A stretch of 64,000 nucleotides of DNA from Bordetella petrii (GTDB taxonomy: Bacteria; Pseudomonadota; Gammaproteobacteria; Burkholderiales; Burkholderiaceae_B), in contig NZ_JAFMZZ010000001.1 of NCBI RefSeq assembly GCF_017356245.1, positions 1,240,249 to 1,304,248 of the forward strand, written 5' to 3'. Each line of letters starts with the position of its first letter. The first letter of the stretch is position 1. The position numbers and the translations under genes were made by a program. A model generated the notes under the pieces. It ran no database searches. It had not been told where the DNA came from and saw nothing but the letters and a program-made list of their open reading frames with translations. Of the stretch, positions 1-64,000 are shown piece after piece.

Positions 1-2
1 AC

Positions 3-1334
3 ACCCACCGCATGGAAACCGAGATCGCCGGGCAGCAGTTTTTTCTGAACGCCAACAGTACGCGCGGCGTGCCGCGCGTGGTGCCCAACATTCTGACCGG
101 CGCGGTGGTGGCGCTGTCGCTGCTGCTGGCCTGGTGCGTGTGGGCGCTGTGGCGCGACCTGATGCGGCGCACCCGCGCCGAAGCGGCCCTGCGCGAACAG
201 CAGGCGCTGCGCCAGGCCATGGAAAATTCCCTGATGTCGGGCCTGCGCGCGCGCGATCTGGACGGGCGCATCATCTATGCCAACCCGGCTTTCTGTGAAA
301 TGGTGGGCTACCGGGCCGAAGAGCTGATCGGCCGGCTGCCGCCCATGCCCTACTGGGCGCCCGAAAACGCCGAGCAGTCGCGCCGCCGCCACGAGCAGCT
401 GCTGGCCCGCACTCTGTCGTCCGACGCGTACGAGTCGGTGTACCTTCGGCGCGACGGCTCGCGCCTGACGGTACTGGTCAGCGAAGCGCCGCTGCTCGAC
501 GGCAACGGCCGCCAGACGGGCTGGATGGCTTCCATCATGGACATCACCGAACAGAAGCGGGCGCAGGAATTCCAGCGCCTGCAAGACGAGCGCATGAACC
601 ACATGGCGCGCCTGATGACCATGGGCGAAATGGCCTCGGCCCTGGCGCACGAACTGAACCAGCCGCTGGCCGCCATCAACAGCTATTGTTCGGCGGCTTC
701 CAACCTGCTGGACTACGCCGACCGCGAGGCGGCCGCCGCCCGCGACGTGGACGGCGATGTGCATGCGCTGGTGTCGAAGGCGCGCATCCAGTCCGAGCGG
801 GCCGGCCAGATCATCGGCCGGGTGCATGATTTCGTGCGCAAGGCCGACCCGGCGCTGGCGCCGGTGGCGCTGGCCGAAGTGGCCGAAGAGCTGCTGCCGC
901 TGGTGCGGCTGCAGACCACCCGCAGCGGCGAGGCGGTGCAGGTGCAGGCGCCGGCGGGCCTGCCGCCCGTGCTGGCCGACCGGGTCTTGCTGGAACAGGT
1001 GCTATTGAACCTGACCCGCAACGCCTTCGACGCCATGGCGCACCTGCCGCCCGCCGCCCGGCGCGTGCTGATCACCGTCGAGGCCCTGCCGGACGAAGGC
1101 CCCGGCCGCCAGCGCGTGGCGGTGCGCGACTGGGGCCATGGCCTGATCGACGACGCCCGCCAGGCGCTCGAGGCGCCGTTCTTCACCACCAAGCCGCAGG
1201 GCATGGGCATGGGGCTGGCGGTGTGCCGTTCCGCGCTGGAGCGCATGCGCGCGCAACTGCGCTACGAAGCGCTGGAGGTGGGCGCGCGGTTCTACTTCGA
1301 TTTGCCGGCCTGCAGGCAGAAGGGGCAAGCATGA
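3..1334 (+). CDS. PAS-domain sensor histidine kinase, 5' end outside window
   Basis: Membrane sensor kinase of a two-component system. The reading frame is open to the window edge, so the true start and probably a first membrane segment and periplasmic domain lie upstream; the first in-frame ATG is at 12. Counting from that ATG, one hydrophobic segment spans about residues 27-47, a PAS domain about 70-180, and the phospho-acceptor histidine is His213 in the FixL/DctB-type sequence ALAHELNQPL. The ATPase part shows an N box (LLNLTRNAFDAM), DWGHG and GMGMGLAVC. The stop overlaps the start of the response regulator gene (ATGA), so the two are translationally coupled. The signal sensed cannot be read; a carboxylate is a guess based on the nearby Bug binding protein. 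Confidence 0.88.
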   Translation, partial: THRMETEIAGQQFFLNANSTRGVPRVVPNILTGAVVALSLLLAWCVWALWRDLMRRTRAEAALREQQALRQAMENSLMSGLRARDLDGRIIYANPAFCEMVGYRAEELIGRLPPMPYWAPENAEQSRRRHEQLLARTLSSDAYESVYLRRDGSRLTVLVSEAPLLDGNGRQTGWMASIMDITEQKRAQEFQRLQDERMNHMARLMTMGEMASALAHELNQPLAAINSYCSAASNLLDYADREAAAARDVDGDVHALVSKARIQSERAGQIIGRVHDFVRKADPALAPVALAEVAEELLPLVRLQTTRSGEAVQVQAPAGLPPVLADRVLLEQVLLNLTRNAFDAMAHLPPAARRVLITVEALPDEGPGRQRVAVRDWGHGLIDDARQALEAPFFTTKPQGMGMGLAVCRSALERMRAQLRYEALEVGARFYFDLPACRQKGQA

Positions 1335-1954
1335 AAAAAATCTACCTGGTCGACGATGACGAAGTCGTGCGCGATGCGCTGGATGCCTTGTTCCGGTCGC
1401 GCGGGCTCAGCCTGAACAGCTATGCCGGGGGCGGCGAGTTCCTGCGCGAGTGGGATGCCGCGGGCCTGGCCCGCGAGCCCGCCTGCCTGCTGCTGGATGT
1501 GCGCATGGCCGGCATGAGCGGCCTGGAGCTGTTCGAAACCCTGAAAGAGCGCGGCCTGGCCCCGCACCATGCCGTGATCTTCCTGACCGGCCACGGCGAC
1601 ATTCCCATGGCGGTCGAGGCCCTGCGCGGCGGCGCCTACTATTTTCTGGAAAAACCGTATTCCGGCAACCAACTGGTCGACCGCGTGCTCGAAAGCCTGG
1701 CGCATGTCGACGCGGCAAGCGCCGCGCCCGGACGCGCCGCCGCCGCGCTCGATGTGCTGACCCCGCGCGAGCGCGACATCGCCAGCCACATCGTGGCCGG
1801 CCACACCAACCGCGAAATCGCCGACGCCTTGAACATCAGCGTGCGCACCGTGGAAGTGCACCGTGCCCGGCTGTTCGCCAAGCTCGAAGTCAAGAGCGCG
1901 GTCGGGCTGGCCCAGCTCTGGACGCAGCAGGCCGGGCCCGAAGCCACGCCTTAG
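1331..1954 (+). CDS. FixJ/NarL-type response regulator
   Basis: 207-residue DNA-binding partner of the upstream kinase. The receiver domain (about 1-120) has the acidic pocket DDD at 8-10, the phosphorylatable Asp56 in LLLDVRM, a conserved TGHGD loop and the Lys of EKPY. A LuxR-type helix-turn-helix follows (about 140-200, LTPRERDIASHIVAGHTNREI). The ATG at 1331 was chosen because it overlaps the kinase stop and starts directly at the receiver strand MKKIYLVDDD; a longer frame from 1223 would only add antisense-like sequence inside the kinase. It is followed by a convergent terminator-like repeat and faces a Bug binding-protein gene that may be its target (inference). Confidence 0.93.
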   Translation: MKKIYLVDDDEVVRDALDALFRSRGLSLNSYAGGGEFLREWDAAGLAREPACLLLDVRMAGMSGLELFETLKERGLAPHHAVIFLTGHGDIPMAVEALRGGAYYFLEKPYSGNQLVDRVLESLAHVDAASAAPGRAAAALDVLTPRERDIASHIVAGHTNREIADALNISVRTVEVHRARLFAKLEVKSAVGLAQLWTQQAGPEATP

Positions 1955-1974
1955 CCGCCTTGCCCAGGTCTCCC

Positions 1975-2068
1975 CAGGTGTCAGGCTCCGCCAGGTGCCT
2001 GACACCGCGCTGTTGAGATAGCCGCTGCACACGTCGGTGTCTGACACCCTGCGGGAGTCGGACACCTG
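1975..2068. repeat. Convergent-gene double-hairpin repeat, copy 1 (full)
   Basis: Two palindromic arms, each with a stem of the type GGTGTCAGGC/GCCTGACACC, are separated by a roughly 29-nt spacer containing TTGAGA. The right arm is the reverse complement of the left. It fills the gap between the response regulator stop (1954) and the convergent Bug gene end (2088). Spacer orientation is forward, as in the copies at 40203, 42506, 49138 and 52588. Confidence 0.9.
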
Positions 2069-2087
2069 AAATGCGAAATCCCTGTTT

Positions 2088-3047
2088 CTAGCCGCCCTTC
2101 AGGATGTCATGCCACTTCTTGGTCTGGCTGGCGATGAACTTGCCGAATTCGGCCGGGGGTTCGCCGCCGGCCTGGGCGCCGATGGTTTTCAATACCTGCT
2201 GCATTTCGGGCGATTTCAGCGCTTCGACCGTGGTCTGGTACAGCTTGGCCTGCACGTCGGCCGGAGTGCCGGCGGGCGCCATCAGGCCGTACCAGGTTTC
2301 GAAGGTGTAGCCCGGCACGCCGGATTCGTCGATGGCCGGGATGCCGGCAAAGTAAGGGCTGGGCTTGGGGCTGCTGACGCCCAGCGCCGTCACGGTCTTG
2401 GCCCGCACCTGCGCCATCGCCGAGCCGCTGGTTTCCAGCGCCATCTGGATCTGCCCGCCCATCAGGTCGGACATCATGGGCGCGCCGCCCTTGTAGGGCA
2501 CGTGCTGGATGTCGATGTGCGCCATGCGCTTGAACAATTCGCCCGCCAGGTGCTCGGTGCTGCCGATGCCGGCCGAGCCGAAATTCAGTTCGCCGGGATG
2601 CGCCTTGGCGTACTTCAGCAGGTCTTGTACCGACTTCACCGGCAGCTTCTTGTTCACGATCAGGATGTTGGGGGACGACGCGATGGTGGTGATCGGCGCG
2701 AAGTCTTTCTGGAAGTCGTAGGTCAGGTGTTCGTAGGTGGACGGCGCGATCGTGTGGGCGATGGTGGCCAGGAACAGCGTATAGCCGTCGCCCTTGGCGC
2801 GGGCCGCGTCGGCCGCCCCGATGGTGCCGCCCGCGCCCGAGCGGTTGTCCACGATGACCGGCTGGCCCAGCCGCTGCGACAGGGCCTGCGCCAGCGGCCG
2901 GCCCACCATGTCAGTGGTGCCGCCCGGCGGAAACGGCACCACCAGGGTAATGGGCCGCTCGGGCCATGCCGCCTGGGCCGCGCCGGCGGCGCCCAGCAGG
3001 GCCAGCCCGCAGGCGGCGCTGGCCAGGTAATGATGTAACTTGCGCAT
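2088..3047 (-). CDS. Bug-family periplasmic solute-binding protein (TctC type)
   Basis: 319-residue secreted binding protein of the tripartite tricarboxylate transporter superfamily, a family expanded in Bordetella and relatives. A signal peptide (MRKLHHYLASAACGLALLG, cleavage near AQA-AWP) is followed by the typical start WPERPITLVVPFPPGG, then GAGGTIGA and a C-terminal KKWHDILK. The ATG at 3047 has an AGGAG ribosome site about 8 nt upstream; the longer open frame to 3227 runs into the ahcY promoter and riboswitch on the other strand and was not used. No TctA/TctB membrane genes lie beside it, as is common for orphan Bug proteins. The ligand is unknown. Confidence 0.92.
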   Translation of the reverse strand: MRKLHHYLASAACGLALLGAAGAAQAAWPERPITLVVPFPPGGTTDMVGRPLAQALSQRLGQPVIVDNRSGAGGTIGAADAARAKGDGYTLFLATIAHTIAPSTYEHLTYDFQKDFAPITTIASSPNILIVNKKLPVKSVQDLLKYAKAHPGELNFGSAGIGSTEHLAGELFKRMAHIDIQHVPYKGGAPMMSDLMGGQIQMALETSGSAMAQVRAKTVTALGVSSPKPSPYFAGIPAIDESGVPGYTFETWYGLMAPAGTPADVQAKLYQTTVEALKSPEMQQVLKTIGAQAGGEPPAEFGKFIASQTKKWHDILKGG

Positions 3048-3109
3048 GATAGGTCTCCTGTTTGCGGGGCGATCACTGTATCGGCGAACGTCTGACGCGC
3101 GCCTGACTG

Positions 3110-3137
3110 TTGCAAGCTGCGCGCCACCCGGTACAAT
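3110..3137 (+). promoter_or_regulatory. Sigma-70 promoter of the ahcY operon
   Basis: TTGCAA (3110-3115), 16-nt spacer, TACAAT (3132-3137). It is placed so that transcription would begin a few bases before the riboswitch at 3147. It lies in the divergent gap between the Bug gene and ahcY. Confidence 0.7.
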
Positions 3138-3146
3138 CCCGGTCAG

Positions 3147-3266
3147 TCCTGAGGAGCGCTGCGACGACCCTGGCCTGCCCCCGATGCGCGGGCCGGCCGG
3201 CTGGGTTGCCAGGCTCAGGAATCTCACCAGGCGCCGCCGCGGCGGCGCCCAGCAACGGCGCTCACC
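3147..3266 (+). promoter_or_regulatory. S-adenosylhomocysteine (SAH) riboswitch
   Basis: The leader of ahcY matches the SAH aptamer consensus by reading: CCTGAG at 3148-3153 pairs with CTCAGG at 3214-3219 (P1), the first strand runs straight into GAGCGCTGCGACG, a GC-rich hairpin lies at about 3230-3249 (GGCGCC/GGCGCC ends), and AACGGCGCTCACC at about 3254-3266 forms the conserved 3' pseudoknot strand against GAGCGC. The family is known to switch on SAH hydrolase genes when SAH builds up. Here it sits about 105 nt before the ahcY ATG and would control ahcY, the small membrane protein gene and metF together. An Rfam SAH_riboswitch model scan would be decisive. Confidence 0.9.
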
Positions 3267-3370
3267 TTTGTCGCAGCGGGCGATAAAGGCGGGCCCCTTT
3301 CCATCCTGGGTGTTCCGTACGGCCGTCCGCGACGCGCATCGCCGTTGTTTTTTCTACCGGAGCACACACC

Positions 3371-4789
3371 ATGAACGCCGTATCCGACCAAGCCGTTGCC
3401 GATTACCACGTTGCCGACATGTCGCTGGCCGCCTGGGGCCGCCGCGAATTGGCCATCGCCGAAACCGAGATGCCGGGCCTGATGGCCATCCGCGAAGAGT
3501 TCGCGGCCAGCCAGCCGCTGAAGGGCGCCCGCATTGCCGGCAGCCTGCACATGACCATCCAGACCGGCGTGCTGATCGAGACGCTGGTGGCGCTGGGCGC
3601 CGAAGTGCGCTGGGCCTCGTGCAACATCTTCTCGACGCAAGACCACGCCGCCGCCGCCATTGCCGCCACCGGCACGCCGGTGTTCGCCGTCAAGGGCGAG
3701 ACCCTGGAAGAGTACTGGCAGTACACGCACCGCATTTTCGAATGGCCCGAAGGCCGCCACGCCAACATGATCCTGGACGACGGCGGCGATGCCACGCTGC
3801 TGCTGCACCTGGGCGCCCGCGCCGAGCAGGACGCCTCGGTGCTGGCCAAGCCGGGCAGCGAAGAAGAGCGCGTGCTGTTCGCCGCCATCAAGCAGACCCT
3901 GGCGCGCGACCCCAAGTGGTATTCGACCCGCCTGGCGCAGATCAAGGGCGTAACCGAAGAAACCACCACCGGCGTGCACCGCCTGTACCAGATGGCGCAA
4001 AAGGGCGAACTGGCCTTCGCCGCCATCAACGTCAACGACTCGGTCACGAAGTCCAAGTTCGACAACCTGTACGGCTGCCGCGAATCGCTGGTCGACGGCA
4101 TCAAGCGCGCCACCGACGTCATGGTGGCCGGCAAGGTCGCCGTGGTGGCCGGCTACGGCGACGTGGGCAAGGGTTGCGCCCAGGCGCTGGCTGCGCTGCG
4201 CGCCCAGGTGTGGGTCACCGAAATCGACCCGATCTGCGCGCTGCAGGCCGCCATGGAAGGCTACAAGGTCGTCACCATGGAAGAAGCCGCCGCCCATGCC
4301 GACATCTTCGTCACCGCCACCGGCAACTACCACGTCATCACCCGCGAGCACATGCAGGCCATGAAAGACCAGGCCATCGTCTGCAACATCGGGCACTTCG
4401 ACAACGAAATCGACGTGGCCGCGCTGGACGACTGCCAATGGGAAGAAATCAAGCCGCAGGTCGACCACGTGGTGTTCCCCGACGGCAAGCGCATCATCCT
4501 GCTGGCCAAGGGCCGGCTGGTGAACCTGGGCTGCGCCACCGGGCACCCCTCGTTCGTGATGTCGTCGTCGTTCGCCAACCAGACCATTGCGCAGATCGAG
4601 CTGTACACCCGCAACGACGCGTACACGCGCGGCCAGGTCTATGTGCTGCCCAAGCGCCTGGACGAGAAAGTGGCGCGCCTGCACCTGAAGAAGCTGGGCG
4701 TCAAGCTGACCTCGCTGCGCCAGGACCAGGCCGACTACATCAGCGTGCCGGTCGAAGGCCCGTACAAGCCGGATCACTACCGCTACTGA
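3371..4789 (+). CDS. ahcY: Adenosylhomocysteinase (SAH hydrolase)
   Basis: Cytosolic NAD-dependent enzyme that splits S-adenosylhomocysteine into adenosine and homocysteine, clearing the inhibitor made by methyltransferases. At 472 residues it has normal bacterial length. Seen: the substrate signature [16 protein letters not shown] (about 57-72), the [16 protein letters not shown] segment, the NAD-binding loop [14 protein letters not shown] (about 262-275), [14 protein letters not shown], and the C-terminal KPDHYRY whose Lys and Tyr reach into the neighbouring subunit's NAD site. The start has GGAG in CCGGAGCACACACC upstream. It is the first gene of an SAH-riboswitch operon with metF, so homocysteine made here is remethylated with the methyl-THF that MetF supplies. 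Confidence 0.98.
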
Positions 4790-4806
4790 TCCTGTAGCAC
4801 AATAAG

Positions 4807-4831
4807 AACGGCCGCGGTATGCGCGGCCGTT
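4807..4831 (+). other. Intercistronic hairpin after ahcY
   Basis: A perfect 10-bp stem (AACGGCCGCG/CGCGGCCGTT) with a 5-nt loop begins 17 nt after the ahcY stop. No T-run follows, so it may attenuate or protect the mRNA end rather than act as a full intrinsic terminator. Confidence 0.55.
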
Positions 4832-4866
4832 CCCGCCAGCGCCCTGGCGCCTTACCGGAGATCGCA

Positions 4867-5202
4867 ATGACCCTGATACTCGTCTGGATCTTGAACGCCG
4901 TGGCCCTGCTGGCCGTGGCCTACCTGCTGCCCGGCATTACCGTGGCCAGCTTCGGTTCGGCACTGATTGCCGCGCTGGTGCTGGGCTTGCTGAACATGCT
5001 GGTCAAGCCGGTGCTGGTGCTGCTGACGCTGCCCATCACCATTGTCACGCTGGGGCTCTTCCTGATCGTGCTCAATGCGCTGCTGTTCTGGCTGGCCGGC
5101 TCGATCCTGCGCGGTTTCCAGGTCAGCGGCTTCTGGTGGGCCGTGGCCGGCGCCATTCTGTACAGCATCATTTCCGGCCTGCTTTCGCGCCTGATCCCCT
5201 GA
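4867..5202 (+). CDS. Small four-helix membrane protein, phage-holin superfamily IV-like
   Basis: 111 residues, nearly all hydrophobic. Four membrane segments can be read at about 2-20, 28-46, 50-80 and 85-107, joined by short loops (LLNMLVKPVLVLLTLPITIVTLG is the family hallmark). The family is annotated 'phage holin family protein' but is widespread in non-phage settings and its role is unknown. The ATG at 4867 is preceded by CCGGAG. It lies between ahcY and metF in one apparent operon, a recurrent neighbourhood in beta-proteobacteria as far as I recall, yet no methionine-cycle function is established. Confidence 0.85.
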   Translation: MTLILVWILNAVALLAVAYLLPGITVASFGSALIAALVLGLLNMLVKPVLVLLTLPITIVTLGLFLIVLNALLFWLAGSILRGFQVSGFWWAVAGAILYSIISGLLSRLIP

Positions 5203-5215
5203 CTTTTCCTACCCG

Positions 5216-6061
5216 ATGACTGGATCTTCCACTCCCGCCCTGAGCCTGGAGTTCTTCCCCCCGCGCGACATCGCCGCCCAAGAGCGGCTGGTGCGCGCGG
5301 CCAAGCAGATGCTGGCCATCCAGCCGCGCTATGTCAGCGTCACGTTCGGCGCGGGCGGTTCCACCCGCGCCGGCACGGCCGACACGGTGCGCATGCTGCA
5401 GAACCTGGGCTGCGACGCCGCCCCGCACTTGTCGTGCATCGGCGCCACGCGCGACAACCTGCGCGACATTCTGTCGGCCTATCGCGAACAGGGCGTGCGG
5501 CGCCTGGTGGCGCTGCGCGGCGACCTACCTTCGGGCATGGGCGGCGATGCCGGCGAATTGCGTTACGCGGCCGACCTGGTGGCCTTCATCCGCGCTGAAA
5601 CGGGCGACGCGTTCCATATCGAAGTGGCCGCCTATCCCGAAATGCATCCGCAGGCCGCCAGCCCGGCCGCCGACCTGAACCACTTCGTGTCCAAGGTCAA
5701 CGCCGGCGCCGACGCGGCCATCACGCAGTATTTCTTCAACGCCGACGCCTACTTCGACTTCGTCGACCGCGCCCAGGGCAAGGGGGTGTCCATCCCCATC
5801 GTGCCGGGCATCATGCCCATCACCAATCATTCGCAGCTGGTGCGGTTCTCTGAAATGTGCGGCGCCGAGATTCCGCGCTGGATCCGCCTGCGGCTGGCCG
5901 AATTCGGCGACGACAAGGCATCCATCCGCGCCTTCGGCGTCGACGTGGTGGGCGAACTGTGCCAGACCCTGCTCGACAACGGCGCGCCGGGCCTGCACTT
6001 TTACACGCTGAATCACGCCGAAGCGCCGCTGGCGATCTGGCGCGAACTCGATCTGGGGTAA
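5216..6061 (+). CDS. metF: 5,10-methylenetetrahydrofolate reductase
   Basis: Flavoprotein that makes 5-methyl-THF for homocysteine remethylation. The 281-residue TIM barrel has the family start LSLEFFPPRD (catalytic Glu in EFFPP), VSVTFGAGGSTR, LVALRGDLP, YPEMHP, INAGADAAITQYFFN-type sequence and PGIMPI. The start follows the previous gene by 13 nt and has no strong Shine-Dalgarno, which suggests coupling. Third gene of the SAH-riboswitch operon, and next to a convergent repeat copy. Confidence 0.97.
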   Translation: MTGSSTPALSLEFFPPRDIAAQERLVRAAKQMLAIQPRYVSVTFGAGGSTRAGTADTVRMLQNLGCDAAPHLSCIGATRDNLRDILSAYREQGVRRLVALRGDLPSGMGGDAGELRYAADLVAFIRAETGDAFHIEVAAYPEMHPQAASPAADLNHFVSKVNAGADAAITQYFFNADAYFDFVDRAQGKGVSIPIVPGIMPITNHSQLVRFSEMCGAEIPRWIRLRLAEFGDDKASIRAFGVDVVGELCQTLLDNGAPGLHFYTLNHAEAPLAIWRELDLG

Positions 6062-6098
6062 CCCGGCGCCTGGCTGCGAACGACGGCGTCTATAGCCC

Positions 6099-6164
6099 TG
6101 GTGTCAGGCTCCGTCAGGTGCCTGACACCGCAGTAAGCCGCAGCCGTCTCAGTCGTACGGTGTC
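6099..6164. repeat. Convergent-gene double-hairpin repeat, copy 2 (right arm truncated)
   Basis: The left hairpin (GGTGTCAGGC...GCCTGACACC) and the spacer (reverse orientation, GTCTCAGTCGTAC) are intact. The right arm stops after GGTGTC, a few bases before the stop codon of the convergent anbu gene at 6168-6170. Confidence 0.85.
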
Positions 6165-6167
6165 CCG

Positions 6168-7028
6168 TCAACTGGCCTGCGAGCGTCCCGGGTCTTGCGC
6201 CAGCACTTGCAGCGGCGCGGGGTCGGCGGTGTTGCCGCCGGGCGTCAGCCGGTGCGGCTGGTGCAGGCGGCCGGCCGCGGCCAGCGAGCCGGTGGCCTGG
6301 GCTTCGGTCCAGGTGGGGTCGGCGATCTCGGCGAACACCTGGCGCAGGCGTTCGCCCCAGGTCTTGCGGATCATGCGGAAGTATTCGTTGTCTTCGTCGA
6401 TGTGCGCGAAGTGCGTGACGCACAGCGCGCCGCTGTCGTACACCAGCATGTCCAGCGGCAGCCCCACGGAAATGTTCGAGCGCAGGGTCGAGTCCATCGA
6501 GATCAGCGCGCACTTGGCGGCTTCGTCCAGCGAGGTGTCGGGGCGCAGCACGCGGTCGAGAATGGGCTTGCCGTACTTGGCCTCGCCGATCTGCACATAA
6601 GGCACGTCGGGGCTGGACTCGATGAAGTTGCCGGCCGAATAGATCTGGAACAGCCGGCTGCGTTCGGCGCCGATCTGTCCGCCGAAGATCAGGTTGATGT
6701 TGAAGTCGACGCCATGCTCGCTCAGGGCTTCGGCGTCGCGGTCGTGCACGCGCCGCACGGCCTCGCCCACGCGGCGCGCGGCCTCGTACATGTCGGGCGC
6801 GGACCACAGCGAGTCGGGGCTGTCGCTGTCCAGCTGGGCCAGCAGGTTCACCACGGCCTGGCTGATGGCCAGGTTGCCCGAGGTCAGCAGCACCATGACG
6901 CGGTCGCCCGGCTGTTCGAAGACATTGAGCTTGCGGGCAACGCTGACCTGGTCGACGCCCGCATTGGTGCGCGAGTCGGACAGAAAAACCAGGCCCGCGT
7001 CCAGGCAGGCGGCAACACAGTAAGTCAT
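6168..7028 (-). CDS. anbu: Anbu, proteasome-like N-terminal-threonine peptidase
   Basis: 286-residue homologue of HslV and 20S beta subunits. Translation from the ATG at 7028 gives MTYCVAACLDAGLVFLSDSR, so Met removal exposes the catalytic Thr2; the Ser/Asp/Arg of LSDSRTNAG and Lys in ARKLNVF (Lys33 region) match the Ntn-hydrolase active site. Length and C-terminal part also fit Anbu/BPH (bacterial proteasome homologue). The longer frame to 7112 would bury the threonine and was rejected. It is the last gene of the typical Anbu cluster: ATP-grasp, alpha-E, transglutaminase-like, Anbu. Known structures form open helical rings; the substrate is unknown, and the cluster suggests modification of a peptide or amino-acid tag. 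Confidence 0.93.
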   Translation of the reverse strand: MTYCVAACLDAGLVFLSDSRTNAGVDQVSVARKLNVFEQPGDRVMVLLTSGNLAISQAVVNLLAQLDSDSPDSLWSAPDMYEAARRVGEAVRRVHDRDAEALSEHGVDFNINLIFGGQIGAERSRLFQIYSAGNFIESSPDVPYVQIGEAKYGKPILDRVLRPDTSLDEAAKCALISMDSTLRSNISVGLPLDMLVYDSGALCVTHFAHIDEDNEYFRMIRKTWGERLRQVFAEIADPTWTEAQATGSLAAAGRLHQPHRLTPGGNTADPAPLQVLAQDPGRSQAS

Positions 7029-7112
7029 GGTCGTAGGGTGAAAAACGGCTGGCGTATTGTAGGGGCAGTCTGGCCGGCGCGCCGGCTTGCCGCCGGCCCG
7101 TACCGGCCCCAT

Positions 7113-7916
7113 TTACTGCTGGGCGGCGGCCTGCACGTGCACCGATACGGCCATCGACTCGTCTCCGCCGCCGTGGCGCACGCCGCGCACCGGCGAGGCG
7201 GCGTCATAGTCGCGCGCCACCGCCAGCCGGCAATGGCAGTCCGACGCGAACTGGCGGTTGGTGATGTCGATGCTGATCCAGCCGCTGTCGGCCAGCCAGA
7301 CGTCGGCCCAGGCATGGCTGGCGGCGTGCTCGGCTTCGGTGTACAGGTAGCCGCTGACGTAGCGGGCGGGCACCCCCAGGCCGCGCACGCAGGCCAGGAA
7401 CAGGTGGGCGTGGTCCTGGCAGACGCCATGGCCCAGGGCCAGCACCTGGCCGGCGGCGGTGGTCACGTCGGTAGTGCCCGGCTCGTAAGCTACGCGGTCG
7501 CAGATGGCGCCGGCCAGCGCCAGCGCGTCGGCCGGGGCGCGCAGGCCGCCGGGCAGGGCGCCGCGCGCGAAATCGAGAATGACCTCGTCGGCCTGGGTCA
7601 GCGGCGTCTGCACGCAATAGGCGTGCACGGGCAGGCGGTTGTCTTCGGGGCGCAGGCGGCCGTCGGGCAGCGGGGCGATGTCGACCTGGCCGGTGACGCA
7701 CAGCTCGATGCTGTCGTGCGGGCGCGTCAGGGTCAGCATGTGGGTGATGTTGCCGTAGGCATCCATCTGCTGTTCCAGCGGGCCGGGCGCGTCGATGCGC
7801 CAGCGCAGGGTGCGCTGGTGCTCGTCCTGCCGCGGCGTCAGGCGCAGGGTCTGGATGCTGTAGCTGACCGGCGCCGTGTAGCGGTATTGCGTGACGTGCC
7901 TGATGAGATGCTTCAT
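7113..7916 (-). CDS. Transglutaminase-like cysteine peptidase family protein of the Anbu operon
   Basis: 267 residues. An N-terminal bacterial transglutaminase-associated beta domain (about 1-110, typical start HVTQYRYTAPVSYSIQTLRL) is followed by a transglutaminase-core fold with the catalytic triad visible as Cys166 in GHGVCQDHAH, His201 in SHAWADVWL and Asp217 in ISIDITN. Such proteins act as amidases or transglutaminases. It starts at the ATG at 7916, 18 nt after the alpha-E gene. The family is a constant neighbour of Anbu, with alpha-E and circularly permuted ATP-grasp proteins, and is thought to cooperate in peptide synthesis and hydrolysis (inference from published context work). Confidence 0.92.
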   Translation of the reverse strand: MKHLIRHVTQYRYTAPVSYSIQTLRLTPRQDEHQRTLRWRIDAPGPLEQQMDAYGNITHMLTLTRPHDSIELCVTGQVDIAPLPDGRLRPEDNRLPVHAYCVQTPLTQADEVILDFARGALPGGLRAPADALALAGAICDRVAYEPGTTDVTTAAGQVLALGHGVCQDHAHLFLACVRGLGVPARYVSGYLYTEAEHAASHAWADVWLADSGWISIDITNRQFASDCHCRLAVARDYDAASPVRGVRHGGGDESMAVSVHVQAAAQQ

Positions 7917-7934
7917 GCGGGTCTCCAGCGGGCT

Positions 7935-8876
7935 TCAGGCGGCCAGCGGCACCAGGAAATCCTGGCTGATGCGGTTGCCCAGGTCGTTGATGCGGTCCAG
8001 GAAGCGTTCCAGGTAGCGGTGCAGGCCGCCGCGCAGAATGTCTTCGACGCGGCCATAGCGCAGTTCGGCGTGCAGCAGGCCGGCGCGCCTTTCGGTTTCG
8101 GCCGAGCGCTGGTTCGACACGCGCGCCAGGTCGCCGGTCAGCGCCTGCACCGACGCCACCAGCGAGCGCGGCATGTCGGGGCGCAGGATCAGCAGTTCGG
8201 CCACGCGGTCGGGCGTGATCACGTCGCGGTAGACCTTGCGGTAGATTTCCAGGCCCGACACCGAGCTCAGCAGCGCCGACCAGCGGTAGAACTCGCTGGC
8301 GCGCGCCGGCGTGTCGCCGTCGGCTTCGTGGAACTTCACATCCAGCAGGCGCGCCGTGTTGTCGGCGCGTTCCAGGTGCATGCCCAGGCGCAGGAAGTGC
8401 AGGGCCTCGTCTTCCAGCATGGTGCCGATGGTCACGCCGCGCGCCAGGTGGGCGCGGAACTTCACCCATTCGAAGAACTTGCCCGGGCTGCGCTCGGGCA
8501 GCTGGTCCTGCAGGTGCCGCTGCAGTTCCAGCCAGGTGGTGTTGTAGGTTTCCCAGACTTCCGTGGTCAGGCTGCCGCGCACGGCGCGGGCATTTTCGCG
8601 GGCGGCGCGCAGGCAGGCGTAGATGGACGACGGGTTGGCCGGTTCGCGCACCATGTAGTGCAGCACGTCCAGCGGCGTGACGGCCGGATAGCGCGCGTCG
8701 TAGCCATGCTGCAACTCGGAAATGTGCAGCACGGCGCGCCACAGGCTGTCGCGGGTGGCGGTGTCCTGGGGCATCAGCGACATCTGCAGGTTCACGTCCA
8801 GCATGCGCGCGGTGTTCTCGGCCCGCTCGATATAGCGGCACATCCAGAACAGGTTGTCGGCGGTGCGGCTCAGCAT
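7935..8876 (-). CDS. Alpha-E domain protein of the Anbu operon
   Basis: 313-residue, almost wholly helical protein of the bacterial alpha-E superfamily (COG2307), recognised by the start MLSRTADNLFWMCRYIERAENTAR and by SVSGLEIYRKVYRD and LGNRISQDFLVPLAA at the end. No enzymatic residues are known. The family is always linked to circularly permuted ATP-grasp enzymes. The ATG at 8876 lies two bases downstream of the ATP-grasp stop (8879-8881), so translation is probably coupled. Longer frames extending into the upstream gene are not supported. Confidence 0.92.
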   Translation of the reverse strand: MLSRTADNLFWMCRYIERAENTARMLDVNLQMSLMPQDTATRDSLWRAVLHISELQHGYDARYPAVTPLDVLHYMVREPANPSSIYACLRAARENARAVRGSLTTEVWETYNTTWLELQRHLQDQLPERSPGKFFEWVKFRAHLARGVTIGTMLEDEALHFLRLGMHLERADNTARLLDVKFHEADGDTPARASEFYRWSALLSSVSGLEIYRKVYRDVITPDRVAELLILRPDMPRSLVASVQALTGDLARVSNQRSAETERRAGLLHAELRYGRVEDILRGGLHRYLERFLDRINDLGNRISQDFLVPLAA

Positions 8877-8878
8877 GG

Positions 8879-10312
8879 TCAGTCTCCCAGTACCCAGGTG
8901 TCCTTGGTGCCGCCGCCCTGGCTGCTGTTGACCACCAGCGAGCCTTCGACCAGCGCCACGCGGCACAGGCCGCCCGGCACGGTGCGGATTTCCTTGCCGC
9001 ACAGCACATAGGGGCGCAGGTCGACGTGGCGCGGCGCCACGCCCGATTCGACATAAGTGGGCACGGTCGACAGCGCCAGCGTGGGCTGGGCGATGTAGTT
9101 GGCCGGCCGGCTGCGCACGCGCTCTTTGAAGGCTTCGACCTGCGCGCGCGTTGAACACGGCCCCACCAGCATGCCGTAGCCGCCCGCGCCGTGCACTTCT
9201 TTCACCACCAGCTCATGCATGTGGGCCAGCACGTGCGACAGCTCGTCGGGGCGCGAGCAGCGCCAGGTGGGCACGTTGGCCAGAATGGGCTCTTCTCGCA
9301 GGTAGAAGCGGATCATGTCGGGCACGTACTGGTACGTGGACTTGTCGTCGGCGATGCCGGTGCCGATGGCGTTGGCCAGGGTGACGCGGCCGGCGCGATA
9401 CACCGACAGCAGCCCCGGCACGCCCAGCGCCGAATCGGCGCGAAAGCTCAGCGGATCGAGGAAGTCGTCGTCGACGCGGCGGTAGATGACGTCCACCCGG
9501 CGCGGACCGCGCGTGGTGCGCATGTACACCGTGTTCTGCTCGACGAACAGGTCCTGGCCTTCGACCAGTTCCACGCCCATCTGCTGGGCCAGGAAGGCAT
9601 GCTCGAAGTAGGCCGAGTTGTACATGCCCGGCGTCAGCACCACCACGGTGGGGTCGTCGGTGCTGCGCGGCGCCACCTCGCGCAAGTTGTCCAGCAGCAG
9701 GTCGGGGTAGTGCGCCACCGGCTTGACCTTGACGCGGCCGAACGCCTCGGGCATCAGCCGCATCGACATCTTGCGGTTTTCCAGCATGTACGACACGCCC
9801 GAGGGCACGCGCAGATTGTCTTCCAGCACATAGAACTCGCCGGCGCCGGCCCGCACGATGTCCACGCCTGCGATATGGCAATAGATGTCTTCGGCCACGT
9901 CCACGTCCTGCATCTCGGGGCGGTACTGCGCGTTCAGGAAGACTTGTTCGGCCGGCACCACGCCGGCCCGCACGATGTCGTGGCCGTGGTAGATGTCGTG
10001 GATGAACAGGTTCAGCGCGCGCACCCGCTGCTTCAGCCCGGCGTCCAGGCGTTGCCATTCGTCGGCCGGAATGATGCGCGGGACCAGGTCGAAGGGAATG
10101 AGCCGCTCGGTGCCGGCCTCGTCGCCGGCCACCGAGAAGGTGATGCCCACGCGCCGGAAGCTCAGGTCGGCCTCGATCTGCCGCGCCGCCATGGCATCGG
10201 CGGGTTGCTGCGCCAGCCACTGCGAGAAGGCCTGGTAGTGGGGCCGCACTTCGCCGCACGCGTCAACCATTTCGTCATACGCCGCCGCGGGCGCAGGCTG
10301 TGGATGCTGCAT
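8879..10312 (-). CDS. Circularly permuted ATP-grasp protein, type 2
   Basis: 477-residue ligase-like protein (COG2308), first gene of the Anbu operon. Recognised by YDEMVDACGEVRPHY near the start, FDLVPRIIPADEWQ, GVDIVRAG...FYVLEDNLRVPSGVSYMLENR, DVIYRRVDDDFLDP, and GGYGMLVGP near the C-terminus. ATP-grasp enzymes join a carboxylate to an amine using ATP; in this family the order of subdomains is permuted. The ATG at 10312 was chosen because GGAGG lies just upstream; a frame to 10390 adds an unlikely GC-rich leader. The substrate is unknown; peptide-tag synthesis that Anbu would reverse is a published hypothesis. Confidence 0.92.
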   Translation of the reverse strand: MQHPQPAPAAAYDEMVDACGEVRPHYQAFSQWLAQQPADAMAARQIEADLSFRRVGITFSVAGDEAGTERLIPFDLVPRIIPADEWQRLDAGLKQRVRALNLFIHDIYHGHDIVRAGVVPAEQVFLNAQYRPEMQDVDVAEDIYCHIAGVDIVRAGAGEFYVLEDNLRVPSGVSYMLENRKMSMRLMPEAFGRVKVKPVAHYPDLLLDNLREVAPRSTDDPTVVVLTPGMYNSAYFEHAFLAQQMGVELVEGQDLFVEQNTVYMRTTRGPRRVDVIYRRVDDDFLDPLSFRADSALGVPGLLSVYRAGRVTLANAIGTGIADDKSTYQYVPDMIRFYLREEPILANVPTWRCSRPDELSHVLAHMHELVVKEVHGAGGYGMLVGPCSTRAQVEAFKERVRSRPANYIAQPTLALSTVPTYVESGVAPRHVDLRPYVLCGKEIRTVPGGLCRVALVEGSLVVNSSQGGGTKDTWVLGD

Positions 10313-10505
10313 GGCTCCTCCTGTATACGATTCGGGCCTGCCGCGTGATCCGGATGGAGCCTGCGGCCCGAAGCGGGGGCGGGGCTGCATGCGCTATGCC
10401 GCATCCAGGCAACCCCGTGCCTGAGACCGTTGTAGCAGAAGGGCTGCGAAGCAGGTAGCAGGGATGCCCCGTAGGAGCCCGGCGCCCCTGGGGCCGCGGC
10501 CGGGT

Positions 10506-11186
10506 TCAGCGCAGCACGTAAGACCCGATAACCCCGCCCGACGGCGCGCCGGGCCCCAGCAGGGGCGGCTGGGGCACCCAGCCATCGGGCGTCAGCACCG
10601 CGTCGAGCCGTGCGTCGTGCGCGGCCGGCTGGTAATCGGCGTCGATCAGGCCTTCGTTCCAGGCGATGCCGATGGCGGTGAAGTCATGGCCGGCTTCGCG
10701 CAGGGCGGCCAGCGTGCGGTCGTAGTAGCCGCCGCCATAGCCCAGGCGGTCGGCCTGCAGCGTGTAGCCCAGCGTGGGCACCAGAATGACGTCGGGGCGC
10801 AGCGCCGGGCGGTCGGCGACAGGCTCTTGCACGTTGTACGGGCCCGTGCTCAGCGCGTCGCCGGGTGCCCAGGCGCGGAATTCGAGCGGCGCGGCGGCTT
10901 CGCGTATGGCGGGCAGGGCCACGGCGATGCCGGCCTGCGTCCATTGTTCGAGCAGGGGGCGCAGGTCGGGTTCGTGCTCGAGCGGCCAGAAGGCGGCCAC
11001 CGAGGCCGGGGCGCGCTGGCCGTGCTTGGCAGCCTGCTCGCGCGCGGCGTTCAGCCAGGTGTACAGGCGGCCGCGCATCAGCAGGCCGCCACGGCTGCGT
11101 TGCGCCTCGGGCAGCGCGGCGCGGGCTTGCCGCAATCGCGCACGTAGCGCGACTGCGTTATTCTGTGCGGAATTTTGAATGTTCAT
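10506..11186 (-). CDS. 5-formyltetrahydrofolate cyclo-ligase
   Basis: Cytosolic ATP-dependent enzyme converting 5-formyl-THF to 5,10-methenyl-THF (YgfA/MTHFS family), returning a storage folate to the one-carbon pool. 226 residues. Seen: basic N-terminal helix LRARLRQAR, AAFWPLEHEPDLRPLL, the substrate-loop region FRAWAPGD, DVILVPTLGYTLQADRLGYGGGYYDRTL (ATP/Mg loop GYGGGYYDR) and IGIAWNE. The ATG at 11186 was preferred over an in-frame TTG at 11198. The start is head-to-head with the lytic transglycosylase gene only 11 nt away, so each promoter must lie inside the other gene or its start. The 193-bp gap downstream (10313-10505) holds nothing I can name. Confidence 0.93.
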   Translation of the reverse strand: MNIQNSAQNNAVALRARLRQARAALPEAQRSRGGLLMRGRLYTWLNAAREQAAKHGQRAPASVAAFWPLEHEPDLRPLLEQWTQAGIAVALPAIREAAAPLEFRAWAPGDALSTGPYNVQEPVADRPALRPDVILVPTLGYTLQADRLGYGGGYYDRTLAALREAGHDFTAIGIAWNEGLIDADYQPAAHDARLDAVLTPDGWVPQPPLLGPGAPSGGVIGSYVLR

Positions 11187-11197
11187 GCGGGTTGGCA

Positions 11198-13288
11198 ATG
11201 CGTCAGTGGCTTGAATCAGGACGTTATCAGAAATCGGCGCAGGCCGAGCCGCGGGGGCGCCGCTGGCTGCCCGTACTGGCGCTGTTCACGGCGGCATGCA
11301 GCTCGGTTGATGCGCAGCAGCCGCGCCAGGCGGCGCTGGCGGCGCCGGCCCAGGATGTGCGCCCGGTGATCTCGGTGCCGCCGGTCAAGCTGGCCGGCCT
11401 GCCGCCCACGCCGCAGACCCCCGCGCTGCAGGCGGTGGTGGCCGCGAACGAGGCCAACGACCGCAAGCAGTGGTCGATACTGGGCATGCTGGTCCCGCAG
11501 GCGCGCGGCGACCTGCTGGGCAACTACCCGCAGTATTGGCTGTTGCGCTACCAGTTGGCAAATCCGCCCGGCAATGTGCTGCCCAAGGCCGAAACGGCCC
11601 GCTTCCTGCAAGAGTACGCCGGCACCTACCTGGCCGAGCGCCTGCGCGGCAGCTGGATCCTGGCCGCCGCGCGCAGCGGCGATTTCGAAACCGTGCGCGA
11701 ACTCGGCGACCTGCCCTACGCCAATGCGCAAATCCAGTGCGCCATGCTCGAAGCGCGCCACATGACCGGGCAGCGGGCCACGGCCCGCCAGGCGCTGGAT
11801 ATCTTTTCGCCCGGCAAATATTGCTGGAACCTGTACGACCAGCTGGTGGCCGACGGCGTACTGGGCTGGAAAGAGATCCAGCCGCAGCTGCGCGCCGCCA
11901 TCGAGACCAACCGCACGGGCGATGCGCGCCAATTCGCCAGTTACATCTTCGAGCCCCGCGACCAGAAAACCTTCAACGCGCTGCTGAAAAGCCCCATGAA
12001 ATGGCTGACGCGGCGCGGCCACAAGCTGGTGGGCCGCAACGAAAAAGAGCTGGCCACCCTGGCGCTGGCGCGGCTGGCCCGCGAAGACCTCGACGTCGCC
12101 GACTCGTACCTGCGCCGCCAGTGGGCCGGCAGCCTGCCCAAGTCGGACCTGGCCTGGGTGCGCAGCCAGTATGCGCTGATCGCCGCCCTGAACCTCGACA
12201 GCCGGGCCGACGACTGGTACCGCGAGGCCGGCCTGATCGAACTCACCGACTACAACGGCGCCTGGCGGGTGCGTTCGGCGCTGCGCCAGCCCAAGATCGA
12301 CTGGCGCTGGGTCATTGCCTCTATCGAGCATATGCCCAAGGCACAGCAGGCCGAAGAAGTGTGGGTCTACTGGAAAGCGCGCGGCGAAGCCGCCCGCGGC
12401 CGCGACGCGCAGGCGCGCCAGGCCTATGCCGGCATCGCCGGCGAATACAACTTCTACGGGCAGCTGGCGGCCGAAGAACTGGGCCGCCAGATCACCGTGC
12501 CGCCGCGCCCGGCGCCGGTCACCGACCAGGAAATGAACGAAGCCCGCGCCAACGCCGGCCTGCAGCGCGCCGTGCACCTGTTCCGGCTGGGCTGGCGCCC
12601 CGAGGCCGTGGGCGAATGGAATTTCGCGCTGCGCGGCATGTCCGACCGGCAATTGCTGGCCGCGGCCGAACTGGCGCGCGCCGAAGACATCTACGACCGC
12701 GTGGTCAACACATCGGAGCGCACCGAGAACGAAGTGGACTTCTCGCAGCGCTACATTGCGCCGTTCGAAGGCCGCGTCGCGGCCCAGGCCAATGCCATCT
12801 CGCTGGATCCGGCCTGGGTGTACGGCCTGATCCGCCAGGAATCGCGCTTCGTGATGGACGCGCGTTCGCACGTGGGCGCCTCGGGGCTGATGCAGCTGAT
12901 GCCGGCCACCGCCAAGTGGGTGGCGCGCAAGATCGGCATGGCCGATTTTTCGCCGTCCAGCGTCACCGACTTCGACACCAATACCATCCTGGGCACCAAC
13001 TACCTGAACATCGTGCTGACCGGCCTGGACGGCTCGCAGGTGCTGGCCAGCGCCGGCTACAACGCCGGGCCGGGGCGGCCGCGCAATTGGCGCGCCACCC
13101 TGTCGCATCCGGTTGAAGGCGCCATTTTCGCCGAGACCATCCCGTTCACGGAAACCCGCCTGTACGTTAAACACGTGATGTCCAACGCTACTTACTACGC
13201 CGCCATGTTCTCGGGGCAGCCGCAATCGCTGAAGGCGCGGCTGGGGCAGATCGAACCCCCGTCGGTGCGCACGGCCGAGCTGCCGTGA
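11198..13288 (+). CDS. Soluble lytic murein transglycosylase (Slt70-like)
   Basis: 696-residue periplasmic enzyme that cleaves the MurNAc-GlcNAc bond with formation of 1,6-anhydro-MurNAc. N-terminal export signal [16 protein letters not shown] ends in a Cys (residue 34) that could be a lipobox, although the -3 residue is Thr rather than Leu. A long alpha-superhelical U/L domain (about 60-500) precedes the SLT catalytic domain: catalytic Glu in LIRQESRF, then [20 protein letters not shown] and [13 protein letters not shown]. Family members are about 620-660 residues. The ATG at 11198 is favoured because upstream codons lie on the opposite gene. Its stop overlaps the GTG start of cca. Confidence 0.93.
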
Positions 13289-14421
13289 ACACGCCCGCGG
13301 CAACGGCCGGCGCCCCGGATCCCGACTGCGACGGGTTGCAGGTGTATATCGTGGGCGGCGCGGTGCGCGACGCGCTGCTGGGCCTGCCCGCCGGCGACCG
13401 CGACTGGGTCGTGGTGGGCGCCACGCCCGAAGACATGGCGCGCCGCGGCTTCATTCCGGTGGGCGGCGATTTTCCGGTGTTCCTGCATCCGCGCACCAAA
13501 GAGGAATACGCCCTGGCGCGCACCGAGCGCAAGTCCGGCCGCGGCTACAAGGGCTTTACGTTTTACACCGGCGCCGATGTCACGCTGGAACAAGACCTGC
13601 AGCGGCGCGACCTGACCGTCAACGCCATCGCGCGCACGCCGCAGGGGCAACTGCTCGACCCGCTGGACGGCTCGGCCGACATCCGCGCGCGCGTGCTGCG
13701 GCATGTGGGCGAGGCCTTCGCCGAAGATCCGGTGCGCATCCTGCGCCTGGGCCGCTTCGCGGCGCGCTTCAGCGACTTCACCGTGGCGCCCGAAACCCTG
13801 GCCCTGTGCCGCCGCATGGTCGACGCGGGCGAGGCCGATGCCCTGGTGCCCGAGCGGGTCTGGAAAGAATTGTCGCGCGGGCTGATGGCCGCCACGCCCT
13901 CGCGCATGCTCGACGTGCTGCGGCAATCGGGCGCCCTGGCGCGCGTGATGCCGCAGCTGCAAGAGGTCGCCGCCGTCAGTGCCGACCTGGACCGCGCCGC
14001 CGCTGCCGGCCTGCCATTGCCGGGCCGTTACGCCCTGTTGTGCCGCCAGAGCCCCGAATGCGAGGCCCTGGGCCGGCGCCTGCGCGTGCCCACCGAATGC
14101 GCCGACCAGGCGCGCCTGCTGCCGCGGGTGGTGGACCAGGCGGGGGCGGACGAGCCGCCGGCGCAACTGGCCCTGATCGAATCCTGCGATGCGCTGCGCA
14201 AGCCCGATCGCTTCGCCGCGCTGCTGCAGGCCGCCGCCGTGGTCACCGCGGTGGATCAGCCTGCCTGGCAGCGCCGCGTGGACGCGGTGCGCGGCGTGGA
14301 CGCCGGCGCCATCGCCCGCCAGTGCGCCGGCGACCCGGCCCGCATCAAGCCGGCGCTGCAACAGGCGCGGCTGGACGCATTGGTGGCCTTGCAGCAGGTG
14401 TCAGGCTCCGCAGGTGCCTGA
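13285..14421 (+). CDS. cca: CCA-adding tRNA nucleotidyltransferase
   Basis: Adds or repairs the 3' CCA of tRNA from CTP and ATP without a template. 378 residues, starting at a GTG that overlaps the previous stop (GTGA). Class II motifs: [12 protein letters not shown] (about 22-33), the carboxylates of [19 protein letters not shown] and [17 protein letters not shown]-terminal HD phosphohydrolase domain, as in the E. coli enzyme, is not visible, so this is the short form. The last seven codons (VSGSAGA) and the stop are supplied by the left arm of the convergent-gene repeat at 14395, so the native C-terminus has been replaced or trimmed. Confidence 0.95.
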
Positions 14422-14487
14422 CACCGCAGTGCGCAACGACTGTCTCAACGGTACGGTGTCTGGCACCTTGCGGAGCCAGACACCTGG
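14395..14487. repeat. Convergent-gene double-hairpin repeat, copy 3 (full, overlaps cca)
   Basis: Left arm CAGGTGTCAGGCTCCGCAGG and onward, reverse-oriented spacer, and right arm ending CACCTGG. The left arm is read in frame as the last codons of cca and contributes the TGA stop inside GCCTGACACC. It ends 21 nt before the convergent methyltransferase gene end. Confidence 0.9.
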
Positions 14488-14507
14488 TTCGACAGGCCTG
14501 GCCCGGC

Positions 14508-15701
14508 CTATAGCGACGCCAGCCGGTCTCCGCGCGTGAAGCCGCGCAGCGGCATGCGGATATCGCGCCCCACGGCCAATACCTTGAACAATTCCCCCAT
14601 CTCGGCTTCGCTCAGCAGTTTCTGCACCGGCGCCACGGCCTGGGCATAGCTGCGCGCATCAGCGGGGTCGAGGCGCGCCAGCAGCCCGCCCAGCCCGGCG
14701 TTCATCAGGAAGCGCGCCTGCGAGGTATAGCCCAGCACCTGCAGCCCCGCGCCCTGCGCCGCGTCGGCCATGGCGGTGAAATCGACGTGGGCGGTGATGT
14801 CCTGCACGCCGGGGGCGGCCAGCGGGTCGGCGTGGGCATGGTGGCGCAGGTGGCACATCAGCGTGCCGCCGGCGCGCTGTGGATGGTAGTACTCGCCGCG
14901 AGGGAACCCGTAGTCGAACAGCAGCGCCGCGCCGCGTTCCAGCCAGCCGCCCATGGCCTGCATCCAGGCTTCGGCCCGCAGATTGATCTCGGACACGTAG
15001 CCGGGCAGGGGCGGCATGAGCGCGGCCACCGCGCGTGCCAGCGGCGTGCCGGCCGGCCGGTCTTGCCAGGTGAAGCCGCCGGCTGCATCCAGCGCCACGC
15101 CGCGTTCGAGCAGGGCGCCGTCGTCGCTCCAGCGGAACAGCGACACCGGCATTGCGTCCAGCACTTCATTGGCCAGCACGCAGCCGGCGAAGTGCCCGGG
15201 CAGGGCGTCCAGCCATTGCACGCGGGCGCCGTGCGACGCCAGGCGCGCCTGCTGGCGCGCCCGCAGGTCGGCGGACACTTCGATGATGCGGTATTGGGCG
15301 TTGATGCCCTGCGCGTCCAGGGCGGCCAGCACGCTGTCGGCCAGCGCGCCGGTGCCGGCGCCGAATTCCAGCACCGTGTCGGTGCCGGTGGCCGCCAGGA
15401 TGTCGGCAAGCTGCAGCGCCACGGTGTGGCCGAACAGCGGGGTCAGTTCGGGGGCGGTGATGAAATCGCCCGGCGCGATGGGCAGGCCTTGGGCGCTGGT
15501 GGCTTCGGAAGAGGCCAGCTTGATGTTGCCCGCGGCGTAATAGCCCAGGCCGGGGGCATACAGGGCCTGGGCCATCCATTGGTCGAACGGCAGCCAGCCG
15601 CCATGGCTGGCGATGGCCTGGCGCAGGTGCGCGGCCACGCGCGCGCTGTGGCGCGCGCTGTCGGGATCAAGAGGGGGAAGCGAGGCGGCGGGGCGTTGCA
15701 T
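14508..15701 (-). CDS. SAM-dependent methyltransferase, MidA/NDUFAF7 family
   Basis: 397 residues, COG1565. Motifs: the N-terminal family sequence LPFDQWMAQALYAPGLGYYAAG, DFITAPELTPLFGHTVA, the SAM-binding loop VLEFGAGTGALADSVL (about 112-127), ANEVLDAMPV and LFDYGFPRGEYYHPQR. Mitochondrial NDUFAF7 methylates an arginine of a complex I subunit during assembly; the bacterial role is not established. Start is the ATG at 15701. Convergent with cca across the repeat at 14395. Confidence 0.9.
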   Translation of the reverse strand: MQRPAASLPPLDPDSARHSARVAAHLRQAIASHGGWLPFDQWMAQALYAPGLGYYAAGNIKLASSEATSAQGLPIAPGDFITAPELTPLFGHTVALQLADILAATGTDTVLEFGAGTGALADSVLAALDAQGINAQYRIIEVSADLRARQQARLASHGARVQWLDALPGHFAGCVLANEVLDAMPVSLFRWSDDGALLERGVALDAAGGFTWQDRPAGTPLARAVAALMPPLPGYVSEINLRAEAWMQAMGGWLERGAALLFDYGFPRGEYYHPQRAGGTLMCHLRHHAHADPLAAPGVQDITAHVDFTAMADAAQGAGLQVLGYTSQARFLMNAGLGGLLARLDPADARSYAQAVAPVQKLLSEAEMGELFKVLAVGRDIRMPLRGFTRGDRLASL

Positions 15702-15736
15702 GGGCGCTATTGTCCCATGGCGCCCCCGCCGCAGGC

Positions 15737-17506
15737 TTAGCCGCGGCGCGAGCCGCCGGGCTTGCCGTAGTGCTTGGCCGGACCGCCGGCGCGCTGCGCG
15801 AACGGCTTGGAGGTCGGGCGGAAGCCGCCGGGGCGGCGCTCGGCGCCGCGGAAATCGCCGTCGGCGCGCGGGGCGCGGGGCTGGAATTCACCGCGTTGCT
15901 GGAATTCGCCACGCGGTTTGAATTCGCTGCGCGGCTGGAACTCGCCGCGAGGCTGGAATTCACCGCGCCGGCCGCCGTCGCGCTGCGGGCGCGACTCGTA
16001 GCCGGCCGTGGGGCGCGCATCGCGCTCGGCGCGCCAGTCGCCGTGCTGCGGACGGTCGCCAAAGGCGCGGGCCGGACGGAAGTCGCGCTCGCCGGCCGGA
16101 CGGGCGGGCCGGTCATCGCGGCCGCGCCAGCTGTTTTCGCGCGGCTTGAACTCGCTGCGGAAGCCGCCTTCACGCGGCTGGAATTCGCCGCGCGAACCGC
16201 CGTCGCGGGGCTTGGATTCGTGACCGCGCCAGCCGCCTTCGCGCTGGGCGTCGGCCCGGAAGCCGCGGCCCTCGCGGAATTGCGGGCGGTCGCCGCCGAA
16301 GCCGCCGGGACGCTTGCCGAACGGCTTGCCGCCACGGCCGGGGCCGCCGGTGAACGGGCGCGGGGTGCGCTTGGGTTCCAGGCCGGCAATGGTTTCCGGC
16401 GTGATCGACTGGCCGATGTAATGTTCGATGCGGCGCACCTTGTGGCGCTCGGCATGCGTGGCCAGCGTGTAGGCCTGGCCGTCGCGGCCGGCGCGGCCGG
16501 TGCGGCCGATGCGGTGCACGTAGTCTTCGGCCTGCATGGGCAGGTCGAAGTTGACGGCGTGGCTGATGCCCTGCACGTCGATGCCGCGCGCCGCCACGTC
16601 GGTGGCCACCAGGATGCGCAGCTGGCCGCGCTGCAGCTGGGTCAGGGTGCGGGTGCGCTGGCGCTGGTTCATGTCGCCATGCAGCGCGGCGGCCGCGAAG
16701 CCCTGGTCGGCCAGGCGGTCGGCCAGGTCGTCGGCGCCGCGCTTGGTGGCGGTGAACACGATGGCCTGGTCCAGCTTGGCGTCGCGCAGCACGTGGTCCA
16801 GCAGCTGCATTTTGTGGCTGGCGTCGTCGGCGTACAGCAGGCTTTGCGTGATGTTGGTGTGCTTTTCTTTCTGGCCCGCCATTTCGATGCGCTGCGGTTC
16901 GCGCATCATGCGCGCGGCCAGCTTGGCCACGGTGCCGTCCAGAGTGGCCGAGAACAGCAGCGTCTGGCGTTCTTGGGGCAGGCGGTCGATGATGGTTTCG
17001 ATGTCTTCGATGAAGCCCATGTCCAGCATGCGGTCGGCTTCGTCCAGCACCAGGGTGTGCACGGTGTTCAGTTTGACGCGGCCGGCCTTCAGATGGTCGA
17101 TCAGGCGGCCGGGGGTGGCCACCAGCACGTCGACGCGGCGCGACAGCGCCTTCAGTTGCGCGCCGTAGGGCATGCCGCCCACCACGGTGGCGGTGCGCAG
17201 GCCCGGCAGGTTGCGGCCGTACGAGCCCGTGGCTTCGGTGACTTGCAGGGCCAGTTCGCGGGTGGGGGTCAGCACCAGCACCTGCACGCCCACGCCCTTG
17301 TTGCCGGGCTGGCCGGCGATGCGGTTGAGCGCCGGCAGCATGAAAGCGGCGGTTTTGCCGCTGCCGGTTTGCGACGACACCATCAGGTCATGGCCGGCCA
17401 GCGCTTGCGGAATGGCGGCGGCTTGAACCGGGGTGGGGGCGGAAAAACCGGCTTCTTGCAGGGCCGACAGCAGGGTGGGAGCGAGACCCAGGGTTTCGAA
17501 AGACAT
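15737..17506 (-). CDS. DEAD-box RNA helicase (RhlE-like) with Arg-rich repetitive tail
   Basis: 589-residue ATP-dependent RNA helicase for RNA unwinding in ribosome assembly or decay. Core (about 1-370) shows Q motif PTPVQAAAIP, motif I SQTGSGKT, PTRELA, TPGRL, DEAD in VLDEADRMLD, SAT, VATDVAARGIDV and HRIGRTGR. The roughly 210-residue tail is low-complexity, rich in RGG and in units of the type [GS]EF[QK][PQ]R, suited to RNA binding or condensate formation. ATG at 17506 preceded by AAGGA. The upstream gap to ung (17507-17778) would be a long leader, which is common for cold-inducible helicases, but I see no defined element in it. Confidence 0.93.
   Translation of the reverse strand: MSFETLGLAPTLLSALQEAGFSAPTPVQAAAIPQALAGHDLMVSSQTGSGKTAAFMLPALNRIAGQPGNKGVGVQVLVLTPTRELALQVTEATGSYGRNLPGLRTATVVGGMPYGAQLKALSRRVDVLVATPGRLIDHLKAGRVKLNTVHTLVLDEADRMLDMGFIEDIETIIDRLPQERQTLLFSATLDGTVAKLAARMMREPQRIEMAGQKEKHTNITQSLLYADDASHKMQLLDHVLRDAKLDQAIVFTATKRGADDLADRLADQGFAAAALHGDMNQRQRTRTLTQLQRGQLRILVATDVAARGIDVQGISHAVNFDLPMQAEDYVHRIGRTGRAGRDGQAYTLATHAERHKVRRIEHYIGQSITPETIAGLEPKRTPRPFTGGPGRGGKPFGKRPGGFGGDRPQFREGRGFRADAQREGGWRGHESKPRDGGSRGEFQPREGGFRSEFKPRENSWRGRDDRPARPAGERDFRPARAFGDRPQHGDWRAERDARPTAGYESRPQRDGGRRGEFQPRGEFQPRSEFKPRGEFQQRGEFQPRAPRADGDFRGAERRPGGFRPTSKPFAQRAGGPAKHYGKPGGSRRG
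15878..15968. repeat. Short in-frame repeats encoding GEFQPR-type units
   Basis: Five consecutive 18-nt units within the helicase tail encode GEFQPR, GEFQPR, SEFKPR, GEFQQR and GEFQPR; related single units recur at about 16145-16200. On the plus strand they read as repeated CTGGAATTC blocks. The array can expand or contract by slippage without shifting the frame. Confidence 0.85.
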
Positions 17507-17778
17507 CACTTGTCCTTGCCGCGCAGGGCGGCACATGTGCCAGGCAAGCCGAAGGATAAGCGGCCGGATCCGGGCGACGGTTGATGGAGCATCGGGCCGA
17601 CCGGATCAACCGTGCGCATGGCGCGTCATGGCAGACGCGAGGCGAAAGGAAAGGAGGTCAGGAATCGATGGTGCCCGGCATGGGGTCGGGAAGCTGACCC
17701 GACAGACTGCGTATGTGACCGCGTGGTGCTACTTGAGGCGCGGATTTAATGCCGGCACGAATTTGTGCAGTGCCGCGA

Positions 17779-18543
17779 TCATAACCTGAATTCGCCCTGG
17801 CGTACATCCCCTAAGTTTTCTTCGGCCGTCCAGTCAATAGGGGTTTTGCCTTGTTCGGCCAGCCAGGCGTTGACCCGGGCGAAGTGGCCGCAACCCAGGA
17901 AGGGCACCGGGGGGCGGCGCGCCGACAGGGGCGAGGGGTGGTTGGCCGTCAGCACCAGATGGCCACTGTGGTCTGGCAGCAACACCTGCTTGGCCTGCGC
18001 GTGCGCGCCCCACAGCAGGAAGGCCTTGGGGGCGGGATCGCGCGCCACCAGGCTGATCAGGGCATCCGTCACGATTTCCCAGCCGCGCCTGGCATGTGAA
18101 GCGGGCTGGCCGTCTTCCACGGTGAGCGAGGTGTTCAGCAGCAGCACGCCCTGGCGGGTCCAGCGTGTCAGGTCATTGCCGCGCGGCAGCGGCGTGCCGG
18201 GGTATTCCTGGGCGATTTCGTTGAAGATGTTGCGCAGGCTGGGCGGACGCTTGCAATCGTCGGGCACCGAAAAGGCCAGCCCTTGCGCCTGGCCGGGGCC
18301 GTGATAGGGGTCCTGGCCCAGGATCACCACGCGCACGTCGGCGGGCGCCAGCCCCTGCAGCGCCCGGAACGGGGCGGCCGGGTACACCACGGCGCCTTCG
18401 GCCAGGCGCTGCTCCACGTGGGCGGTGACGCTGTTCAGCGCCCGGGCCACCGCGGGGGCCTGCAGCGCCGCCTGCCAGGCGGGCGGCAATTGGGCGGCTT
18501 GCGCGGCCAGGGTAATTTTCTGCAGGCGGTTGTCGTGTGGCAT
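17779..18543 (-). CDS. ung: Uracil-DNA glycosylase
   Basis: Family 1 UDG that removes uracil from DNA as the first step of base-excision repair. 254 residues. The water-activating motif GQDPYHGPGQAQGLAFS carries catalytic Asp78. The other family motifs are present: VLLLNTSLTV, FLLWGAHAQ and the minor-groove loop HPSPLS with the catalytic His. Starts at the ATG at 18543. Same strand as, and upstream of, the helicase, with a 272-nt gap, so probably a separate unit. Confidence 0.97.
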   Translation of the reverse strand: MPHDNRLQKITLAAQAAQLPPAWQAALQAPAVARALNSVTAHVEQRLAEGAVVYPAAPFRALQGLAPADVRVVILGQDPYHGPGQAQGLAFSVPDDCKRPPSLRNIFNEIAQEYPGTPLPRGNDLTRWTRQGVLLLNTSLTVEDGQPASHARRGWEIVTDALISLVARDPAPKAFLLWGAHAQAKQVLLPDHSGHLVLTANHPSPLSARRPPVPFLGCGHFARVNAWLAEQGKTPIDWTAEENLGDVRQGEFRL

Positions 18544-18657
18544 GGGCCGGATTTTTGCACATCGGGTGGCCGGCTTTCGTGCCGGCGCGGCCCCGGCGCG
18601 CGAGGTACGGATGCGTGAAACGGCATGAAGCCTCTGTTACATGGGGCGCCGGCAGGC

Positions 18658-18680
18658 CGCGCGACAGGCGCTGTCGCGCG
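18658..18680. other. Perfect hairpin in leader of the small secreted protein gene
   Basis: Stem CGCGCGACAG/CTGTCGCGCG (10 bp, no mismatch) with the 3-nt loop GCG, 55 nt before the ATG at 18736. It may be a terminator-like structure for read-through, a regulator site or a leader structure; nothing in the sequence decides this. Confidence 0.5.
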
Positions 18681-18735
18681 GGAGTAAAGTAGGTATTGCT
18701 GCCCTCGCGGCCAGCGATTTTCAGGAAAGACGAAT

Positions 18736-19248
18736 ATGAAGTCCCGATTCTGGTGCGCGGCCGTGGCCGCCGCCACCCTGACCGCCTTCAGCGGCCAGGC
18801 TTCGGCCCATGGCCACTACCATGGCAATTATTACTCCGGCTGGTGGGTTGGCGGCGCGGCCCTGCTGGGGGCGGGCGTGGCGCTGGCGCTCAGCAGCGGC
18901 CCGCGCTACTACAGCGGCGTGTCGTACGTGTCGCCTCCGGTTTACTACCCGCCCGTGCAATATGCGGCGCCGGTCTACGCCGCGCCGCCCGTCGCCTACG
19001 TGGCGCCGGCCGCAACCTATGCCGCGCCGCGCGTGGCGTCGTCCAGCCTGGATGTCATCGCGTATCCCTCCAAAGGGCAAAGCGATGCCCAGCAGGCCCG
19101 CGACCGCCAGGAGTGCCGCCGCTGGGCCATCAACCAGAGCGGTTTCGACCCCGACAGCATCAGCGAATACACCACCGCCGTGTCCACCCAGTCGTACACC
19201 CGCGCCATGGGCGCCTGCTTCAAGGGCCGCGGCTACGCCATCAACTGA
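18736..19248 (+). CDS. Small secreted Tyr/Pro/Ala-rich protein, function unknown
   Basis: 170 residues. Cleavable signal peptide (about 1-24, ending GQASA-HGHYHG), a His/Tyr-rich start, one hydrophobic glycine-rich stretch (about 33-53) and a Pro/Tyr/Ala-rich linker (VYYPP, VYAAPPVAYVAP). The C-terminal domain (about 105-170) has QSDAQQARDRQECRRWAIN and YTRAMGACFKGRGY with two cysteines that could pair. This pattern is common in proteobacterial envelope proteins of unknown function. GGAAAG upstream of the ATG could serve as ribosome site. No specific function is proposed. Confidence 0.82.
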   Translation: MKSRFWCAAVAAATLTAFSGQASAHGHYHGNYYSGWWVGGAALLGAGVALALSSGPRYYSGVSYVSPPVYYPPVQYAAPVYAAPPVAYVAPAATYAAPRVASSSLDVIAYPSKGQSDAQQARDRQECRRWAINQSGFDPDSISEYTTAVSTQSYTRAMGACFKGRGYAIN

Positions 19249-19281
19249 CCGAGGCCGCGCTTCGCTGTCGCCCGTCAGACC

Positions 19282-19375
19282 CAGGTGTCTGGCTCCGCCA
19301 GGCGCCTGACACCGCTGTAGGCCGCAGCCGTCTCAGTCGTACGGTGTCCGACACCCTGCGGGAGTCAGACACCTG
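19282..19375. repeat. Convergent-gene double-hairpin repeat, copy 4 (full)
   Basis: Both arms are intact (CAGGTGTCTGGCTCC ... GGAGTCAGACACCTG), spacer in reverse orientation (GTCTCAGTCGTAC). Lies between the secreted protein gene and the convergent binding-protein gene. Confidence 0.9.
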
Positions 19376-19451
19376 TGTCGGGCGAATCCGAGCGGCCTGC
19401 CGGCCGCCAGATGGACCGCGCGCGGCGCTTCGGAGGTAGGACCGTTCCCTT

Positions 19452-20468
19452 TCAGCGGATCGGCAGCGCGTACATCAGCCCGCCCTGGGTCCATTGCGCA
19501 TTCAGGCCGCGCTCGATTTTCAGCGGGCTGCCGGCGCCGACATTGCGCTCGAAGCTTTCACCGTAATTGCCCACCTGCTTGATGATGTTGTAGGCCCATT
19601 TTTCGTCCAGCCCCATGTTTGCCCCAGCGCCGGGCGTGACGCCCAGCATGCGGCGCACATTGGGATTGGTGCTTTGCAGCTGCTGGTCGACATTGGCCGA
19701 GGTGACGCCGTATTCCTCGGCCTCGATCATGGCCGACAGCGACCAGTGCACGATGTTCAGCCAGGCGTCGTCGCCCTGCCGCACGAAGGGCCCCAGCGGT
19801 TCTTTCGAGATGATCTCGGGCAGCACCAGGTAGTCGTCGGGGTTGTGCAGCTTTGATATGCGGATCGAGGCCAGGCCCGAGGCATCGGTGCTGAACACGT
19901 CGCAGCGGCCCGAAGCGAAGGCGTTGACCACTTCGTTGAAGGTCTCGATCACCACAGGCTTGTAGCTGACATTGTGCGCGCGCGCCCAGTCGGCCAGGGT
20001 GTTTTCGTTGGACGTGCCGGTCTGCAGGCAGATGGTGGCGCCGTTGAGTTCGGTGGCGCTTTTCACGCCCAGTGATTTCGGCACCAGAAAGCCCTGGCCG
20101 TCGTAGAAATTGATGCCCGCGTGGATGATGCCCAGCGCCGTGTCGCGCTGCTGCGTGACCGTGGTGTTGCGCGTCAGCAGGTCGATTTCGCCTGATTGCA
20201 GCGCGGTGAAGCGCTGCTGGGAATTCAGCGGCACGATCTTGATCTTGGCGGCGTCGCCGAACACGGCGGCGGCCACGGCCCGGCACAGGTCCACGTCCAG
20301 CCCGCGCCACACGCCTTGCGCATCCGGCGCCGAGAAGCCGGCAAAGCCCGTGGTGGTGCCGCAGCGCAATTCGCCGCGCTTTTTCACGACGTCCAGGGTG
20401 GCGGCCTGCGCGCCGGCCATGGCGGCCAGCAGCAGGGCGGCGCCGATCAAGCGAGTTGCAATCTTCAT
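19452..20468 (-). CDS. Periplasmic amino-acid ABC transporter binding protein (AapJ-like)
   Basis: 338 residues with a signal peptide (about 1-22, ending GAQA-ATL) and the SBP family 3 fold: LDVVKKRGELRCGTTTGFAGFSAPD, GLDVDLCRAVAAAVFGD, RFTALQSGEIDLLTRNTTVT, ATICLQTGTSNENTLADW and the C-terminal GGLMYALPIR. These features match the general L-amino-acid (Aap/glutamate-aspartate) class. No permease or ATPase gene is adjacent, so it is an orphan here and must work with a transporter encoded elsewhere or as a sensor partner. ATG at 20468 was selected over longer frames that lack a signal peptide at the N-terminus. Confidence 0.92.
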   Translation of the reverse strand: MKIATRLIGAALLLAAMAGAQAATLDVVKKRGELRCGTTTGFAGFSAPDAQGVWRGLDVDLCRAVAAAVFGDAAKIKIVPLNSQQRFTALQSGEIDLLTRNTTVTQQRDTALGIIHAGINFYDGQGFLVPKSLGVKSATELNGATICLQTGTSNENTLADWARAHNVSYKPVVIETFNEVVNAFASGRCDVFSTDASGLASIRISKLHNPDDYLVLPEIISKEPLGPFVRQGDDAWLNIVHWSLSAMIEAEEYGVTSANVDQQLQSTNPNVRRMLGVTPGAGANMGLDEKWAYNIIKQVGNYGESFERNVGAGSPLKIERGLNAQWTQGGLMYALPIR

Positions 20469-20588
20469 GGTGTACTTCCGGTAGGTGCGGGCCCGCGACA
20501 ATGCGGGCCGGTATCGAACCCGACAGGTTAGCCACCTTGCGCGGGCTCGCCAAATAACCCGGTGTTTGTACGATATACGCGACCATGG

Positions 20589-20620
20589 TTATTGCGAAAA
20601 CGCAAAAAGAAATGCAATAA
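20589..20620. promoter_or_regulatory. Nested dyad in the gap upstream of nnrS
   Basis: A perfect TTGCG-AAAA-CGCAA palindrome (20592-20605) is overlapped by a second inverted repeat, TTATTGC (20589-20595) with GCAATAA (20614-20620). The spacing resembles a Crp/Fnr-type site (TTGAT-N4-ATCAA) but the half-sites differ. It lies in the 252-bp divergent gap between the amino-acid binding protein gene and nnrS. Confidence 0.45.
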
Positions 20621-20720
20621 GCTGGCAAGGTAGGTCTCAAGGCCGAAACTGTTGCGCGGCGCGGGTAGACTCGTTCGCGGCCGTGCTTTTGTGCGGTGTT
20701 TCTTTCTTGCCTGATATGCC

Positions 20721-21941
20721 ATGGTCCAGATCCCCATCTCCCCGTCTTCCCTGCACCGGCCTACCGAACCGCGCCAGCAGCCGCCGTCAGGCTGGGCGCT
20801 GTTCGCGCTGGGGTTCCGGCCGTTCTACCTGGGCGGCGCCGTGTTCGCCGCCCTGGCGGTGGCCGTCTGGGCCGGGCAGTTGGCCGGGCTGCTGCCGCCG
20901 CCGGCCGGGGCCCTGGGCCTGGCGCTGGTGTGGCACGCACACGAAATGGTGTTCGGCTTCGCGGCCGTGATCGTGGTGGGCTTTCTGTTTACCGCCGGGC
21001 GCGCCTGGACCGGCGTGGACACGCCGGCCGGCGGCACCTTGGCGGCCCTGACGGCGTTGTGGCTGGCCGGCCGGCTGGCCATGTGGCTGGCCCCGCCGCC
21101 GCTGGCGGCGCTGTGCGACGGCCTGTTCCTGCCGCTGGCGGCGCTGGCGTTCACCCGTGTGCTGATGCGCGCCGGCAACCGCCGCAACTATCCTCTTGCG
21201 CTGGCTCTGTGGGTTTATGGCGCCATCAACCTGGCTTATCACGCCTTCGCCTGGCAGGGCGACGCGGCCCTGGCGCTGCGCGCCTGTGTGGCCGGCCTGG
21301 CGCTGCCGGTGCTGTTCGTTACCGTGATCGGCGCGCGCGTGCTGCCCATGTTCACCACCAACGCCGTGCCCGGCTTTCGCCTGAAATCGTATCCCCGCCT
21401 TGGCAAGCCCATCGTGGCCGCCACCATTGCCGCGCTGCTGGCCTGGGTGCTGGCCGCGCCGGCCTGGCTGGCGGCGCCGCTGTCGACGCTGGCCGGCGTG
21501 CTGCTGGCCGTGCGCGTGGCGGGCTGGCGCGGCTACGCGGTGGGCAACCGGCCCATTTTGTGGATCCTGCACCTGGCCTACGCCTGGCTGCCGGCGGGTT
21601 TTCTGCTGCTGGCGGCCGGCGCGCTGGGCTGGGTGATGCCCGGCGTGGCCGAACACGCTTTTGCCGTGGGGGTGGTGGGCACCGCCATCATCGCCATGAT
21701 CACGCGCACGGCGCTGGGCCACACCGGCCGCCGGCTGGTGGCGGGGCGCGCCGAGGTCACGGCCTATTGGCTGATCGTGGCGGCCGCCCTGCTGCGCGTG
21801 CTCGGTCCGCTGCTGTGGCCCGCGGGCTATCTGCACTGGGTGTATGGCGCCGCGCTGTGCTGGGTGGCCGGCTTTGCGCTGTACGCGCTGACCTACGCGC
21901 CGCGCCTGGCGCGTCCACGGGTCGACGGCAAGCCGGGCTGA
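20721..21941 (+). CDS. nnrS: NnrS family membrane protein
   Basis: 406-residue polytopic membrane protein with about 12 hydrophobic helices. Recognised by GWALFALGFRPFYLGGAVFAALAV near the start, LVWHAHEMVFGFAAVIVVGF (conserved His-His heme or metal ligands), VIGARVLPMFTTNAVPG and ITRTALGHTGRRL. NnrS is a heme- and copper-containing protein that protects against nitrosative stress and is often under NO-responsive Fnr-family control; a dyad lies upstream. Start at the ATG at 20721. Confidence 0.92.
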   Translation: MVQIPISPSSLHRPTEPRQQPPSGWALFALGFRPFYLGGAVFAALAVAVWAGQLAGLLPPPAGALGLALVWHAHEMVFGFAAVIVVGFLFTAGRAWTGVDTPAGGTLAALTALWLAGRLAMWLAPPPLAALCDGLFLPLAALAFTRVLMRAGNRRNYPLALALWVYGAINLAYHAFAWQGDAALALRACVAGLALPVLFVTVIGARVLPMFTTNAVPGFRLKSYPRLGKPIVAATIAALLAWVLAAPAWLAAPLSTLAGVLLAVRVAGWRGYAVGNRPILWILHLAYAWLPAGFLLLAAGALGWVMPGVAEHAFAVGVVGTAIIAMITRTALGHTGRRLVAGRAEVTAYWLIVAAALLRVLGPLLWPAGYLHWVYGAALCWVAGFALYALTYAPRLARPRVDGKPG

Positions 21942-21973
21942 TCCGCGGCCCGCGGCCATGTGGCTGTGAGAAA

Positions 21974-22903
21974 ATGGCCGCAATCCAGCTCCCGATGTCC
22001 ATGGCCACCACCAAAAAGCCCGCTGCCTCCGGCGCCGAACCTGCTGCCCCGCAAGCGGCGCCGCCCGCCATGCTGGCGCGCATCGAAGGCCTGCTGCCGG
22101 CCATGGGGCCGGCCACGCAGCGCATCGGCGAATTCGTCATCCGGCACCCCGGCCAGGTGGTGCACATGTCGGTCAGCGAAGTGGCCGAGAAAACCGAATC
22201 CAGCGAAGGCAGCGTCATCGGCTTCTGCAAGATGGTGGGCGCTACCGGCTTCCAGCAGCTGAAGATCGCGCTGGCGCAGGAAATCGTGCGGCCGGTGCAA
22301 TACATCCATGAAGACCTGTCGCCCGAAGACAGCGCCGGCACCGTGGTGGGCAAAATCTTCCAGAGCAATATCCAGGCGTTGCAGGAAACCGCCTCGGTGC
22401 TCGACACCCAGGCGCTGCAGCGGGCCGTGCAGTTGCTGGCGCAGGCCCGCCGCATCGAGATCTACGGCATCGGCAGTTCGGCCACTATCGCCGAAGACGC
22501 CCACTACCGCATGTTGCGCATCGGCCTGAACGCCACCGCCGTCACCGACTCGCACGTGCAGGCCATCAGCGCATCGCTGACCGGCCCCGACGTGGCGGTG
22601 CTGACCATCTCGCATTCGGGCAGCACCCACGAAACCGTGCTGGCCACCCGCCTGGCCAAAGAGGCCGGGGCGCGCACCATCTGCATCACCAATTTCGGTA
22701 AATCGCCGATCCAGGCGTTTTCCGATGTGCTGCTGCACACCATGGCGCGTGAAACGCGCTTTCGCACCGAAGCCATGACCAGCCGCCTGGCGCAGCTGGC
22801 CATCATCGACGCGCTGATCGCCTGCCTGGCGCTGGCCAATTACGATAAATCCGTGGCCACGCTGAAAAGCACGTTCAACGTGCTGTCCCTCAAGCGCTAT
22901 TGA
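21974..22903 (+). CDS. MurR/RpiR-family transcription regulator
   Basis: 309 residues. N-terminal HTH_6 domain (about 28-105: ATQRIGEFVIRHPGQVVHMSVSEVAEKTESSEGSV, FCKMVGATGFQQLK) and a C-terminal SIS sugar-phosphate-binding domain (about 150-285: RIEIYGIGSSATIAEDAHYR, LTISHSGSTHETVLATRLAK). Such proteins repress sugar or amino-sugar genes and are released by a phosphosugar. The start is uncertain: ATG codons at 21974, 21995 and 22001 are all in frame without a clear ribosome site. The 3' end overlaps the convergent HAD phosphatase gene by 14 bp. Confidence 0.9.
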   Translation: MAAIQLPMSMATTKKPAASGAEPAAPQAAPPAMLARIEGLLPAMGPATQRIGEFVIRHPGQVVHMSVSEVAEKTESSEGSVIGFCKMVGATGFQQLKIALAQEIVRPVQYIHEDLSPEDSAGTVVGKIFQSNIQALQETASVLDTQALQRAVQLLAQARRIEIYGIGSSATIAEDAHYRMLRIGLNATAVTDSHVQAISASLTGPDVAVLTISHSGSTHETVLATRLAKEAGARTICITNFGKSPIQAFSDVLLHTMARETRFRTEAMTSRLAQLAIIDALIACLALANYDKSVATLKSTFNVLSLKRY

Positions 22904-23735
22904 CCCGCGCCTGCGGCAATGCCGCGCGCGCGGCGCAATCGCTGGCCAGCAGCTGTGTCGGCGTGGCGGCCATGGCCTGCGGGCCGCCGCCCACCAGCAC
23001 GTACCGCAGGCCGGCGCGCACCGCGCCCGCGGCGTCGGTGTCGGGGTTGTCGCCAATGACCAGTGTGTCTGCCGGCGTACTGCACAGCCGGCGCAGCCCC
23101 TCGCGGAACATGGCGGGCCCGGGCTTGCCGGCCACATGCCAGGGGCGGCTGCCGGTGCAGGCGATCACGGCCTGCAGCAGCGCGCCGGTTTCGGGCACGA
23201 CCTGTCCGTCGGGGCCGGGGTGCGTGCGGTCGATATTGCTGACTACCAGCCGGGCGCCGCGCGCCAGCTCACGCGCGATGGCGGCCAGCGCCGCGTAATC
23301 GAAGCCCTTGTCCAGCGCCAGCGCCACGACATCGGCGTCGCGTTCCACCAGGCGGCAGCCGCACGCCGCCGCCTGGCGTTTCAGCGCGGGTGACGCGCGC
23401 ATCAGTATGCGCGCGCCCGCGTGGCCGTCGCACAGGTATTCCACCAGTTGCTCGCCCGCCAGCACCAGGTCGCTCGCGCGCACCGGCAGCCCCATGCCGC
23501 GCAGGCGCCGCGCCATCTGGCGCGCGGTGTGCGTGGAGTTGTTCGACACGATGACGAATCGTCCGCGAAAAGCATGCAGCAGGGCGGCGGCGCCGTCGAT
23601 GGGCTGGTGTTCGCGGATCAGCGTGCCGTCCAGATCCAGGATCAGGCTGGGGCGGCCGGCGTGCCAGGGGGTGTGCTCCTGGCCTTGCGCGGCGGCGGCC
23701 GGGCAGGGCGAGGGCGGGGAATCGTAGGCAGTCAT
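22890..23735 (-). CDS. HAD-superfamily phosphatase, NagD/PGP-like
   Basis: 281 residues. HAD motif I ILDLDGTLI (about 32-40, nucleophile Asp), motif II VSNNST, motif III Lys in AGKPGPAMF and motif IV VIGDNPDTDAAGAVRAGLR. The cap between motifs II and III fits the HAD-IIA (NagD, 4-nitrophenylphosphatase, phosphoglycolate phosphatase) class, so it probably hydrolyses a small phosphate ester. Overlaps the RpiR-type regulator tail to tail; a shared sugar-phosphate theme is possible but not shown. Confidence 0.88.
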   Translation of the reverse strand: MTAYDSPPSPCPAAAAQGQEHTPWHAGRPSLILDLDGTLIREHQPIDGAAALLHAFRGRFVIVSNNSTHTARQMARRLRGMGLPVRASDLVLAGEQLVEYLCDGHAGARILMRASPALKRQAAACGCRLVERDADVVALALDKGFDYAALAAIARELARGARLVVSNIDRTHPGPDGQVVPETGALLQAVIACTGSRPWHVAGKPGPAMFREGLRRLCSTPADTLVIGDNPDTDAAGAVRAGLRYVLVGGGPQAMAATPTQLLASDCAARAALPQARVNSA

Positions 23736-23890
23736 GCGGGACGGAATCGGGACAGCGGCGACGCCGGCAGTGTAGCTGAATAAAGCTCAGTTTGTAATAA
23801 AGAGGATCTGAGATTAATTCATTCGCCTGTCATGTTGCCTGCCTAATCTTGCTTCCCATCCGATGCATTCCACCCGCACGAGGATCCGAG

Positions 23891-24052
23891 ATGAACCCGC
23901 TATCTTCCCGCCCCTGGGCTGCCCTGGCGGCCAGCCTGCTGTTGTGCCTGCTGGCCGCCTGCGGCAGCGGCAGCGACGATGATGACAGTGCCGGCCAGCC
24001 CGGCACGCCGGACAACCCCGGCCCATCCGCACAACTGCGTTGCGCACCCTGA
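23891..24052 (+). CDS. Small lipoprotein, function unknown
   Basis: 53 residues. Lipoprotein signal peptide with lipobox LLAAC, modified Cys24, followed by GSGSDDDD and a Gly/Pro/Ser-rich tail, so the mature part is only 30 residues. A Cys-Gly-Ser-Gly-Ser-Asp start is typical of outer-membrane lipoproteins in these bacteria, but the protein is very short and could be the remnant of a longer gene. AGGATCCGAG precedes the ATG. It ends 58 nt before the phospholipase C gene and may be cotranscribed. The AT-rich stretch just upstream (23765-23850) probably holds the promoter. Confidence 0.62.
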   Translation: MNPLSSRPWAALAASLLLCLLAACGSGSDDDDSAGQPGTPDNPGPSAQLRCAP

Positions 24053-24110
24053 ACGGCCTGCCGCCCTCGCGAGCCGCGTTCCCCTTTTCCCTTTCTGCGT
24101 GAGACCCTCC

Positions 24111-26279
24111 ATGAGCAAGCCTTTTCCTACGGCGCCTGGCGACAGCGTGCCGCGCAATGCGAACCGCCGTGATTTCCTGCGCAAGTCGGCCGGCGCCATG
24201 GGCGCGCTGTCGGCGGCCGCCATGCTGCCCGCGTCCATCCGGCGCGCCCTGGCCATTCCGGCGGCGGTTGAAACCGGCACCATCCAGGACGTCAAGCATG
24301 TGGTCATCCTGATGCAGGAAAACCGCGCCTTCAACCATTACTTCGGCGCCATGCGCGGCGTGCGCGGCTTCGGCGACCGCTTTCCCATTCCGCTGGCCAG
24401 CGGCAAGTCGGCGTGGTTCCAGTCGGACGGCACGAAAGAAGTGCCGCCGTATCACCTGGACCGCGAATCGATGAACGCCATTTTCGTGCCGGGCACGCCG
24501 CATTCTTATTCGGACGCCCAGGCCGCCTGGAACCAGGGCAAGTTCGGTTTCTGGCCCAAGTACAAGAACGTGCATTCGATGGGCTACTACCGCCGCAACG
24601 ACATTCCGTTCCAGTACGCGCTGGCCGAGGCCTTCACGATCTGCGACGGCTATCACTGTTCCATCACCACCGGCACCGACCCCAACCGCATCGTGTTCTG
24701 GTCGGGCTCGAACTTCAATCCGGAACTGGGCCGCCTGGGCATCAATTGCACCGATTCCGATTCCGAACCCAACAACCTGCGCTGCTGGATCACCGGCGCG
24801 CTGCCCGATCCCGGCTATACCTACCAGGGGTCGTCGTTCAAGTGGCCGACGCTGCCCGACCTGCTGGAGCAAGCCGGCGTCAGCTGGCGCTTTTACCAGG
24901 ATCCGAACAACAACTGGACGGGCGCCATGCATGGCGGCCTGGCGTTCGAGTCGTTCCGCACGGCCGAGCCCGGCTCGCCGCTGTACGAAAAGGGCATGAG
25001 CAACTACAGCCTGGAAGACCTGACCGACGATGTGCGCAACAACACCCTGCCCGAGGTGTCCTGGGTACTGCCCTCGCCGCCCGAGTCCGAGCATCCGGGC
25101 GGCGGCGGCAGCACGTCGCAAGGGGCCGACTACATTGCGCGCGTGCTGGACGCGCTGACGGCCAACCCTGAAGTCTGGGCCAAGACGGCATTCTTCATTA
25201 CCTTCGACGAGAACGACGGCCTGTTCGACCACCTGCCGCCGCCGGCCGTGCCGTCGTACGACGCCGACGGCAATCTGATGGGCAAGTCCACCGTGGCGCT
25301 GGACGGCGAGTACTTCTCGGACCCGGCGCGCAAATACCTGAAGGCCGACGACACCATCAGCGGCACCACGCGTCCATGGGGCCTGGGGCCGCGCGTGCCC
25401 ATGTATGTGATTTCGCCCTGGAGCCGCGGCGGCTGGGTGTGCTCCGAGGCCTTCGACCACACCTCGATGGGCCGCTTCCTGGAACAGCGCTTCGGCATCA
25501 CGGTCGACAGCATCAGCCCCTGGCATCGCGCCGTGTGCGGCGACCTGACCTCGGCCTTCGATTTCAAGACGCCCAACGACGACGTATTTCCCGCTTTGCC
25601 GGACAACAGCGACTTCGCGGCGCAAGAGGCCCAGCAGCGCACCCTGCCGCGCGCCGATCCGCCCCTGACGCCGCGGCCGCTGTACCAGGAGCCCGGCACC
25701 CGCTATTCGCGCGCGCTGCCGTACGAACTGCACGTCAGCGCCCGGGTGGGCGACGATGGCCGGGTGACGCTGATCTTCAGCAATACCGGCAAGGCCGGCG
25801 CCGTGTTCCATGTGTACGACAAGAAGCACCTGGACCTGATCCCCCGCCGCTATACAGTCGAACCCGGCAAGATGCTGGAAGACGCCTGGGATGCGCCGGC
25901 CGACGGCGGCGATTACGACCTGTGGGTGTACAGCACCAATGGCTTCGTGCGTACCTTTGGCGGCAACACCGCCACTGGCGCCCGGCTGGAAACGCAGGTC
26001 TGCTACGACGTGCGGCAGGGCGCCGTGTACGCCAAGGTGGCCAACGGCGGCGCCGCGGCCGCCAGCGTCACGCTGCAGGCCAACGCCTATCGCACCGACG
26101 GCCCCTGGACGCTGGACGTACCGGCCGGCAAAGTGGCCGAGCAGCACTGGGCCCTGGCCGACAGCGGCAACTGGTACGACTTCACGGTAACCGCCGATGG
26201 CGTGGAACGCCGCTTTGCCGGCCGCGTGGAAACCGGCGAGCACACGGTCAGCGATCCGGCCATGGCCACCACCCTCTGA
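24111..26279 (+). CDS. Tat-exported phospholipase C, phosphocholine-specific type
   Basis: 722 residues. A twin-arginine signal, NRRDFLRKSAGAMGALSAAAML, sends the folded enzyme out. The phosphoesterase domain (about 55-480) has VKHVVILMQENRAFNHYFG (metal-binding Glu/Asn), the GYHCS segment, PNRIVFWSG, FITFDENDGLFDHLPPP and GLGPRVPMYVISPWSRGG, all typical of PlcN/PlcH and AcpA relatives. Two C-terminal beta domains (DUF756-like, about 520-610 and 620-715) complete the usual architecture. The start ATG at 24111 is fixed by the Tat motif; longer frames lie in the lipoprotein gene. It would release phosphate and choline from lipids and may contribute to host damage or phosphate scavenging. Confidence 0.95.
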   Translation: MSKPFPTAPGDSVPRNANRRDFLRKSAGAMGALSAAAMLPASIRRALAIPAAVETGTIQDVKHVVILMQENRAFNHYFGAMRGVRGFGDRFPIPLASGKSAWFQSDGTKEVPPYHLDRESMNAIFVPGTPHSYSDAQAAWNQGKFGFWPKYKNVHSMGYYRRNDIPFQYALAEAFTICDGYHCSITTGTDPNRIVFWSGSNFNPELGRLGINCTDSDSEPNNLRCWITGALPDPGYTYQGSSFKWPTLPDLLEQAGVSWRFYQDPNNNWTGAMHGGLAFESFRTAEPGSPLYEKGMSNYSLEDLTDDVRNNTLPEVSWVLPSPPESEHPGGGGSTSQGADYIARVLDALTANPEVWAKTAFFITFDENDGLFDHLPPPAVPSYDADGNLMGKSTVALDGEYFSDPARKYLKADDTISGTTRPWGLGPRVPMYVISPWSRGGWVCSEAFDHTSMGRFLEQRFGITVDSISPWHRAVCGDLTSAFDFKTPNDDVFPALPDNSDFAAQEAQQRTLPRADPPLTPRPLYQEPGTRYSRALPYELHVSARVGDDGRVTLIFSNTGKAGAVFHVYDKKHLDLIPRRYTVEPGKMLEDAWDAPADGGDYDLWVYSTNGFVRTFGGNTATGARLETQVCYDVRQGAVYAKVANGGAAAASVTLQANAYRTDGPWTLDVPAGKVAEQHWALADSGNWYDFTVTADGVERRFAGRVETGEHTVSDPAMATTL

Positions 26280-26353
26280 ACCCGCATGCCGCGGCGGGGC
26301 CCGCGCAGGGCGCCCGCGCGGCGTGCGCGCATGACGACTTTCCAGGACTAGAC

Positions 26354-27946
26354 ATGAAACGCATCAAGGCGGCCCCGCGCGGGCCGGGAATGCGCTCGGC
26401 CGCGGCGGCCGTGGCGCTGGCGGCCGGCGGCGGGCTGGCGCATGCACAGCCGGTGCAGTGGGACGGCAGCAACTATGCCGTGGGCAACGGCGCCGGCCAG
26501 AATGTTTCCACCAAATGGAATCTCGCCGTGGGCGAAGCGGCGGGCACGAATGTGTCGGGCGGCAATGCCAACCAGGCCATCGGGTTCAATGCGGGGCAGA
26601 ACGTGCAGGGCGGCTGGAACCAGTCGTTCGGCCGCAGCGCCGGGCAGAACGTCACCGGCAACTACAACAATGCGGTGGGCTTCTGGGCCGGCACCGGCGT
26701 CACCGGCAGCCAGAACACCGCCATCGGTTCGAATGCGGGCCGCAATGTGGCGGGCAGCAACAACCAGGCGCTGGGCAATGGCGCGGGGCAGAATGTCAGC
26801 ACCAACTGGAACGTGGCCATCGGCGAAGGCGCCGGCTCGAACGTGGGCGGCAAGAACGCCAACCAGGCCATCGGCTATTACGCCGGAACCAACGTGCAGG
26901 GCGGCTGGAACCAGTCGTTCGGCCGCAGCGCCGGGCAGAATGTCACGGGCGACTACAACAACGGCGTCGGCTTCTGGGCCGGCACCGACACGCGCGGCAA
27001 CCAGAATACGGCCATGGGCTCGAACGCCGGGCGCAACGTCACCGGCGATTCCAACCAGGCCATTGGCCAGGACGCCGGCCGCGACGTGGTGGGCAACAAC
27101 AACCAGTCGACGGGCCAGAATGCCGGGCAGCAGGTGCGGGGCAGCGGCAACCAGGCCAGCGGCATGAACAGCGGCCAGGCGGTCCGGGGCGACAACAACC
27201 TGGCCACAGGCTCGTACGCCGGCAGCGGCGTTGTCGGCAGCAACAACCAGGCCAGCGGCCTGGGCGCCGGGCGCGGCGTCAATGGCTCGAACAACGTCGC
27301 GCAGGGCACCGGCGCGGGGCTGGGCGTGCAGGGCAGCGACAACGTGTCGGTCGGGTCGGGCGCCGGCCGCGGCATTACGGCGGACCGCGCGGTGTCGATC
27401 GGCAGCGCGGCGGTGGCGGGCGCCAGCGACAGCGTGGCGGTGGGCGCGGGCGCGCAGGCGTCGGCCGCCAACAGCGTGGCGCTGGGAGCCGGCTCGCAGG
27501 CTACGCGCGGCGCCCGGACCGGCTACCAGGCCTACGGCATGGCCAGCCCGCAGTCGTCGGCCGGCGAGGTCAATGCAGGGGGCCGCCAGGTCACCGGCGT
27601 GGCCGCCGGCAGCGCCGACACCGACGCCGTCAACGTGGGGCAGTTGCGCGCGGTGACCCAGGACACCGAACGGGGCCTGTCGAACCTGCGCAGCGAAGTG
27701 CACAGCATGGACCGCGAACTGCGCGCCGGGGTCGCCGCGGCCATGGCCACCGCAGGCCTGCCGCAGGCGTACCTGCCGGGGCGCAACATGGTGTCGCTGG
27801 CGGGCGGCGCGTGGAACGGCGAATCGGGCTACGCGCTGGGCATTTCGCGCGTGTCGTCCAGCGGCAGCTGGGTGATGAAGGCGGCGGCCAATGGCTCGTC
27901 GCGCGGCGACATGGGCGCAACGGTGGGAGTGGGGTACCAGTGGTAG
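26354..27946 (+). CDS. Trimeric autotransporter adhesin (YadA-type anchor)
   Basis: 530 residues. Signal peptide (about 1-31, ending AHAQ) and a repetitive passenger (about 38-400) built of roughly 16-residue units of the type NxAIGxxAGxNVxGxx, the YadA/Hia beta-roll head repeat. A neck-like GGRQVTGVAAGSADTDAVNVGQL (about 412-434), a short coiled-coil stalk (LRAVTQDTERGLSNLRSEV) and a four-strand YadA anchor (GVAAAMATAGLPQAYLPG to the terminal aromatic VGVGYQW) follow. Final Trp is the usual outer-membrane assembly signal. The stalk is very short, so the head would sit near the surface. It follows the phospholipase gene by 74 bp in the same direction. Confidence 0.93.
   Translation: MKRIKAAPRGPGMRSAAAAVALAAGGGLAHAQPVQWDGSNYAVGNGAGQNVSTKWNLAVGEAAGTNVSGGNANQAIGFNAGQNVQGGWNQSFGRSAGQNVTGNYNNAVGFWAGTGVTGSQNTAIGSNAGRNVAGSNNQALGNGAGQNVSTNWNVAIGEGAGSNVGGKNANQAIGYYAGTNVQGGWNQSFGRSAGQNVTGDYNNGVGFWAGTDTRGNQNTAMGSNAGRNVTGDSNQAIGQDAGRDVVGNNNQSTGQNAGQQVRGSGNQASGMNSGQAVRGDNNLATGSYAGSGVVGSNNQASGLGAGRGVNGSNNVAQGTGAGLGVQGSDNVSVGSGAGRGITADRAVSIGSAAVAGASDSVAVGAGAQASAANSVALGAGSQATRGARTGYQAYGMASPQSSAGEVNAGGRQVTGVAAGSADTDAVNVGQLRAVTQDTERGLSNLRSEVHSMDRELRAGVAAAMATAGLPQAYLPGRNMVSLAGGAWNGESGYALGISRVSSSGSWVMKAAANGSSRGDMGATVGVGYQW
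26483..27064 (+). repeat. 97-codon tandem duplication in the adhesin head
   Basis: Residues about 44-140 and 141-237 of the adhesin are near-identical (both begin GNGAGQNVST and contain GGWNQSFGRSAGQNVTG), each made of six roughly 16-residue units. This is a recent in-frame doubling of 291 bp that lengthens the head. Confidence 0.88.
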
Positions 27947-27996
27947 CGGGAACGCTCAAATAGCCGGAGGGCGGTTCTTCCCGAGGCAGCCCGGCG

Positions 27997-28035
27997 CCAG
28001 GTCTCTGACTCCCGCGTAGCGGGTGTCAGACACCC
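27997..28035. repeat. Convergent-gene repeat, copy 5 (single remnant arm)
   Basis: Only one hairpin-like arm remains: CAGGTCTCTGACTCCCGCG followed by GGGTGTCAGACACCC. It occupies the gap between the adhesin gene and the convergent HIT gene, like the full copies. Confidence 0.7.
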
Positions 28036-28047
28036 AGGGGGAGACGT

Positions 28048-28512
28048 TCAGTGCCACAGCAGCGCGTTCAGCGCTTCGGCCAGCCGGTTGCGGTAGCGGG
28101 GCAGCAGCTGCTGGATGCGCGCCTGGCGGGCGTGCCAGTCGGGCGGTTCTGCCCCGGCCGCCACGCGCGGCGGCGCCCAGACGGCATCGGGAAAATGCCG
28201 GTCGCCGCGAAAGCGCGGAATGATGTGCCAGTGCAGGTGCGGCACCATATTGCCCAGCGATGCCAGGTTGACCTTGTCGGGCGCCAGGATGTCGCGCTGC
28301 ACCTGCTCTACGGCGTAGACGGCGCGCATCAGCAAGTCGCGCCCGTGCGTGGACAGGCTGGTCATCTCCGGCAGGTGGCCGTTCCAGACCACGCGCGTAA
28401 AGCCCGGATAGTCGGCATCGGCCACTTCGATGACGCGCAGGTGCGCGCCGCGCCACAGCAGGGCGCCGCCGTCTTCGCGGCACAGCGGGCAGTGGGGGTC
28501 GCGCGCGCTCAC
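28048..28512 (-). CDS. HIT-family hydrolase
   Basis: 154-residue nucleotide hydrolase or transferase. The histidine triad is seen in MVPHLHWHIIPR, and the N-terminal CPLC (Cys pair, zinc-binding in some HIT proteins) precedes VIEVADADYPGF. The start is a GTG at 28512 that overlaps the stop of the GNAT gene (GTGA), which supports it over the long frame reaching into the GNAT gene. The substrate is not predictable; family members act on dinucleoside polyphosphates or AMP conjugates. Confidence 0.9.
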   Translation of the reverse strand: MSARDPHCPLCREDGGALLWRGAHLRVIEVADADYPGFTRVVWNGHLPEMTSLSTHGRDLLMRAVYAVEQVQRDILAPDKVNLASLGNMVPHLHWHIIPRFRGDRHFPDAVWAPPRVAAGAEPPDWHARQARIQQLLPRYRNRLAEALNALLWH

Positions 28513-28970
28513 AGGGTTTTCCGGTACTGGATGAAGCCGGGGCGGTCGGCGATGCGATCGTAAAGCTGCATGGCGGTGTGGTTGGTTTCGTGGGTCAGCC
28601 AGTACACGCGGGCGGCATTGACGGCGCGCGCCTGGGCGTACACGTGTTCGATCAGGGCGCGGCCATGGCCGCCGCCACGCACGTCGGGCGCCACGAACAG
28701 GTCTTGCAGGTAGCAGTAGTCGCCCGCGGTCCAGCACGACCGGTGCAGCACCCAGTGCACCATGCCCACCGCGCGGCCGTTGTCGTAGGCCAGCGCGGCA
28801 TGCATGGGTTCGGCCGGATCCAGGAAGCGTTCCCAGGTGGTGCGGGTGACGGCGTCGGCGATATCGACGTTATAGAACGCCTGGTAGCCCTTCCACAAAG
28901 GCAGCCAGGCCTCGAAATTGGCGGCGGCCACGGGGCGGATGTCGGCGGGAGATTTCGCGGCGGTTTTCAT
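28509..28970 (-). CDS. GNAT-family N-acetyltransferase
   Basis: 153 residues with the GNAT acetyl-CoA fold: DIRPVAAANFEAWLPLWKGYQAFY start, YLQDLFVAPDVRGGGHGRALIEHV (motif A, pantetheine loop R-G-G-G-H-G) and VYWLTHETNHTAMQLYDR (motif B). The ATG at 28970 gives a standard length; a longer frame overlaps the next gene. The acceptor is unknown. It is translationally coupled to the downstream HIT gene and begins 22 nt after the polyphosphate phosphotransferase gene, suggesting one three-gene unit. Confidence 0.92.
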   Translation of the reverse strand: MKTAAKSPADIRPVAAANFEAWLPLWKGYQAFYNVDIADAVTRTTWERFLDPAEPMHAALAYDNGRAVGMVHWVLHRSCWTAGDYCYLQDLFVAPDVRGGGHGRALIEHVYAQARAVNAARVYWLTHETNHTAMQLYDRIADRPGFIQYRKTL

Positions 28971-28992
28971 GGGTGTGTGGGCGGAAGGGGGG

Positions 28993-30462
28993 TCAGAGAG
29001 AATTTTCCAGGGCGTCGACGATGTGCCGCAGCACCTGCACACGTGCATAGCGCTTGTCGTTGGACGGCACCACATGCCACGGCGCCTGGGCCGAATCGGT
29101 GCGCGCCAGCATGTCGTTGGCGGCGGCGGCGTATTCGCGCCATTTCTTGCGGTTGCGCCAGTCGTCGGCGGTGATCTTGAAATGCTTGAAAGGCGACTGC
29201 TGGCGCTCGCGGAAGCGTTCCAGCTGCACGTCGGGCGTGATGGCCAGCCAGAACTTCAGCACGATGGCGCCATGGCCGGCCAGCTGTTGCTCGAAGTCGT
29301 TGATCTCGGCATAGGCGCGGCGCCATTCGGCCGGCCGGGCCAGGCCCTCGACCCGCTCGACCAGCACCCGGCCGTACCAGGAACGGTCGAAGATGGCGAT
29401 GCGGCCCTGCCGGGGCAGGCGGCGCCAGAAGCGCCACAGATAAGGCCGCGCCAGTTCGTGCGGGGCCGGCACGCTGATGGGGTTGATATCGTATTGCCGC
29501 GCGTCCAGCGCGTGGGTGACGCGGCGGATGGTGCCGCCCTTGCCGGCGGCATCCTGCCCTTCGAATACCAGCACCAGGCTGCGCTTGCGGAATGCGCCCG
29601 AGCGCGCCGCCTCGGCCAGCCGGCCCTGCAGCAGGCCCAGCACGGATTCGTAGTCGTCTTTGTCGATCCGCGCCTGGTAGTCGATGTCGTCGAGCCGGCG
29701 GGCCGGGCGCACCGGCTTGGGCGGCGGCCCGGCAAAGCCGGACACCACCCGCGGCGCGGCGCGCCGGCGCAGCGCCGCCAGCACGGCTTCGCTGCTGCGC
29801 ACCGCGCGCAGGCGGTCGTCGGCGCTGGGGATGATGGTCCAGGGCGCATGGGCGCCATCGGTCAGGCCGATGGCCAGGCGGCCGGCGTCGCACAGCCGGT
29901 GGTATTTCTTGTGCACCTTGCGGTCGGCCCGGGTCACCTGCCAGGCGGTTTCGGGGCTGGCCAGCAGGCGCCGGGTGCGATCGGCCTGGGCCTGGGCCGA
30001 CAGGTGAAACCACAGTTTGATGATCTGCACGCCCTCGGCCGCCAGCACGGCCTCGAAGCGGCGGATGGCCTCGACATGCGCCTCGACGTGCCGCCGGCGA
30101 GGCTTCTTGCGGGCCGCTTCGCGCAGCAGCGGCACATACCAGGACCCGAACACAATGCCGGTGCGGCCCTTGGCCGGCAGTTCGTTCCAGTAGCGCCACA
30201 TCGGCGGCCGCTCGAGCTCATCGGCCTCGGGCGGCCCGAACGCCATGGTCTTGATGTGGCGCGGGTCCATCCATTCGTTCAGCAGGTTGATGGTGGCCCC
30301 CTTGCCGGCCCCGTCGATGCCGGCCACCACCACCAGCAGCGCCCGGTCGGCGCGCTCGAGCCGGCTGTACTGCGCCTTCAGCAGGGCCACGCGCAGGCGC
30401 GCTTCATGGGCTTCGTAGGCATCCTTGGACAGTGACGGGTCGGATTTCGCTTCGTCGAACAT
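28993..30462 (-). CDS. pap: Polyphosphate:AMP phosphotransferase (two-domain PPK2)
   Basis: 489 residues made of two fused PPK2 domains. The first (about 20-240) has Walker A GIDGAGKGATI near 48-58. The second (about 255-489) has GQDAAGKGGTI followed by DRSWYGRVLVERVEG and the Walker-B-like segment. Two-domain (class II) PPK2 enzymes transfer phosphate from polyphosphate to AMP to give ADP. The ATG at 30462 is right for family length; the frame continues upstream only through non-coding-looking sequence. Its product pool fits the nearby HIT nucleotide hydrolase. Confidence 0.93.
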   Translation of the reverse strand: MFDEAKSDPSLSKDAYEAHEARLRVALLKAQYSRLERADRALLVVVAGIDGAGKGATINLLNEWMDPRHIKTMAFGPPEADELERPPMWRYWNELPAKGRTGIVFGSWYVPLLREAARKKPRRRHVEAHVEAIRRFEAVLAAEGVQIIKLWFHLSAQAQADRTRRLLASPETAWQVTRADRKVHKKYHRLCDAGRLAIGLTDGAHAPWTIIPSADDRLRAVRSSEAVLAALRRRAAPRVVSGFAGPPPKPVRPARRLDDIDYQARIDKDDYESVLGLLQGRLAEAARSGAFRKRSLVLVFEGQDAAGKGGTIRRVTHALDARQYDINPISVPAPHELARPYLWRFWRRLPRQGRIAIFDRSWYGRVLVERVEGLARPAEWRRAYAEINDFEQQLAGHGAIVLKFWLAITPDVQLERFRERQQSPFKHFKITADDWRNRKKWREYAAAANDMLARTDSAQAPWHVVPSNDKRYARVQVLRHIVDALENSL

Positions 30463-30564
30463 AAGGGGAGACGCGGTGCCGGGGGATGGAAGCCATAGTG
30501 CGGGATAGGTTCGGGAGGCGTCAAGTTTATTGGGCGTTCGGTTTTCGCATGCCACTGATCGAAT

Positions 30565-30599
30565 GCCGAATGAAGCCGCGCAGGGCGGCTTCATTCGGC
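30565..30599. terminator. 15-bp perfect hairpin, candidate terminator
   Basis: Stem GCCGAATGAAGCCGC/GCGGCTTCATTCGGC with loop GCAGG. The nearest T-run (CTTTTTCTCTTG) begins 12 nt after the stem on the plus strand, so it is not a classic intrinsic terminator, but it could end transcription coming from the regulator gene. Confidence 0.45.
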
Positions 30600-30693
30600 G
30601 GCCCTGCAAACTTTTTCTCTTGTTTTCAGGCGAGCCACCAGAATGCAAGAACCCATTTCGTCCCGGCGGCGTGGCAATTCATTGTTGAAGCCA

Positions 30694-30851
30694 GTTGTTG
30701 CGGCGGGGCGCGGTGGGGGTGGGGCGCCTCGGGGCCGAGCGAGGGAAACCGAAGGAGGCCGCAGGCCGACGAGGTTGACGAAGCGGTGTCGGCTGCGAAG
30801 GCGGCCGACCGGCCCCGTGAAGCCCCCCCCACCGCGCCCCGCCGCAACAAC
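30694..30851. repeat. 158-bp element with perfect 26-bp terminal inverted repeats
   Basis: The left end (30694-30719, starting GTTGTTGCGGCGGGGCG) and the right end (30826-30851) are exact reverse complements; the interior (106 nt) is purine-rich and contains GGCCGAGCGAGGGAAACC. It could be a MITE-like insertion or a long-stem structured RNA. No target-site duplication is obvious. Confidence 0.7.
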
Positions 30852-30892
30852 GCCTTAAAAAAAGAAGACCACTACCCCGGCGAGAAACCCGT

Positions 30893-31582
30893 TCACTCGC
30901 CAGAAACATCCGCCCCATATCCTTTGAGGCCGTCGAGGTCGAGCACCCGCACCGCCCCGTATTCCACCCTAAGCAGCCCCGCTTCTTCCAGCTTGCCCAG
31001 CGCCTGGTTGGCCCGCTGCCGCGATACGCGCGCCAGGTAGCCGACTTCTTCCTGGGTGATGGCCAGCCGCATCCCCATGCCGGGGTACAGCAGGGGGTTG
31101 AACAGTTCGGCCAGGCAGCGCGCCACGCGGGCGTCCGGGTCCAGCAGGCGGTCGTATTCAGCCTTGCCGATGAACTGCGCCACGCGCTCGTTCAGCTGGT
31201 GCAGCAGATAGCGGTTGAACGGAATGCTGGTGTCCAGCAGCCAGTCGAAGGTGGCCGCCGGCAGACGCGCCACGACCGAATCGCGCAGCGCCACCACATC
31301 GTACTTGCGCACCTCGCGCTTGAGCAGCGAGCCCTCGCCGATCCAGCCCCCGGCCGGCACGCCCGTCAGCGAGGCGACCTTGCCTTCGGCATTGCCCACC
31401 GATACCTTCACCAGGCCGGCCAGCACCCCGATCCATACCTGTGCGAGTTCGCCCTTGCGTTCTATGATCGTGCCAGCCTGCGCCGATTGCACCGCGATGT
31501 CCCGCTCGACGCGCGACTGCTGCGCGTCGGTCAAGACGCGGAACCAGGCCGCGGCAAGGTGCAGGGAATCGGCTAGCTGCAT
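30893..31582 (-). CDS. Crp/Fnr-family transcription regulator
   Basis: 229 residues. N-terminal cyclic-nucleotide-binding-like beta roll (about 15-125, with GWIGEGSLLKREVRKYDVVALRDS), a dimer helix and a C-terminal winged HTH with LAITQEEVGYLARVSRQRANQALGKLEEAGLL. It lacks the cysteines of an iron-sulfur Fnr, so a small-molecule or ligand-free mode is more likely. The gene is divergent from the CoA ligase/Liv transporter operon at 31754 and is the natural candidate to regulate it; the 171-bp gap has two direct GTCGCAA repeats (31610 and 31629). Confidence 0.92.
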   Translation of the reverse strand: MQLADSLHLAAAWFRVLTDAQQSRVERDIAVQSAQAGTIIERKGELAQVWIGVLAGLVKVSVGNAEGKVASLTGVPAGGWIGEGSLLKREVRKYDVVALRDSVVARLPAATFDWLLDTSIPFNRYLLHQLNERVAQFIGKAEYDRLLDPDARVARCLAELFNPLLYPGMGMRLAITQEEVGYLARVSRQRANQALGKLEEAGLLRVEYGAVRVLDLDGLKGYGADVSGE

Positions 31583-31753
31583 CGGGAATACCCTAAATGT
31601 TCCTGGAATGTCGCAATCATGACAGTCGGTCGCAACCCAACCTTATACCTTAACGCTGCCGTATATCGAAAATGAACTGGTCAAGGCCGCCCCGGTGCTC
31701 ATGCCGCCAGCATGAGCGCCACACGGGGCGGCCCCCGAACCGGAGGAGACAAC

Positions 31754-33730
31754 GTGGCGCACGCACAGCCTGCAACCGGCGTTTCGCCGGCCACGCCCGG
31801 CACCTTTCCCGGCCTGCTGCTGCAGCATGCCAGCGTACGCGGGACGCGGCCCGCCATACGCGAGAAAGACCTGGGCATCTGGCAAACCCTGACCTGGAGC
31901 GAAGTCGCGCACCATGTCCGGCTGGCCGCGCATGGCCTGGCCTCGCTGGGCATTGCTCCGGGCATGCACGTCGCCGTCATCGGCGAAAACCGCCCGCGCC
32001 TGTACATCGCCATGATGGCCGCGCAGGCGCTGGGGGCGATTCCCGTGCCCCTGTACCAGGACGCGGTGGCCCAGGAAATGGTCTACGTGCTGCAAGACGC
32101 CGGCATTACCGTGGCCGTGGTCGAAGACCAGGAACAGGTCGACAAGATGCTGGACGTGCGCGACCAGTGCCCGGCCCTGGCCCACGTCATCTACGACGAT
32201 CCGCGCGGCATGCGCCACTACGCCGACCCCATGCTGCGCTCGTACGAGCAGCTCGAGGCCGCCGGCAGCGAGCACGCGCGGGCCCGGCCCGGTTTTTTCG
32301 ACCAGGCCGTGGCCGCCGTGCAGCCGCACGATGCCGCCGCCATGTTCTATACGTCGGGCACCACCGGCAAGCCCAAGGGCGTGGTGCTGACCCACCATGC
32401 CCTGATCGATCGCGCGGTGGCCGTGGCCGCCATGGAACAGCTTACCGACCAGGAAGACGTGCTGGCCTACCTGCCGCCGGCCTGGATCGGCCAGAACATG
32501 TTCTCGTACACCCAGCTGCTGGTCAGCGGGTTCACGGTTAACCATCCCGAATCGCCCGATACCGTGTCGATCGACATGCGCGATATCGGGCCCACCTACT
32601 ATTTCGCGCCGCCGCGCGTGCTCGAAGGCCTGCTCACGCACGTGATGATCCGCATGGAAGACGCCGGCCGCCTCAAGCGGCTCATGTTCCGCTCCTGCAT
32701 GAACCTGGCGCGCCGGGTGGGCGTGCGCATCCTCGACGGCGAGCCGGTCGGCGCCTGGGACCGCTTCCGCTATGCGCTGGGCAATGTGCTGGTCTACGGC
32801 CCGCTGCGCAACGCCCTGGGCATGAGCCGCGTGCGCGTGGCCTATACGGCGGGCGAAGCCATCGGCCCGGACCTGTTCGTGTTCTACCGGTCCATCGGCA
32901 TCAACCTGAAGCAGCTGTACGGGTCGACCGAAACCTCGGTGTTCGTGTGCGTGCAGCCCGATGGCCAGGTGCGCGACGACACCGTGGGGCCGCCGGTCAG
33001 CGGCGTCGAGATCCGCGTGGCCGACAACGGCGAGATCCTGGTCAAGAGCCCCGGCCTGTTCAAAGAGTATTACCGCAACCCGCAGGCCACCATCGAGGCC
33101 CGCGATGCCGACGGCTGGTTCCACACCGGCGACGCGGGCTATCTGGATACCGACGGGCAGTTGAAAATCATCGACCGCGCCAAAGACGTGGGCAAGCTGG
33201 CCGACGGCAGCCTGTTCGCGCCCAAGTACCTCGAAAACAAGCTGAAGTTCTTTCCGCACATCAAAGAAGCCGTGGCCTTTGGCGACGGCCGCGACCACGT
33301 CTGCGCGTTCATCAACATCGACCTCGAAGCCGTGGGCAACTGGGCCGAGCGCCGCGGCCTGCCCTACGCCGGCTACACCGACCTGGCGGGCAAAGACGAG
33401 GTCTACCAGCTGTTGGGCGAGTGCATCGAACAGATCAACGCCGACCTGGCGGGCGACCCGAAATTGTCCGCCTCGCAGATCTCGCGCTTCCTGATCCTGC
33501 ACAAGGAACTGGACCCCGACGACGACGAACTGACCCGCACCCGCAAGGTGCGCCGCGCCTTCATCGCCCAGAAATACGGGGTGCTGATCGATGCGCTGTT
33601 CTCGGACCAGGCATCGCAATACATCGAGACCGAGGTGAAGTTCGAAGACGGACGCACCGGCAAGATTTCCGCCGACCTGAAAATCCGCGCGGCCAGGACT
33701 TTCCCTTCCATTACAGCCCGGGCCGCGTAG
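31754..33730 (+). CDS. AMP-binding acyl-CoA synthetase (long-chain type)
   Basis: 658 residues from the GTG at 31754, chosen because GGAGGAG lies seven bases before it; an ATG at 31712 would add 14 residues without a ribosome site. ANL superfamily motifs: AMFYTSGTTGKPKGVVLTHHAL (P-loop), LPPAWIGQN, LKQLYGSTE, GWFHTGDAGYLDTDGQ and IIDRAKDVGK. It activates a carboxylic acid as acyl-AMP and then CoA thioester. First gene of an operon with a Liv-type importer, so the acid is probably the imported compound or a product of it. The size and the VGKLADGSLFAPKYLENKLK region match the long-chain/aryl class. Confidence 0.9.
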   Translation: MAHAQPATGVSPATPGTFPGLLLQHASVRGTRPAIREKDLGIWQTLTWSEVAHHVRLAAHGLASLGIAPGMHVAVIGENRPRLYIAMMAAQALGAIPVPLYQDAVAQEMVYVLQDAGITVAVVEDQEQVDKMLDVRDQCPALAHVIYDDPRGMRHYADPMLRSYEQLEAAGSEHARARPGFFDQAVAAVQPHDAAAMFYTSGTTGKPKGVVLTHHALIDRAVAVAAMEQLTDQEDVLAYLPPAWIGQNMFSYTQLLVSGFTVNHPESPDTVSIDMRDIGPTYYFAPPRVLEGLLTHVMIRMEDAGRLKRLMFRSCMNLARRVGVRILDGEPVGAWDRFRYALGNVLVYGPLRNALGMSRVRVAYTAGEAIGPDLFVFYRSIGINLKQLYGSTETSVFVCVQPDGQVRDDTVGPPVSGVEIRVADNGEILVKSPGLFKEYYRNPQATIEARDADGWFHTGDAGYLDTDGQLKIIDRAKDVGKLADGSLFAPKYLENKLKFFPHIKEAVAFGDGRDHVCAFINIDLEAVGNWAERRGLPYAGYTDLAGKDEVYQLLGECIEQINADLAGDPKLSASQISRFLILHKELDPDDDELTRTRKVRRAFIAQKYGVLIDALFSDQASQYIETEVKFEDGRTGKISADLKIRAARTFPSITARAA

Positions 33731-33732
33731 AC

Positions 33733-34530
33733 ATGAGCTCTCCAGACCGCGACCAGCGCATCGGCAAGGTCATGCTCGACCTGCAGAACATTTCCCTGTC
33801 GTTCGGCGGGGTAAAGGCGCTGACCGACATTTCGTTCAATGTGCGCGAGCACGAGATCCGCGCCATCATCGGCCCCAACGGCGCCGGCAAGAGCTCGATG
33901 CTGAACGTCATCAACGGCGTGTACACGCCGCAGCAGGGCGGCATCGAATTCGAAGGCAGGCGCTACACCCGCATGAACCCGCGCCGCGCCGCCGAGATGG
34001 GCATCGCGCGCACCTTCCAGAATCTGGCCCTGTTCAAGGGCATGAGCGTGCTCGACAACATCATGACCGGCCGCAACCTGCGCATGAAATGCGGCCTGCT
34101 GGCGCAGGCCCTGCGCTGGGGTCCGGCCGAGCGCGAAGAAATCCGCCACCGCGAGTTCGTCGAGAACATCATCGATTTCCTGGAAATCCAGGCGTATCGC
34201 AAGACGCCCGTGGGCCGACTGCCCTACGGCCTGCAAAAGCGCGTCGACCTGGGCCGCGCGCTGGCCATGGAGCCGCGCCTGCTGCTGCTCGACGAGCCCA
34301 TGGCGGGCATGAACATCGAAGAAAAGCAAGACATGAGCCGCTTCATCCTGGACGTGAACGACGAGTTCGGCACCACCATCGTGCTCATCGAGCACGACAT
34401 GGGCGTGGTGATGGACATCTCCGACCGTGTGGTGGTGCTGGATTACGGCAAGAAAATCGGCGACGGCAAGCCCGACGAGGTACGCGCCAACGAGGCCGTC
34501 ATCCAGGCTTACCTGGGCGTGGCGCACTAG
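33733..34530 (+). CDS. livG: Branched-chain-type ABC transporter ATPase (LivG-like)
   Basis: 265-residue ATPase subunit of a HAAT-class importer at the inner face of the membrane. Walker A IIGPNGAGKSS, Q loop RTFQNLALFKG, signature LPYGLQKRVDLGRALAMEP (Y-G-L-Q in place of the standard LSGGQ, as in some LivG proteins), Walker B LLLLDEPMAG and His switch LIEHDMG. Starts 2 nt after the ligase stop. Symbol is by family; the ligand is not necessarily a branched-chain amino acid. Confidence 0.92.
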   Translation: MSSPDRDQRIGKVMLDLQNISLSFGGVKALTDISFNVREHEIRAIIGPNGAGKSSMLNVINGVYTPQQGGIEFEGRRYTRMNPRRAAEMGIARTFQNLALFKGMSVLDNIMTGRNLRMKCGLLAQALRWGPAEREEIRHREFVENIIDFLEIQAYRKTPVGRLPYGLQKRVDLGRALAMEPRLLLLDEPMAGMNIEEKQDMSRFILDVNDEFGTTIVLIEHDMGVVMDISDRVVVLDYGKKIGDGKPDEVRANEAVIQAYLGVAH

Positions 34531-34549
34531 AACGCAAGGCGGAAAACAA

Positions 34550-35479
34550 ATGGGATTTTTCCTGGAAACCCTGTTCGGCGGCCTGATGAGCGGCATGCTG
34601 TACGCCCTGATCGGCCTGGGCTTCGTGCTGATCTTCAAGGCCTCGGGCGTATTCAACTTCGCCCAGGGCGCCATGGTGCTGGTGGCGGCGCTGTCCATGG
34701 CGCGCTTTTCCGAATGGATCCCGGCCTGGCTGGGCTTCGAAAACCTGCTGCTGGCCAATGTGCTGGCGTTCATCGTCAGTGCCGTGCTGATGTTCCTGCT
34801 GGCCGTGGCGGTCGAGCGCTTCGTGCTGCGCCACCTGGTCAACCAGGAAGTCACCACGCTGCTGATGGCCACGCTGGGCATCAGCTACTTTCTTGACGGC
34901 CTGGGCCAGATCGCCTTCGGCAGTTCGGTCTACAGCATCGACGTGGGCATGCCCAAAGATCCGGCCTTCATCCTGGAATCGATGTTCGAGGGCGGCGTGC
35001 TGATCAACCTGGAAGACCTGACCGCCGCCGTGGTGGCCGCCCTGCTGGTGGCCGCGCTGGCGCTGTTCTTCCAGTACACCAGCACCGGCCGGGCGCTGCG
35101 TGCGGTGGCCGACGACCACCAGGCCGCGCAGTCCATCGGCATTCCGCTCAACCGCATCTGGGTCATCGTCTGGAGCGTGGCGGGGCTGGTGGCGCTGGTG
35201 GCCGGCATTATCTGGGGGTCGAAGTTCGGCGTGCAGTTCACCCTGTCCACCGCCGCCCTGCGCGCGCTGCCGGTGGTGATCCTGGGCGGGCTCACCTCGG
35301 TGCCGGGCGCCATCCTGGGCGGCCTGATCATCGGCGTGGGCGAAAAGCTGTCCGAAGTCTACCTGGGCTCGCTGGTGGGCGGCGGCATCGAAATCTGGTT
35401 CGCCTATGTGCTGGCGCTCGTGTTCCTGCTGTTCCGTCCGCAAGGGCTGTTCGGCGAGAAAATCATCGACCGGGTCTAA
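34550..35479 (+). CDS. livH: Branched-chain-type ABC transporter permease (LivH-like)
   Basis: 309-residue inner-membrane permease with about eight hydrophobic helices. LivH signatures: GLMSGMLYALIGLGFVLIFKASGVFNFAQGA at the start, RALRAVADDHQAAQSIGIPLNRIW (EAA-like coupling loop) and a C-terminal FRPQGLFGEKIIDRV. The ATG at 34550 is preceded by AGGCGGAA; the longer frame overlaps livG. Third gene of the operon. Confidence 0.93.
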   Translation: MGFFLETLFGGLMSGMLYALIGLGFVLIFKASGVFNFAQGAMVLVAALSMARFSEWIPAWLGFENLLLANVLAFIVSAVLMFLLAVAVERFVLRHLVNQEVTTLLMATLGISYFLDGLGQIAFGSSVYSIDVGMPKDPAFILESMFEGGVLINLEDLTAAVVAALLVAALALFFQYTSTGRALRAVADDHQAAQSIGIPLNRIWVIVWSVAGLVALVAGIIWGSKFGVQFTLSTAALRALPVVILGGLTSVPGAILGGLIIGVGEKLSEVYLGSLVGGGIEIWFAYVLALVFLLFRPQGLFGEKIIDRV

Positions 35480-35491
35480 GGGAGCCTGACC

Positions 35492-36556
35492 ATGTTCTAT
35501 CGCGAAAACGGCCAGTTCAAGACCGGCTATCGCGCCGACCAGCAGATCTTCCCGATCCGCCAGGACCGCCTGTTCATCGGCCTGCTGCTGGCGGTGGCTT
35601 TCGTGGCGGTGCCCCTGCTGGCCAGTGACTACCTGCTGCGCGCCATCCTCATTCCGTTCCTGATCCTGGCGCTGGCCGCCGTGGGCCTGAACATCCTGGT
35701 GGGCTATTGCGGCCAGATCTCGCTGGGCACCGGCGCCTTCATGGCGGTGGGCGCCTATGCGGCATGGAACTTCGGCGTGCGCTTCCCGGGCATGCCGCTG
35801 GTGGTGCAGATTCTGCTGGGCGGCTGCTTCGCCACCCTGGTGGGCGTGCTGTTCGGCATTCCCAGCCTGCGCATCCGCGGCCTGTACCTGGCCGTGGCCA
35901 CGCTGGCGGCGCAGTTCTTCGTCGACTGGGCGTTCCTGCGCATCGCGTTCTTCACCAATTATTCCTCGTCGGGCAGCGTCTCGGTGCCGCCCCTGACGGC
36001 ATTCGGCCTGCCGGTGCACACCTCGCTGCAGCGCTACCTGTTCGTGCTGGTGTTCGTGGCGGTGTTCTCGCTGCTGGCCAAGAACCTGGTGCGCGGCGCC
36101 ATCGGCCGGCAATGGATGGCCATCCGCGACATGGACGTGGCCGCCGCCGTGATCGGCATCCGCCCCATGTACGCCAAGCTCACCGCGTTCGCGGTCAGCT
36201 CGTTCATCGTGGGCGTGGCCGGCGCGCTGTGGGGCTATATCCACCTGGGCTCGTGGGAACCTCTGGCCTTCGACCTGGCCCGCTCGTTCCAGCTGCTGTT
36301 CATGGTGATCATCGGCGGGCTGGGCTCCATCATGGGCGGCTTCTTCGGCGCGGCGTTCATCGTGCTGGTGCCGGTGGCGCTGACCAACGTGCCGCACTGG
36401 CTGGGGCTGCCGCTGTCGGTGGACACCGCCGCGCACATCGAGCACATGGTGTTCGGCGCCCTGATCGTGTTCTTCCTGATCGCCGAGCCGCACGGGCTGG
36501 CCCGCCTGTGGAGCATCGGCAAAGAAAAGCTGCGCATCTGGCCTTTCCCCCATTGA
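35492..36556 (+). CDS. livM: Branched-chain-type ABC transporter permease (LivM-like)
   Basis: 354-residue second permease. A hydrophilic start with YRENGQFKTGYRADQQIF is followed by about ten membrane helices with the LivM signatures ALAAVGLNILVGYCGQISLGTGAFMAVGAY, GLYLAVATLAAQFF, IGRQWMAIRDMDVAAAVIGIRP (coupling loop) and GGLGSIMGGFFGAAFIVLVP. AGGGAGCC precedes the ATG. Ends before a very stable hairpin that separates it from the binding-protein gene. Confidence 0.93.
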   Translation: MFYRENGQFKTGYRADQQIFPIRQDRLFIGLLLAVAFVAVPLLASDYLLRAILIPFLILALAAVGLNILVGYCGQISLGTGAFMAVGAYAAWNFGVRFPGMPLVVQILLGGCFATLVGVLFGIPSLRIRGLYLAVATLAAQFFVDWAFLRIAFFTNYSSSGSVSVPPLTAFGLPVHTSLQRYLFVLVFVAVFSLLAKNLVRGAIGRQWMAIRDMDVAAAVIGIRPMYAKLTAFAVSSFIVGVAGALWGYIHLGSWEPLAFDLARSFQLLFMVIIGGLGSIMGGFFGAAFIVLVPVALTNVPHWLGLPLSVDTAAHIEHMVFGALIVFFLIAEPHGLARLWSIGKEKLRIWPFPH

Positions 36557-36561
36557 TTCCC

Positions 36562-36594
36562 GGCCGCCATGCCGGCATGAGCGGCATGGCGGCC
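36562..36594. other. 13-bp-stem hairpin between livM and the binding-protein gene
   Basis: GGCCGCCATGCCG/CGGCATGGCGGCC with a 7-nt loop, 5 nt after the livM stop. With a similar hairpin after the binding-protein gene (38004-38032) it brackets that cistron. Confidence 0.6.
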
Positions 36595-36657
36595 ATTTCG
36601 TCTACCCGGCTCCAGACCGGGCCAATCCCGGTGTCAATCACACCAAGCAGGAGGTAA

Positions 36658-37995
36658 ATGGAGATGAAGCGTCTTAACCTGAAGTGGGCAGCGGCCATCG
36701 TGGCCGCCACCGGCGCCCTGGCCTCGGCCGCCGCGCCGGCGCTGGCGGACGAAGAACAATTCGTTCCGCTCTTGGTGTACCGCACCGGCTCGTTCGCGCC
36801 GCTGGGCATCCCGTGGGCCGACGGCAAGCTCGACTACCTGAAACTGGTCAACGCGCGCGACGGCGGCGTCAACGGCGTGAAGATCACGTACGAAGAATGC
36901 GAAACCGCCTACGCCACCGACCGCGGCGTGGAATGCTACGAACGCCTGAAGTCCAAGGGCGGCGGCGCGTCGGGCTTCGACACCCAATCCACCGGCGTCA
37001 CCTTCGCGGTGTCCGACAAGGCCATCGTCGACAAGGTCTCGGTCGAGACCATGGGCTACGGCCTGTCGCAATCGGTGGACGGCACCGTGTTCGAATGGAA
37101 CTTCCCGCTGCTGGGCACCTACTGGACCGCCGCCGACGTGATGATCCAGGACATCGCCAAGAAAGAAGGCGGCATCGACAAGCTCAAGGGCAAGAAGATC
37201 GCCCTGGTCTACCATGACTCGCCCTACGGCAAGGAACCGATCCCGCTGCTGCAGAAGCGCGCCGAGCAGGCGGGCTTCGAGCTGCTGCTGTATCCGGTGA
37301 CCGCGCCCGGCGTCGAGCAGAAATCCACCTGGCTGCAGATCCGCCAGTCGCGGCCCAGCTACGTGCTGCTGTGGAGCGCCGGCATCATGACGCCCACCGC
37401 CATCCGCCAGGCCCAGGCCAGCGGCTACCCGCGCGACAAGATGTACGCCATCTGGTGGGCCGGCTCGGAAGGCGACGTCAAAGACCTGGGCACGGTCGCC
37501 AAGGGCTACAACACCATCACCATCCACAACAGCGCGGCGCACGGCAAGGTCTATGACGACCTGAAGAAATACGTGTACGACAAGGGCCAGGGCAGCGATG
37601 CCTCGGGCAACACCACGCTGGGCACCATCGCGCACACGCGCGGCATGATGATCTCGATGCTGCAGGTGGAAGCCATCCGCACCGCGCAGGAAAAGTTCGG
37701 CAAGGGCAAGCACATGACGCCGGAACAGGTGCGCTGGGGCTTCGAGAACCTGAACATCACCCAGGAACGCCTGAACGAGCTGGGCTTCGGCGACATCATG
37801 CGGCCGGTCAAGACCTCGTGCAGCAACCACATGGGCGACGACTGGGCGCGCATCGCGCAGTGGGACGGCAAGCAGTTCAAGGTGGTGTCCGACTGGTACC
37901 AGGCCGACAAGTCGGTAACCGGCCCGCTGGTGAAGGAAGCCGCGGCCAAGTACGCCAAAGAGAAGAACATCACGCCCCGCAAGTGCGAAGGCTGA
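36658..37995 (+). CDS. Periplasmic binding protein of the Liv-type transporter
   Basis: 445-residue ABC substrate-binding protein (LivK/HAAT class). Signal peptide about 1-31 (cleaved after ALA in PALADEEQF), then PLLVYRTGSFAPLGIPWADGKLDYL, two Rossmann-like lobes, GKKIALVYHDSPYGKEPI and YAIWWAGSEGDVKDLG. It is larger than LivK (about 370 residues); long forms of this kind occur with aromatic or fatty-acid-like ligands and with CoA ligase genes. The start could be ATG 36658 or 36664; AGGAGG precedes the first, so that was used. Confidence 0.93.
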   Translation: MEMKRLNLKWAAAIVAATGALASAAAPALADEEQFVPLLVYRTGSFAPLGIPWADGKLDYLKLVNARDGGVNGVKITYEECETAYATDRGVECYERLKSKGGGASGFDTQSTGVTFAVSDKAIVDKVSVETMGYGLSQSVDGTVFEWNFPLLGTYWTAADVMIQDIAKKEGGIDKLKGKKIALVYHDSPYGKEPIPLLQKRAEQAGFELLLYPVTAPGVEQKSTWLQIRQSRPSYVLLWSAGIMTPTAIRQAQASGYPRDKMYAIWWAGSEGDVKDLGTVAKGYNTITIHNSAAHGKVYDDLKKYVYDKGQGSDASGNTTLGTIAHTRGMMISMLQVEAIRTAQEKFGKGKHMTPEQVRWGFENLNITQERLNELGFGDIMRPVKTSCSNHMGDDWARIAQWDGKQFKVVSDWYQADKSVTGPLVKEAAAKYAKEKNITPRKCEG

Positions 37996-38003
37996 TGTGA
38001 ACC

Positions 38004-38032
38004 GGCCGCCGGCGCCGCGCGCGCCGGCGGCC
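38004..38032. other. 12-bp-stem hairpin after the binding-protein gene
   Basis: GGCCGCCGGCGC/GCGCCGGCGGCC with loop CGCGC, 8 nt after the stop codon and before the livF-like gene. No T-run follows. Likely an mRNA stability or partial termination element. Confidence 0.6.
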
Positions 38033-38051
38033 ACCGCGCGCAGGAACTGCC

Positions 38052-38882
38052 ATGACCGCTGCCACCGCTGTCCAACCCGACCCGATGCTGCTCGATGTGA
38101 ACGGCATCGAGGTCATCTACAACCACGTCATCCTGGTGCTCAAGGGCGTGTCGCTGCAAGTGCCCGAGGGCCGCATCGTGGCGCTGCTGGGCGCCAACGG
38201 CGCCGGCAAGACCACCACGCTGCGCGCGGTGTCGAACCTGCTCAAGGGCGAGCGCGGCGACGTTACCAAGGGCTATATCCAGTACCGGGGCCAGCGCATC
38301 GAGAAGCTGTCGCCGGCCGAGCTGGTGCGGCGCGGCGTGGTGCAGGTCATGGAGGGCCGCCATTGCTTCGCCCACCTGACCATCGAAGAAAACCTGCTGA
38401 CCGGCGCCTACACCCGCGACCTGAACCGCGGCGACACGGCGGCGGCGCTCGAACGCGTTTACCAGTATTTTCCGCGCCTGAAGCAGCGGCGCAGCAGCCA
38501 GGCCGGCTACACGTCGGGCGGCGAACAGCAAATGACCGCCATCGGCCGGGCGCTGATGGCCAACCCCAACATGATCCTGCTCGACGAACCGTCGATGGGG
38601 CTGGCGCCGCAGATCGTCGAGGAAATCTTCGAGATCGTGCGCGACCTGAACCAGCGCGAGCGGGTCAGCTTTCTGCTCGCCGAGCAGAACACCAACATCG
38701 CGCTGCGCTATGCCGACTACGGCTACATCCTGGAAAACGGCCGCGTCATGATGGACGGCGCGGCGGCCGACCTGGGGCGCAACGAAGACGTCAAGGAGTT
38801 CTACCTGGGCATTTCCAGCGGCGAGCGCAAGAGCTTTCGCGACAATAAATTCTACCGGCGCCGCAAGCGCTGGCTGGCCTGA
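38052..38882 (+). CDS. livF: Branched-chain-type ABC transporter ATPase (LivF-like)
   Basis: 276-residue second ATPase. Walker A LLGANGAGKTTTLRAVSNLL, Q loop region QVMEGRHCFAHLTIEENL, signature TSGGEQQMTAIGRALMANP, Walker B MILLDEPSMGLAP and the switch LLAEQNTN, all LivF hallmarks. The basic tail KFYRRRKRWLA extends past the usual end. AGGAAC precedes the ATG. Works with LivG, LivH and LivM of the same operon. Confidence 0.93.
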   Translation: MTAATAVQPDPMLLDVNGIEVIYNHVILVLKGVSLQVPEGRIVALLGANGAGKTTTLRAVSNLLKGERGDVTKGYIQYRGQRIEKLSPAELVRRGVVQVMEGRHCFAHLTIEENLLTGAYTRDLNRGDTAAALERVYQYFPRLKQRRSSQAGYTSGGEQQMTAIGRALMANPNMILLDEPSMGLAPQIVEEIFEIVRDLNQRERVSFLLAEQNTNIALRYADYGYILENGRVMMDGAAADLGRNEDVKEFYLGISSGERKSFRDNKFYRRRKRWLA

Positions 38883-38932
38883 TTTCCACGGCCCGTATCC
38901 CGCCCACCCTGCATCCCGAAGAGTGCGATCTC

Positions 38933-40198
38933 ATGCCTGCGTTTTTTGATGCACTGGAAACCCGCGCACCCGAGCAGCGCGAACGCGACCTGATGGCGGC
39001 GCTGCCCGGCGCCTTGACACGCGCCATGGCGGGCGCCGAGGCCATCGCCGAGCAGCTGCGCGGCGTCGATCCGCGCGGCGTGGCCTCGCGCCAGGCCCTG
39101 GCCGGCCTGCCGGTGCTGCGCAAGCACGAACTGCTGGAACGCCAGCAGCGCAGCCGCGCGGGCGCCGGCCCGGCCGGCGCCGCCAAGGCTTTCGGCGGGT
39201 TCTCCACCATCGGCTGGGGCCAGGCCCTGCGCGTGTTCGCCTCGCCCGGCCCCATCTACGAACCCGAGAGCGCGCGCGCCGATTACTGGCGCTTCGCCCG
39301 CGCCCTGTATGCGGCCGGCTTCCGGCCCGGCGAGCTGGCCTACAACTGTTTTTCGTACCATTTCACGCCGGCCGGCTCGATGATGGAAACCGCGGCCCAC
39401 GCGGTGGGCTGCACGGTGTTTCCGGGCGGCACCGGCCAGACCGAGCAACAGGTGCGCGCCATTGCCGACCTGGCGCCCAGCGGCTACACGGGCACGCCCA
39501 GCTTCCTGAAAATCATCCTGGAAAAGGCCGACGAACTGGGCGTGCGGCTGCCGTCGCTGCGGCGCGCGCTGGTGTCGGGCGAGGCCTTCCCGCCGTCGCT
39601 GCGCGACTGGCTGGCGGCGCGCGGCATCGACGGCTACCAGGCCTACGGCAGCGCCGACCTGGGCATGATCGCCTTTGAAACCGATGCGCGCGAAGGCCTG
39701 GTGGTGGGCGAGGACATCATCCTGGAAATCGTGCGGCCCGGCACCGGCACGCCGGTGCCCGACGGCGAGGTCGGCGAAGTGGTGGTTACCACGCTGAACC
39801 CGGATTACCCGCTGGTGCGCTTCGGCACCGGCGACCTGTCGGCCATCATGCCGGGCGCGTCGCCCTGCGGCCGCACCAATATCCGCATCAAGGGCTGGAT
39901 GGGCCGCGCCGACCAGACCACCAAGGTGCGCGGCATGTTCGTGCACCCGTCGCAGGTGGCCGAGGTGCTGGCGCGCCATCCCGAGATCGGTCGGGCGCGC
40001 CTGGTGGTCAGCGGCCAGACCGGCACCGACCGCATGGTGCTGCAGGTCGAGGCGCGCGAGCATTCCGATGCGCTGGCAGGCCGTATTGCCGAATCGGTGC
40101 GCGACATCACCAAGCTGCGCGTGGACGTACAGTGGGCCGGCACGGGCAGCCTGCCCAACGACGGCAAGGTTATCGACGACGTGCGGTCGTACGAGTAG
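38933..40198 (+). CDS. Phenylacetate-CoA ligase-like AMP-forming enzyme
   Basis: 421 residues of the PaaK branch of the ANL superfamily. Visible: LPVLRKHELLERQ, GYTGTPSFLKIILEKADELG, RALVSGEAFPPSLRDW, YGSADLGMIAFE (AMP-binding), DYPLVRFGTGDLSAI and GWMGRADQTTKVRGMFVHPSQV, and a C-terminal Lys in LPNDGKVIDD as in the catalytic A10 motif. The canonical P-loop of PaaK (SSGTTG) is weakly preserved, the equivalent stretch reading FGGFSTIGW, so activity may differ. Last gene of the operon, next to a convergent repeat. It probably activates an aromatic acid. Confidence 0.87.
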   Translation: MPAFFDALETRAPEQRERDLMAALPGALTRAMAGAEAIAEQLRGVDPRGVASRQALAGLPVLRKHELLERQQRSRAGAGPAGAAKAFGGFSTIGWGQALRVFASPGPIYEPESARADYWRFARALYAAGFRPGELAYNCFSYHFTPAGSMMETAAHAVGCTVFPGGTGQTEQQVRAIADLAPSGYTGTPSFLKIILEKADELGVRLPSLRRALVSGEAFPPSLRDWLAARGIDGYQAYGSADLGMIAFETDAREGLVVGEDIILEIVRPGTGTPVPDGEVGEVVVTTLNPDYPLVRFGTGDLSAIMPGASPCGRTNIRIKGWMGRADQTTKVRGMFVHPSQVAEVLARHPEIGRARLVVSGQTGTDRMVLQVEAREHSDALAGRIAESVRDITKLRVDVQWAGTGSLPNDGKVIDDVRSYE

Positions 40199-40202
40199 CC
40201 GG

Positions 40203-40298
40203 CCAGGTGTCAGGCTCCCGGCAGGGTGCCTGACACCGTGCCGTTGAGACAGTCGCTGCATACTTCGGTGTCTGGCACCTGAGGAGCCAGACACCTGG
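40203..40298. repeat. Convergent-gene double-hairpin repeat, copy 6 (full)
   Basis: CCAGGTGTCAGGCTCC to GGAGCCAGACACCTGG, spacer in forward orientation (CCGTTGAGACAGTCGC). Starts 5 nt after the ligase stop and ends 8 nt before the convergent argO end. Confidence 0.9.
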
Positions 40299-40305
40299 CC
40301 GCGCG

Positions 40306-40941
40306 TCAGCTCAGGCCGCTGCTGGCCAGGCGCACTGCCAGGGCGGCCATCACGGCGGCGATGATTCCGTCCAGCACGCGCCAGGCGCGCGGGTCGGCGA
40401 ACCAGGGCGCGAACAGGCGCGAACCTATGCCCAGCACGGCCAGCCACAGCAGGCTGGCGGTCAGGGCGCCGGCGGCGAAGGCCAGGCGCGCGTTGTCGAA
40501 GCTGTGCGCCAGCGAGCCCACCACCATGATGTCCAGCCAGAAGTGCGGGTTCAGCAGGGTGAAGCCGGCCGCGCCCAGCAGCGCCGCGCGGCGCGAGGGA
40601 ACGGCATGCTGTGCCGCCCGCAGGCCGCCCTGGGCGCGCAAGGCGCGGCGTGCCGACTGCAGCGCGTACCACCCCAGGAAGGCCACGCCGAACCACAGGA
40701 TGGCGTGTGTCAGCCACGGGAACCAGCTGGCCACGGCCTGCAGGCCCCACACGCTGGCGAAGATGAATACCGCGTCGATGGCCGCGCACAGGGCCAGGAT
40801 GCTGAGCAGGTGCGCGCGCATCAGCCCCTGCCGCAGGATGAACGCGCTTTGCGCGCCCACGACGGCGAACAGCCCCAGGCCGGTGGCGGTGCCACTGGCC
40901 CAGGCGGTGAACAGGGCGGGAAATGAAGCGAGCGAGAACAT
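40306..40941 (-). CDS. argO: LysE-type amino-acid exporter (ArgO-like)
   Basis: 211-residue inner-membrane protein with six hydrophobic helices. LysE/ArgO signatures: GTATGLGLFAVVGAQSAFILRQGL near the start, CAAIDAVFIFASVWG, GWYALQSARRAL, GAAGFTLLNPHFWLDIMVV. Exports arginine, lysine or canavanine in characterised members. The ATG at 40941 (MFSLASF) fits family length; the frame open to 40977 has no ribosome site. Divergent from an ArgP-type activator, the classical argO/argP arrangement, which fixes the assignment. Confidence 0.9.
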   Translation of the reverse strand: MFSLASFPALFTAWASGTATGLGLFAVVGAQSAFILRQGLMRAHLLSILALCAAIDAVFIFASVWGLQAVASWFPWLTHAILWFGVAFLGWYALQSARRALRAQGGLRAAQHAVPSRRAALLGAAGFTLLNPHFWLDIMVVGSLAHSFDNARLAFAAGALTASLLWLAVLGIGSRLFAPWFADPRAWRVLDGIIAAVMAALAVRLASSGLS

Positions 40942-41022
40942 CCTGAAGCAGTCCGGAAAAAAACGGCGCCGCGGCAAACCGCCGCGGCCAGGAACGCATT
41001 CTGGCTTGTCTGGTTGATGAAA

Positions 41023-41060
41023 TACAGCTAATTTTATTTAACCTGATTAAGTACAGCTAA
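41023..41060. promoter_or_regulatory. Direct repeats in the argO/argP gap, candidate ArgP site
   Basis: TACAGCTAA occurs at 41023-41031 and again at 41052-41060, in an AT-rich stretch of 124 bp between the divergent genes. Between them lies TTAACCTGATTAA, an imperfect dyad. Placement suits the autoregulated ArgP operator upstream of argO. Confidence 0.45.
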
Positions 41061-41064
41061 ATAT

Positions 41065-41964
41065 ATGAAAATCGACCATGGCAACCTGCGGGCCCTGGCC
41101 GCGGTGGTGCGCGAAGGCAGCTTCGAGCGCGCCGCGGCGGCGCTGAACGTGACGCCGTCGGCCGTGTCGCAGCGGGTGAAGACGCTGGAAGCCCGCATGG
41201 GCCGGCTGCTGGTGCAGCGCACGGTGCCGGCCGCCGCCACGCCGGACGGGCAGGTGCTGGTGCAGCTGGCCGAACAGACCGCGCTGCTGGAGCACGACGC
41301 GCTGGACCGCCTGGGGCTGGAAGGCGACACGCTGCCGCATGCCAGCCTGGCGGTGGCGGTGAACCACGACAGCCTGGAAACCTGGTTCATGGACGCCGCC
41401 CGGCTGTTCGCCGCCCGCACGCGGGCCACGCTGGACCTGCAGTCCGAAGACCAGGACCACACCGCCGCGCTGCTGCGCAACGGCTCGGTGCTGGGCGCGG
41501 TGACGGCGCTGGCCGATCCGGTGCAGGGCTGCCGCATCCACGCCCTGGGCAGCATGCGCTATGTGGCCAGCTGCACGCCCGAGTTCCACGCCCGGCACTT
41601 CGCCCAGGGAGTCAACGCGCGCACGCTGGCCAGCGCGCCGGTGCTGGTGTTCAACCGCAAAGATGCGCTGCAGGCGCGCTTCGCACGCAAGGTCATGGGC
41701 GGCGCGCCGTGGCAGCCGCCGGTGTGGTGGCTGCCCTCGTCGCGCGCTTTCGTGCAGGCCACGCTGGACGGCCTGGGCTGGACCATGAACCCCTTGCCGC
41801 TGATCAAGCAGGAACTCGATTCCGGGCGCCTGGTGCCGCTGCGCGCGCGGGCCGCGGAAGACGTGCCGCTCTATTGGCAGCACTGGCGAGTAAACTCGCA
41901 GGCTATGGAAGCCTTGACCCAGTCGGTCCTGGCGGCCGCCGGCAGCCTGGTCCGGCGGCGTTAA
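41065..41964 (+). CDS. argP: ArgP/IciA-family LysR-type regulator
   Basis: 299 residues. N-terminal LysR HTH (about 2-61: GNLRALAAVVREGSFERAAAALNVTPSAVSQRVKTLE) and a C-terminal effector-binding domain (about 90-295) with QSEDQDHTAALLRNGSVLGAVTA and GLGWTMNPLPLI. ArgP turns on argO in response to arginine or canavanine and blocks it with lysine. The short family-specific N-terminus (MKIDHGNLRAL) and the divergent argO exporter support the name. Confidence 0.92.
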   Translation: MKIDHGNLRALAAVVREGSFERAAAALNVTPSAVSQRVKTLEARMGRLLVQRTVPAAATPDGQVLVQLAEQTALLEHDALDRLGLEGDTLPHASLAVAVNHDSLETWFMDAARLFAARTRATLDLQSEDQDHTAALLRNGSVLGAVTALADPVQGCRIHALGSMRYVASCTPEFHARHFAQGVNARTLASAPVLVFNRKDALQARFARKVMGGAPWQPPVWWLPSSRAFVQATLDGLGWTMNPLPLIKQELDSGRLVPLRARAAEDVPLYWQHWRVNSQAMEALTQSVLAAAGSLVRRR

Positions 41965-42008
41965 CCAGCCGGGCTCGATCGTGGGCCGGCAGCATCGGAG
42001 GTGTCCTC

Positions 42009-42497
42009 ATGAAATTCCGTCAATGGGCGCTGGCAGCGGCGCTGGGCCTGTGCGCCGCCACCTCGGCCTGGGCCGGCGACTACAAGGTCGGCCAGGTCGA
42101 GGTCGACGACCTCTGGGTGCGCGCCACGGCGCCGGGCCAGGCCAACGGCGCCGGCTACATGGAAATCGACAATGGCGCCAAGACGGCCGACCGGCTGCTG
42201 TCGGTCTCCTCCAACGCGGCAGAGCGGGTCGAACTGCACACGGTGCAAACCGAGAACGGCGTGGCGCGCATGCGCCACCTGCCCGACGGCGTTCCCGTGC
42301 CGGCCGACGGCGACGTCAAGTTGGCCCCGGGCGGCTACCACGTGATGTTCCTGAAGCTGAAACAGCCTTTCGCCGAAGGCGCCGAAGTGCCGGCCACGCT
42401 GAAGTTCGAGAAAGCCGGCGAAGTCGCCGTGAAGTTCAAGGTCAAGCCCATTGGCCACAATGCCGGCATGCAGCACGGCATGAACATGAAGCACTGA
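42009..42497 (+). CDS. PCu(A)C periplasmic copper chaperone
   Basis: 162 residues with a signal peptide (about 1-22, ending AWA-GDY). The copper-binding motif is visible as ELHTVQTENGVARMRHL followed by a second His/Met pair in GGYHVMFL, matching H(M)X10MX21HXM. A Met/His tail (MQHGMNMKH) can add copper ligands. PCu(A)C delivers Cu(I) to the CuA site of cytochrome c oxidase. Start ATG at 42009. The gene is single here, without SCO or oxidase neighbours. Confidence 0.92.
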   Translation: MKFRQWALAAALGLCAATSAWAGDYKVGQVEVDDLWVRATAPGQANGAGYMEIDNGAKTADRLLSVSSNAAERVELHTVQTENGVARMRHLPDGVPVPADGDVKLAPGGYHVMFLKLKQPFAEGAEVPATLKFEKAGEVAVKFKVKPIGHNAGMQHGMNMKH

Positions 42498-42505
42498 GCC
42501 ATCGC

Positions 42506-42597
42506 CGGGTGTCAGGCTCCGCAGGCGCCTGACACTGTACGACCGAGGCAGTCGTGGCACACATCGGTGTCAGGCACCCGCGGAGCCTGACACCCGC
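42506..42597. repeat. Convergent-gene double-hairpin repeat, copy 7 (full)
   Basis: GGGTGTCAGGCTCC to GGAGCCTGACACCCG, spacer in forward orientation (CGACCGAGGCAGTCG). Starts 9 nt after the PCu(A)C stop and ends 9 nt before the convergent YggS gene. Confidence 0.9.
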
Positions 42598-42605
42598 CCT
42601 TGTCT

Positions 42606-43343
42606 TCAGCCTTGCGCCGTATAGTCCCGCGCCCCGAAGATGGCGCTGCCCACCCGCACCTCGGTGGCGCCTTCTTCGATGGCGATCTCGAAATCGCCGC
42701 TCATGCCCATCGACAGCCGGTCCAGCCGCACGCCGGGAATGGCTTCGTCCCGCAGCCGGTCGCGCAGTTCGCGCAGCGCGCGAAAGCAGGCGCGCACGGC
42801 TTCGGTGTCGTCGGACTGCACCGCCAGCGTCATCAGCCCCTGCACCCGCAGCGCCGGGCATTGGTCGGCCACGATGCGCAGGAAGCCGGATACAGCCTGG
42901 ATGTCCAGGCCCTGCTTGCTGGGCTCGGGCGAGGTCTTCACCTGCACCAGCACGTCAATCGAGCGGCCCTCGGCCTGCAGCCGGCGCTGCAGCGCATAGG
43001 CCAGGTCCAGGCGGTCGAGCGACTGCACTTCGGCGGCATCGCGCGCGGCGTCCTTGGCCTTGTTGGTCTGCAGGTGGCCGATCATCACCCATTGGATGCC
43101 CAGGTCGGCCAGCGGGCCGGCCTTCTGGCGGATTTCCTGGGTCTTGTTCTCGCCGAAGCGGCGCAGGCCCAGCGCGGCCGCTTCGCGCACCGCCTGCGGC
43201 CCGAACGTCTTGCTGACCGGCAGCAGCGCCACGCTGCCCGGCGCGCGGCCGGACCGCGCGCAGGCCGCGTCGATGCGCTGCCGCACCCGGGCCACGCGCG
43301 CCGCCATGGAGTCGTCGGAACTCATGCTTGTGGGGGATTCCAT
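42606..43343 (-). CDS. YggS/PLPBP-family pyridoxal-phosphate homeostasis protein
   Basis: 245 residues, single-domain PLP-binding TIM-barrel protein. The PLP lysine is in LLPVSKTFGP (about 46); FGENKTQEIRQK, WVMIGHLQTNKAK and LSMGMSGDFEIAIEEGATEVRVGSAIFG are family hallmarks. It has no known catalysis; it buffers PLP and affects amino-acid pools. Start may be ATG 43343 or 43325; no ribosome site separates them. Convergent with the PCu(A)C gene. Confidence 0.94.
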   Translation of the reverse strand: MESPTSMSSDDSMAARVARVRQRIDAACARSGRAPGSVALLPVSKTFGPQAVREAAALGLRRFGENKTQEIRQKAGPLADLGIQWVMIGHLQTNKAKDAARDAAEVQSLDRLDLAYALQRRLQAEGRSIDVLVQVKTSPEPSKQGLDIQAVSGFLRIVADQCPALRVQGLMTLAVQSDDTEAVRACFRALRELRDRLRDEAIPGVRLDRLSMGMSGDFEIAIEEGATEVRVGSAIFGARDYTAQG

Positions 43344-43404
43344 ACAAAAACGCCATCATAATCGCCGCCCGCGGGCCCGGCCGGCCACAACCGCCGGCCG
43401 CGCG

Positions 43405-43433
43405 TTGACCGCCCCTGGGGGCAGGCATAGAAT
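43405..43433 (+). promoter_or_regulatory. Sigma-70 promoter of the aminotransferase gene
   Basis: TTGACC (43405-43410), 17-nt spacer, TAGAAT (43428-43433). About 98 bp before the chosen ATG at 43531. Confidence 0.6.
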
Positions 43434-43530
43434 CAACTGGCATTTGCTTATATTTCAAGGTTTTATGCCGTCCCGCGGCCTGGCACCGCGCCGATGCTCT
43501 CTTCCCTTCTTGCCGGCTCCGCCTTCCATC

Positions 43531-44772
43531 ATGTCTTCCGCAGCACCCCGCTACGCCTTCGCCGCCCCCTTCCAGACGCCCGCCGCCTCGCCCATTCGCT
43601 CCCTCATGTCGTACGCCATGCGGCCGGGCAGCATTTCCATGGCCGGCGGCTACCCCGCCCAGGAGCTGTTCGACATCGACGGCCTCACCACCGCGTCGAA
43701 CCAGGTGCTGGCCCGGCTGGGCGCCTGCCTGCAGTATTCCAACATCGACGGGCAGGCCAGCCTGCGCGCCGAGCTGGCGCGCCTTACTGCCGAACGCGGG
43801 CTGGCCTGCGACCCCGACACCGAGCTCGCCGTCACCGGCGGTTCGCAGCAGGCGCTGGCGCTGGTCAGCCGGGTGATGCTGCAGCCGGGCGACCACGCCT
43901 TCATCGAAAGCCCGGCGTTTCCCAATTCGGTGCAGGCGCTGCGCTACACCGGCGCCACGGTGCACCCGGTGGCCTCCGGCCCGGAAGGCATCGATATCGA
44001 CGCGCTGGACGACATGGCCGCGCGGCTCAAGCCCAAGGTCGTCTGCGTGGTGGCGTCGTTCTCGAACCCGTGCGGCGCCACCATCAGCCGGCAGCGCCGC
44101 CTGCGCCTGCTCGAACTGGCCGTGAAGCACCAGTTCCTGATCGTCGAAGACGACCCCTACGGCGAACTGCGCTTCGCGGGCGAGCAAGTGCCGCCCATTG
44201 CCGCGCTGGCCGAGGGCGAGGCGCGCCACTGGGCGGTGTACATCTCGACCATGTCCAAGACCATGGCGCCGGCCCTGCGCATCGGCTGGCTGGTGGCCCC
44301 GGCCGAGGTGCGCCGCCGCTGCGTGGGCGCCAAGGCGGCCGACGACATGGCGTCGTCGGCCTGGATACAGGAAGTGGTGGCGCAGTACCTGGCCAACGGC
44401 CGCTACCAGCAGCACGTGCCGCGCATCCGCGCCGCCTACGGCGCGCGCTGCGACGCGCTGGCGCAGGCGCTGGTCCAGTACCTGGACGGCCGCGTCACGT
44501 TCCGCAAGCCCGAAGGCGGCATGTTCTTCTGGGTGCGCCTGAACGGCGAGGCCGATGCCACGCGGCTGCTGCCCTATGCCATCGAACAGGGCGTGGTCTA
44601 TGTGCCCGGCAAGGCGTTCTACGCCGACCCGCAGCAGGCCGACCTGAACGCCATGCGCATGTCGTTCGCCACCATGAACGAAGGCCTGATCATCCAGGGC
44701 ATCGAGCGCCTGGCCCGGGCGCTGGACGCCTGCGAGGCCAATGCGCCGGTGTCGGTGTCGCTGGCGGCCTGA
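43531..44772 (+). CDS. PLP-dependent aminotransferase, class I/II (2-aminoadipate type)
   Basis: 413 residues. Fold type I motifs: MAGGYPAQELFD (substrate loop), TGGSQQALALVSRVMLQPGD, VASFSNPCGATISRQRR, VEDDPYGELRF and ISTMSKTMAPALRIGW with the PLP-binding Lys in STMSK. It fits the MocR/LysN-like aminotransferases that act on 2-aminoadipate, aromatic or branched-chain amino acids. The start is open to question: an in-frame ATG at 43465 has AAGG and follows the promoter closely, but codons between it and 43531 have poor third-position GC, so the later ATG was kept. Confidence 0.88.
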   Translation: MSSAAPRYAFAAPFQTPAASPIRSLMSYAMRPGSISMAGGYPAQELFDIDGLTTASNQVLARLGACLQYSNIDGQASLRAELARLTAERGLACDPDTELAVTGGSQQALALVSRVMLQPGDHAFIESPAFPNSVQALRYTGATVHPVASGPEGIDIDALDDMAARLKPKVVCVVASFSNPCGATISRQRRLRLLELAVKHQFLIVEDDPYGELRFAGEQVPPIAALAEGEARHWAVYISTMSKTMAPALRIGWLVAPAEVRRRCVGAKAADDMASSAWIQEVVAQYLANGRYQQHVPRIRAAYGARCDALAQALVQYLDGRVTFRKPEGGMFFWVRLNGEADATRLLPYAIEQGVVYVPGKAFYADPQQADLNAMRMSFATMNEGLIIQGIERLARALDACEANAPVSVSLAA

Positions 44773-44799
44773 ACCGGGCCGCCGCGGCCGCGGCGCGGG

Positions 44800-45276
44800 C
44801 TAGCGCTTGCGCCGGTACAACAGCGATATCTTCGCGAAGGCAATCTGCAGTTCGCGCGTGCCGCCCTGGAACACCACCGGGCGGCCGCGCTGCGTGAACA
44901 CCACCAGCCGCTTCGAGAACATCAGCGGCACGAACTTGGCGAACTGGATTTCCTGCCAGGCGACTTCGCGCCGGGTGATCCAGGTTTGGCGCAGGCCGGT
45001 TTCATCGATGGTGGTGATGGATTTCTGCATGTGCCACGACACCAGCACCAGCCCCAGGAAGCACAGCACCACAATGCCCGTCAGCACGCCGCTGACCTGC
45101 CCGGGCGGCAGGCGGATGGCCGATGACACGATCTGCACGCCGATGATGGCCAGGATGATCCAGGCCAGGATGCGCACCCAGTCGGGCCAGGCCTGGCCCG
45201 ATAGCGGCAGCGGGCCGATTTCGCGCAGCAGCGCGTCGCGTTCGTCCGTGGAAGGAGGGTTGAAGATCGAGTTCAT
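44800..45276 (-). CDS. Two-helix membrane protein with PH-like domain, unknown function
   Basis: 158 residues. Two membrane segments (about 31-53 and 61-80) followed by a beta-rich cytoplasmic half (about 85-158, KSITTIDETGLRQTWITRREVAWQEIQFAK) resembling bacterial PH/YcxB-like domains. ATG at 45276 preceded by GAAGG-like sequence on the minus strand was chosen over the longer frame to 45399. Convergent with the aminotransferase gene, with only 27 bp between stops and no repeat element there. Confidence 0.78.
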   Translation of the reverse strand: MNSIFNPPSTDERDALLREIGPLPLSGQAWPDWVRILAWIILAIIGVQIVSSAIRLPPGQVSGVLTGIVVLCFLGLVLVSWHMQKSITTIDETGLRQTWITRREVAWQEIQFAKFVPLMFSKRLVVFTQRGRPVVFQGGTRELQIAFAKISLLYRRKR

Positions 45277-45370
45277 GGCGGACGGGTTCCCCGGTGGCGC
45301 AGCGCGGGCAGTCGCCGGATGGCCCTGCCTGGCGCGCATTCTACGTGGCTTTGGCGCTCTGGCGGCGCGT

Positions 45371-46279
45371 TCAGGCGGCGCGCTTGGCCGCCACCGCATT
45401 GCCCGCCCGGCTGCCGCCCTTGCGGTTCAGGTGGGCCGACATCCATTGGCCGATGTCGACCACGGCGTCGAAATCGACCCCGGTATCGATGTCCAGGCCG
45501 CGCAGCATGTACAGCACGTCTTCGGTGGCCACGTTGCCGGTGGCGCCCTTGGCGTACGGGCAGCCGCCCAGGCCGGCCACCGACGTGTGGAAGATGCTGA
45601 TGCCGGTTTCGAGCGCGGCCAGGATGTTGGCCAGGGCCTGGCCGTAGGTGTCGTGGAAATGCCCGGACACGCGGCCCGGGTCGACCACCCGGGTCACCGC
45701 CGCCATGACGTCGCGCACGCGCTGCGGCGTGCCCACGCCGATGGTGTCGGCCACGTCGATTTCGTCACAGCCCAGCGCCACATAGCGGCGCGCGACGTCC
45801 ACCACCGCTTCGATGGGCACTTCGCCCTGGTACGGGCAGCCCAGCGCGCAGCTGATGCTGCCGCGCAGCCGCACGCCCGCGGCGCGCGCGGCCTGGGCCA
45901 CGGGCTCGAAGCGGGCGATCGATTCGGCGATGGAGCAGTTGATGTTCTTCTGCGAAAACGCTTCGCTGGCCGCGCCGAAGATCACGACCTCGTCGGCCTT
46001 GGCCGCCAGCGCGCCTTCCAGGCCCTTCATGTTGGGGGTCAGCACCGAATAGATGACGCCGGGCTTGCGCTCGATGCGCGCCATGACATCGGCGGCGTCG
46101 GCCATCTGCGGCACCCATTTGGGCGACACGAACGACGTGGCCTCGATGTTGGGAAAACCGGCGGCGGTCAGGCGGTCGACCAGCTCTACCTTGATATCGG
46201 TGGAGATCAGTTCTTTTTCGTTCTGCAGGCCGTCGCGGGGCGAAACCTCGACGATCTTGACGCGGGAGGGCAGCGGCAT
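45371..46279 (-). CDS. mvaB: Hydroxymethylglutaryl-CoA lyase
   Basis: 302 residues. Cleaves HMG-CoA to acetyl-CoA and acetoacetate, the last step of leucine breakdown. TIM-barrel with VEVSPRDGLQNEKELIST (metal-binding Asp), ATSFVSPKWVPQMADA, the second His pair VSGHFHDTYG and the flexible-loop signature GLGGCPYAKGATGNVATED with catalytic Cys. Normal length. Starts at the ATG at 46279, 88 bp from the dprA end; the rest of the leucine pathway is not in the window. Confidence 0.95.
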   Translation of the reverse strand: MPLPSRVKIVEVSPRDGLQNEKELISTDIKVELVDRLTAAGFPNIEATSFVSPKWVPQMADAADVMARIERKPGVIYSVLTPNMKGLEGALAAKADEVVIFGAASEAFSQKNINCSIAESIARFEPVAQAARAAGVRLRGSISCALGCPYQGEVPIEAVVDVARRYVALGCDEIDVADTIGVGTPQRVRDVMAAVTRVVDPGRVSGHFHDTYGQALANILAALETGISIFHTSVAGLGGCPYAKGATGNVATEDVLYMLRGLDIDTGVDFDAVVDIGQWMSAHLNRKGGSRAGNAVAAKRAA

Positions 46280-46367
46280 GTCTCTTCCTGTAGTGATGGG
46301 CGCCGCGCCGGAGCGCGCGCGGGAATGCGGATATTCATAATAGTAGCCCTGCCGGGCCGCCGGGCCG

Positions 46368-47483
46368 CTACTTCAGGCGCTGGAACCGCCCGCCATCGAG
46401 CCGGGCCACGCGGCCGGCCAGCTCGAGCTCGAGCAATTGCGCGTTCAGCGCGGCGATGTCGAGCCCGGTGCGCGCTTGCAAGGCATCCAGGTGCAGCGGA
46501 TCGTAGCCCAGCGCCCGCAGCAGCGGCGTGTCGGCTTCGGCCGGCGCGCCGGCGGCCGGTTCGCCGCGGCGCGGGGCCGGCTGGCCGCCGCCCAGTTCGT
46601 CGGTGATGTCTTGCGCGGTTTCGACCAGCTTGGCGCCCTGGCGGATCAGGGCATGGCAGCCGCGCGACAGCGGCGAATGGATCGAGCCCGGGATGGCGAA
46701 GACCTCGCGGCCGCTTTCGCCGGCCAGCCGCGCCGTGATCAGCGAGCCGCTCTGGCGCGCGGCCTCGACCACCAGCACCCCGCGCGCCAGCCCCGCCACC
46801 AGGCGGTTGCGACGCGGAAAGTGATGCGGCAGCGCGCCCATGCCCAGCGGCAGCTCGGATACCAGGGCGCCCTGCCCGGCAATGCGGTGGGCCAGGTCGC
46901 GGTGGCGCGCCGGATACACGCGGTCGATGCCGGTGCCCATGACGGCCACGGTGCCCGCGCCTTCGGGGCCGGCCAGCAGCGCCCCTTCGTGCGCGGCCGC
47001 GTCGATGCCCTGCGCCAGGCCGCTGACCACGCACCAGCCATGGCCGGCCAGGTGGCGGGCGAACGCGCGGGCGTTGTCGCAGCCGCCCGGCGTGGCGCTG
47101 CGCGCGCCCACCACCGCCAGGGCCGGCAGGCTCAGCCGCGCCGGATCGCCGTTGACATACAGCAGGATGGGCGGGTCGGCGATGGTGAGCAGGCTTTGCG
47201 GATAGGCCGGGTCGGCCAGGGTCAGCACGTGGCGCCCGGGCTGGTCGACCCACTGCAGGCTGCGGTCGATTTGGGCCTGCATGTCGGCGGGGGGCGGCGC
47301 CGCCAGCTGGCGCGCCAGATCTTGCGGCACGTGGCGGGCCAGGGCCGCGGCGCCCAGGGCGTAGATCTGCTCGGGCAGGCCCAGCGCCGACAGCAGCGGA
47401 TAGGCGCTGGCGGGGCCCAGCCCGGGCTCCAGCGACAGGCGCAGCCAGGCGGACAGTTCGGCGTGGGAATGCGTAAGCGGCAT
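46368..47483 (-). CDS. dprA: DNA processing protein DprA
   Basis: 371 residues. Loads RecA on incoming single-stranded DNA during transformation. N-terminal SAM-like helices (about 1-60), then the Rossmann core with VVGARSATPGGCDNARAFA, VVSGLAQGIDAAAHEGAL, MGTGIDRVYPARHRDL, FPRRNRLVAGLARGVLVVEAA and SGSLITARLA, and a C-terminal winged-helix DprA/DML1-like domain (LLRALGYDPLHLDALQARTGLDIAALNAQLLELE). ATG at 47483. Head-to-head with def, the usual dprA-def-fmt neighbourhood. Confidence 0.96.
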   Translation of the reverse strand: MPLTHSHAELSAWLRLSLEPGLGPASAYPLLSALGLPEQIYALGAAALARHVPQDLARQLAAPPPADMQAQIDRSLQWVDQPGRHVLTLADPAYPQSLLTIADPPILLYVNGDPARLSLPALAVVGARSATPGGCDNARAFARHLAGHGWCVVSGLAQGIDAAAHEGALLAGPEGAGTVAVMGTGIDRVYPARHRDLAHRIAGQGALVSELPLGMGALPHHFPRRNRLVAGLARGVLVVEAARQSGSLITARLAGESGREVFAIPGSIHSPLSRGCHALIRQGAKLVETAQDITDELGGGQPAPRRGEPAAGAPAEADTPLLRALGYDPLHLDALQARTGLDIAALNAQLLELELAGRVARLDGGRFQRLK

Positions 47484-47606
47484 GGTTCGGACAGGGGCCT
47501 TGCGAGGGTCCGCTAGTGTCGCACGGCCCGCGCGCCGCACGGGCGGCGGCGCGACCAAAAGCGCCCGCCCGGGCGGCGCGGCAATGGCCGAATTAGCCGA
47601 AAACTA

Positions 47607-47652
47607 TTAGAAATCAAGCTTCTAATGAATTATCATTAAGTCACTAGTGACT
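47607..47652. promoter_or_regulatory. Cluster of palindromes in the dprA/def gap
   Basis: Three dyads follow each other: TTAGAA-N7-TTCTAA (47607-47625), AATGA-ATTA-TCATT (47624-47637) and the perfect 14-bp AGTCACTAGTGACT (47639-47652). The stretch is conspicuously AT-rich and ends 19 bp before the def ATG, so it probably contains the def-fmt promoter and operators. Confidence 0.5.
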
Positions 47653-47671
47653 ATTTAGCTTTTTGCTCGCC

Positions 47672-48184
47672 ATGGCTTTGCTTCCCATCCTTCATTATCC
47701 CGATCCGCGCCTGCACAAGAAGGCCAAGCCGGTCGCGGTGGTGGACGACCGTATCCGGAAGCTGGTGCGCGACATGGCCGACACCATGTACGAAGCGCCG
47801 GGCGTCGGCCTGGCCGCCACGCAGGTCGACGTGCACGAACGCGTGGTCGTCATCGACGTTTCCGAAGAAGGCAACGAACTGCGCGTGCTGATCAACCCCG
47901 AGATCACCTGGAAAAGCGACGAGCGCCAGACTTACGAAGAAGGCTGCCTGTCGGTGCCGGGCATCTACGACGAGGTCGAACGATCGGCGCGCATCCGTTT
48001 CAAGGCGCTGGACATCGACGGCAAGCCGTACGAAGCCGACGCGGAAGGGCTGCTGGCCGTGTGCGTGCAGCATGAGCTCGACCACCTCGACGGCAAAGTG
48101 TTCGTCGAATACCTGTCCAGCCTGAAGCAGAACCGCATCAAGACCAAGCTGAAGAAGGCCGAGCGCGAAGCGCTGCGAGCCTGA
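47672..48184 (+). CDS. def: Peptide deformylase
   Basis: 170 residues. Iron- or zinc-dependent enzyme that removes the formyl group from nascent proteins. Motif 1 GVGLAATQ (about 44-51), motif 2 EGCLSVPG with the metal Cys (about 91-98) and motif 3 QHELDHLDG with HExxH (about 132-140). ATG at 47672 gives [14 protein letters not shown], the family start; an in-frame TTG nine bases upstream is less likely. Lies just before fmt, whose reaction it reverses after translation starts. Confidence 0.97.
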
Positions 48185-48189
48185 TCCCC

Positions 48190-49134
48190 ATGCGCCTGGT
48201 TTTTGCCGGAACGCCGGAATTCGCCCGCGTCGCGCTCGACGCCCTGCTGGCCGCAGGCCATGACATCCCGCTGGTGCTGACCCAGCCCGACCGGCCCGCC
48301 GGCCGCGGCCTGAAGCTGACGCCCAGCCCGGTCAAGCAGGCCGCCCTGGCGGCCGGCATTGCGGTGGCCCAGCCCCGCAGCCTGCGGCTGGACGGGCGCT
48401 ACCCCGACGATGCCGCGCAGGCCCAGGCACAGCTGCGGCAGGCGGCGCCCGACATCATGGTGGTGGCCGCCTACGGCCTGATCCTGCCGGCCTGGACCCT
48501 GGCGCTGCCGCCGCGCGGCTGCCTGAACATCCACGCCAGCCTGCTGCCGCGCTGGCGCGGCGCCGCCCCCATCCAGCGCGCCATCGAGGCCGGCGACACG
48601 CAAACCGGCGTCACCATCATGCAGATGGACGAAGGCCTGGACACCGGCGACATGCTGCTGGAACACCGCGTGCCCATCGGCGCCGCGGACACCGCCGCGC
48701 AATTGCACGACGCGCTGGCCGCCGCCGGCGGACAGGCCATTGTGCAGGCCCTGGCGGCCTTGCAGGCGGGCGGCCTGCCGGCGCGGCCGCAGCCGGCCGA
48801 CGGCGTTACCTATGCCGCCAAGCTGGACAAGGCCGAGGCCGCGCTCGACTGCGCGCAGCCCGCCGCGCAGCTGGCCCGGCGCGTGCGCGCGTTCAACCCG
48901 GTGCCCGGCGCCACGCTGCGCCTGCCGGGCCTGGACGATCCGGTCAAGGTATGGCGCGCGCAGGCCCTGGAAGCGCCGGCGGCCGCGGCGCCGGGCAGCG
49001 TGCTGCGGGCCGGCGCCGACGGCATCGACATCGCCACCGGCGCGGGCGTGCTGCGCCTGCTCGAACTGCAGAAGGCCGGCGGCAAGCGCCAGCCGGTGGA
49101 CGTGTTCGTGCGCGGCTGGCAGCTTCCGGGCTGA
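48190..49134 (+). CDS. fmt: Methionyl-tRNA formyltransferase
   Basis: 314 residues. Formylates initiator Met-tRNA using 10-formyl-THF. N-terminal transferase domain with [45 protein letters not shown] (catalytic Asn-His), [13 protein letters not shown] and a C-terminal beta-barrel tRNA-binding domain (about 210-310). Begins 5 nt after def, so they form an operon. The stop is followed within 3 nt by a convergent-gene repeat. Confidence 0.97.
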
Positions 49135-49137
49135 TTG

Positions 49138-49233
49138 CCAGGTGTCTGACTCCCGCAGGGTGTCGGACACCGTACGATTGAGACGGCTGCGGTTTACAGC
49201 GGTGTCAGGCACCTGGCGGAGCCTGACACCTGG
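49138..49233. repeat. Convergent-gene double-hairpin repeat, copy 8 (full)
   Basis: CCAGGTGTCTGACTCCCGCAG to GGAGCCTGACACCTGG, spacer in forward orientation (CGATTGAGACGGCTGCGG). Abuts the fmt stop. The two arms differ slightly (GTGTCTGAC versus GTGTCAGGC) while each keeps its own stem, with at most a G-U pair. Confidence 0.9.
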
Positions 49234-49311
49234 GCCAAACGTTGTTTTTCGCCTTAAGGTAGCGCCAGGGGTGTCTGGCGCGGCGTGGCGCCGGTGCGGG
49301 CCCTGTGCCCC

Positions 49312-49938
49312 TCAATACAAAGTGTCGCGCACTCGTCCCGGCAGTGCCCGGTCGTATGCCTGGCCGTCGATGGTGCCGGCGCTCAGGTCGGCCAGCATGC
49401 GGCCCGTGCTGGGCAGGCTGGCGCGTTCGATTTGCCGGGCCGGGTCCCACAGCGCCGAGCGCACCAGTGCGCGCGAGCACTGGAAAAACACGGTTTCCAC
49501 GTCAATGACCAGCACCGAACGCGGCGGCTTGTCGTGCATGGCGAAGCGCGCCAGCAGGGCCGGATCGGTGCTGATGCCGGCGCGCCCGTTCACCCGCAGG
49601 GTCTCGCCCACGCCGGGCACCAGGAACAGCAGCGCCACGCGCGGGTCGGCCAGGATGTTGCGCAGGCTGTCGATACGGTTGTTGCCGCGCCGGTCTGGAA
49701 TCAGCAGGGTCTTGTCGTCGGCCACGGTCACGAAGCCGGCCGGGTCGCCGCGCGGCGACGCGTCCAGTCCGTCGGGCCCCACGGTGGCCAGCACGACGAA
49801 GGGCGCCGCCTCGATGAAGGCGCGGTAGTGCGGATGCACGTGGTCCGTTTCCTTCATGACCGAGGCCTGGCTGGGCTGGCCATACAGCGCTTGCAGGGCG
49901 GCGGGGTCAGTAATGCGATGGGTGTCGTCGAGGGGCAT
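49312..49938 (-). CDS. Pyridoxamine 5'-phosphate oxidase-fold flavoprotein
   Basis: 208 residues. FMN-binding split beta barrel of the MSMEG_1061 type: HYRAFIEAAPFVVLATVGPDGLDASPRGDPAGFV, LLIPDRRGNNRIDSLRNIL and VGETLRVNGRAGIS. Such proteins reduce or bind small heteroaromatic compounds; the substrate is unknown. ATG at 49938. The upstream HAD gene ends only 2 nt before it, so they form one unit with the SnoaL-like gene. Confidence 0.88.
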   Translation of the reverse strand: MPLDDTHRITDPAALQALYGQPSQASVMKETDHVHPHYRAFIEAAPFVVLATVGPDGLDASPRGDPAGFVTVADDKTLLIPDRRGNNRIDSLRNILADPRVALLFLVPGVGETLRVNGRAGISTDPALLARFAMHDKPPRSVLVIDVETVFFQCSRALVRSALWDPARQIERASLPSTGRMLADLSAGTIDGQAYDRALPGRVRDTLY

Positions 49939-49940
49939 GC

Positions 49941-50573
49941 TCAGGCTCGGGTCAGGGCGGCCGGCAGGTCGGCCACGGTCAGGATGATTTCGTCGGGCGC
50001 GTGGGTGCGCAGTGCGTCGACGTGGTTGTAGCCCCAGGCGACGGCAGCCGCGCGCACGCCGGCCTTGCGCGCGGCGTCGATGTCGCGCATTTCGTCGCCC
50101 ACCAGCACGCAGCGCTGCGGCGCCACCCGGTGCCGCGCCAGCAGCCGCTTCAGCTTGGCCGCCTTGCCGAACATGTCGGTGCCGCATTCAAAGTCGTCGA
50201 ACCATTCGGTGGCCCGCGGCCCCAGCACCCGCTGCACATTGGCAGCCGAATTCGAGCTCACCACCGCCAGCCGCAGGCCGGCGGCGCGCAGCTGCGTCAG
50301 CGCCTCGGCCATGCCGCCGAACAGCTGCACGCGCGGATCGACCTCGCGCATCAGCTGGCGCACGTGCGCCATGATGGCCGGCATTTTCCACATGGGAATG
50401 CCCAGTATCTTCAGGATGTCGTGCGCGCCGTGGTGGCGCAGCCGGGCCCGTTCTGCCGGGCCCGCCTTGCGAAAGCCGTATTTGTCGGCCACGCCGTCCA
50501 GGATGGACTCGAACCAGGGCAGGGTGTCGGCCAGGGTGCCGTCGAAGTCGAATGCCGCCAGGTCGTATTTCAA
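49941..50573 (-). CDS. HAD-superfamily hydrolase, phosphoglycolate phosphatase-like
   Basis: 210 residues from a TTG start at 50573, chosen because TTGA overlaps the stop of the upstream gene and yields LKYDLAAFDFDGTLADTL directly; no ATG is usable near it. Motif I DFDGTLADT, motif II VSSNSAANV, motif III Lys in GKAAKLKRLL and motif IV LVGDEMRDIDAARKAGVRAAAVAWGYN. Acts on a small phosphate ester. Part of a SnoaL-like/HAD/PPOX operon. Confidence 0.88.
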   Translation of the reverse strand: MKYDLAAFDFDGTLADTLPWFESILDGVADKYGFRKAGPAERARLRHHGAHDILKILGIPMWKMPAIMAHVRQLMREVDPRVQLFGGMAEALTQLRAAGLRLAVVSSNSAANVQRVLGPRATEWFDDFECGTDMFGKAAKLKRLLARHRVAPQRCVLVGDEMRDIDAARKAGVRAAAVAWGYNHVDALRTHAPDEIILTVADLPAALTRA

Positions 50574-51160
50574 GCGGTGCCGTCCACCGGGTAGGCATCG
50601 CGGTCGGCGCGGCGGATCCAGTGCATGACCGGGGCCAGCGCCTCGATGGGGGGCGCGCTGCCCACCAGGCGCTGCGCGTCGGTCCAGGGGTAGGGCAGCC
50701 CCGTCAGCCAGGCGAACACCGCCGGCGCCGTGTCGGGCGGCAGGCTCAGCATGGTTTCGATGGTGATCGTCAGCCGGCGCGCCAGGTGGGGCGTGGACTG
50801 GAATTCCCATTCGTAGCTGCCGCAGCCCACGCGCACCTGGCCGCTGGCTTTTTCGGTCATGCCCACGAACCAGTCACAGGTGTAGTCGGACAGCACCGCG
50901 TCTTCGCCCGGGTGGGCCAGATAGAAGGTGAACACGTTCTCGTAGGTCTGGCCGAACGTGCGCACCATGGCCTCGGTAATGGCATCGCGGCCGCGCGCTT
51001 CGGGCGGGAAGGCGATGGCCTGGGTGCGCAGCGTCATCTTCAGCACCGCGTCGGCGGCGAAGGCGCGCGCCATATAAAGCGGGCGGTTTTCGTCCTTGGC
51101 GTGCAGGTAATTGCGCATCAAGGACGCCGTACTGGCTGGGGTGACCGTGGCTGTGGGCAT
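50570..51160 (-). CDS. SnoaL/NTF2-like protein, unknown function
   Basis: 196 residues with an NTF2-like alpha+beta barrel pattern: RNYLHAKDENRPLYMARAFAADAVLKM start, RGRDAITEAMVRTFGQTYENVFTFYLA and VGMTEKASGQVRVGCGSYEWEF. Such folds serve as small enzymes or ligand-binding proteins. ATG at 51160 selected; the frame continues upstream into sequence antisense to nothing coding-like. The stop overlaps the TTG start of the HAD gene. Confidence 0.8.
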   Translation of the reverse strand: MPTATVTPASTASLMRNYLHAKDENRPLYMARAFAADAVLKMTLRTQAIAFPPEARGRDAITEAMVRTFGQTYENVFTFYLAHPGEDAVLSDYTCDWFVGMTEKASGQVRVGCGSYEWEFQSTPHLARRLTITIETMLSLPPDTAPAVFAWLTGLPYPWTDAQRLVGSAPPIEALAPVMHWIRRADRDAYPVDGTA

Positions 51161-51191
51161 GGCGGAAGTACGCGATGGACGGGGTTCAGTA

Positions 51192-51779
51192 TCAGTGTTC
51201 GCCGGGATCGATCCATTTGGACACGGTGGGCGGCTGGTAGGCGGCGTAGCGGTCCAGCAGCGCGGCGGGCTGGCTTTCCACGACCAGCATGGCGCGGTGC
51301 TCGGCGCGCATGAACGATTCTTGCACGGCATGATCCAGGAACCCGGCCAGCTGATCGTAGTAGCCGGCGATGTTCAGCAGGCCGCACGGCTTTTCGTGCA
51401 TGCCCAGCTGGGCCCAGGTCCAGGTCTCGAAAATTTCTTCCAGGGTGCCGGCGCCGCCGGGCAGCGCCACGAAGCCATCGGCCCGTTCGGCCATCATGGT
51501 CTTGCGTTCGTGCATGGACTGCACCACATGCAGCTCGGTCAGGCCGGAATGGCCCAGCTCTTTGCGCATCAGCGGCTCGGGAATAATGCCGATGACGCGG
51601 CCGCCTTCGGCCATCACGGCATCGGCCACGATGCCCATGATGCCCACGCTGGCGCCGCCATACACCAGTCCGATGTCGCGCCGCACCAGTTCACGGGCCA
51701 GCTCGCGCGCGCCGTCGGCGTAGGCGGGGATGCGGCCCCCGTTGGAACCACAATAAACGCAAATATTCTTCAGTGTCAT
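51192..51779 (-). CDS. LOG-family (TIGR00730) nucleotide phosphoribohydrolase
   Basis: 195 residues. Rossmann-like enzyme with ICVYCGSNGGRIPAY, LVYGGASVGIMGIVAD, MHERKTMMAERADGFVALPGGAGTLEEIFE, the PGGxGTxxE hallmark of cytokinin riboside monophosphate phosphoribohydrolase (LOG) and nucleotide glycosidase-like proteins. In bacteria it is tied to purine nucleotide housekeeping. ATG at 51779. Confidence 0.93.
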   Translation of the reverse strand: MTLKNICVYCGSNGGRIPAYADGARELARELVRRDIGLVYGGASVGIMGIVADAVMAEGGRVIGIIPEPLMRKELGHSGLTELHVVQSMHERKTMMAERADGFVALPGGAGTLEEIFETWTWAQLGMHEKPCGLLNIAGYYDQLAGFLDHAVQESFMRAEHRAMLVVESQPAALLDRYAAYQPPTVSKWIDPGEH

Positions 51780-51989
51780 GGTTGGCAGATCAGGGCCCGT
51801 TACAAAGTTACAGCGGATTCCGGTCCGGAATGCAGTAACTAGTTTACGCAACTTGGAGACACACCCTGGGCAAGCGGGGCAATGATTGGACACAGCCTGG
51901 GCACGGCGGGGCCGATACACTGGGTTGGCAGGCGCCCCGGGCGCCGTAGTCGTCTTGCCCTGCGCAACACACAATAAGGAGCCAGCGAT

Positions 51990-52553
51990 ATGCAACATGC
52001 CACCCCCCACACCCCGTCCCGCAAGGGCGGCTCGTTCGACATGGACGTGGCCGCGATCCGCGCCAAGGCCCGCCAGGACATCGAGTCCGGCGCCGTTACC
52101 GACAGCTACCGGGCCGACCGCGCCGCCGTGCTGAAGCTGCTGAACGAAGCCCTGGCCACCGAAGTGGTCTGTGTGCTGCGCTACAAGCGCCACTATTTCA
52201 TGGCGCGCGGCCTCAACGCCGAGCCGGTAGCGGCCGAGTTCGCTGAACACGCCGCCGAAGAACTGGGCCACGCCGACCGCATCGCCGAGCGCATTGTGCA
52301 GCTGGGCGGCGAACCCAACCTGTCGCCGGTGGGCCTGCTGGACCGCAGCCATTCGGAATATGTCGAAGCCAATACGCTGACCGAGATGATCAAGGAAAAC
52401 CTGATCGCCGAGCGCATCGCCATCGACAGCTACCGGCAGATGGTCGACTACGTGGGCGACAACGACCCCACCACCCGCCGCCTGCTGGAAGAGATACTGG
52501 CCGTCGAGGAAGAGCACGCCGACGATCTGTCGGATTTCCTGGCGAAGAATTGA
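51990..52553 (+). CDS. Bacterioferritin/ferritin-like protein
   Basis: 187 residues, four-helix-bundle protein with diiron ligands: NEALATEVVCVLRYKRHYF (first Glu), EFAEHAAEELGHADRIAERI (Glu-x-x-His) and IKENLIAERIAIDSYRQM, LLEEILAVEEEHADDL (Glu-Glu-x-His). This spacing fits bacterioferritin-like or DUF2202-like ferritins; no heme-binding Met is evident. Likely iron storage or peroxide detoxification. TAAGGAGCC precedes the ATG. The convergent rimO gene is separated by a repeat element. Confidence 0.9.
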   Translation: MQHATPHTPSRKGGSFDMDVAAIRAKARQDIESGAVTDSYRADRAAVLKLLNEALATEVVCVLRYKRHYFMARGLNAEPVAAEFAEHAAEELGHADRIAERIVQLGGEPNLSPVGLLDRSHSEYVEANTLTEMIKENLIAERIAIDSYRQMVDYVGDNDPTTRRLLEEILAVEEEHADDLSDFLAKN

Positions 52554-52587
52554 GGCGGCCAGTGCCGCCAGACTGCCAGGTGTCTAA

Positions 52588-52682
52588 CAGGTGTCAGGCT
52601 CCCGCAGGGTGCCTGACACCGTACAACTGAGATGGCTATGGTTTAAGCGGTGTCAGGCACCCTGCGGGAGCCTGACACCTGG
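52588..52682. repeat. Convergent-gene double-hairpin repeat, copy 9 (full)
   Basis: CAGGTGTCAGGCTCCCGCAGG to GGAGCCTGACACCTGGG, spacer in forward orientation (CAACTGAGATGGCTATGG). A stub, CCAGGTGTCTAA (52576-52587), precedes it, as if the left end had been partly duplicated. Confidence 0.9.
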
Positions 52683-52717
52683 GCGGCCTTGTGCTGCAGG
52701 GCGTGCGCGGGCCCGCC

Positions 52718-54046
52718 TCAGACCGCTACGCCGTGCAGGTCGTATTCGTCGGCGGCGGTGACGCGCACGCGCGCCAGGTCGCCCGGCCGCAGCGTGGCCG
52801 TGCTGTTGACGTAGACGCAGCCGTCGATCTCGGGCGCGTCGGCGCTGGAGCGGCCCACCGCCCCGTCGGCGTTCACTTCGTCGATCAGCACGTCGATTTC
52901 GCGGCCCACGCGGGTTTGCAGGCGGGCGGCCGAGATGGCCTGCTGGTGCGCCATGAAGCGGTCCCAGCGGTCCTGCTTGACGTCGTCGGGCACGGCGCCG
53001 GCCAGTTCATTGGCGGGCGCGCCGTTCACCGGCGAATACTGGAAACAGCCGACGCGGTCGAGTTGCGCCTCGCTCATCCAGTCGAGCAGGTACTGGAAGT
53101 CTTCTTCGGTTTCGCCCGGGAAGCCCACGATGAAAGTCGAGCGCAGGGTCAGGTCGGGGCATGTTTCGCGCCAGCGCTTGATGCGCGCCAGGGTCTTGTC
53201 TTCGAAGGCCGGGCGCTTCATGGCCTTCAGGATGCGCGGGCTGGCGTGCTGGAACGGGATGTCCAAGTAGGGCAGGACCTTGCCCTGCGCCATCAGCGGG
53301 ATCACTTCGTCGACGTGCGGATACGGGTACACATAGTGCAGGCGCGTCCAGACGCCCAGTTCGGACAAGGCCGCACAGAGCTCGGTCATGCGCGTCTTGA
53401 CCGGCCGGCCGTTCCAGAAGCCGCTGCGGTATTTCAGGTCGACGCCGTAGGCGCTGGTGTCCTGCGAGATCACCAGCAGCTCTTTCACGCCGGCCTTGAC
53501 CAGGCGTTCGGCCTCGTTCAGCACATCGCCCACCGGCCGGCTGACCAGGTCGCCGCGCATCGACGGAATGATGCAGAAGCTGCAGCGGTGGTTGCAGCCT
53601 TCGGAAATTTTCAGGTAGGCATAGTGGCGCGGCGTCAGCTTGATGCCCTGTGGCGGCACCAGGTCGACGTACGGGTTGTGGTCGGCCTTGGGCGGCGCGG
53701 CCTGATGCACCGCGCGCACCACTTCTTCGTACTGCTGCGGGCCGGTCACGGCCAGCACGCTGGGGTGCACGTTGCGGATCACCGATTCTTCGACGCCCAT
53801 GCAGCCGGTGACGATGACCTTGCCGTTCTCGGCGATGGCCTCGCCGATGGCGTCCAGCGATTCGGCCTTGGCGCTGTCGATGAAGCCACAGGTGTTGACG
53901 ACCACCACGTCGGCGTCGTCGTATTCGGGCGTGACCTGGTAGCCCTCGGTGCGCAGCTGGGTCAGGATGCGTTCGGAGTCGACCAGGGCTTTCGGACAGC
54001 CAAGTGAAATAAATCCCACTTTTGGTGATTTAGATTTGTATGTCAT
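52718..54046 (-). CDS. rimO: Ribosomal protein S12 methylthiotransferase RimO with island-supplied start
   Basis: 442-residue radical-SAM methylthiotransferase that modifies Asp88/89 of ribosomal protein S12. N-terminal UPF0004 domain with [15 protein letters not shown] and [11 protein letters not shown] (cluster cysteines), radical-SAM motif CNHRCSFC (about 150-157), and a C-terminal TRAM domain (about 375-442). The first 15 codons ([15 protein letters not shown]) are AT-rich, then composition switches sharply to GC-rich at GCPKALV. The host's own start is found displaced at 60211-60267, so these codons and the promoter belong to the inserted island. The protein is full length and presumably active. 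Confidence 0.97.
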
Positions 54047-54470
54047 TGATATTAATGAATTTTATTTGGGGCCGAGGCTGATGGCCCCCAAGGGTGTGCA
54101 AAAGTTGCCCTAGGCGACAAATAAACTGCGAAATTCTACCGGTTCAAGGCGACTGAGATCCGATCAAGCAAATATGCCGTGGATTTCCCTGCGGTGTGCG
54201 CCGATCTTTTCCTTTGGGCGGATACACCCACGTTGGCATTGAAGGTGTCCGTAGGTGCATTCGAGTGGCCGCGGGCTTTTGCCCGCATCTAGGGTAGTGG
54301 CTGTGAGCCGCTGTTAGTGACTGGCGGCTGCCGACCCGAAGCGGCGGGCCAAGGCCCTGTGACGATGCTCGTGTAATATTTAGAAACTATCTGCTTTTAG
54401 CGAAAGCAAATCGGCAAAACAGTCAGCACCGTACTGCATGCTTTAAACCAACTTAGCATTTCCTCCGTTC
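54047..54470. other. 424-bp leader of island module 1, no gene seen
   Basis: The rimO-proximal end holds a hairpin (54069-54090, GGGGCC/GGCCCC), and the middle shows no coding frame. The end before the helicase gene has a possible -10 TAATAT (54374-54379) and an inverted repeat TGCTTT-TAGCG-AAAGCA (54392-54408). It must include the new rimO promoter, leftward, and the helicase promoter, rightward; neither is clear enough to call. Confidence 0.55.
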
Positions 54471-56849
54471 ATGGCCAGGTTCTTTCCAACGCTCGATCAC
54501 ACGGAATTTTGCAGCCAAGGCGAATTCACCCTCTTTCAGGAACTGGCGGCACTCGACGATGGGTTCACCGTCATTCACTCGCTTCCTTGGCTGCGAGGCA
54601 GGACCAAGCGGGTGTACTCGCAGGAGTTGCAGAAGTACCTGCAGGTGTCCTTGGAAAAGAAACATCTGTCCGGAGAGGTAGACTTCGTAATTCTGCATGC
54701 GGAGTTGGGCATGCTTTGCATCGAGACGAAATCGGGTCTTTACAAGCCTTCGGGTGTTCGATTCATTCACGAACGTACCGGATACGAAATCGATCCCTTG
54801 ACTCAGGTCAAGGACAACACTTTCGTCCTCACCGAGATTCTGCAGTCGCGTCAATTGAAGTGCCCGGTCGGCTATGCAGTGCACTTTCCGGACTTCGATC
54901 TCGAGAGCCCGCAGATCGCCAGCGCGTACGTGCCGCTCGGCCGGCCGCTCCCCGACGGAATCCTGATCCTACAGAAGCATCGTCGGAACATACCTTTGCG
55001 CATCGTACAACTGATGGCGCACTGGAAAACTGCACTGAACTACGGTAACCAGACCAACTTCAGTCGCGAAATCGATCAATTCCTCGACGCTGTCTGGCCG
55101 CGGGAAGCGCGGGAGGGGCATCTCGGACGCAAGATCGTCGCGGACGGCGAGTTGTGGCTTCGATTAGACGACAAACAAGCGAATCAAGTGGCCTTGTGCC
55201 TCGACTGCGATCGGAGGCTGATCGCAGGTTTCTCGGGCAGTGGCAAGACGCTTATTGCGCGTGCCCTTGCCGAGCAGTTCACGTCTCAGGGCCTCAACGT
55301 ACTCTTCCTTCTGAAGAATCGTCAGATCACGCAGAAGGTGGCCGCCCAATTGAATCATCTCGGCCAAGCGGTCACAGTTCAAACATTCCATTCCTACTGT
55401 GAGTCCCTGGGCATACGGAACAGGGACAGCAGCTCTGGCGAGACCAACTATGACGAGCATCATCTGGCCCTTTGTGGGAAGGTAGATCGCCAGTACGCGG
55501 TACTGATCATCGATGAAGCTCAGGCGCTCAACGAGGCCGATCACTTGGCGCTGCACGACCATTTCGCCAATGCACGCAAGTTCGTCTTTGCTGATGAGCT
55601 CCAGGTGCTTCCCGGCATCGAGAAGGGCAGCTCCTATCGATTCCTAGAGGACACCTACGGAGAGCAATTCTTCTATCTAGCGACAGTCTATAGAAATCCC
55701 GGAGGCATTACTCAGGCGATGGTGGAGATGCGACCGCCACGGCATGAGGTGAGCTGCCCTCGCCCGATCGCCAAAGAGGACTTATCCAGAGGCATTAGCT
55801 GGGATGTTTCCAAGAGGATCCAGGCTTTGGCGGCGGAGCTCTCGCGGGCCGGTGTCATGAGGCAGGACATGATCGTGCTGAGTCAGTTCTCCTCGACGCT
55901 TATGGGGATTGATGTCTCGCAATCCACAATCTCGGCGTATCGGGGCATGGAGAAGCCCGTCGTCATCGTCGTCGCGGGTATCGACATGGATGACACCACA
56001 TTGGCTTGCGCTCTCGGGCGGGCAACCACGCGCGCTTACATTATCGTGCCTATCGAACTGATCACCTGCCTGAGCCGCGTGAGGTCGGATTTCCTGCGCA
56101 AGGGCTTGGAGACGATCAATCTCGCATCGTTGCTCGAACAGGATGAACGGGATCCGGAACCGCGAATCATCACCAACAAGGTGAAGAAATACGCAGGCTT
56201 AGTCGGAAGACACAAGATACTCGGTGAAGGATTCTCCTATGCAAGTCGATGGAGGCGATGGGTCTATGAAGGTGGAGCTACATGGAGCAACCGTGGAGTT
56301 CAGCTCTGGGGCTGGTGGCTCTCACTAACGACCTGCCTTCCCATCTCCGGGATCGACCCTGAGCGTAACGAGCCGACTGGGTGCTATCTCAGCCCCTGCC
56401 CCGAGTGCCTCACCGTGACTCCGCATGTCGCGAATCGCACATGTATGACTTGCCTGGCCTCGCCATTGGACGAAGCTAGAACCTCTGAGATCGTCCTACA
56501 GGCGGCCGAATTGGGCACTGTGCGATCGGGGATTGGGGGGCAATCTCTAATTAAAGTGGCGGCATTGGTCGGCGATTTCCAATTTCCTCGTCCTAATGAC
56601 GTTGTGCACGGGAAGACTGAAATGCCTGTCCTGTTCCTGGCCACGACAATTGTCGAGTTTCGGATGCGCCAAGGGGCGACAGTTGCCACCAAATCCCAGA
56701 TGGAGCAGTGGCTGCGAGAGATGTTGGTGGCCGGCGATTTAGATGATTCGATCGAGAGCCTTGCGGGCCGAACAATAAGTAGTCTCTGCGCTCAAAAACT
56801 ATTACTCCGAATTGGCACCGGCCAATACCGACTAACGGACCTTCAATAG
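54471..56849 (+). CDS. NERD nuclease-domain/SF1 helicase fusion, putative phage defence protein
   Basis: 792 residues. N-terminal NERD nuclease domain (about 16-130) with acidic and basic residues in GEVDFVILHAELGMLCIETKSG (Asp71, Glu85, Lys87). SF1 helicase part (about 235-560): Q-motif-like DDKQANQVAL, Walker A AGFSGSGKT (253-260), Walker B VLIIDEAQAL (348-353) and FADELQVLPG. Near 640-665 a CPEC...CMTC zinc ribbon, and a helical winged-helix-like end. Nuclease-helicase proteins of this kind are known in phage defence, e.g. Nhi of staphylococci. Codon use is clearly less GC-rich than in the host genes. Sole gene of module 1. Confidence 0.85.
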   Translation: MARFFPTLDHTEFCSQGEFTLFQELAALDDGFTVIHSLPWLRGRTKRVYSQELQKYLQVSLEKKHLSGEVDFVILHAELGMLCIETKSGLYKPSGVRFIHERTGYEIDPLTQVKDNTFVLTEILQSRQLKCPVGYAVHFPDFDLESPQIASAYVPLGRPLPDGILILQKHRRNIPLRIVQLMAHWKTALNYGNQTNFSREIDQFLDAVWPREAREGHLGRKIVADGELWLRLDDKQANQVALCLDCDRRLIAGFSGSGKTLIARALAEQFTSQGLNVLFLLKNRQITQKVAAQLNHLGQAVTVQTFHSYCESLGIRNRDSSSGETNYDEHHLALCGKVDRQYAVLIIDEAQALNEADHLALHDHFANARKFVFADELQVLPGIEKGSSYRFLEDTYGEQFFYLATVYRNPGGITQAMVEMRPPRHEVSCPRPIAKEDLSRGISWDVSKRIQALAAELSRAGVMRQDMIVLSQFSSTLMGIDVSQSTISAYRGMEKPVVIVVAGIDMDDTTLACALGRATTRAYIIVPIELITCLSRVRSDFLRKGLETINLASLLEQDERDPEPRIITNKVKKYAGLVGRHKILGEGFSYASRWRRWVYEGGATWSNRGVQLWGWWLSLTTCLPISGIDPERNEPTGCYLSPCPECLTVTPHVANRTCMTCLASPLDEARTSEIVLQAAELGTVRSGIGGQSLIKVAALVGDFQFPRPNDVVHGKTEMPVLFLATTIVEFRMRQGATVATKSQMEQWLREMLVAGDLDDSIESLAGRTISSLCAQKLLLRIGTGQYRLTDLQ

Positions 56850-56875
56850 CCTCAGCGGGCGCTTTGAGCCCCAAC

Positions 56876-56932
56876 CTATTTGTTCAAAAGACTGGTAAAT
56901 CCCACTTTCGGTGGTTGAATTTTGTATGTTAT
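56876..56932 (-). pseudogene. Decayed rimO-type start left between the two island modules
   Basis: Reads ITYKIQPPKVGFTSLLNK then stop on the minus strand; ATA replaces the ATG. It aligns residue for residue with the present rimO start ([18 protein letters not shown]) through S-L. Leader bases before the start codon also match (TTTCAATAACA versus ATATCAATGACA). It is the substitute start of an earlier insertion, displaced by module 1. Confidence 0.8.
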
Positions 56933-57025
56933 TGAAATAAATAGAAATTCTAGTGGAAGTTCAACACGGGGCTGAGCCCGTTCGTAACATTAAACCCAAC
57001 GCCACACATAGACCGCCTTGTCCGC

Positions 57026-57850
57026 CTAAAGGCGCGCCAAAAGGAATTCGCCGACGAGCCCCATAGCTTCGATGGCGGCACGAGCATCGGCGTTAGACGC
57101 TGTAGGCACCCACGGACGTCCGTGGCCAGTCCCTTGCTTGTTGCGCAGCAGATTAACGCCACAGGCGAGTTCATACATTGCGCGCTCAATCCTCCGCTGA
57201 GGCGGTTCTCCGGGCTGCGCTGTGTCGTGGGGCGTCGCTAAGCCTAGAGCAACGAATGCCTGCCCCAGAAGCGTGGGAAAGTTCGCATGCCCCGGATAGG
57301 CACCGAATTTCTGCTGCACAACGTGGGCAGCTATCGCTTCCACAAGATCCTTTCCCGTGCCGATCTCCAGAGCAGCGTCCTCGACGCCCCTCTTGGCACG
57401 CCGAACATAAGCTCTCAACGCCGCGGTAAGCGCTGAGCCGGATAGAGCGTCTAGTACCTTGGGGCGTAGATCCCCATCGGCTCCTAGGACGAATCCCTCG
57501 GAGTCGAAGGCGGAAATGCAGTTATCGATTGCATGTCTTCCGACGTAATTCGGCGAGCCGTCCCGGAAACCACCATGGCCTCTGACAAGCGAAACGAATG
57601 AGATGACAAAGGCGCCACCCGCTTCCGAAGCATGTTCAATGGCCCAATTCAGAACTGCCCGGACTCTTTTCGCTTTTCCGACCACTTGGCCATTACTGTT
57701 GGGATCTCCTTGAACTAGCCCGTGTCGCCGAATCAGGCTCTCTAGGTCGGAATGGCTTGGATCGCGCCGTTCCGATTGGGCATCGTCGACGACCTGCGAT
57801 AGCGCTACGATGATGGTGTCCGTCAATGGGGCGGTACGAGTAGTCACCAT
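57026..57850 (-). CDS. Abortive infection family protein (Abi_C type)
   Basis: 274 residues. The C-terminal third has the Abi_C hallmark in ELACGVNLLRNKQGTGHGRPWVP (NKQGTGHGRP at 237-246) followed by NADARAAIEAMGLVGEFLLARL. The N-terminal region (about 1-110) is basic, with GDPNSNGQVVGKAKRVRAVLNWA and no catalytic motif I recognise. Members of this family occur in phage-defence islands and are presumed to stop growth on infection. It is monocistronic, starting at the ATG at 57850, and separated by 80 bp from the ParA cassette. Confidence 0.82.
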   Translation of the reverse strand: MVTTRTAPLTDTIIVALSQVVDDAQSERRDPSHSDLESLIRRHGLVQGDPNSNGQVVGKAKRVRAVLNWAIEHASEAGGAFVISFVSLVRGHGGFRDGSPNYVGRHAIDNCISAFDSEGFVLGADGDLRPKVLDALSGSALTAALRAYVRRAKRGVEDAALEIGTGKDLVEAIAAHVVQQKFGAYPGHANFPTLLGQAFVALGLATPHDTAQPGEPPQRRIERAMYELACGVNLLRNKQGTGHGRPWVPTASNADARAAIEAMGLVGEFLLARL

Positions 57851-57930
57851 GAACTCAAGAATTCAGTATCTAGCTGAAGAGTATAGAGGTTGACCTTTCG
57901 CAGCCACTAGTCCCTTCTCCGGGGCTTTGA

Positions 57931-58662
57931 TCAACCGTTTCCAAGGCTCTCTTGATATAGGCGCCTACGATCAGCATCTAGGGCGCGTCGCAAGAAATCC
58001 TGAGCTTGGAAGTGCATGGCCGCAAATGCTTTGGATTCGGCAGACATACAAAGCAGAAGAGTCGTGCGCAAGGTTTCGACCACTTGAATTTGGATGTCTT
58101 TGGTTTCGGCCGTCCCCAACTTAATTTCTTGCAAGGTGGTCTTCAGGGCTAAGCTGCTAATGGTCGTGCTGTGCACAAACTTGGATAGTTCCGCGAACCG
58201 CCCCGATAAGGCGTCAAGCGACGGCTTCAGACATCCGCCGAAAGCTTTGAGCCACGCACAATGCTCGCGTAACTCCTTTAACTCCAGGTAATAGCCGTCC
58301 CTGTCTCGAATCCAGCCGTATTCAATCGGATGATCTCGGAAGTAGTAGTGGCGCCAGAAGTTCTCAATCGCGCTTCGCAGGTAGAACCTGGAGGCTCGAG
58401 CATCCCCTGTCGCGATCGAGTTCACAAGGTGAACGGCGTCCGATGCTAGCTCACGCAAAAATATGCCCAAGTGCTCTTCTAGGTCCGCAGTCTCGCGCGC
58501 CAAAGATACGAAACAAACGGCCAGCTTATGTGCAACGCGGAGCAGCTCCTTCTGTCGCGTAGCATTCTCGGCCCTTGACCGGTCGACGGTTTCCCAATAT
58601 GCCTTGAAATCTTCAGAAATTTGCCTGTCGATTGGTCGATACGCTGAGGGTGGTGCCGCCAT
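57931..58662 (-). CDS. Helical protein of unknown function, third gene of ParA cassette
   Basis: 243 residues, nearly all predicted helix with many charged residues (KELLRVAHKLAVCFVSLARETADLEEHLGIFL). RSAIENFWRHYYFRDHPIEYGW has the R-x6-H spacing seen in HEPN RNases and helical bundles of that type, but this is weak. No other motif recognised. The ATG at 58662 overlaps the stop of the preceding gene (TAATG), preferred over the ATG at 58689. Last gene of the cassette. Confidence 0.72.
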   Translation of the reverse strand: MAAPPSAYRPIDRQISEDFKAYWETVDRSRAENATRQKELLRVAHKLAVCFVSLARETADLEEHLGIFLRELASDAVHLVNSIATGDARASRFYLRSAIENFWRHYYFRDHPIEYGWIRDRDGYYLELKELREHCAWLKAFGGCLKPSLDALSGRFAELSKFVHSTTISSLALKTTLQEIKLGTAETKDIQIQVVETLRTTLLLCMSAESKAFAAMHFQAQDFLRRALDADRRRLYQESLGNG

Positions 58663-59189
58663 TAGAGATCCTTGATGGCGGTAGACCATCGACCGACAAA
58701 TCCTCCTGAATTCTTCGCCGTTCTGCGCAAACGCTCGCGGAATTCTGTCTTGGTCTCTGGATCTGATCCGTCATAGTAGGAAGCCAATCGCTTTGCAAAT
58801 CGGACTCGCGATTCTTTGTCGCGCGGCTGGATGTCAGGTGGCGCAAGAGTCGCGATGTCGGACAGTTTCGGGAACAGCGATTCGTCAAGCAAAAGGCGTT
58901 GCATTGCCGATCCGTTGGGCGAACTCTGGGTTGCGACAAGACCCGCATGTGAGCCTTCACCCTGCTGGCCGTGAGCGGAGGGGGGAGTCGGCACGTGCAC
59001 GTGGCCGGTTTGCTGGGGAAGCTCGTCGTGCAAGTCCACCAGCGCACGTATAGCCCTGCCGACGGCGGACTTTCCATCGTTCCGAAGTTTCAGGGCGGAT
59101 TCCAGCTGATCTTGGCTGAACTCCGAGGCAAGCTCGGACAAGCGTGCGAGGAGATATAGATAATTTTGACGAGGCGTACCGTTTCTCAT
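58662..59189 (-). CDS. Charged helical protein of unknown function, second gene of ParA cassette
   Basis: 175 residues. N-terminal helices (RQNYLYLLARLSELASEFSQDQLESALKLRNDGKSAVGRAIRALVDLH), a Pro/His/Gly/Ser-rich linker (about 58-95) and a basic C-terminus (FAKRLASYYDGSDPETKTEFRERLRRTAKN). The linker could join an ATPase-binding N-terminal part to a nucleic-acid-binding C-terminal part, as in ParB-like or adaptor proteins, but no fold is recognised. Its ATG overlaps the ParA stop (ATGA) and its stop overlaps the next start. Confidence 0.7.
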   Translation of the reverse strand: MRNGTPRQNYLYLLARLSELASEFSQDQLESALKLRNDGKSAVGRAIRALVDLHDELPQQTGHVHVPTPPSAHGQQGEGSHAGLVATQSSPNGSAMQRLLLDESLFPKLSDIATLAPPDIQPRDKESRVRFAKRLASYYDGSDPETKTEFRERLRRTAKNSGGFVGRWSTAIKDL

Positions 59190-60019
59190 AATTCCTCCGC
59201 CCGTTTAACGAACTCAGATGCCAAACCGGCCAAATGGTCCTTGAGCTTGTACTTGGTTTTCGCAAATTCCTGCAGTGGCGAATTGTCTTCCACTGCCTCA
59301 GCTACGCCTGTTGTCAGCGGAATGTGTTCGTCGAAAACTTCACCCAAGTAATTTACTTTTAGTTGGTTCGAAGTCGCAGTCATAGAATCCGTCCCGCGGA
59401 CCTGCGTGAGTACCAGTCCCAATCGCGGAAGGTTATGACCAGATCTCTCCTCGTACTCAGTCATTGCGCGCTCGAGCAAGGGAAGACCGAGTACAGACAA
59501 CGGATCAGGTTTCACCGGAACCAGATATGCGTCAGAAGCCAAGAAGGCGCTATAACTAAATAGGGACGCAGTCGGGGGGCAGTCGATCAGAACGTAGTCG
59601 TACTTATCCTTGACCTTTTCCAGGAACACGCGGAGGCGGTTTTCCGTGCCTCGAGGCGCAGCGTCTAATCGGATCAGGTCCAGAATTGACGGCACGATGT
59701 CTAGTGAGCAGCCGTTCCCTTCTACAGTGACTATCGTGGTCTTGGCAGTTACTTTGGGAGGAGGTGCGGTGTTCGGTACAGCGAGACCCTGCACGCCATG
59801 CCCGTCGGGGACGAAGATGTTCAAGACAGTATGACTGGTCTTCACCCAGTCAAGATACGTCTGTGTTTCGATAACCCATTGAGTGGCATTGAACTGAGGG
59901 TCGATGTCAACGAGCAGAACATCGTACTCTTTGGCAAGCTCCCAAGCCAAGCCCACAGCCAAGGTAGTCTTGCCCACTCCGCCTTTCATATTGATCAATG
60001 ACACTACTTTTGCAGACAT
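59186..60019 (-). CDS. ParA/MinD-type P-loop ATPase
   Basis: 277 residues. Deviant Walker A INMKGGVGKTTLA (Lys at 12 and 17), VLLVDIDPQFNATQW (Walker A'), and YVLIDCPPTASLFSYSAFLASD (Walker B), typical of ParA. There is no N-terminal HTH as in plasmid ParA of type Ia. The ATG at 60019 has AGGAG seven bases before it. No ParB gene or parS-like repeats are seen, so a partitioning role is unlikely; ParA-like ATPases with small partners also occur in defence and transport modules. First gene of a tightly coupled three-gene operon. Confidence 0.9.
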   Translation of the reverse strand: MSAKVVSLINMKGGVGKTTLAVGLAWELAKEYDVLLVDIDPQFNATQWVIETQTYLDWVKTSHTVLNIFVPDGHGVQGLAVPNTAPPPKVTAKTTIVTVEGNGCSLDIVPSILDLIRLDAAPRGTENRLRVFLEKVKDKYDYVLIDCPPTASLFSYSAFLASDAYLVPVKPDPLSVLGLPLLERAMTEYEERSGHNLPRLGLVLTQVRGTDSMTATSNQLKVNYLGEVFDEHIPLTTGVAEAVEDNSPLQEFAKTKYKLKDHLAGLASEFVKRAEEL

Positions 60020-60210
60020 AGCTTTCTCCTGTCCGGACGAAATGATACAGGAGCGACGTGTTAGCCGGGACGTCTGCCAATGGTCGAAATCAACACTCCA
60101 TTCTTCGCGCCGAAGGCGCCTTGGCGTAGGAATCACTGAGGGCGTTCGGCCGCATATTCAACAGGTTGTGTCGGGAACTCTGCTTTGGCAGTTAGTTTAT
60201 ATACGCTAGC
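60020..60210. other. Right end of module 2, no gene seen
   Basis: 191 bp between the ParA start and the displaced rimO start. Contains the hairpin-like GCGCCGAAGGCGCC (about 60109-60122) and an AT-rich end near TTTATATACGCTAGC. Probably holds the cassette promoter. The 174 bp after the displaced start (60268-60441) are original host leader of rimO and the end of the next gene; nothing else was recognised there. Confidence 0.5.
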
Positions 60211-60267
60211 TTAAGGCCAGCCCAGCGAAACAAACCCCACGCGCGGGGGATGGTCTTTAGAGTTCAT
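60211..60267 (-). pseudogene. rimO: Displaced host 5' end of rimO
   Basis: Reads MNSKDHPPRVGFVSLGWP then TAA on the minus strand, matching the present rimO N-terminus ([18 protein letters not shown]) in frame and position. In the nucleotides 60215-60240 versus 53994-54019, 21 of 26 bases agree, all mismatches being third-position-like changes to higher GC on this side. It is the host's own first 15 or so codons, cut off by the island. Upstream bases AAATCAATGAAC keep the host leader. Confidence 0.88.
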
Positions 60268-60441
60268 TGATTTTGAAAGGCTTTTCATGAGGTTGCCATG
60301 CGTGGCCTTATTGGGGCGAAGAAATGCCCAAAGAGACGGAGCTGACCGCAATTTTAGCCTGCCGGCGCCCCGCGGCGCGGCGCGCGGGGCGGTGCGCGCC
60401 GGATTTCGCCAGGCCGGCCCCGGCCTTGGCGATTCCCGCTA

Positions 60442-62490
60442 TCACAGGTCCAGCTGCAAGGGCGGACCATCGGCCGCCGGGGCCGCGCAACAGATCAGGG
60501 CATGGCCTTCCGGCACCGTGCATTCCGGACGCCTGGGATAAGCCACCGCGCCTTGCACGATACGCGTGCGGCAGGTGCCGCAGCTGCCGTTGCGGCAGCC
60601 GAACTCGGGCGACAGCCCGTGCTGTTCGGCCAGCTCCAGCAGCGAGCCGTCGCCCGGGTTCCATTGCGCCTGCCGGGCGGATCGCCGGAAAAATACCGGC
60701 GCCGGCTCGGCCGCAGGCTGCGGGGACGGGGCTTGCGGCTGCGCGCCGGGCTGGTCCTGCCGTACCAGCGACGATCTGCCGAATGCCTCCGCGTGAATCC
60801 GGCCGTCAGGTATGTTGAGCGCGCGCAGCGCGTCGTACAGCGATTGCATGAAGGGGGCCGGCCCGCACAGGTAGAAGTCGTAGTCGTCCAGCGGCAGGTG
60901 CCTGCGCAGCACGTCGATGTCGATGCGGCCGGCTTCGTCGTAATCGCCGCCGGCCTGTGCGCCGGCCGGGTTGCTGAGCAGACGCACGACGCGGATCGCG
61001 CCGCCGCCTTGCGCCTGCAGCGACGCGATTTCCTCGGAAAAGGCGCGCTCGTGCAGGGTGCGCGCCGCATGGAACAGCCAGGTGGGCCGCACGCGCTGCT
61101 TGCGCCGGCCTTCATAAACAATGTGGCGCAGCATGGCCAGCATGGGCGTCACGCCGATTCCGGCTGCCAGCAGCACCGCCGGGCGCCCGGCGGCGGGTTC
61201 CAGGGTGAAGGCGCCGGCCGGGGCGCGGGCCTGGACGATGTCGCCCACTTTCACATGGCCGTGCAGGTGCTGCGAGGCCGCGCCGTCGCGCTTGACGCTG
61301 ATGCGGTAGCCCGGGTCGGACGGCGCCACCGACAGGGTGTAGGTGCGCACCACGGGCTTTGCGCGGCCGGGTATCGCCAGGCGGATGGGCAGGAACTGGC
61401 CGGCGCGGTGCGCGATGCGCCCGGCGCCGTCGGCCGGTTCCAGGTGGAACGACCGCACGGCGCTGCTTTCGTCGACAATGCGCGCCACGCGGAACGGGCG
61501 CCAGCGGTCGGCCAGGGTGGCGGCGCGCCGGCGGCCGGCGGCCTCGTCCCAGTTCCCGGTCAGCAGCGAGCTGGGCGAGGCGCCCGCATCGTCGCGCGCC
61601 CAGCGCAGCGGCAGGGCCCGCGCGCGGCGCACAATGGCGTCGGGAAAGAAGCGCCAGAGCCGTTCCGCGCCCTGGAACGCGGCGATGTCGGGAGAATCCA
61701 CAATGACTTCGGCGCGGCCGCTCATCTGCAGCAGCTCGCCGCTGTCGAAATCGGCAAAGGTCACGCCGGCCCTGGGGTTGGCCATGAAGTTGCCCAGCGT
61801 GTTGAAGAACAGGTTGCCCGCGAAATCGGGAATGGTCATGCCGCCGTCGCTGTCCAGGCGCACGAATCCCGGCCTGCCGCCGCGGTGCGAGACATCGACC
61901 TGGCGGCCCGCGCCGGGAAGGTCGGCATACGAGGCCACGAAGAACGTGTCGGCACTGGCGATCAGCGCCCGGGCGCGCTCATCCAGGGCATCCAGCACCT
62001 GTGGCGGGATGTCTGTCTGCACGGCGGGATCGCGCGTGAAGGCGACGCTGCGCTGCTGGATATAGCGCGGGCAATTGCCGAAGCTGTGTTCCACATCGAT
62101 GTGGGCGATCTGCCCCTTGGCGTGGCGCAGCACGCCGTTCATGCGGTTGCGCCGGCGCGTGGCCAGGTCGATGCCCAGCAGCCCGATGGCGCTGCCGTCT
62201 TCCAGGCCGGCATCGGCCGGGTCGGCGGCTTCGCGGGCCATGGCCACAGTCATGCGACGCGGATCGGGGCAGGCCAGGAAGCCGGGGCGGCCTGCGCGCA
62301 GCGTGGCCCACACGGCGCCATCCGGCGCCACGGCGCCGATTGCCACGAAGGGCAGCTGCGCGAAAAATTCACGATGCTGGTCGGGCATATAGTCGCGCAC
62401 GTAGCGGCGGCCGACGTCATCCATCTTGGCCAGCGCCCCCGCCTGCGATTGCAGGGCGAGTTCGCCGGCGTGCCAGGGCAGGGGCTGCAT
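60442..62490 (-). CDS. Fusion protein: PPOX-like flavin domain, flavin reductase and 2Fe-2S ferredoxin
   Basis: 682 residues. About 1-330 is a PPOX-type FMN-binding part (FFAQLPFVAIGAVAPDGAVWATLRAG, DFAGNLFFNTLGNFMANPRAGVTFADF). About 335-570 is an FAD/NAD(P)H oxidoreductase of the ferredoxin-reductase class (VRTYTLSVAPSDPGYRISVK, VLLAAGIGVTPMLAMLRHI, YLCGPAPFMQSLYDAL). About 600-682 is a plant-type ferredoxin with the cluster ligands CRNGSCGTCRTR and a final Cys in ALICCA. Electrons would run NAD(P)H to FAD to iron-sulfur to FMN or a partner. Substrate unknown. The GST gene ends 4 nt before the start, so they are cotranscribed. Confidence 0.92.
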   Translation of the reverse strand: MQPLPWHAGELALQSQAGALAKMDDVGRRYVRDYMPDQHREFFAQLPFVAIGAVAPDGAVWATLRAGRPGFLACPDPRRMTVAMAREAADPADAGLEDGSAIGLLGIDLATRRRNRMNGVLRHAKGQIAHIDVEHSFGNCPRYIQQRSVAFTRDPAVQTDIPPQVLDALDERARALIASADTFFVASYADLPGAGRQVDVSHRGGRPGFVRLDSDGGMTIPDFAGNLFFNTLGNFMANPRAGVTFADFDSGELLQMSGRAEVIVDSPDIAAFQGAERLWRFFPDAIVRRARALPLRWARDDAGASPSSLLTGNWDEAAGRRRAATLADRWRPFRVARIVDESSAVRSFHLEPADGAGRIAHRAGQFLPIRLAIPGRAKPVVRTYTLSVAPSDPGYRISVKRDGAASQHLHGHVKVGDIVQARAPAGAFTLEPAAGRPAVLLAAGIGVTPMLAMLRHIVYEGRRKQRVRPTWLFHAARTLHERAFSEEIASLQAQGGGAIRVVRLLSNPAGAQAGGDYDEAGRIDIDVLRRHLPLDDYDFYLCGPAPFMQSLYDALRALNIPDGRIHAEAFGRSSLVRQDQPGAQPQAPSPQPAAEPAPVFFRRSARQAQWNPGDGSLLELAEQHGLSPEFGCRNGSCGTCRTRIVQGAVAYPRRPECTVPEGHALICCAAPAADGPPLQLDL

Positions 62491-62494
62491 GGCA

Positions 62495-63106
62495 TCAGGC
62501 CGCCAGGCCGACCGGGGTGCGCTGGAATTCCACGAACCCGGGCAGGGCCTCTACGCGAGCCAGCCATTGCCGCACGCGGGCGTAGTCCTGCAAGTCGACG
62601 AAACCTTCCGGCGCGCGCGCCGTGTAGCTGTACAGCGCCACGTCGGCAATGGTGGGCTGGCGGCCGGCGATCCACGGGCTGGCGGCCAGCGCATCGTCCA
62701 TGCGCTTGAGCACCACATGGGCGCGGGCGATGGCCGCCTCGGCATCCAGGGGCGCGGCGAACACGGTCACCAGCCGCGCCGCGGCCGGCCCGAACGCGAT
62801 GTCCCCGGCCGCCACCGAAAGCCAGCGCTGCACGGCCGCGGCCTGCGCGGGGGTTTCGGGCAGCCAGTCGGTCTTGCCGAATTTCTTGCTCAGGTACACC
62901 AGGATGGCGTTCGAGTCGGCCACGACGATATCGCCATCCACCAGCACCGGCACCTGGCCGAAGGCATTGAGCTTCAGGAAGTCGGGCTGTTTGTGGGCGC
63001 GCCTGGACAGGTCCACCTCGACCAGCTCGACGGGCTGGCCGATCAGCGACAGGAACAGGCGGGCGCGGTGCGAATGGCCCGAGAGCGGGTGATGGTAGAG
63101 CTTCAT
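62495..63106 (-). CDS. Glutathione S-transferase family protein
   Basis: 203 residues. Thioredoxin-like N-terminal half ([23 protein letters not shown] with the active-site Ser/His region; [25 protein letters not shown], the Glu/Asp-Ser pair) and helical C-terminal half ([28 protein letters not shown]). Normal length. Likely conjugates or reduces electrophiles. ATG at 63106. Upstream of and coupled to the flavoprotein fusion gene. Confidence 0.93.
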
Positions 63107-63265
63107 GGCGGCGTCCTATGGTTGCGGGTTTGACACGTAATGCCGTGCTGAAACAATCATAGGCAGGCTGACAGGCAAGAAAAACGGCCGGTTGCACAAG
63201 ATATTATTCTTGTTTTTGCAACAATTGGCGCAGGCCAGCCGCGGGGCATGCCTGGCGGCGGGCCG

Positions 63266-64000
63266 TCAGTTGAGTGATTTGTCGGCGCGCAGGCGGTCGA
63301 TCGCCAGGTCCAGGAAGGCGCGCACTTTCTGCATGGCGTGGCGGCCTTCGCGGTGGATGACGTGGATCGGCAGCGGCGGCGGCTCGTACTCGGCCAGCAC
63401 CACGCGCAGCCTGCCGTCCCACAGCTCGCCCGCCACCTGGTAAGACAGTACGCGCGCCAGACCCAGCCCGGCGACGGCGGCGGAAATGGCCGAGTCGTTG
63501 GTCGAGGTGGCAAGCCGCGGTGCGATGCGCAGCGGCCTGGGCTCGCCCTGTTCCATGAAGCGCCATTCCGCCAGCGTGTTGACGCCGGTGGTCTGGATCA
63601 GGGTGTGCCGCTGCAGGTCGTCGGGGGTGCGGGGGGTGCCGTGCCGCTGCAAATAGGCGGGCGCGGCGCACACGACGCGCCGCACCCGGCCCACCAGAAT
63701 GGCCTGCAGCGAAGAGCTGGGCAGTTCGCCGATCCGGATGCCCACATCCACCCCTTCGTCGATGAAATTGATATTGCGGTCGACCAGCACACAGTGGACG
63801 TCGACTTCGGGATAGCGCTGCAGGTACTCCACCACGATCGGCGTGACGTGGCGCGCGCCGAACAGCACGGGCGCGGTGACCACCAGGCTGCCGCGCGGCG
63901 CGGCATGCGTGCCGGCGGCCGCCAGGTCGGCCTCTTCGATTTCGCCCAGGATGCGCTTGCAGTTCTCGAAATAGGCGGTGCCCGTGTCGGTGGGCCGCAC
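63266..64000 (-). CDS. LysR-family regulator, 5' part outside window
   Basis: 244 residues are visible and the frame is open at the window edge, so the winged-HTH DNA-binding domain is missing and lies beyond position 64000. Visible: the linker helix TGTAYFENCKRILGEIEEADLAA and the effector-binding domain with GSLVVTAPVLFGARHVTPIV, VDVGIRIGELPSSSLQAILVGRVRRVVCAAPAYL and AVAGLGLARVLSYQV. Same strand as the GST operon, 160 bp upstream; it may control it. Confidence 0.9.
   Translation of the reverse strand: MRPTDTGTAYFENCKRILGEIEEADLAAAGTHAAPRGSLVVTAPVLFGARHVTPIVVEYLQRYPEVDVHCVLVDRNINFIDEGVDVGIRIGELPSSSLQAILVGRVRRVVCAAPAYLQRHGTPRTPDDLQRHTLIQTTGVNTLAEWRFMEQGEPRPLRIAPRLATSTNDSAISAAVAGLGLARVLSYQVAGELWDGRLRVVLAEYEPPPLPIHVIHREGRHAMQKVRAFLDLAIDRLRADKSLN

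Follow-up and report, generated by a model that had tools for sequence, protein, structure and literature searches.

The host's rimO start in this Bordetella petrii genome is separated from its gene by inserted DNA. Within the window, the whole 64,000-nucleotide stretch that was analysed, 6.2 kb lie between the host's first rimO codons and the rimO body, and the gene is read from a substitute start at the right end of the island. The island probably consists of integrase-less cassettes of the cis-mobilizable type, which attach at the rimO 5' end and rely on large serine recombinases (LSRs) with rimO specificity, encoded by phages and genomic islands. What appears to be new is the element type, not rimO as an integration site. 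The parts of the locus are as follows.

52718 to 54046, minus strand: full-length rimO with the substitute start (open reading frame [ORF]; UPF0004, Radical_SAM and TRAM_2 domains)
54002 to 54046, minus strand: active substitute rimO start (AT-rich, ATG to CTT) at the right island end, forming a B-like attachment half-site beside the core GG at 54001-54000
54047 to 54342, minus strand: non-coding DNA at the right end of the inner unit, common to the G020 element and partly to that of G019
54471 to 56849, plus strand: NERD and SF1 helicase protein, 792 aa, defence-like cargo of the inner unit (AAA_30 8e-11, NERD 2e-6, RTasNERD-Hel 5e-20)
56888 to 56932, minus strand: decayed inner start (ATA), earlier right end of the outer unit; B score 16.3, followed by TTGAAC... 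and not by a P' half-site
57026 to 57850, minus strand: Abi_C-domain protein of 274 aa, carried by the outer unit (PF14355 3e-14)
57931 to 58689, minus strand: uncharacterised protein, 252 aa, no family match
58662 to 59189, minus strand: uncharacterised protein, 175 aa, no family match
59186 to 60136, minus strand: ParA-family ATPase, first in the gene row of the outer unit (AAA_31 2.5e-34; weak PDC-M28B match)
60191 to 60222, minus strand: P' attachment half-site of rimO-specific LSRs, left end of the outer unit (score 21.1; 27.7 with core)
60223 to 60267, minus strand: displaced host rimO start (B half-site), from sequence and alignment to relatives
60268 to 60400, minus strand: host rimO leader with a TAAAAT box, stranded upstream of the island (alignment to L117 and L127)

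Insertion between the host rimO start and its gene

As the earlier note had described, the minus strand contains three rimO starts in line. Their spacings are 2,886 and 3,335 bp, and the aligned codons contain no indels. The active start has its ATG at 54044-54046, the inner one (ATA at 56930-56932) reads ITYKIQPPKVGFTSLLNK, and the displaced host start at 60265-60267 reads MNSKDHPPRVGFVSLGWP; the true beginning of the host start is probably further upstream, MKSLSKSMNSKDH.... Over the 45 codon bases from ATG to CTT, identity is 34/45 for the active and inner starts, 26/45 for active and host, and 24/45 for inner and host. The first two are thus the closest pair, as had been claimed, but the figure then given, 34 of 40 bases, has to be lowered to 31 of 40. 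An independent repeat search returned the same pair as the longest direct repeat found (47 nt, 83% identity, spacing 2886). The window rimO is the better of two matches in a search of its own genome, the second being 34% identical.

The earlier note read this arrangement as an insertion at the rimO 5' end that supplied substitute first codons, and comparison with relatives bears it out. We rebuilt the empty site by script, joining the leader and displaced start (60440-60223) to the rimO body at 54001. The product aligned across the junction with the uninterrupted leader, start and rimO of G093 (L117; span 38-513 of 519) and also through the junction with G030 (L127), and an Achromobacter RimO (P0113) has an uninterrupted start. 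Because relatives keep the host start contiguous with rimO, the 6.2 kb in the window is an insertion. GC content in 1-kb windows is 53-58% in the island and 63-74% outside.

Defence-family matches among the island cargo were to the NERD-helicase (5e-20) and to Abi_C, and two proteins had no match of any kind. The Abi_C protein is 97.8% identical to a copy in G087, which likewise adjoins a rimO substitute start. Viral contigs hold three Abi_C loci, at 54-57% identity. Rfam gave a sub-threshold microRNA-family match alone, at 52600-52669, which we read as chance. ORFs and domain searches revealed neither integration nor transfer genes in the window island; no LSR gene was among its ORFs, and the genome (G000) has no PF07508 match.

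Attachment half-sites at the two ends

We built a P' matrix from 10 LSR attP sites, all of the phage type, anchored by the rimO-like reading frame alone. The left ends of the window island and three comparable islands score 21.1, 15.3, 21.1 and 16.5, all in exact register, and none of 71,550 background words reached these scores. The 142 rimO-side sites (duplicates included) reach at most -3.7. Across 491,246 scanned GG positions, the only non-training matches above 18.1 were the four left ends; in leave-one-out scoring, 2 of the 10 training sites gave only 1.7 and 2.7. The left junction is very likely LSR-derived, and the displaced start together with the half-site at 60222-60191 makes up an attL, as judged by sequence. 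This speaks against the SXT-type mechanism suggested earlier, as the left end indicates an LSR instead of a tyrosine integrase. The inner unit has no P' half-site at its left edge (score -15.1). The idea of a second element at this site therefore holds in part: the outer unit is well supported as an insertion by its P' half-site, while the inner unit, which lacks a left half-site, is a putative separate insertion.

The right end was tested for P versus B character. From the 142 rimO loci, the native B set excluded 22 with a known or suspected substituted start (or their duplicates), five of which (L118, L119, L122, L059 and L062) entered the P set; the other 120, once duplicates were merged, gave 89 distinct sites at 36 nt or 97 at 48 nt. 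The active start has a log-likelihood ratio (LLR, P versus B) of -11.5 and a B score of 22.2. Right ends as a group have B scores of 16.3-24.5, within the native range of 14.2-37.3 (97 sites), whereas the B matrix gives -22.7 to 11.9 for 26 P halves. Their LLRs run from -11.5 to -25.1, against +15.8 to +46.4 in 24 P sites, a set that omits the viral P halves L225 and L204 included among the 26. By both measures the rimO side of the window island, unlike that of JC1-type elements, carries no P half-site. We dropped a P half-site at the right end on this result and switched to a B-like right end, and at the right junction we infer a usable attB, composed of a foreign B half and the host B'.

Six rimO starts that lack an upstream LSR match had been kept out of both the P and the B set. 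Their LLRs are 22.8 (L110), 10.0 (L049), -0.8 (L095), -22.5 (L073), -24.4 (L074) and -28.2 (L060); L049 and L095 have B scores of 15.5 and 22.4, inside the native range. The start in G094 was considered as a second small cassette and rejected, with ordinary catabolic genes upstream and no displaced start seen. Five right-end starts are 29-42% GC over 45 bases, and the rimO bodies of those genomes are ~65% GC. The proposal that the element brought its own promoter found no backing, since no sigma-70-like match lies upstream of the active start; the host's own leader also gave none.

Related islands and recombinase-bearing elements at rimO

Of 268 family genomes searched, 224 gave a RimO match. 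Four of these 224 rimO-bearing genomes carry the MTYK... start of the active RimO over residues 1-40, namely the window's own (G000), G019, G020 and G087, spanning three genera (g1, g2 and g8); the fifth-best match begins only at residue 3. All four have a displaced native start upstream, at 6,221 (G000), 5,294 (G020), 6,798 (G019) and 5,385 bp (G087), and all four islands are 5-7 kb. One cargo set, that of the window, is the NERD-helicase with ParA/Abi_C; another comprises a chromate transporter, a NicO transporter and a ChrE-like rhodanese (below the NCBIfam cut-off), a third an OLD ATPase, a methylase and a weak REase match, and the fourth PDC-M28 A-B-C with Abi_C. DNA of G000 and G087 is 94% identical over 992 bp, ending exactly at the core, 56888. 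The inner right-end DNA is 81.7% identical to L112 over 338 bp (including rimO), with a further 83% over 54 bp, and 78% identical to L114 over 196 bp.

Beyond these genomes, no further MTYK RimO was among 120 cluster representatives listed of 7,887, where 90% clustering may conceal some. The right-end DNA matched no plasmid or phage and only 1 of 399 order-sample genomes, the window's own; nothing came from G019, G020 or G087, which the sample may not contain. The start pattern occurred in 10 viral contigs, none of which continued rimO-like, and two further patterns had no matches, among them one for the MTYK half-site, which occurred in no viral contig. A composite of cassette and LSR element was not found among the viral contigs, the 399 order-sample genomes or four LSR elements. 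No recombinase was found in any of the four islands.

Published cases contradict the earlier view of the rimO start as an undescribed hotspot. Burkholderia phage JC1 is described as using a serine recombinase at the rimO 5' end, with an ATG upstream of attP preserving the frame (PMC9144972), a Variovorax prophage with a serine integrase is placed at rimO (PMC9658991), genomic islands at rimO are reported in Acidithiobacillus (PMC10322971), and a Polaromonas rimO integration is cited in PMC4482086. A rimO-start mimic and then a stop are encoded by the free attP of JC1 and of Xanthomonas phage Rb1, and likewise by viral contigs including L197, L198 and L227. A JC1-like LSR at E <= 1e-100 is present in 7 of the 399 order-sample genomes, with three of eight matches beside rimO. 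Of four LSR elements tested, three (G498 27.0, G480 29.4, G095 26.3) had an attL that the P' matrix located next to a displaced rimO start; in the fourth, G397, the contig ends ahead of any attL.

JC1 and the window island share the gene, the codons (LGCP), the in-frame replacement of the first codons and the type of P'. In JC1, however, the recombinase gene adjoins the attachment site and the rimO side carries a P half; the window island lacks a recombinase, and its rimO side is B-like. A further case is the rimO island of B. petrii BT1 9.2 (G095/L119), whose displaced native start is 91 kb away. It belongs to the same genus group, uses the same site and has a P' that starts GGCTGTCCGTAG, resembling the window-type left ends, but it carries its own LSR and a P-type start, MATSKPASIAMISL. 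This LSR is 65% identical to that of JC1 and is matched in 1 of 268 genomes, G095 alone. The Acidithiobacillus ferrooxidans islands are also at rimO, and the table rows listed in PMC10322971 show no integrase gene; these islands, unlike the window's, are 165 and 53 kb and have conjugation genes, and their description there mentions no half-sites.

Several non-autonomous or start-replacing elements are comparable. Cis-mobilizable elements (CIMEs) and their accretion are treated in PMC5704250 and PMC3146451, which cite Pavlovic 2004 and Bellanger 2011. As characterised there, CIMEs resemble the window island in having no integration or transfer genes, in keeping attachment sites, in stacking at one site and in presumed co-transfer with a neighbour. 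They are described with attL and attR, however, and the window island keeps attL while its gene-side junction is attB-like with a substitute start. With a B-like right junction and no attR, the island is CIME-like and not a strict CIME. In Dehalococcoides, serine-recombinase islands are likewise arrayed in tandem at a single gene, ssrA, and 15 have no integration module; they differ in their CcrB-like recombinase and RNA-gene site, and the account in PMC3146451 describes no gene-start substitution. At dusA, also a modification gene, islands and prophages substitute element sequence for the 5' end and may restore the protein, as here, but are defined by their own dusA integrase (PMC4482086).

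Candidate origin and spread of the cassettes

The islands could instead be remnants of LSR prophages or islands after internal deletion, with the right P half drifted toward native RimO and no mobile cassette. The LSR-type P', the missing left half-site of the inner unit and the partly worn P halves of L095 and L049, which have no upstream LSR match, agree with this, as does the P-type start that G094 retains downstream of its catabolic genes; selection acting on RimO could have turned an old P half into a B-like right end. However, a good P' is kept in all four islands and P in none, the right-end starts are still AT-rich, contrary to drift toward host composition, the islands all fall within 5-7 kb, and the same right ends recur across genera with differing cargo. 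We consider such remnants unlikely. Homologous exchange within rimO, in which a donor's promoter, start and neighbouring genes replace the host's without a recombinase, would account for B-like right ends that continue into conserved non-coding DNA. It leaves unexplained the displaced start and P' in exact register in four genomes and the similarity that ends exactly at the core, and is very improbable.

Elements of the SXT/R391 family have a tyrosine integrase and conjugation genes and integrate at prfC. The window island has neither of these gene sets, and its site is rimO. Start substitution is known at other 5'-end integrations, e.g., dusA (PMC4482086), yet none of the four islands contains a Phage_integrase match, the nearest on the same contigs being ~73 kb off (on the contig of G019 there is none among the matches listed), and the left end fits serine-recombinase sites. 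With no tyrosine recombinase near the islands, we rejected one as the mobiliser, and an SXT-like origin by analogy with prfC is highly implausible. Partial duplication of the host's own rimO start would explain the protein likeness among the starts, but the AT-rich copies resemble each other across genera and not the host, and the uninterrupted site in relatives refutes it; its likelihood is close to nil.

The main reading remains cassettes that depend on LSRs. Because the outer edge of the island matches the attachment site of rimO-inserting viruses and islands, the cassettes probably travel with them, and it is reasonably likely that LSR elements moved them and that they are not independent wrecks. 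How this might occur we can propose only tentatively, as a cycle of attB hitchhiking. An LSR element would integrate into the attB at the right junction of a cassette. The outer attL would then recombine with the attR of the LSR element, so that both excise jointly and enter another cell as a single circle. The circle would integrate at the rimO of the new host, and the LSR element would later excise alone, leaving host B-P', cargo, and foreign B-B' rimO, which is the arrangement observed. Through the substitute start, rimO would stay in frame at every stage. The inner NERD-helicase unit was probably stacked likewise and lost its P' end later.

These cassettes may, with similar reserve, form a non-autonomous class in which one end has only a P' half-site and the other a complete attB with the gene start. 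Each insertion would rebuild the target, which would allow stacking at rimO, and an LSR phage or island specific for rimO, once in that attB, would deliver the defence or metal-resistance cargo intact to the next host. If true, this would show that small defence and resistance cassettes without mobility genes spread between genera through phage attachment chemistry, leaving the target gene unharmed, since the cassettes come with a substitute start and renew the target site. It would also supply a P' matrix that detects autonomous elements and hitchhikers alike, together with the att sites of a natural satellite system based on serine recombinases, and it would warn genome annotators that the start codon of rimO can be mobile-element sequence.

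Insertion in rimO and its cargo

Three rimO-type starts lie in line on the minus strand, and we confirmed in the sequence the positions at which the earlier note had placed them.

54044-54046, minus strand: active rimO start
56930-56932, minus strand: inner start, decayed to ATA
60265-60267, minus strand: displaced host start
54001-54000, minus strand: core GG
54002-60222: insertion, 6,221 bp

The active and inner starts form the longest direct repeat found by a mechanical repeat search (47 nt, 83%, spacing 2886). Over ATG..CTT they share 34/45 bases, versus 26/45 for active and host and 24/45 for inner and host, in line with the claim that these two are closer to each other than to the host start. 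In relatives, a leader and start similar to the window's sit directly on rimO. Window positions 60440-60223, fused by script to the rimO body at 54001, align across the junction with two relatives (G093 and G030), and the N terminus of an Achromobacter RimO is MNSKDHTPRVGFVSLGCPKA; the uninterrupted host-type start that the earlier note proposed looking for thus exists. Because leader and start are contiguous with rimO there, 54002 to 60222 is an insertion. Downstream of rimO is a long inverted repeat (52589-52681), where an Rfam microRNA match is sub-threshold.

The inner unit, between the active and inner starts, carries one large gene with NERD and SF1 helicase domains (PADLOC RTasNERD-Hel, 5e-20). 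The outer unit, between the inner and host starts, encodes ParA, an Abi_C protein, and two proteins that belong to no recognized family. The two family-less proteins (252 and 175 aa) are encoded by neighboring genes at 57931-59189, between ParA and Abi_C; they have no family match in Pfam, NCBIfam, or PADLOC, and the pair is possibly a new defense operon. The island yielded neither an integrase nor a serine recombinase. Across the window's own genome (G000), PF07508 gave no match, and the nearest of five Phage_integrase matches is about 72 kb from rimO.

A family-wide search with a 40-residue RimO N-terminal query gave matches in 224 of 268 genomes; the match begins at residue 1 in exactly four, the strong end of the list being complete. 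A displaced native start lies upstream in all four.

Cassettes in the four genomes with the window-type (MTYK) rimO start
Genome; distance to displaced start; cargo; P' score of left end
G000 (window); 6,221 bp; as described; 21.1
G020; 5,294 bp; chromate transporter, NicO transporter, ChrE-like rhodanese; 15.3
G019; 6,798 bp; OLD ATPase, DNA methylase, weak REase match; 21.1
G087; 5,385 bp; PADLOC candidate system PDC-M28 A, B, C and Abi_C; 16.5

In G087, PDC-M28 A, B, and C, a PADLOC candidate defense system, lie within the rimO cassette (locus L126, 12874-17107). The Abi_C protein of this cassette is 98% identical to the window's, and the window's outer unit matches it over Abi_C and the right end (94.2% identity over 992 bp), the similarity ending precisely at 56888, the final base ahead of the core. 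G020 has a right end like that of the inner unit (81.7% over 338 bp). The differing cargo, the end of similarity at the core, and this shared right end indicate that the cargo has been reshuffled between ends that the cassettes have in common.

Half-site types at the cassette ends

We scored left ends with a matrix of phage-type P' half-sites, built from ten attP-type sites aligned by reading frame only and covering 24 bases past the core codons. In register, all four window-type left ends score high (see table); at each of the 16 neighboring offsets they are negative. No word among 71,550 from the background scores as high, the maximum among 142 rimO-side sites (duplicates included) is -3.7, and the ten training sites, from large serine recombinase (LSR) elements, score 1.7 to 16.9 when left out. 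Among 491,246 GG positions in the loci collected, only the ten training sites and the four left ends exceed 18.1. As an outside test, we took four LSR elements: G095 and the three adjoining rimO among eight JC1-like LSR matches (7 of 399 genomes of the order). The matrix found an attL beside the displaced rimO start in three of the four: G498 (27.0, 50.9 kb from attR), G480 (29.4, 51.8 kb), and G095 (26.3, 91.1 kb); in G397 the contig ends before any attL. Judged by sequence, the window-type left ends are LSR P' half-sites.

The right ends resemble native rimO (B) half-sites. In a P-versus-B test built on 24 P and 89 native B halves, five window-type right ends gave log-likelihood ratios (LLR) of -11.5 to -25.1, compared with +15.8 to +46.4 for left-out P sites and -42.3 to -0.6 for native B. 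On a B matrix (97 native sites) they score 16.3-24.5, within the native range of 14.2-37.3, compared with -22.7 to 11.9 for 26 P halves. These values suggest that the island, instead of lying between attL and attR, has an attL at its left end and what resembles a whole attB at its right.

The second insertion proposed in the earlier note holds in part. For the inner unit, a right end of its own was found but no recognizable left end: the decayed inner start, which is the outer unit's right end, is followed by TTGAACAAATAGG where a P' half-site is expected (score -15.1), which weakens the claim. Either a deletion removed the left end of the inner unit, or the unit entered by homologous exchange at its shared right end.

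Recombinase elements at rimO

The earlier note took a rimO start to be an undescribed hotspot; the site is in fact known. A serine recombinase inserts the Burkholderia phage JC1 in the rimO 5' end, the frame being kept by an ATG upstream of attP (PMC9144972), and further integrations are on record in Variovorax (PMC9658991), Acidithiobacillus (PMC10322971), and Polaromonas (PMC4482086).

An LSR adjoins the substituted rimO start in G095, which belongs to the same genus group (g1) as the window's genome and whose LSR shares 65% identity with the JC1 enzyme, and in Azotobacter chroococcum (L062); in a Pseudomonas locus (L059) the LSR is 1.2 kb away. Viral LSR loci were collected from one search (22) and then as the best 80 of 210. 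Among 25 with DNA upstream of the recombinase, a rimO-like start was found in 18 by frame scan and in L203 by eye; six have none. In ten sites with non-rimO sequence after the core, the same ten from which the P' matrix was built, this mini-reading-frame stops shortly past the LGC codons, either directly as LGCP-stop (L197, L198, L227, L249, L261, and L203) or a few codons later (JC1, the Xanthomonas phage Rb1, L245, and L246). The phage attP of L205, L208, L197, L198, and L203 encodes a miniature rimO start and stop, the gene-start mimic being part of the attachment site.

Two same-genus genomes have a P-type rimO start, L118 (G094) near 15471 and L122 (G097) near 13226 (MATSKPASIAM... and METKRAPSIAM...); no LSR match was found upstream of either, which may reflect either a scar left by an element since lost or a cassette that escaped detection. 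A stretch upstream of rimO, TGTATACT, is common to L110, L095, L060, and L062 (Azotobacter and Stutzerimonas). The L110 start is P-type and that of L095 intermediate, neither with an adjacent LSR match, whereas L062 has its LSR.

Origin of the cassettes

The structure is real and not due to chance. The analysis shows its two half-site types, shared ends, and varied cargo, the host start separated from its gene, and, at the same site in the same genus group, an autonomous element. We tentatively suggest, at somewhat less than even odds, that the cassettes hitchhike with LSR elements. The right-hand end would function as an attB into which an LSR element integrates; the element's attR would recombine with the outer attL, so that cassette and element are excised as a single circle; the circle would insert at rimO of a new host, and the element would then depart alone, leaving the cassette in exactly the order observed.

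The strongest alternative, that the cassettes are worn prophage remnants whose P half has drifted, appears somewhat less likely. Two features speak against it: a good P' is combined with an absent P in all four cassettes, and the right-end starts are AT-rich (29, 36, 38, 36, and 42% GC over 45 bases). Against an attB-like right end, two rimO starts that may be worn P halves also reach native-range values on the B matrix (L049, 15.5, LLR 10.0; L095, 22.4, LLR -0.8). These two sites, and a G087 start less AT-rich than first taken, slightly lower our estimate for hitchhiking and slightly raise that for remnants.

In the literature searched, mostly open-access journals, we found no description of small cassettes at rimO that lack a recombinase. 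The Acidithiobacillus rimO islands likewise show no integrase gene in the table of their source, but they span 165 and 53 kb (PMC10322971). Integration at this site and replacement of the start are known; as far as these searches show, a cassette that has no recombinase and is bounded by an attL and an attB-like end is new.
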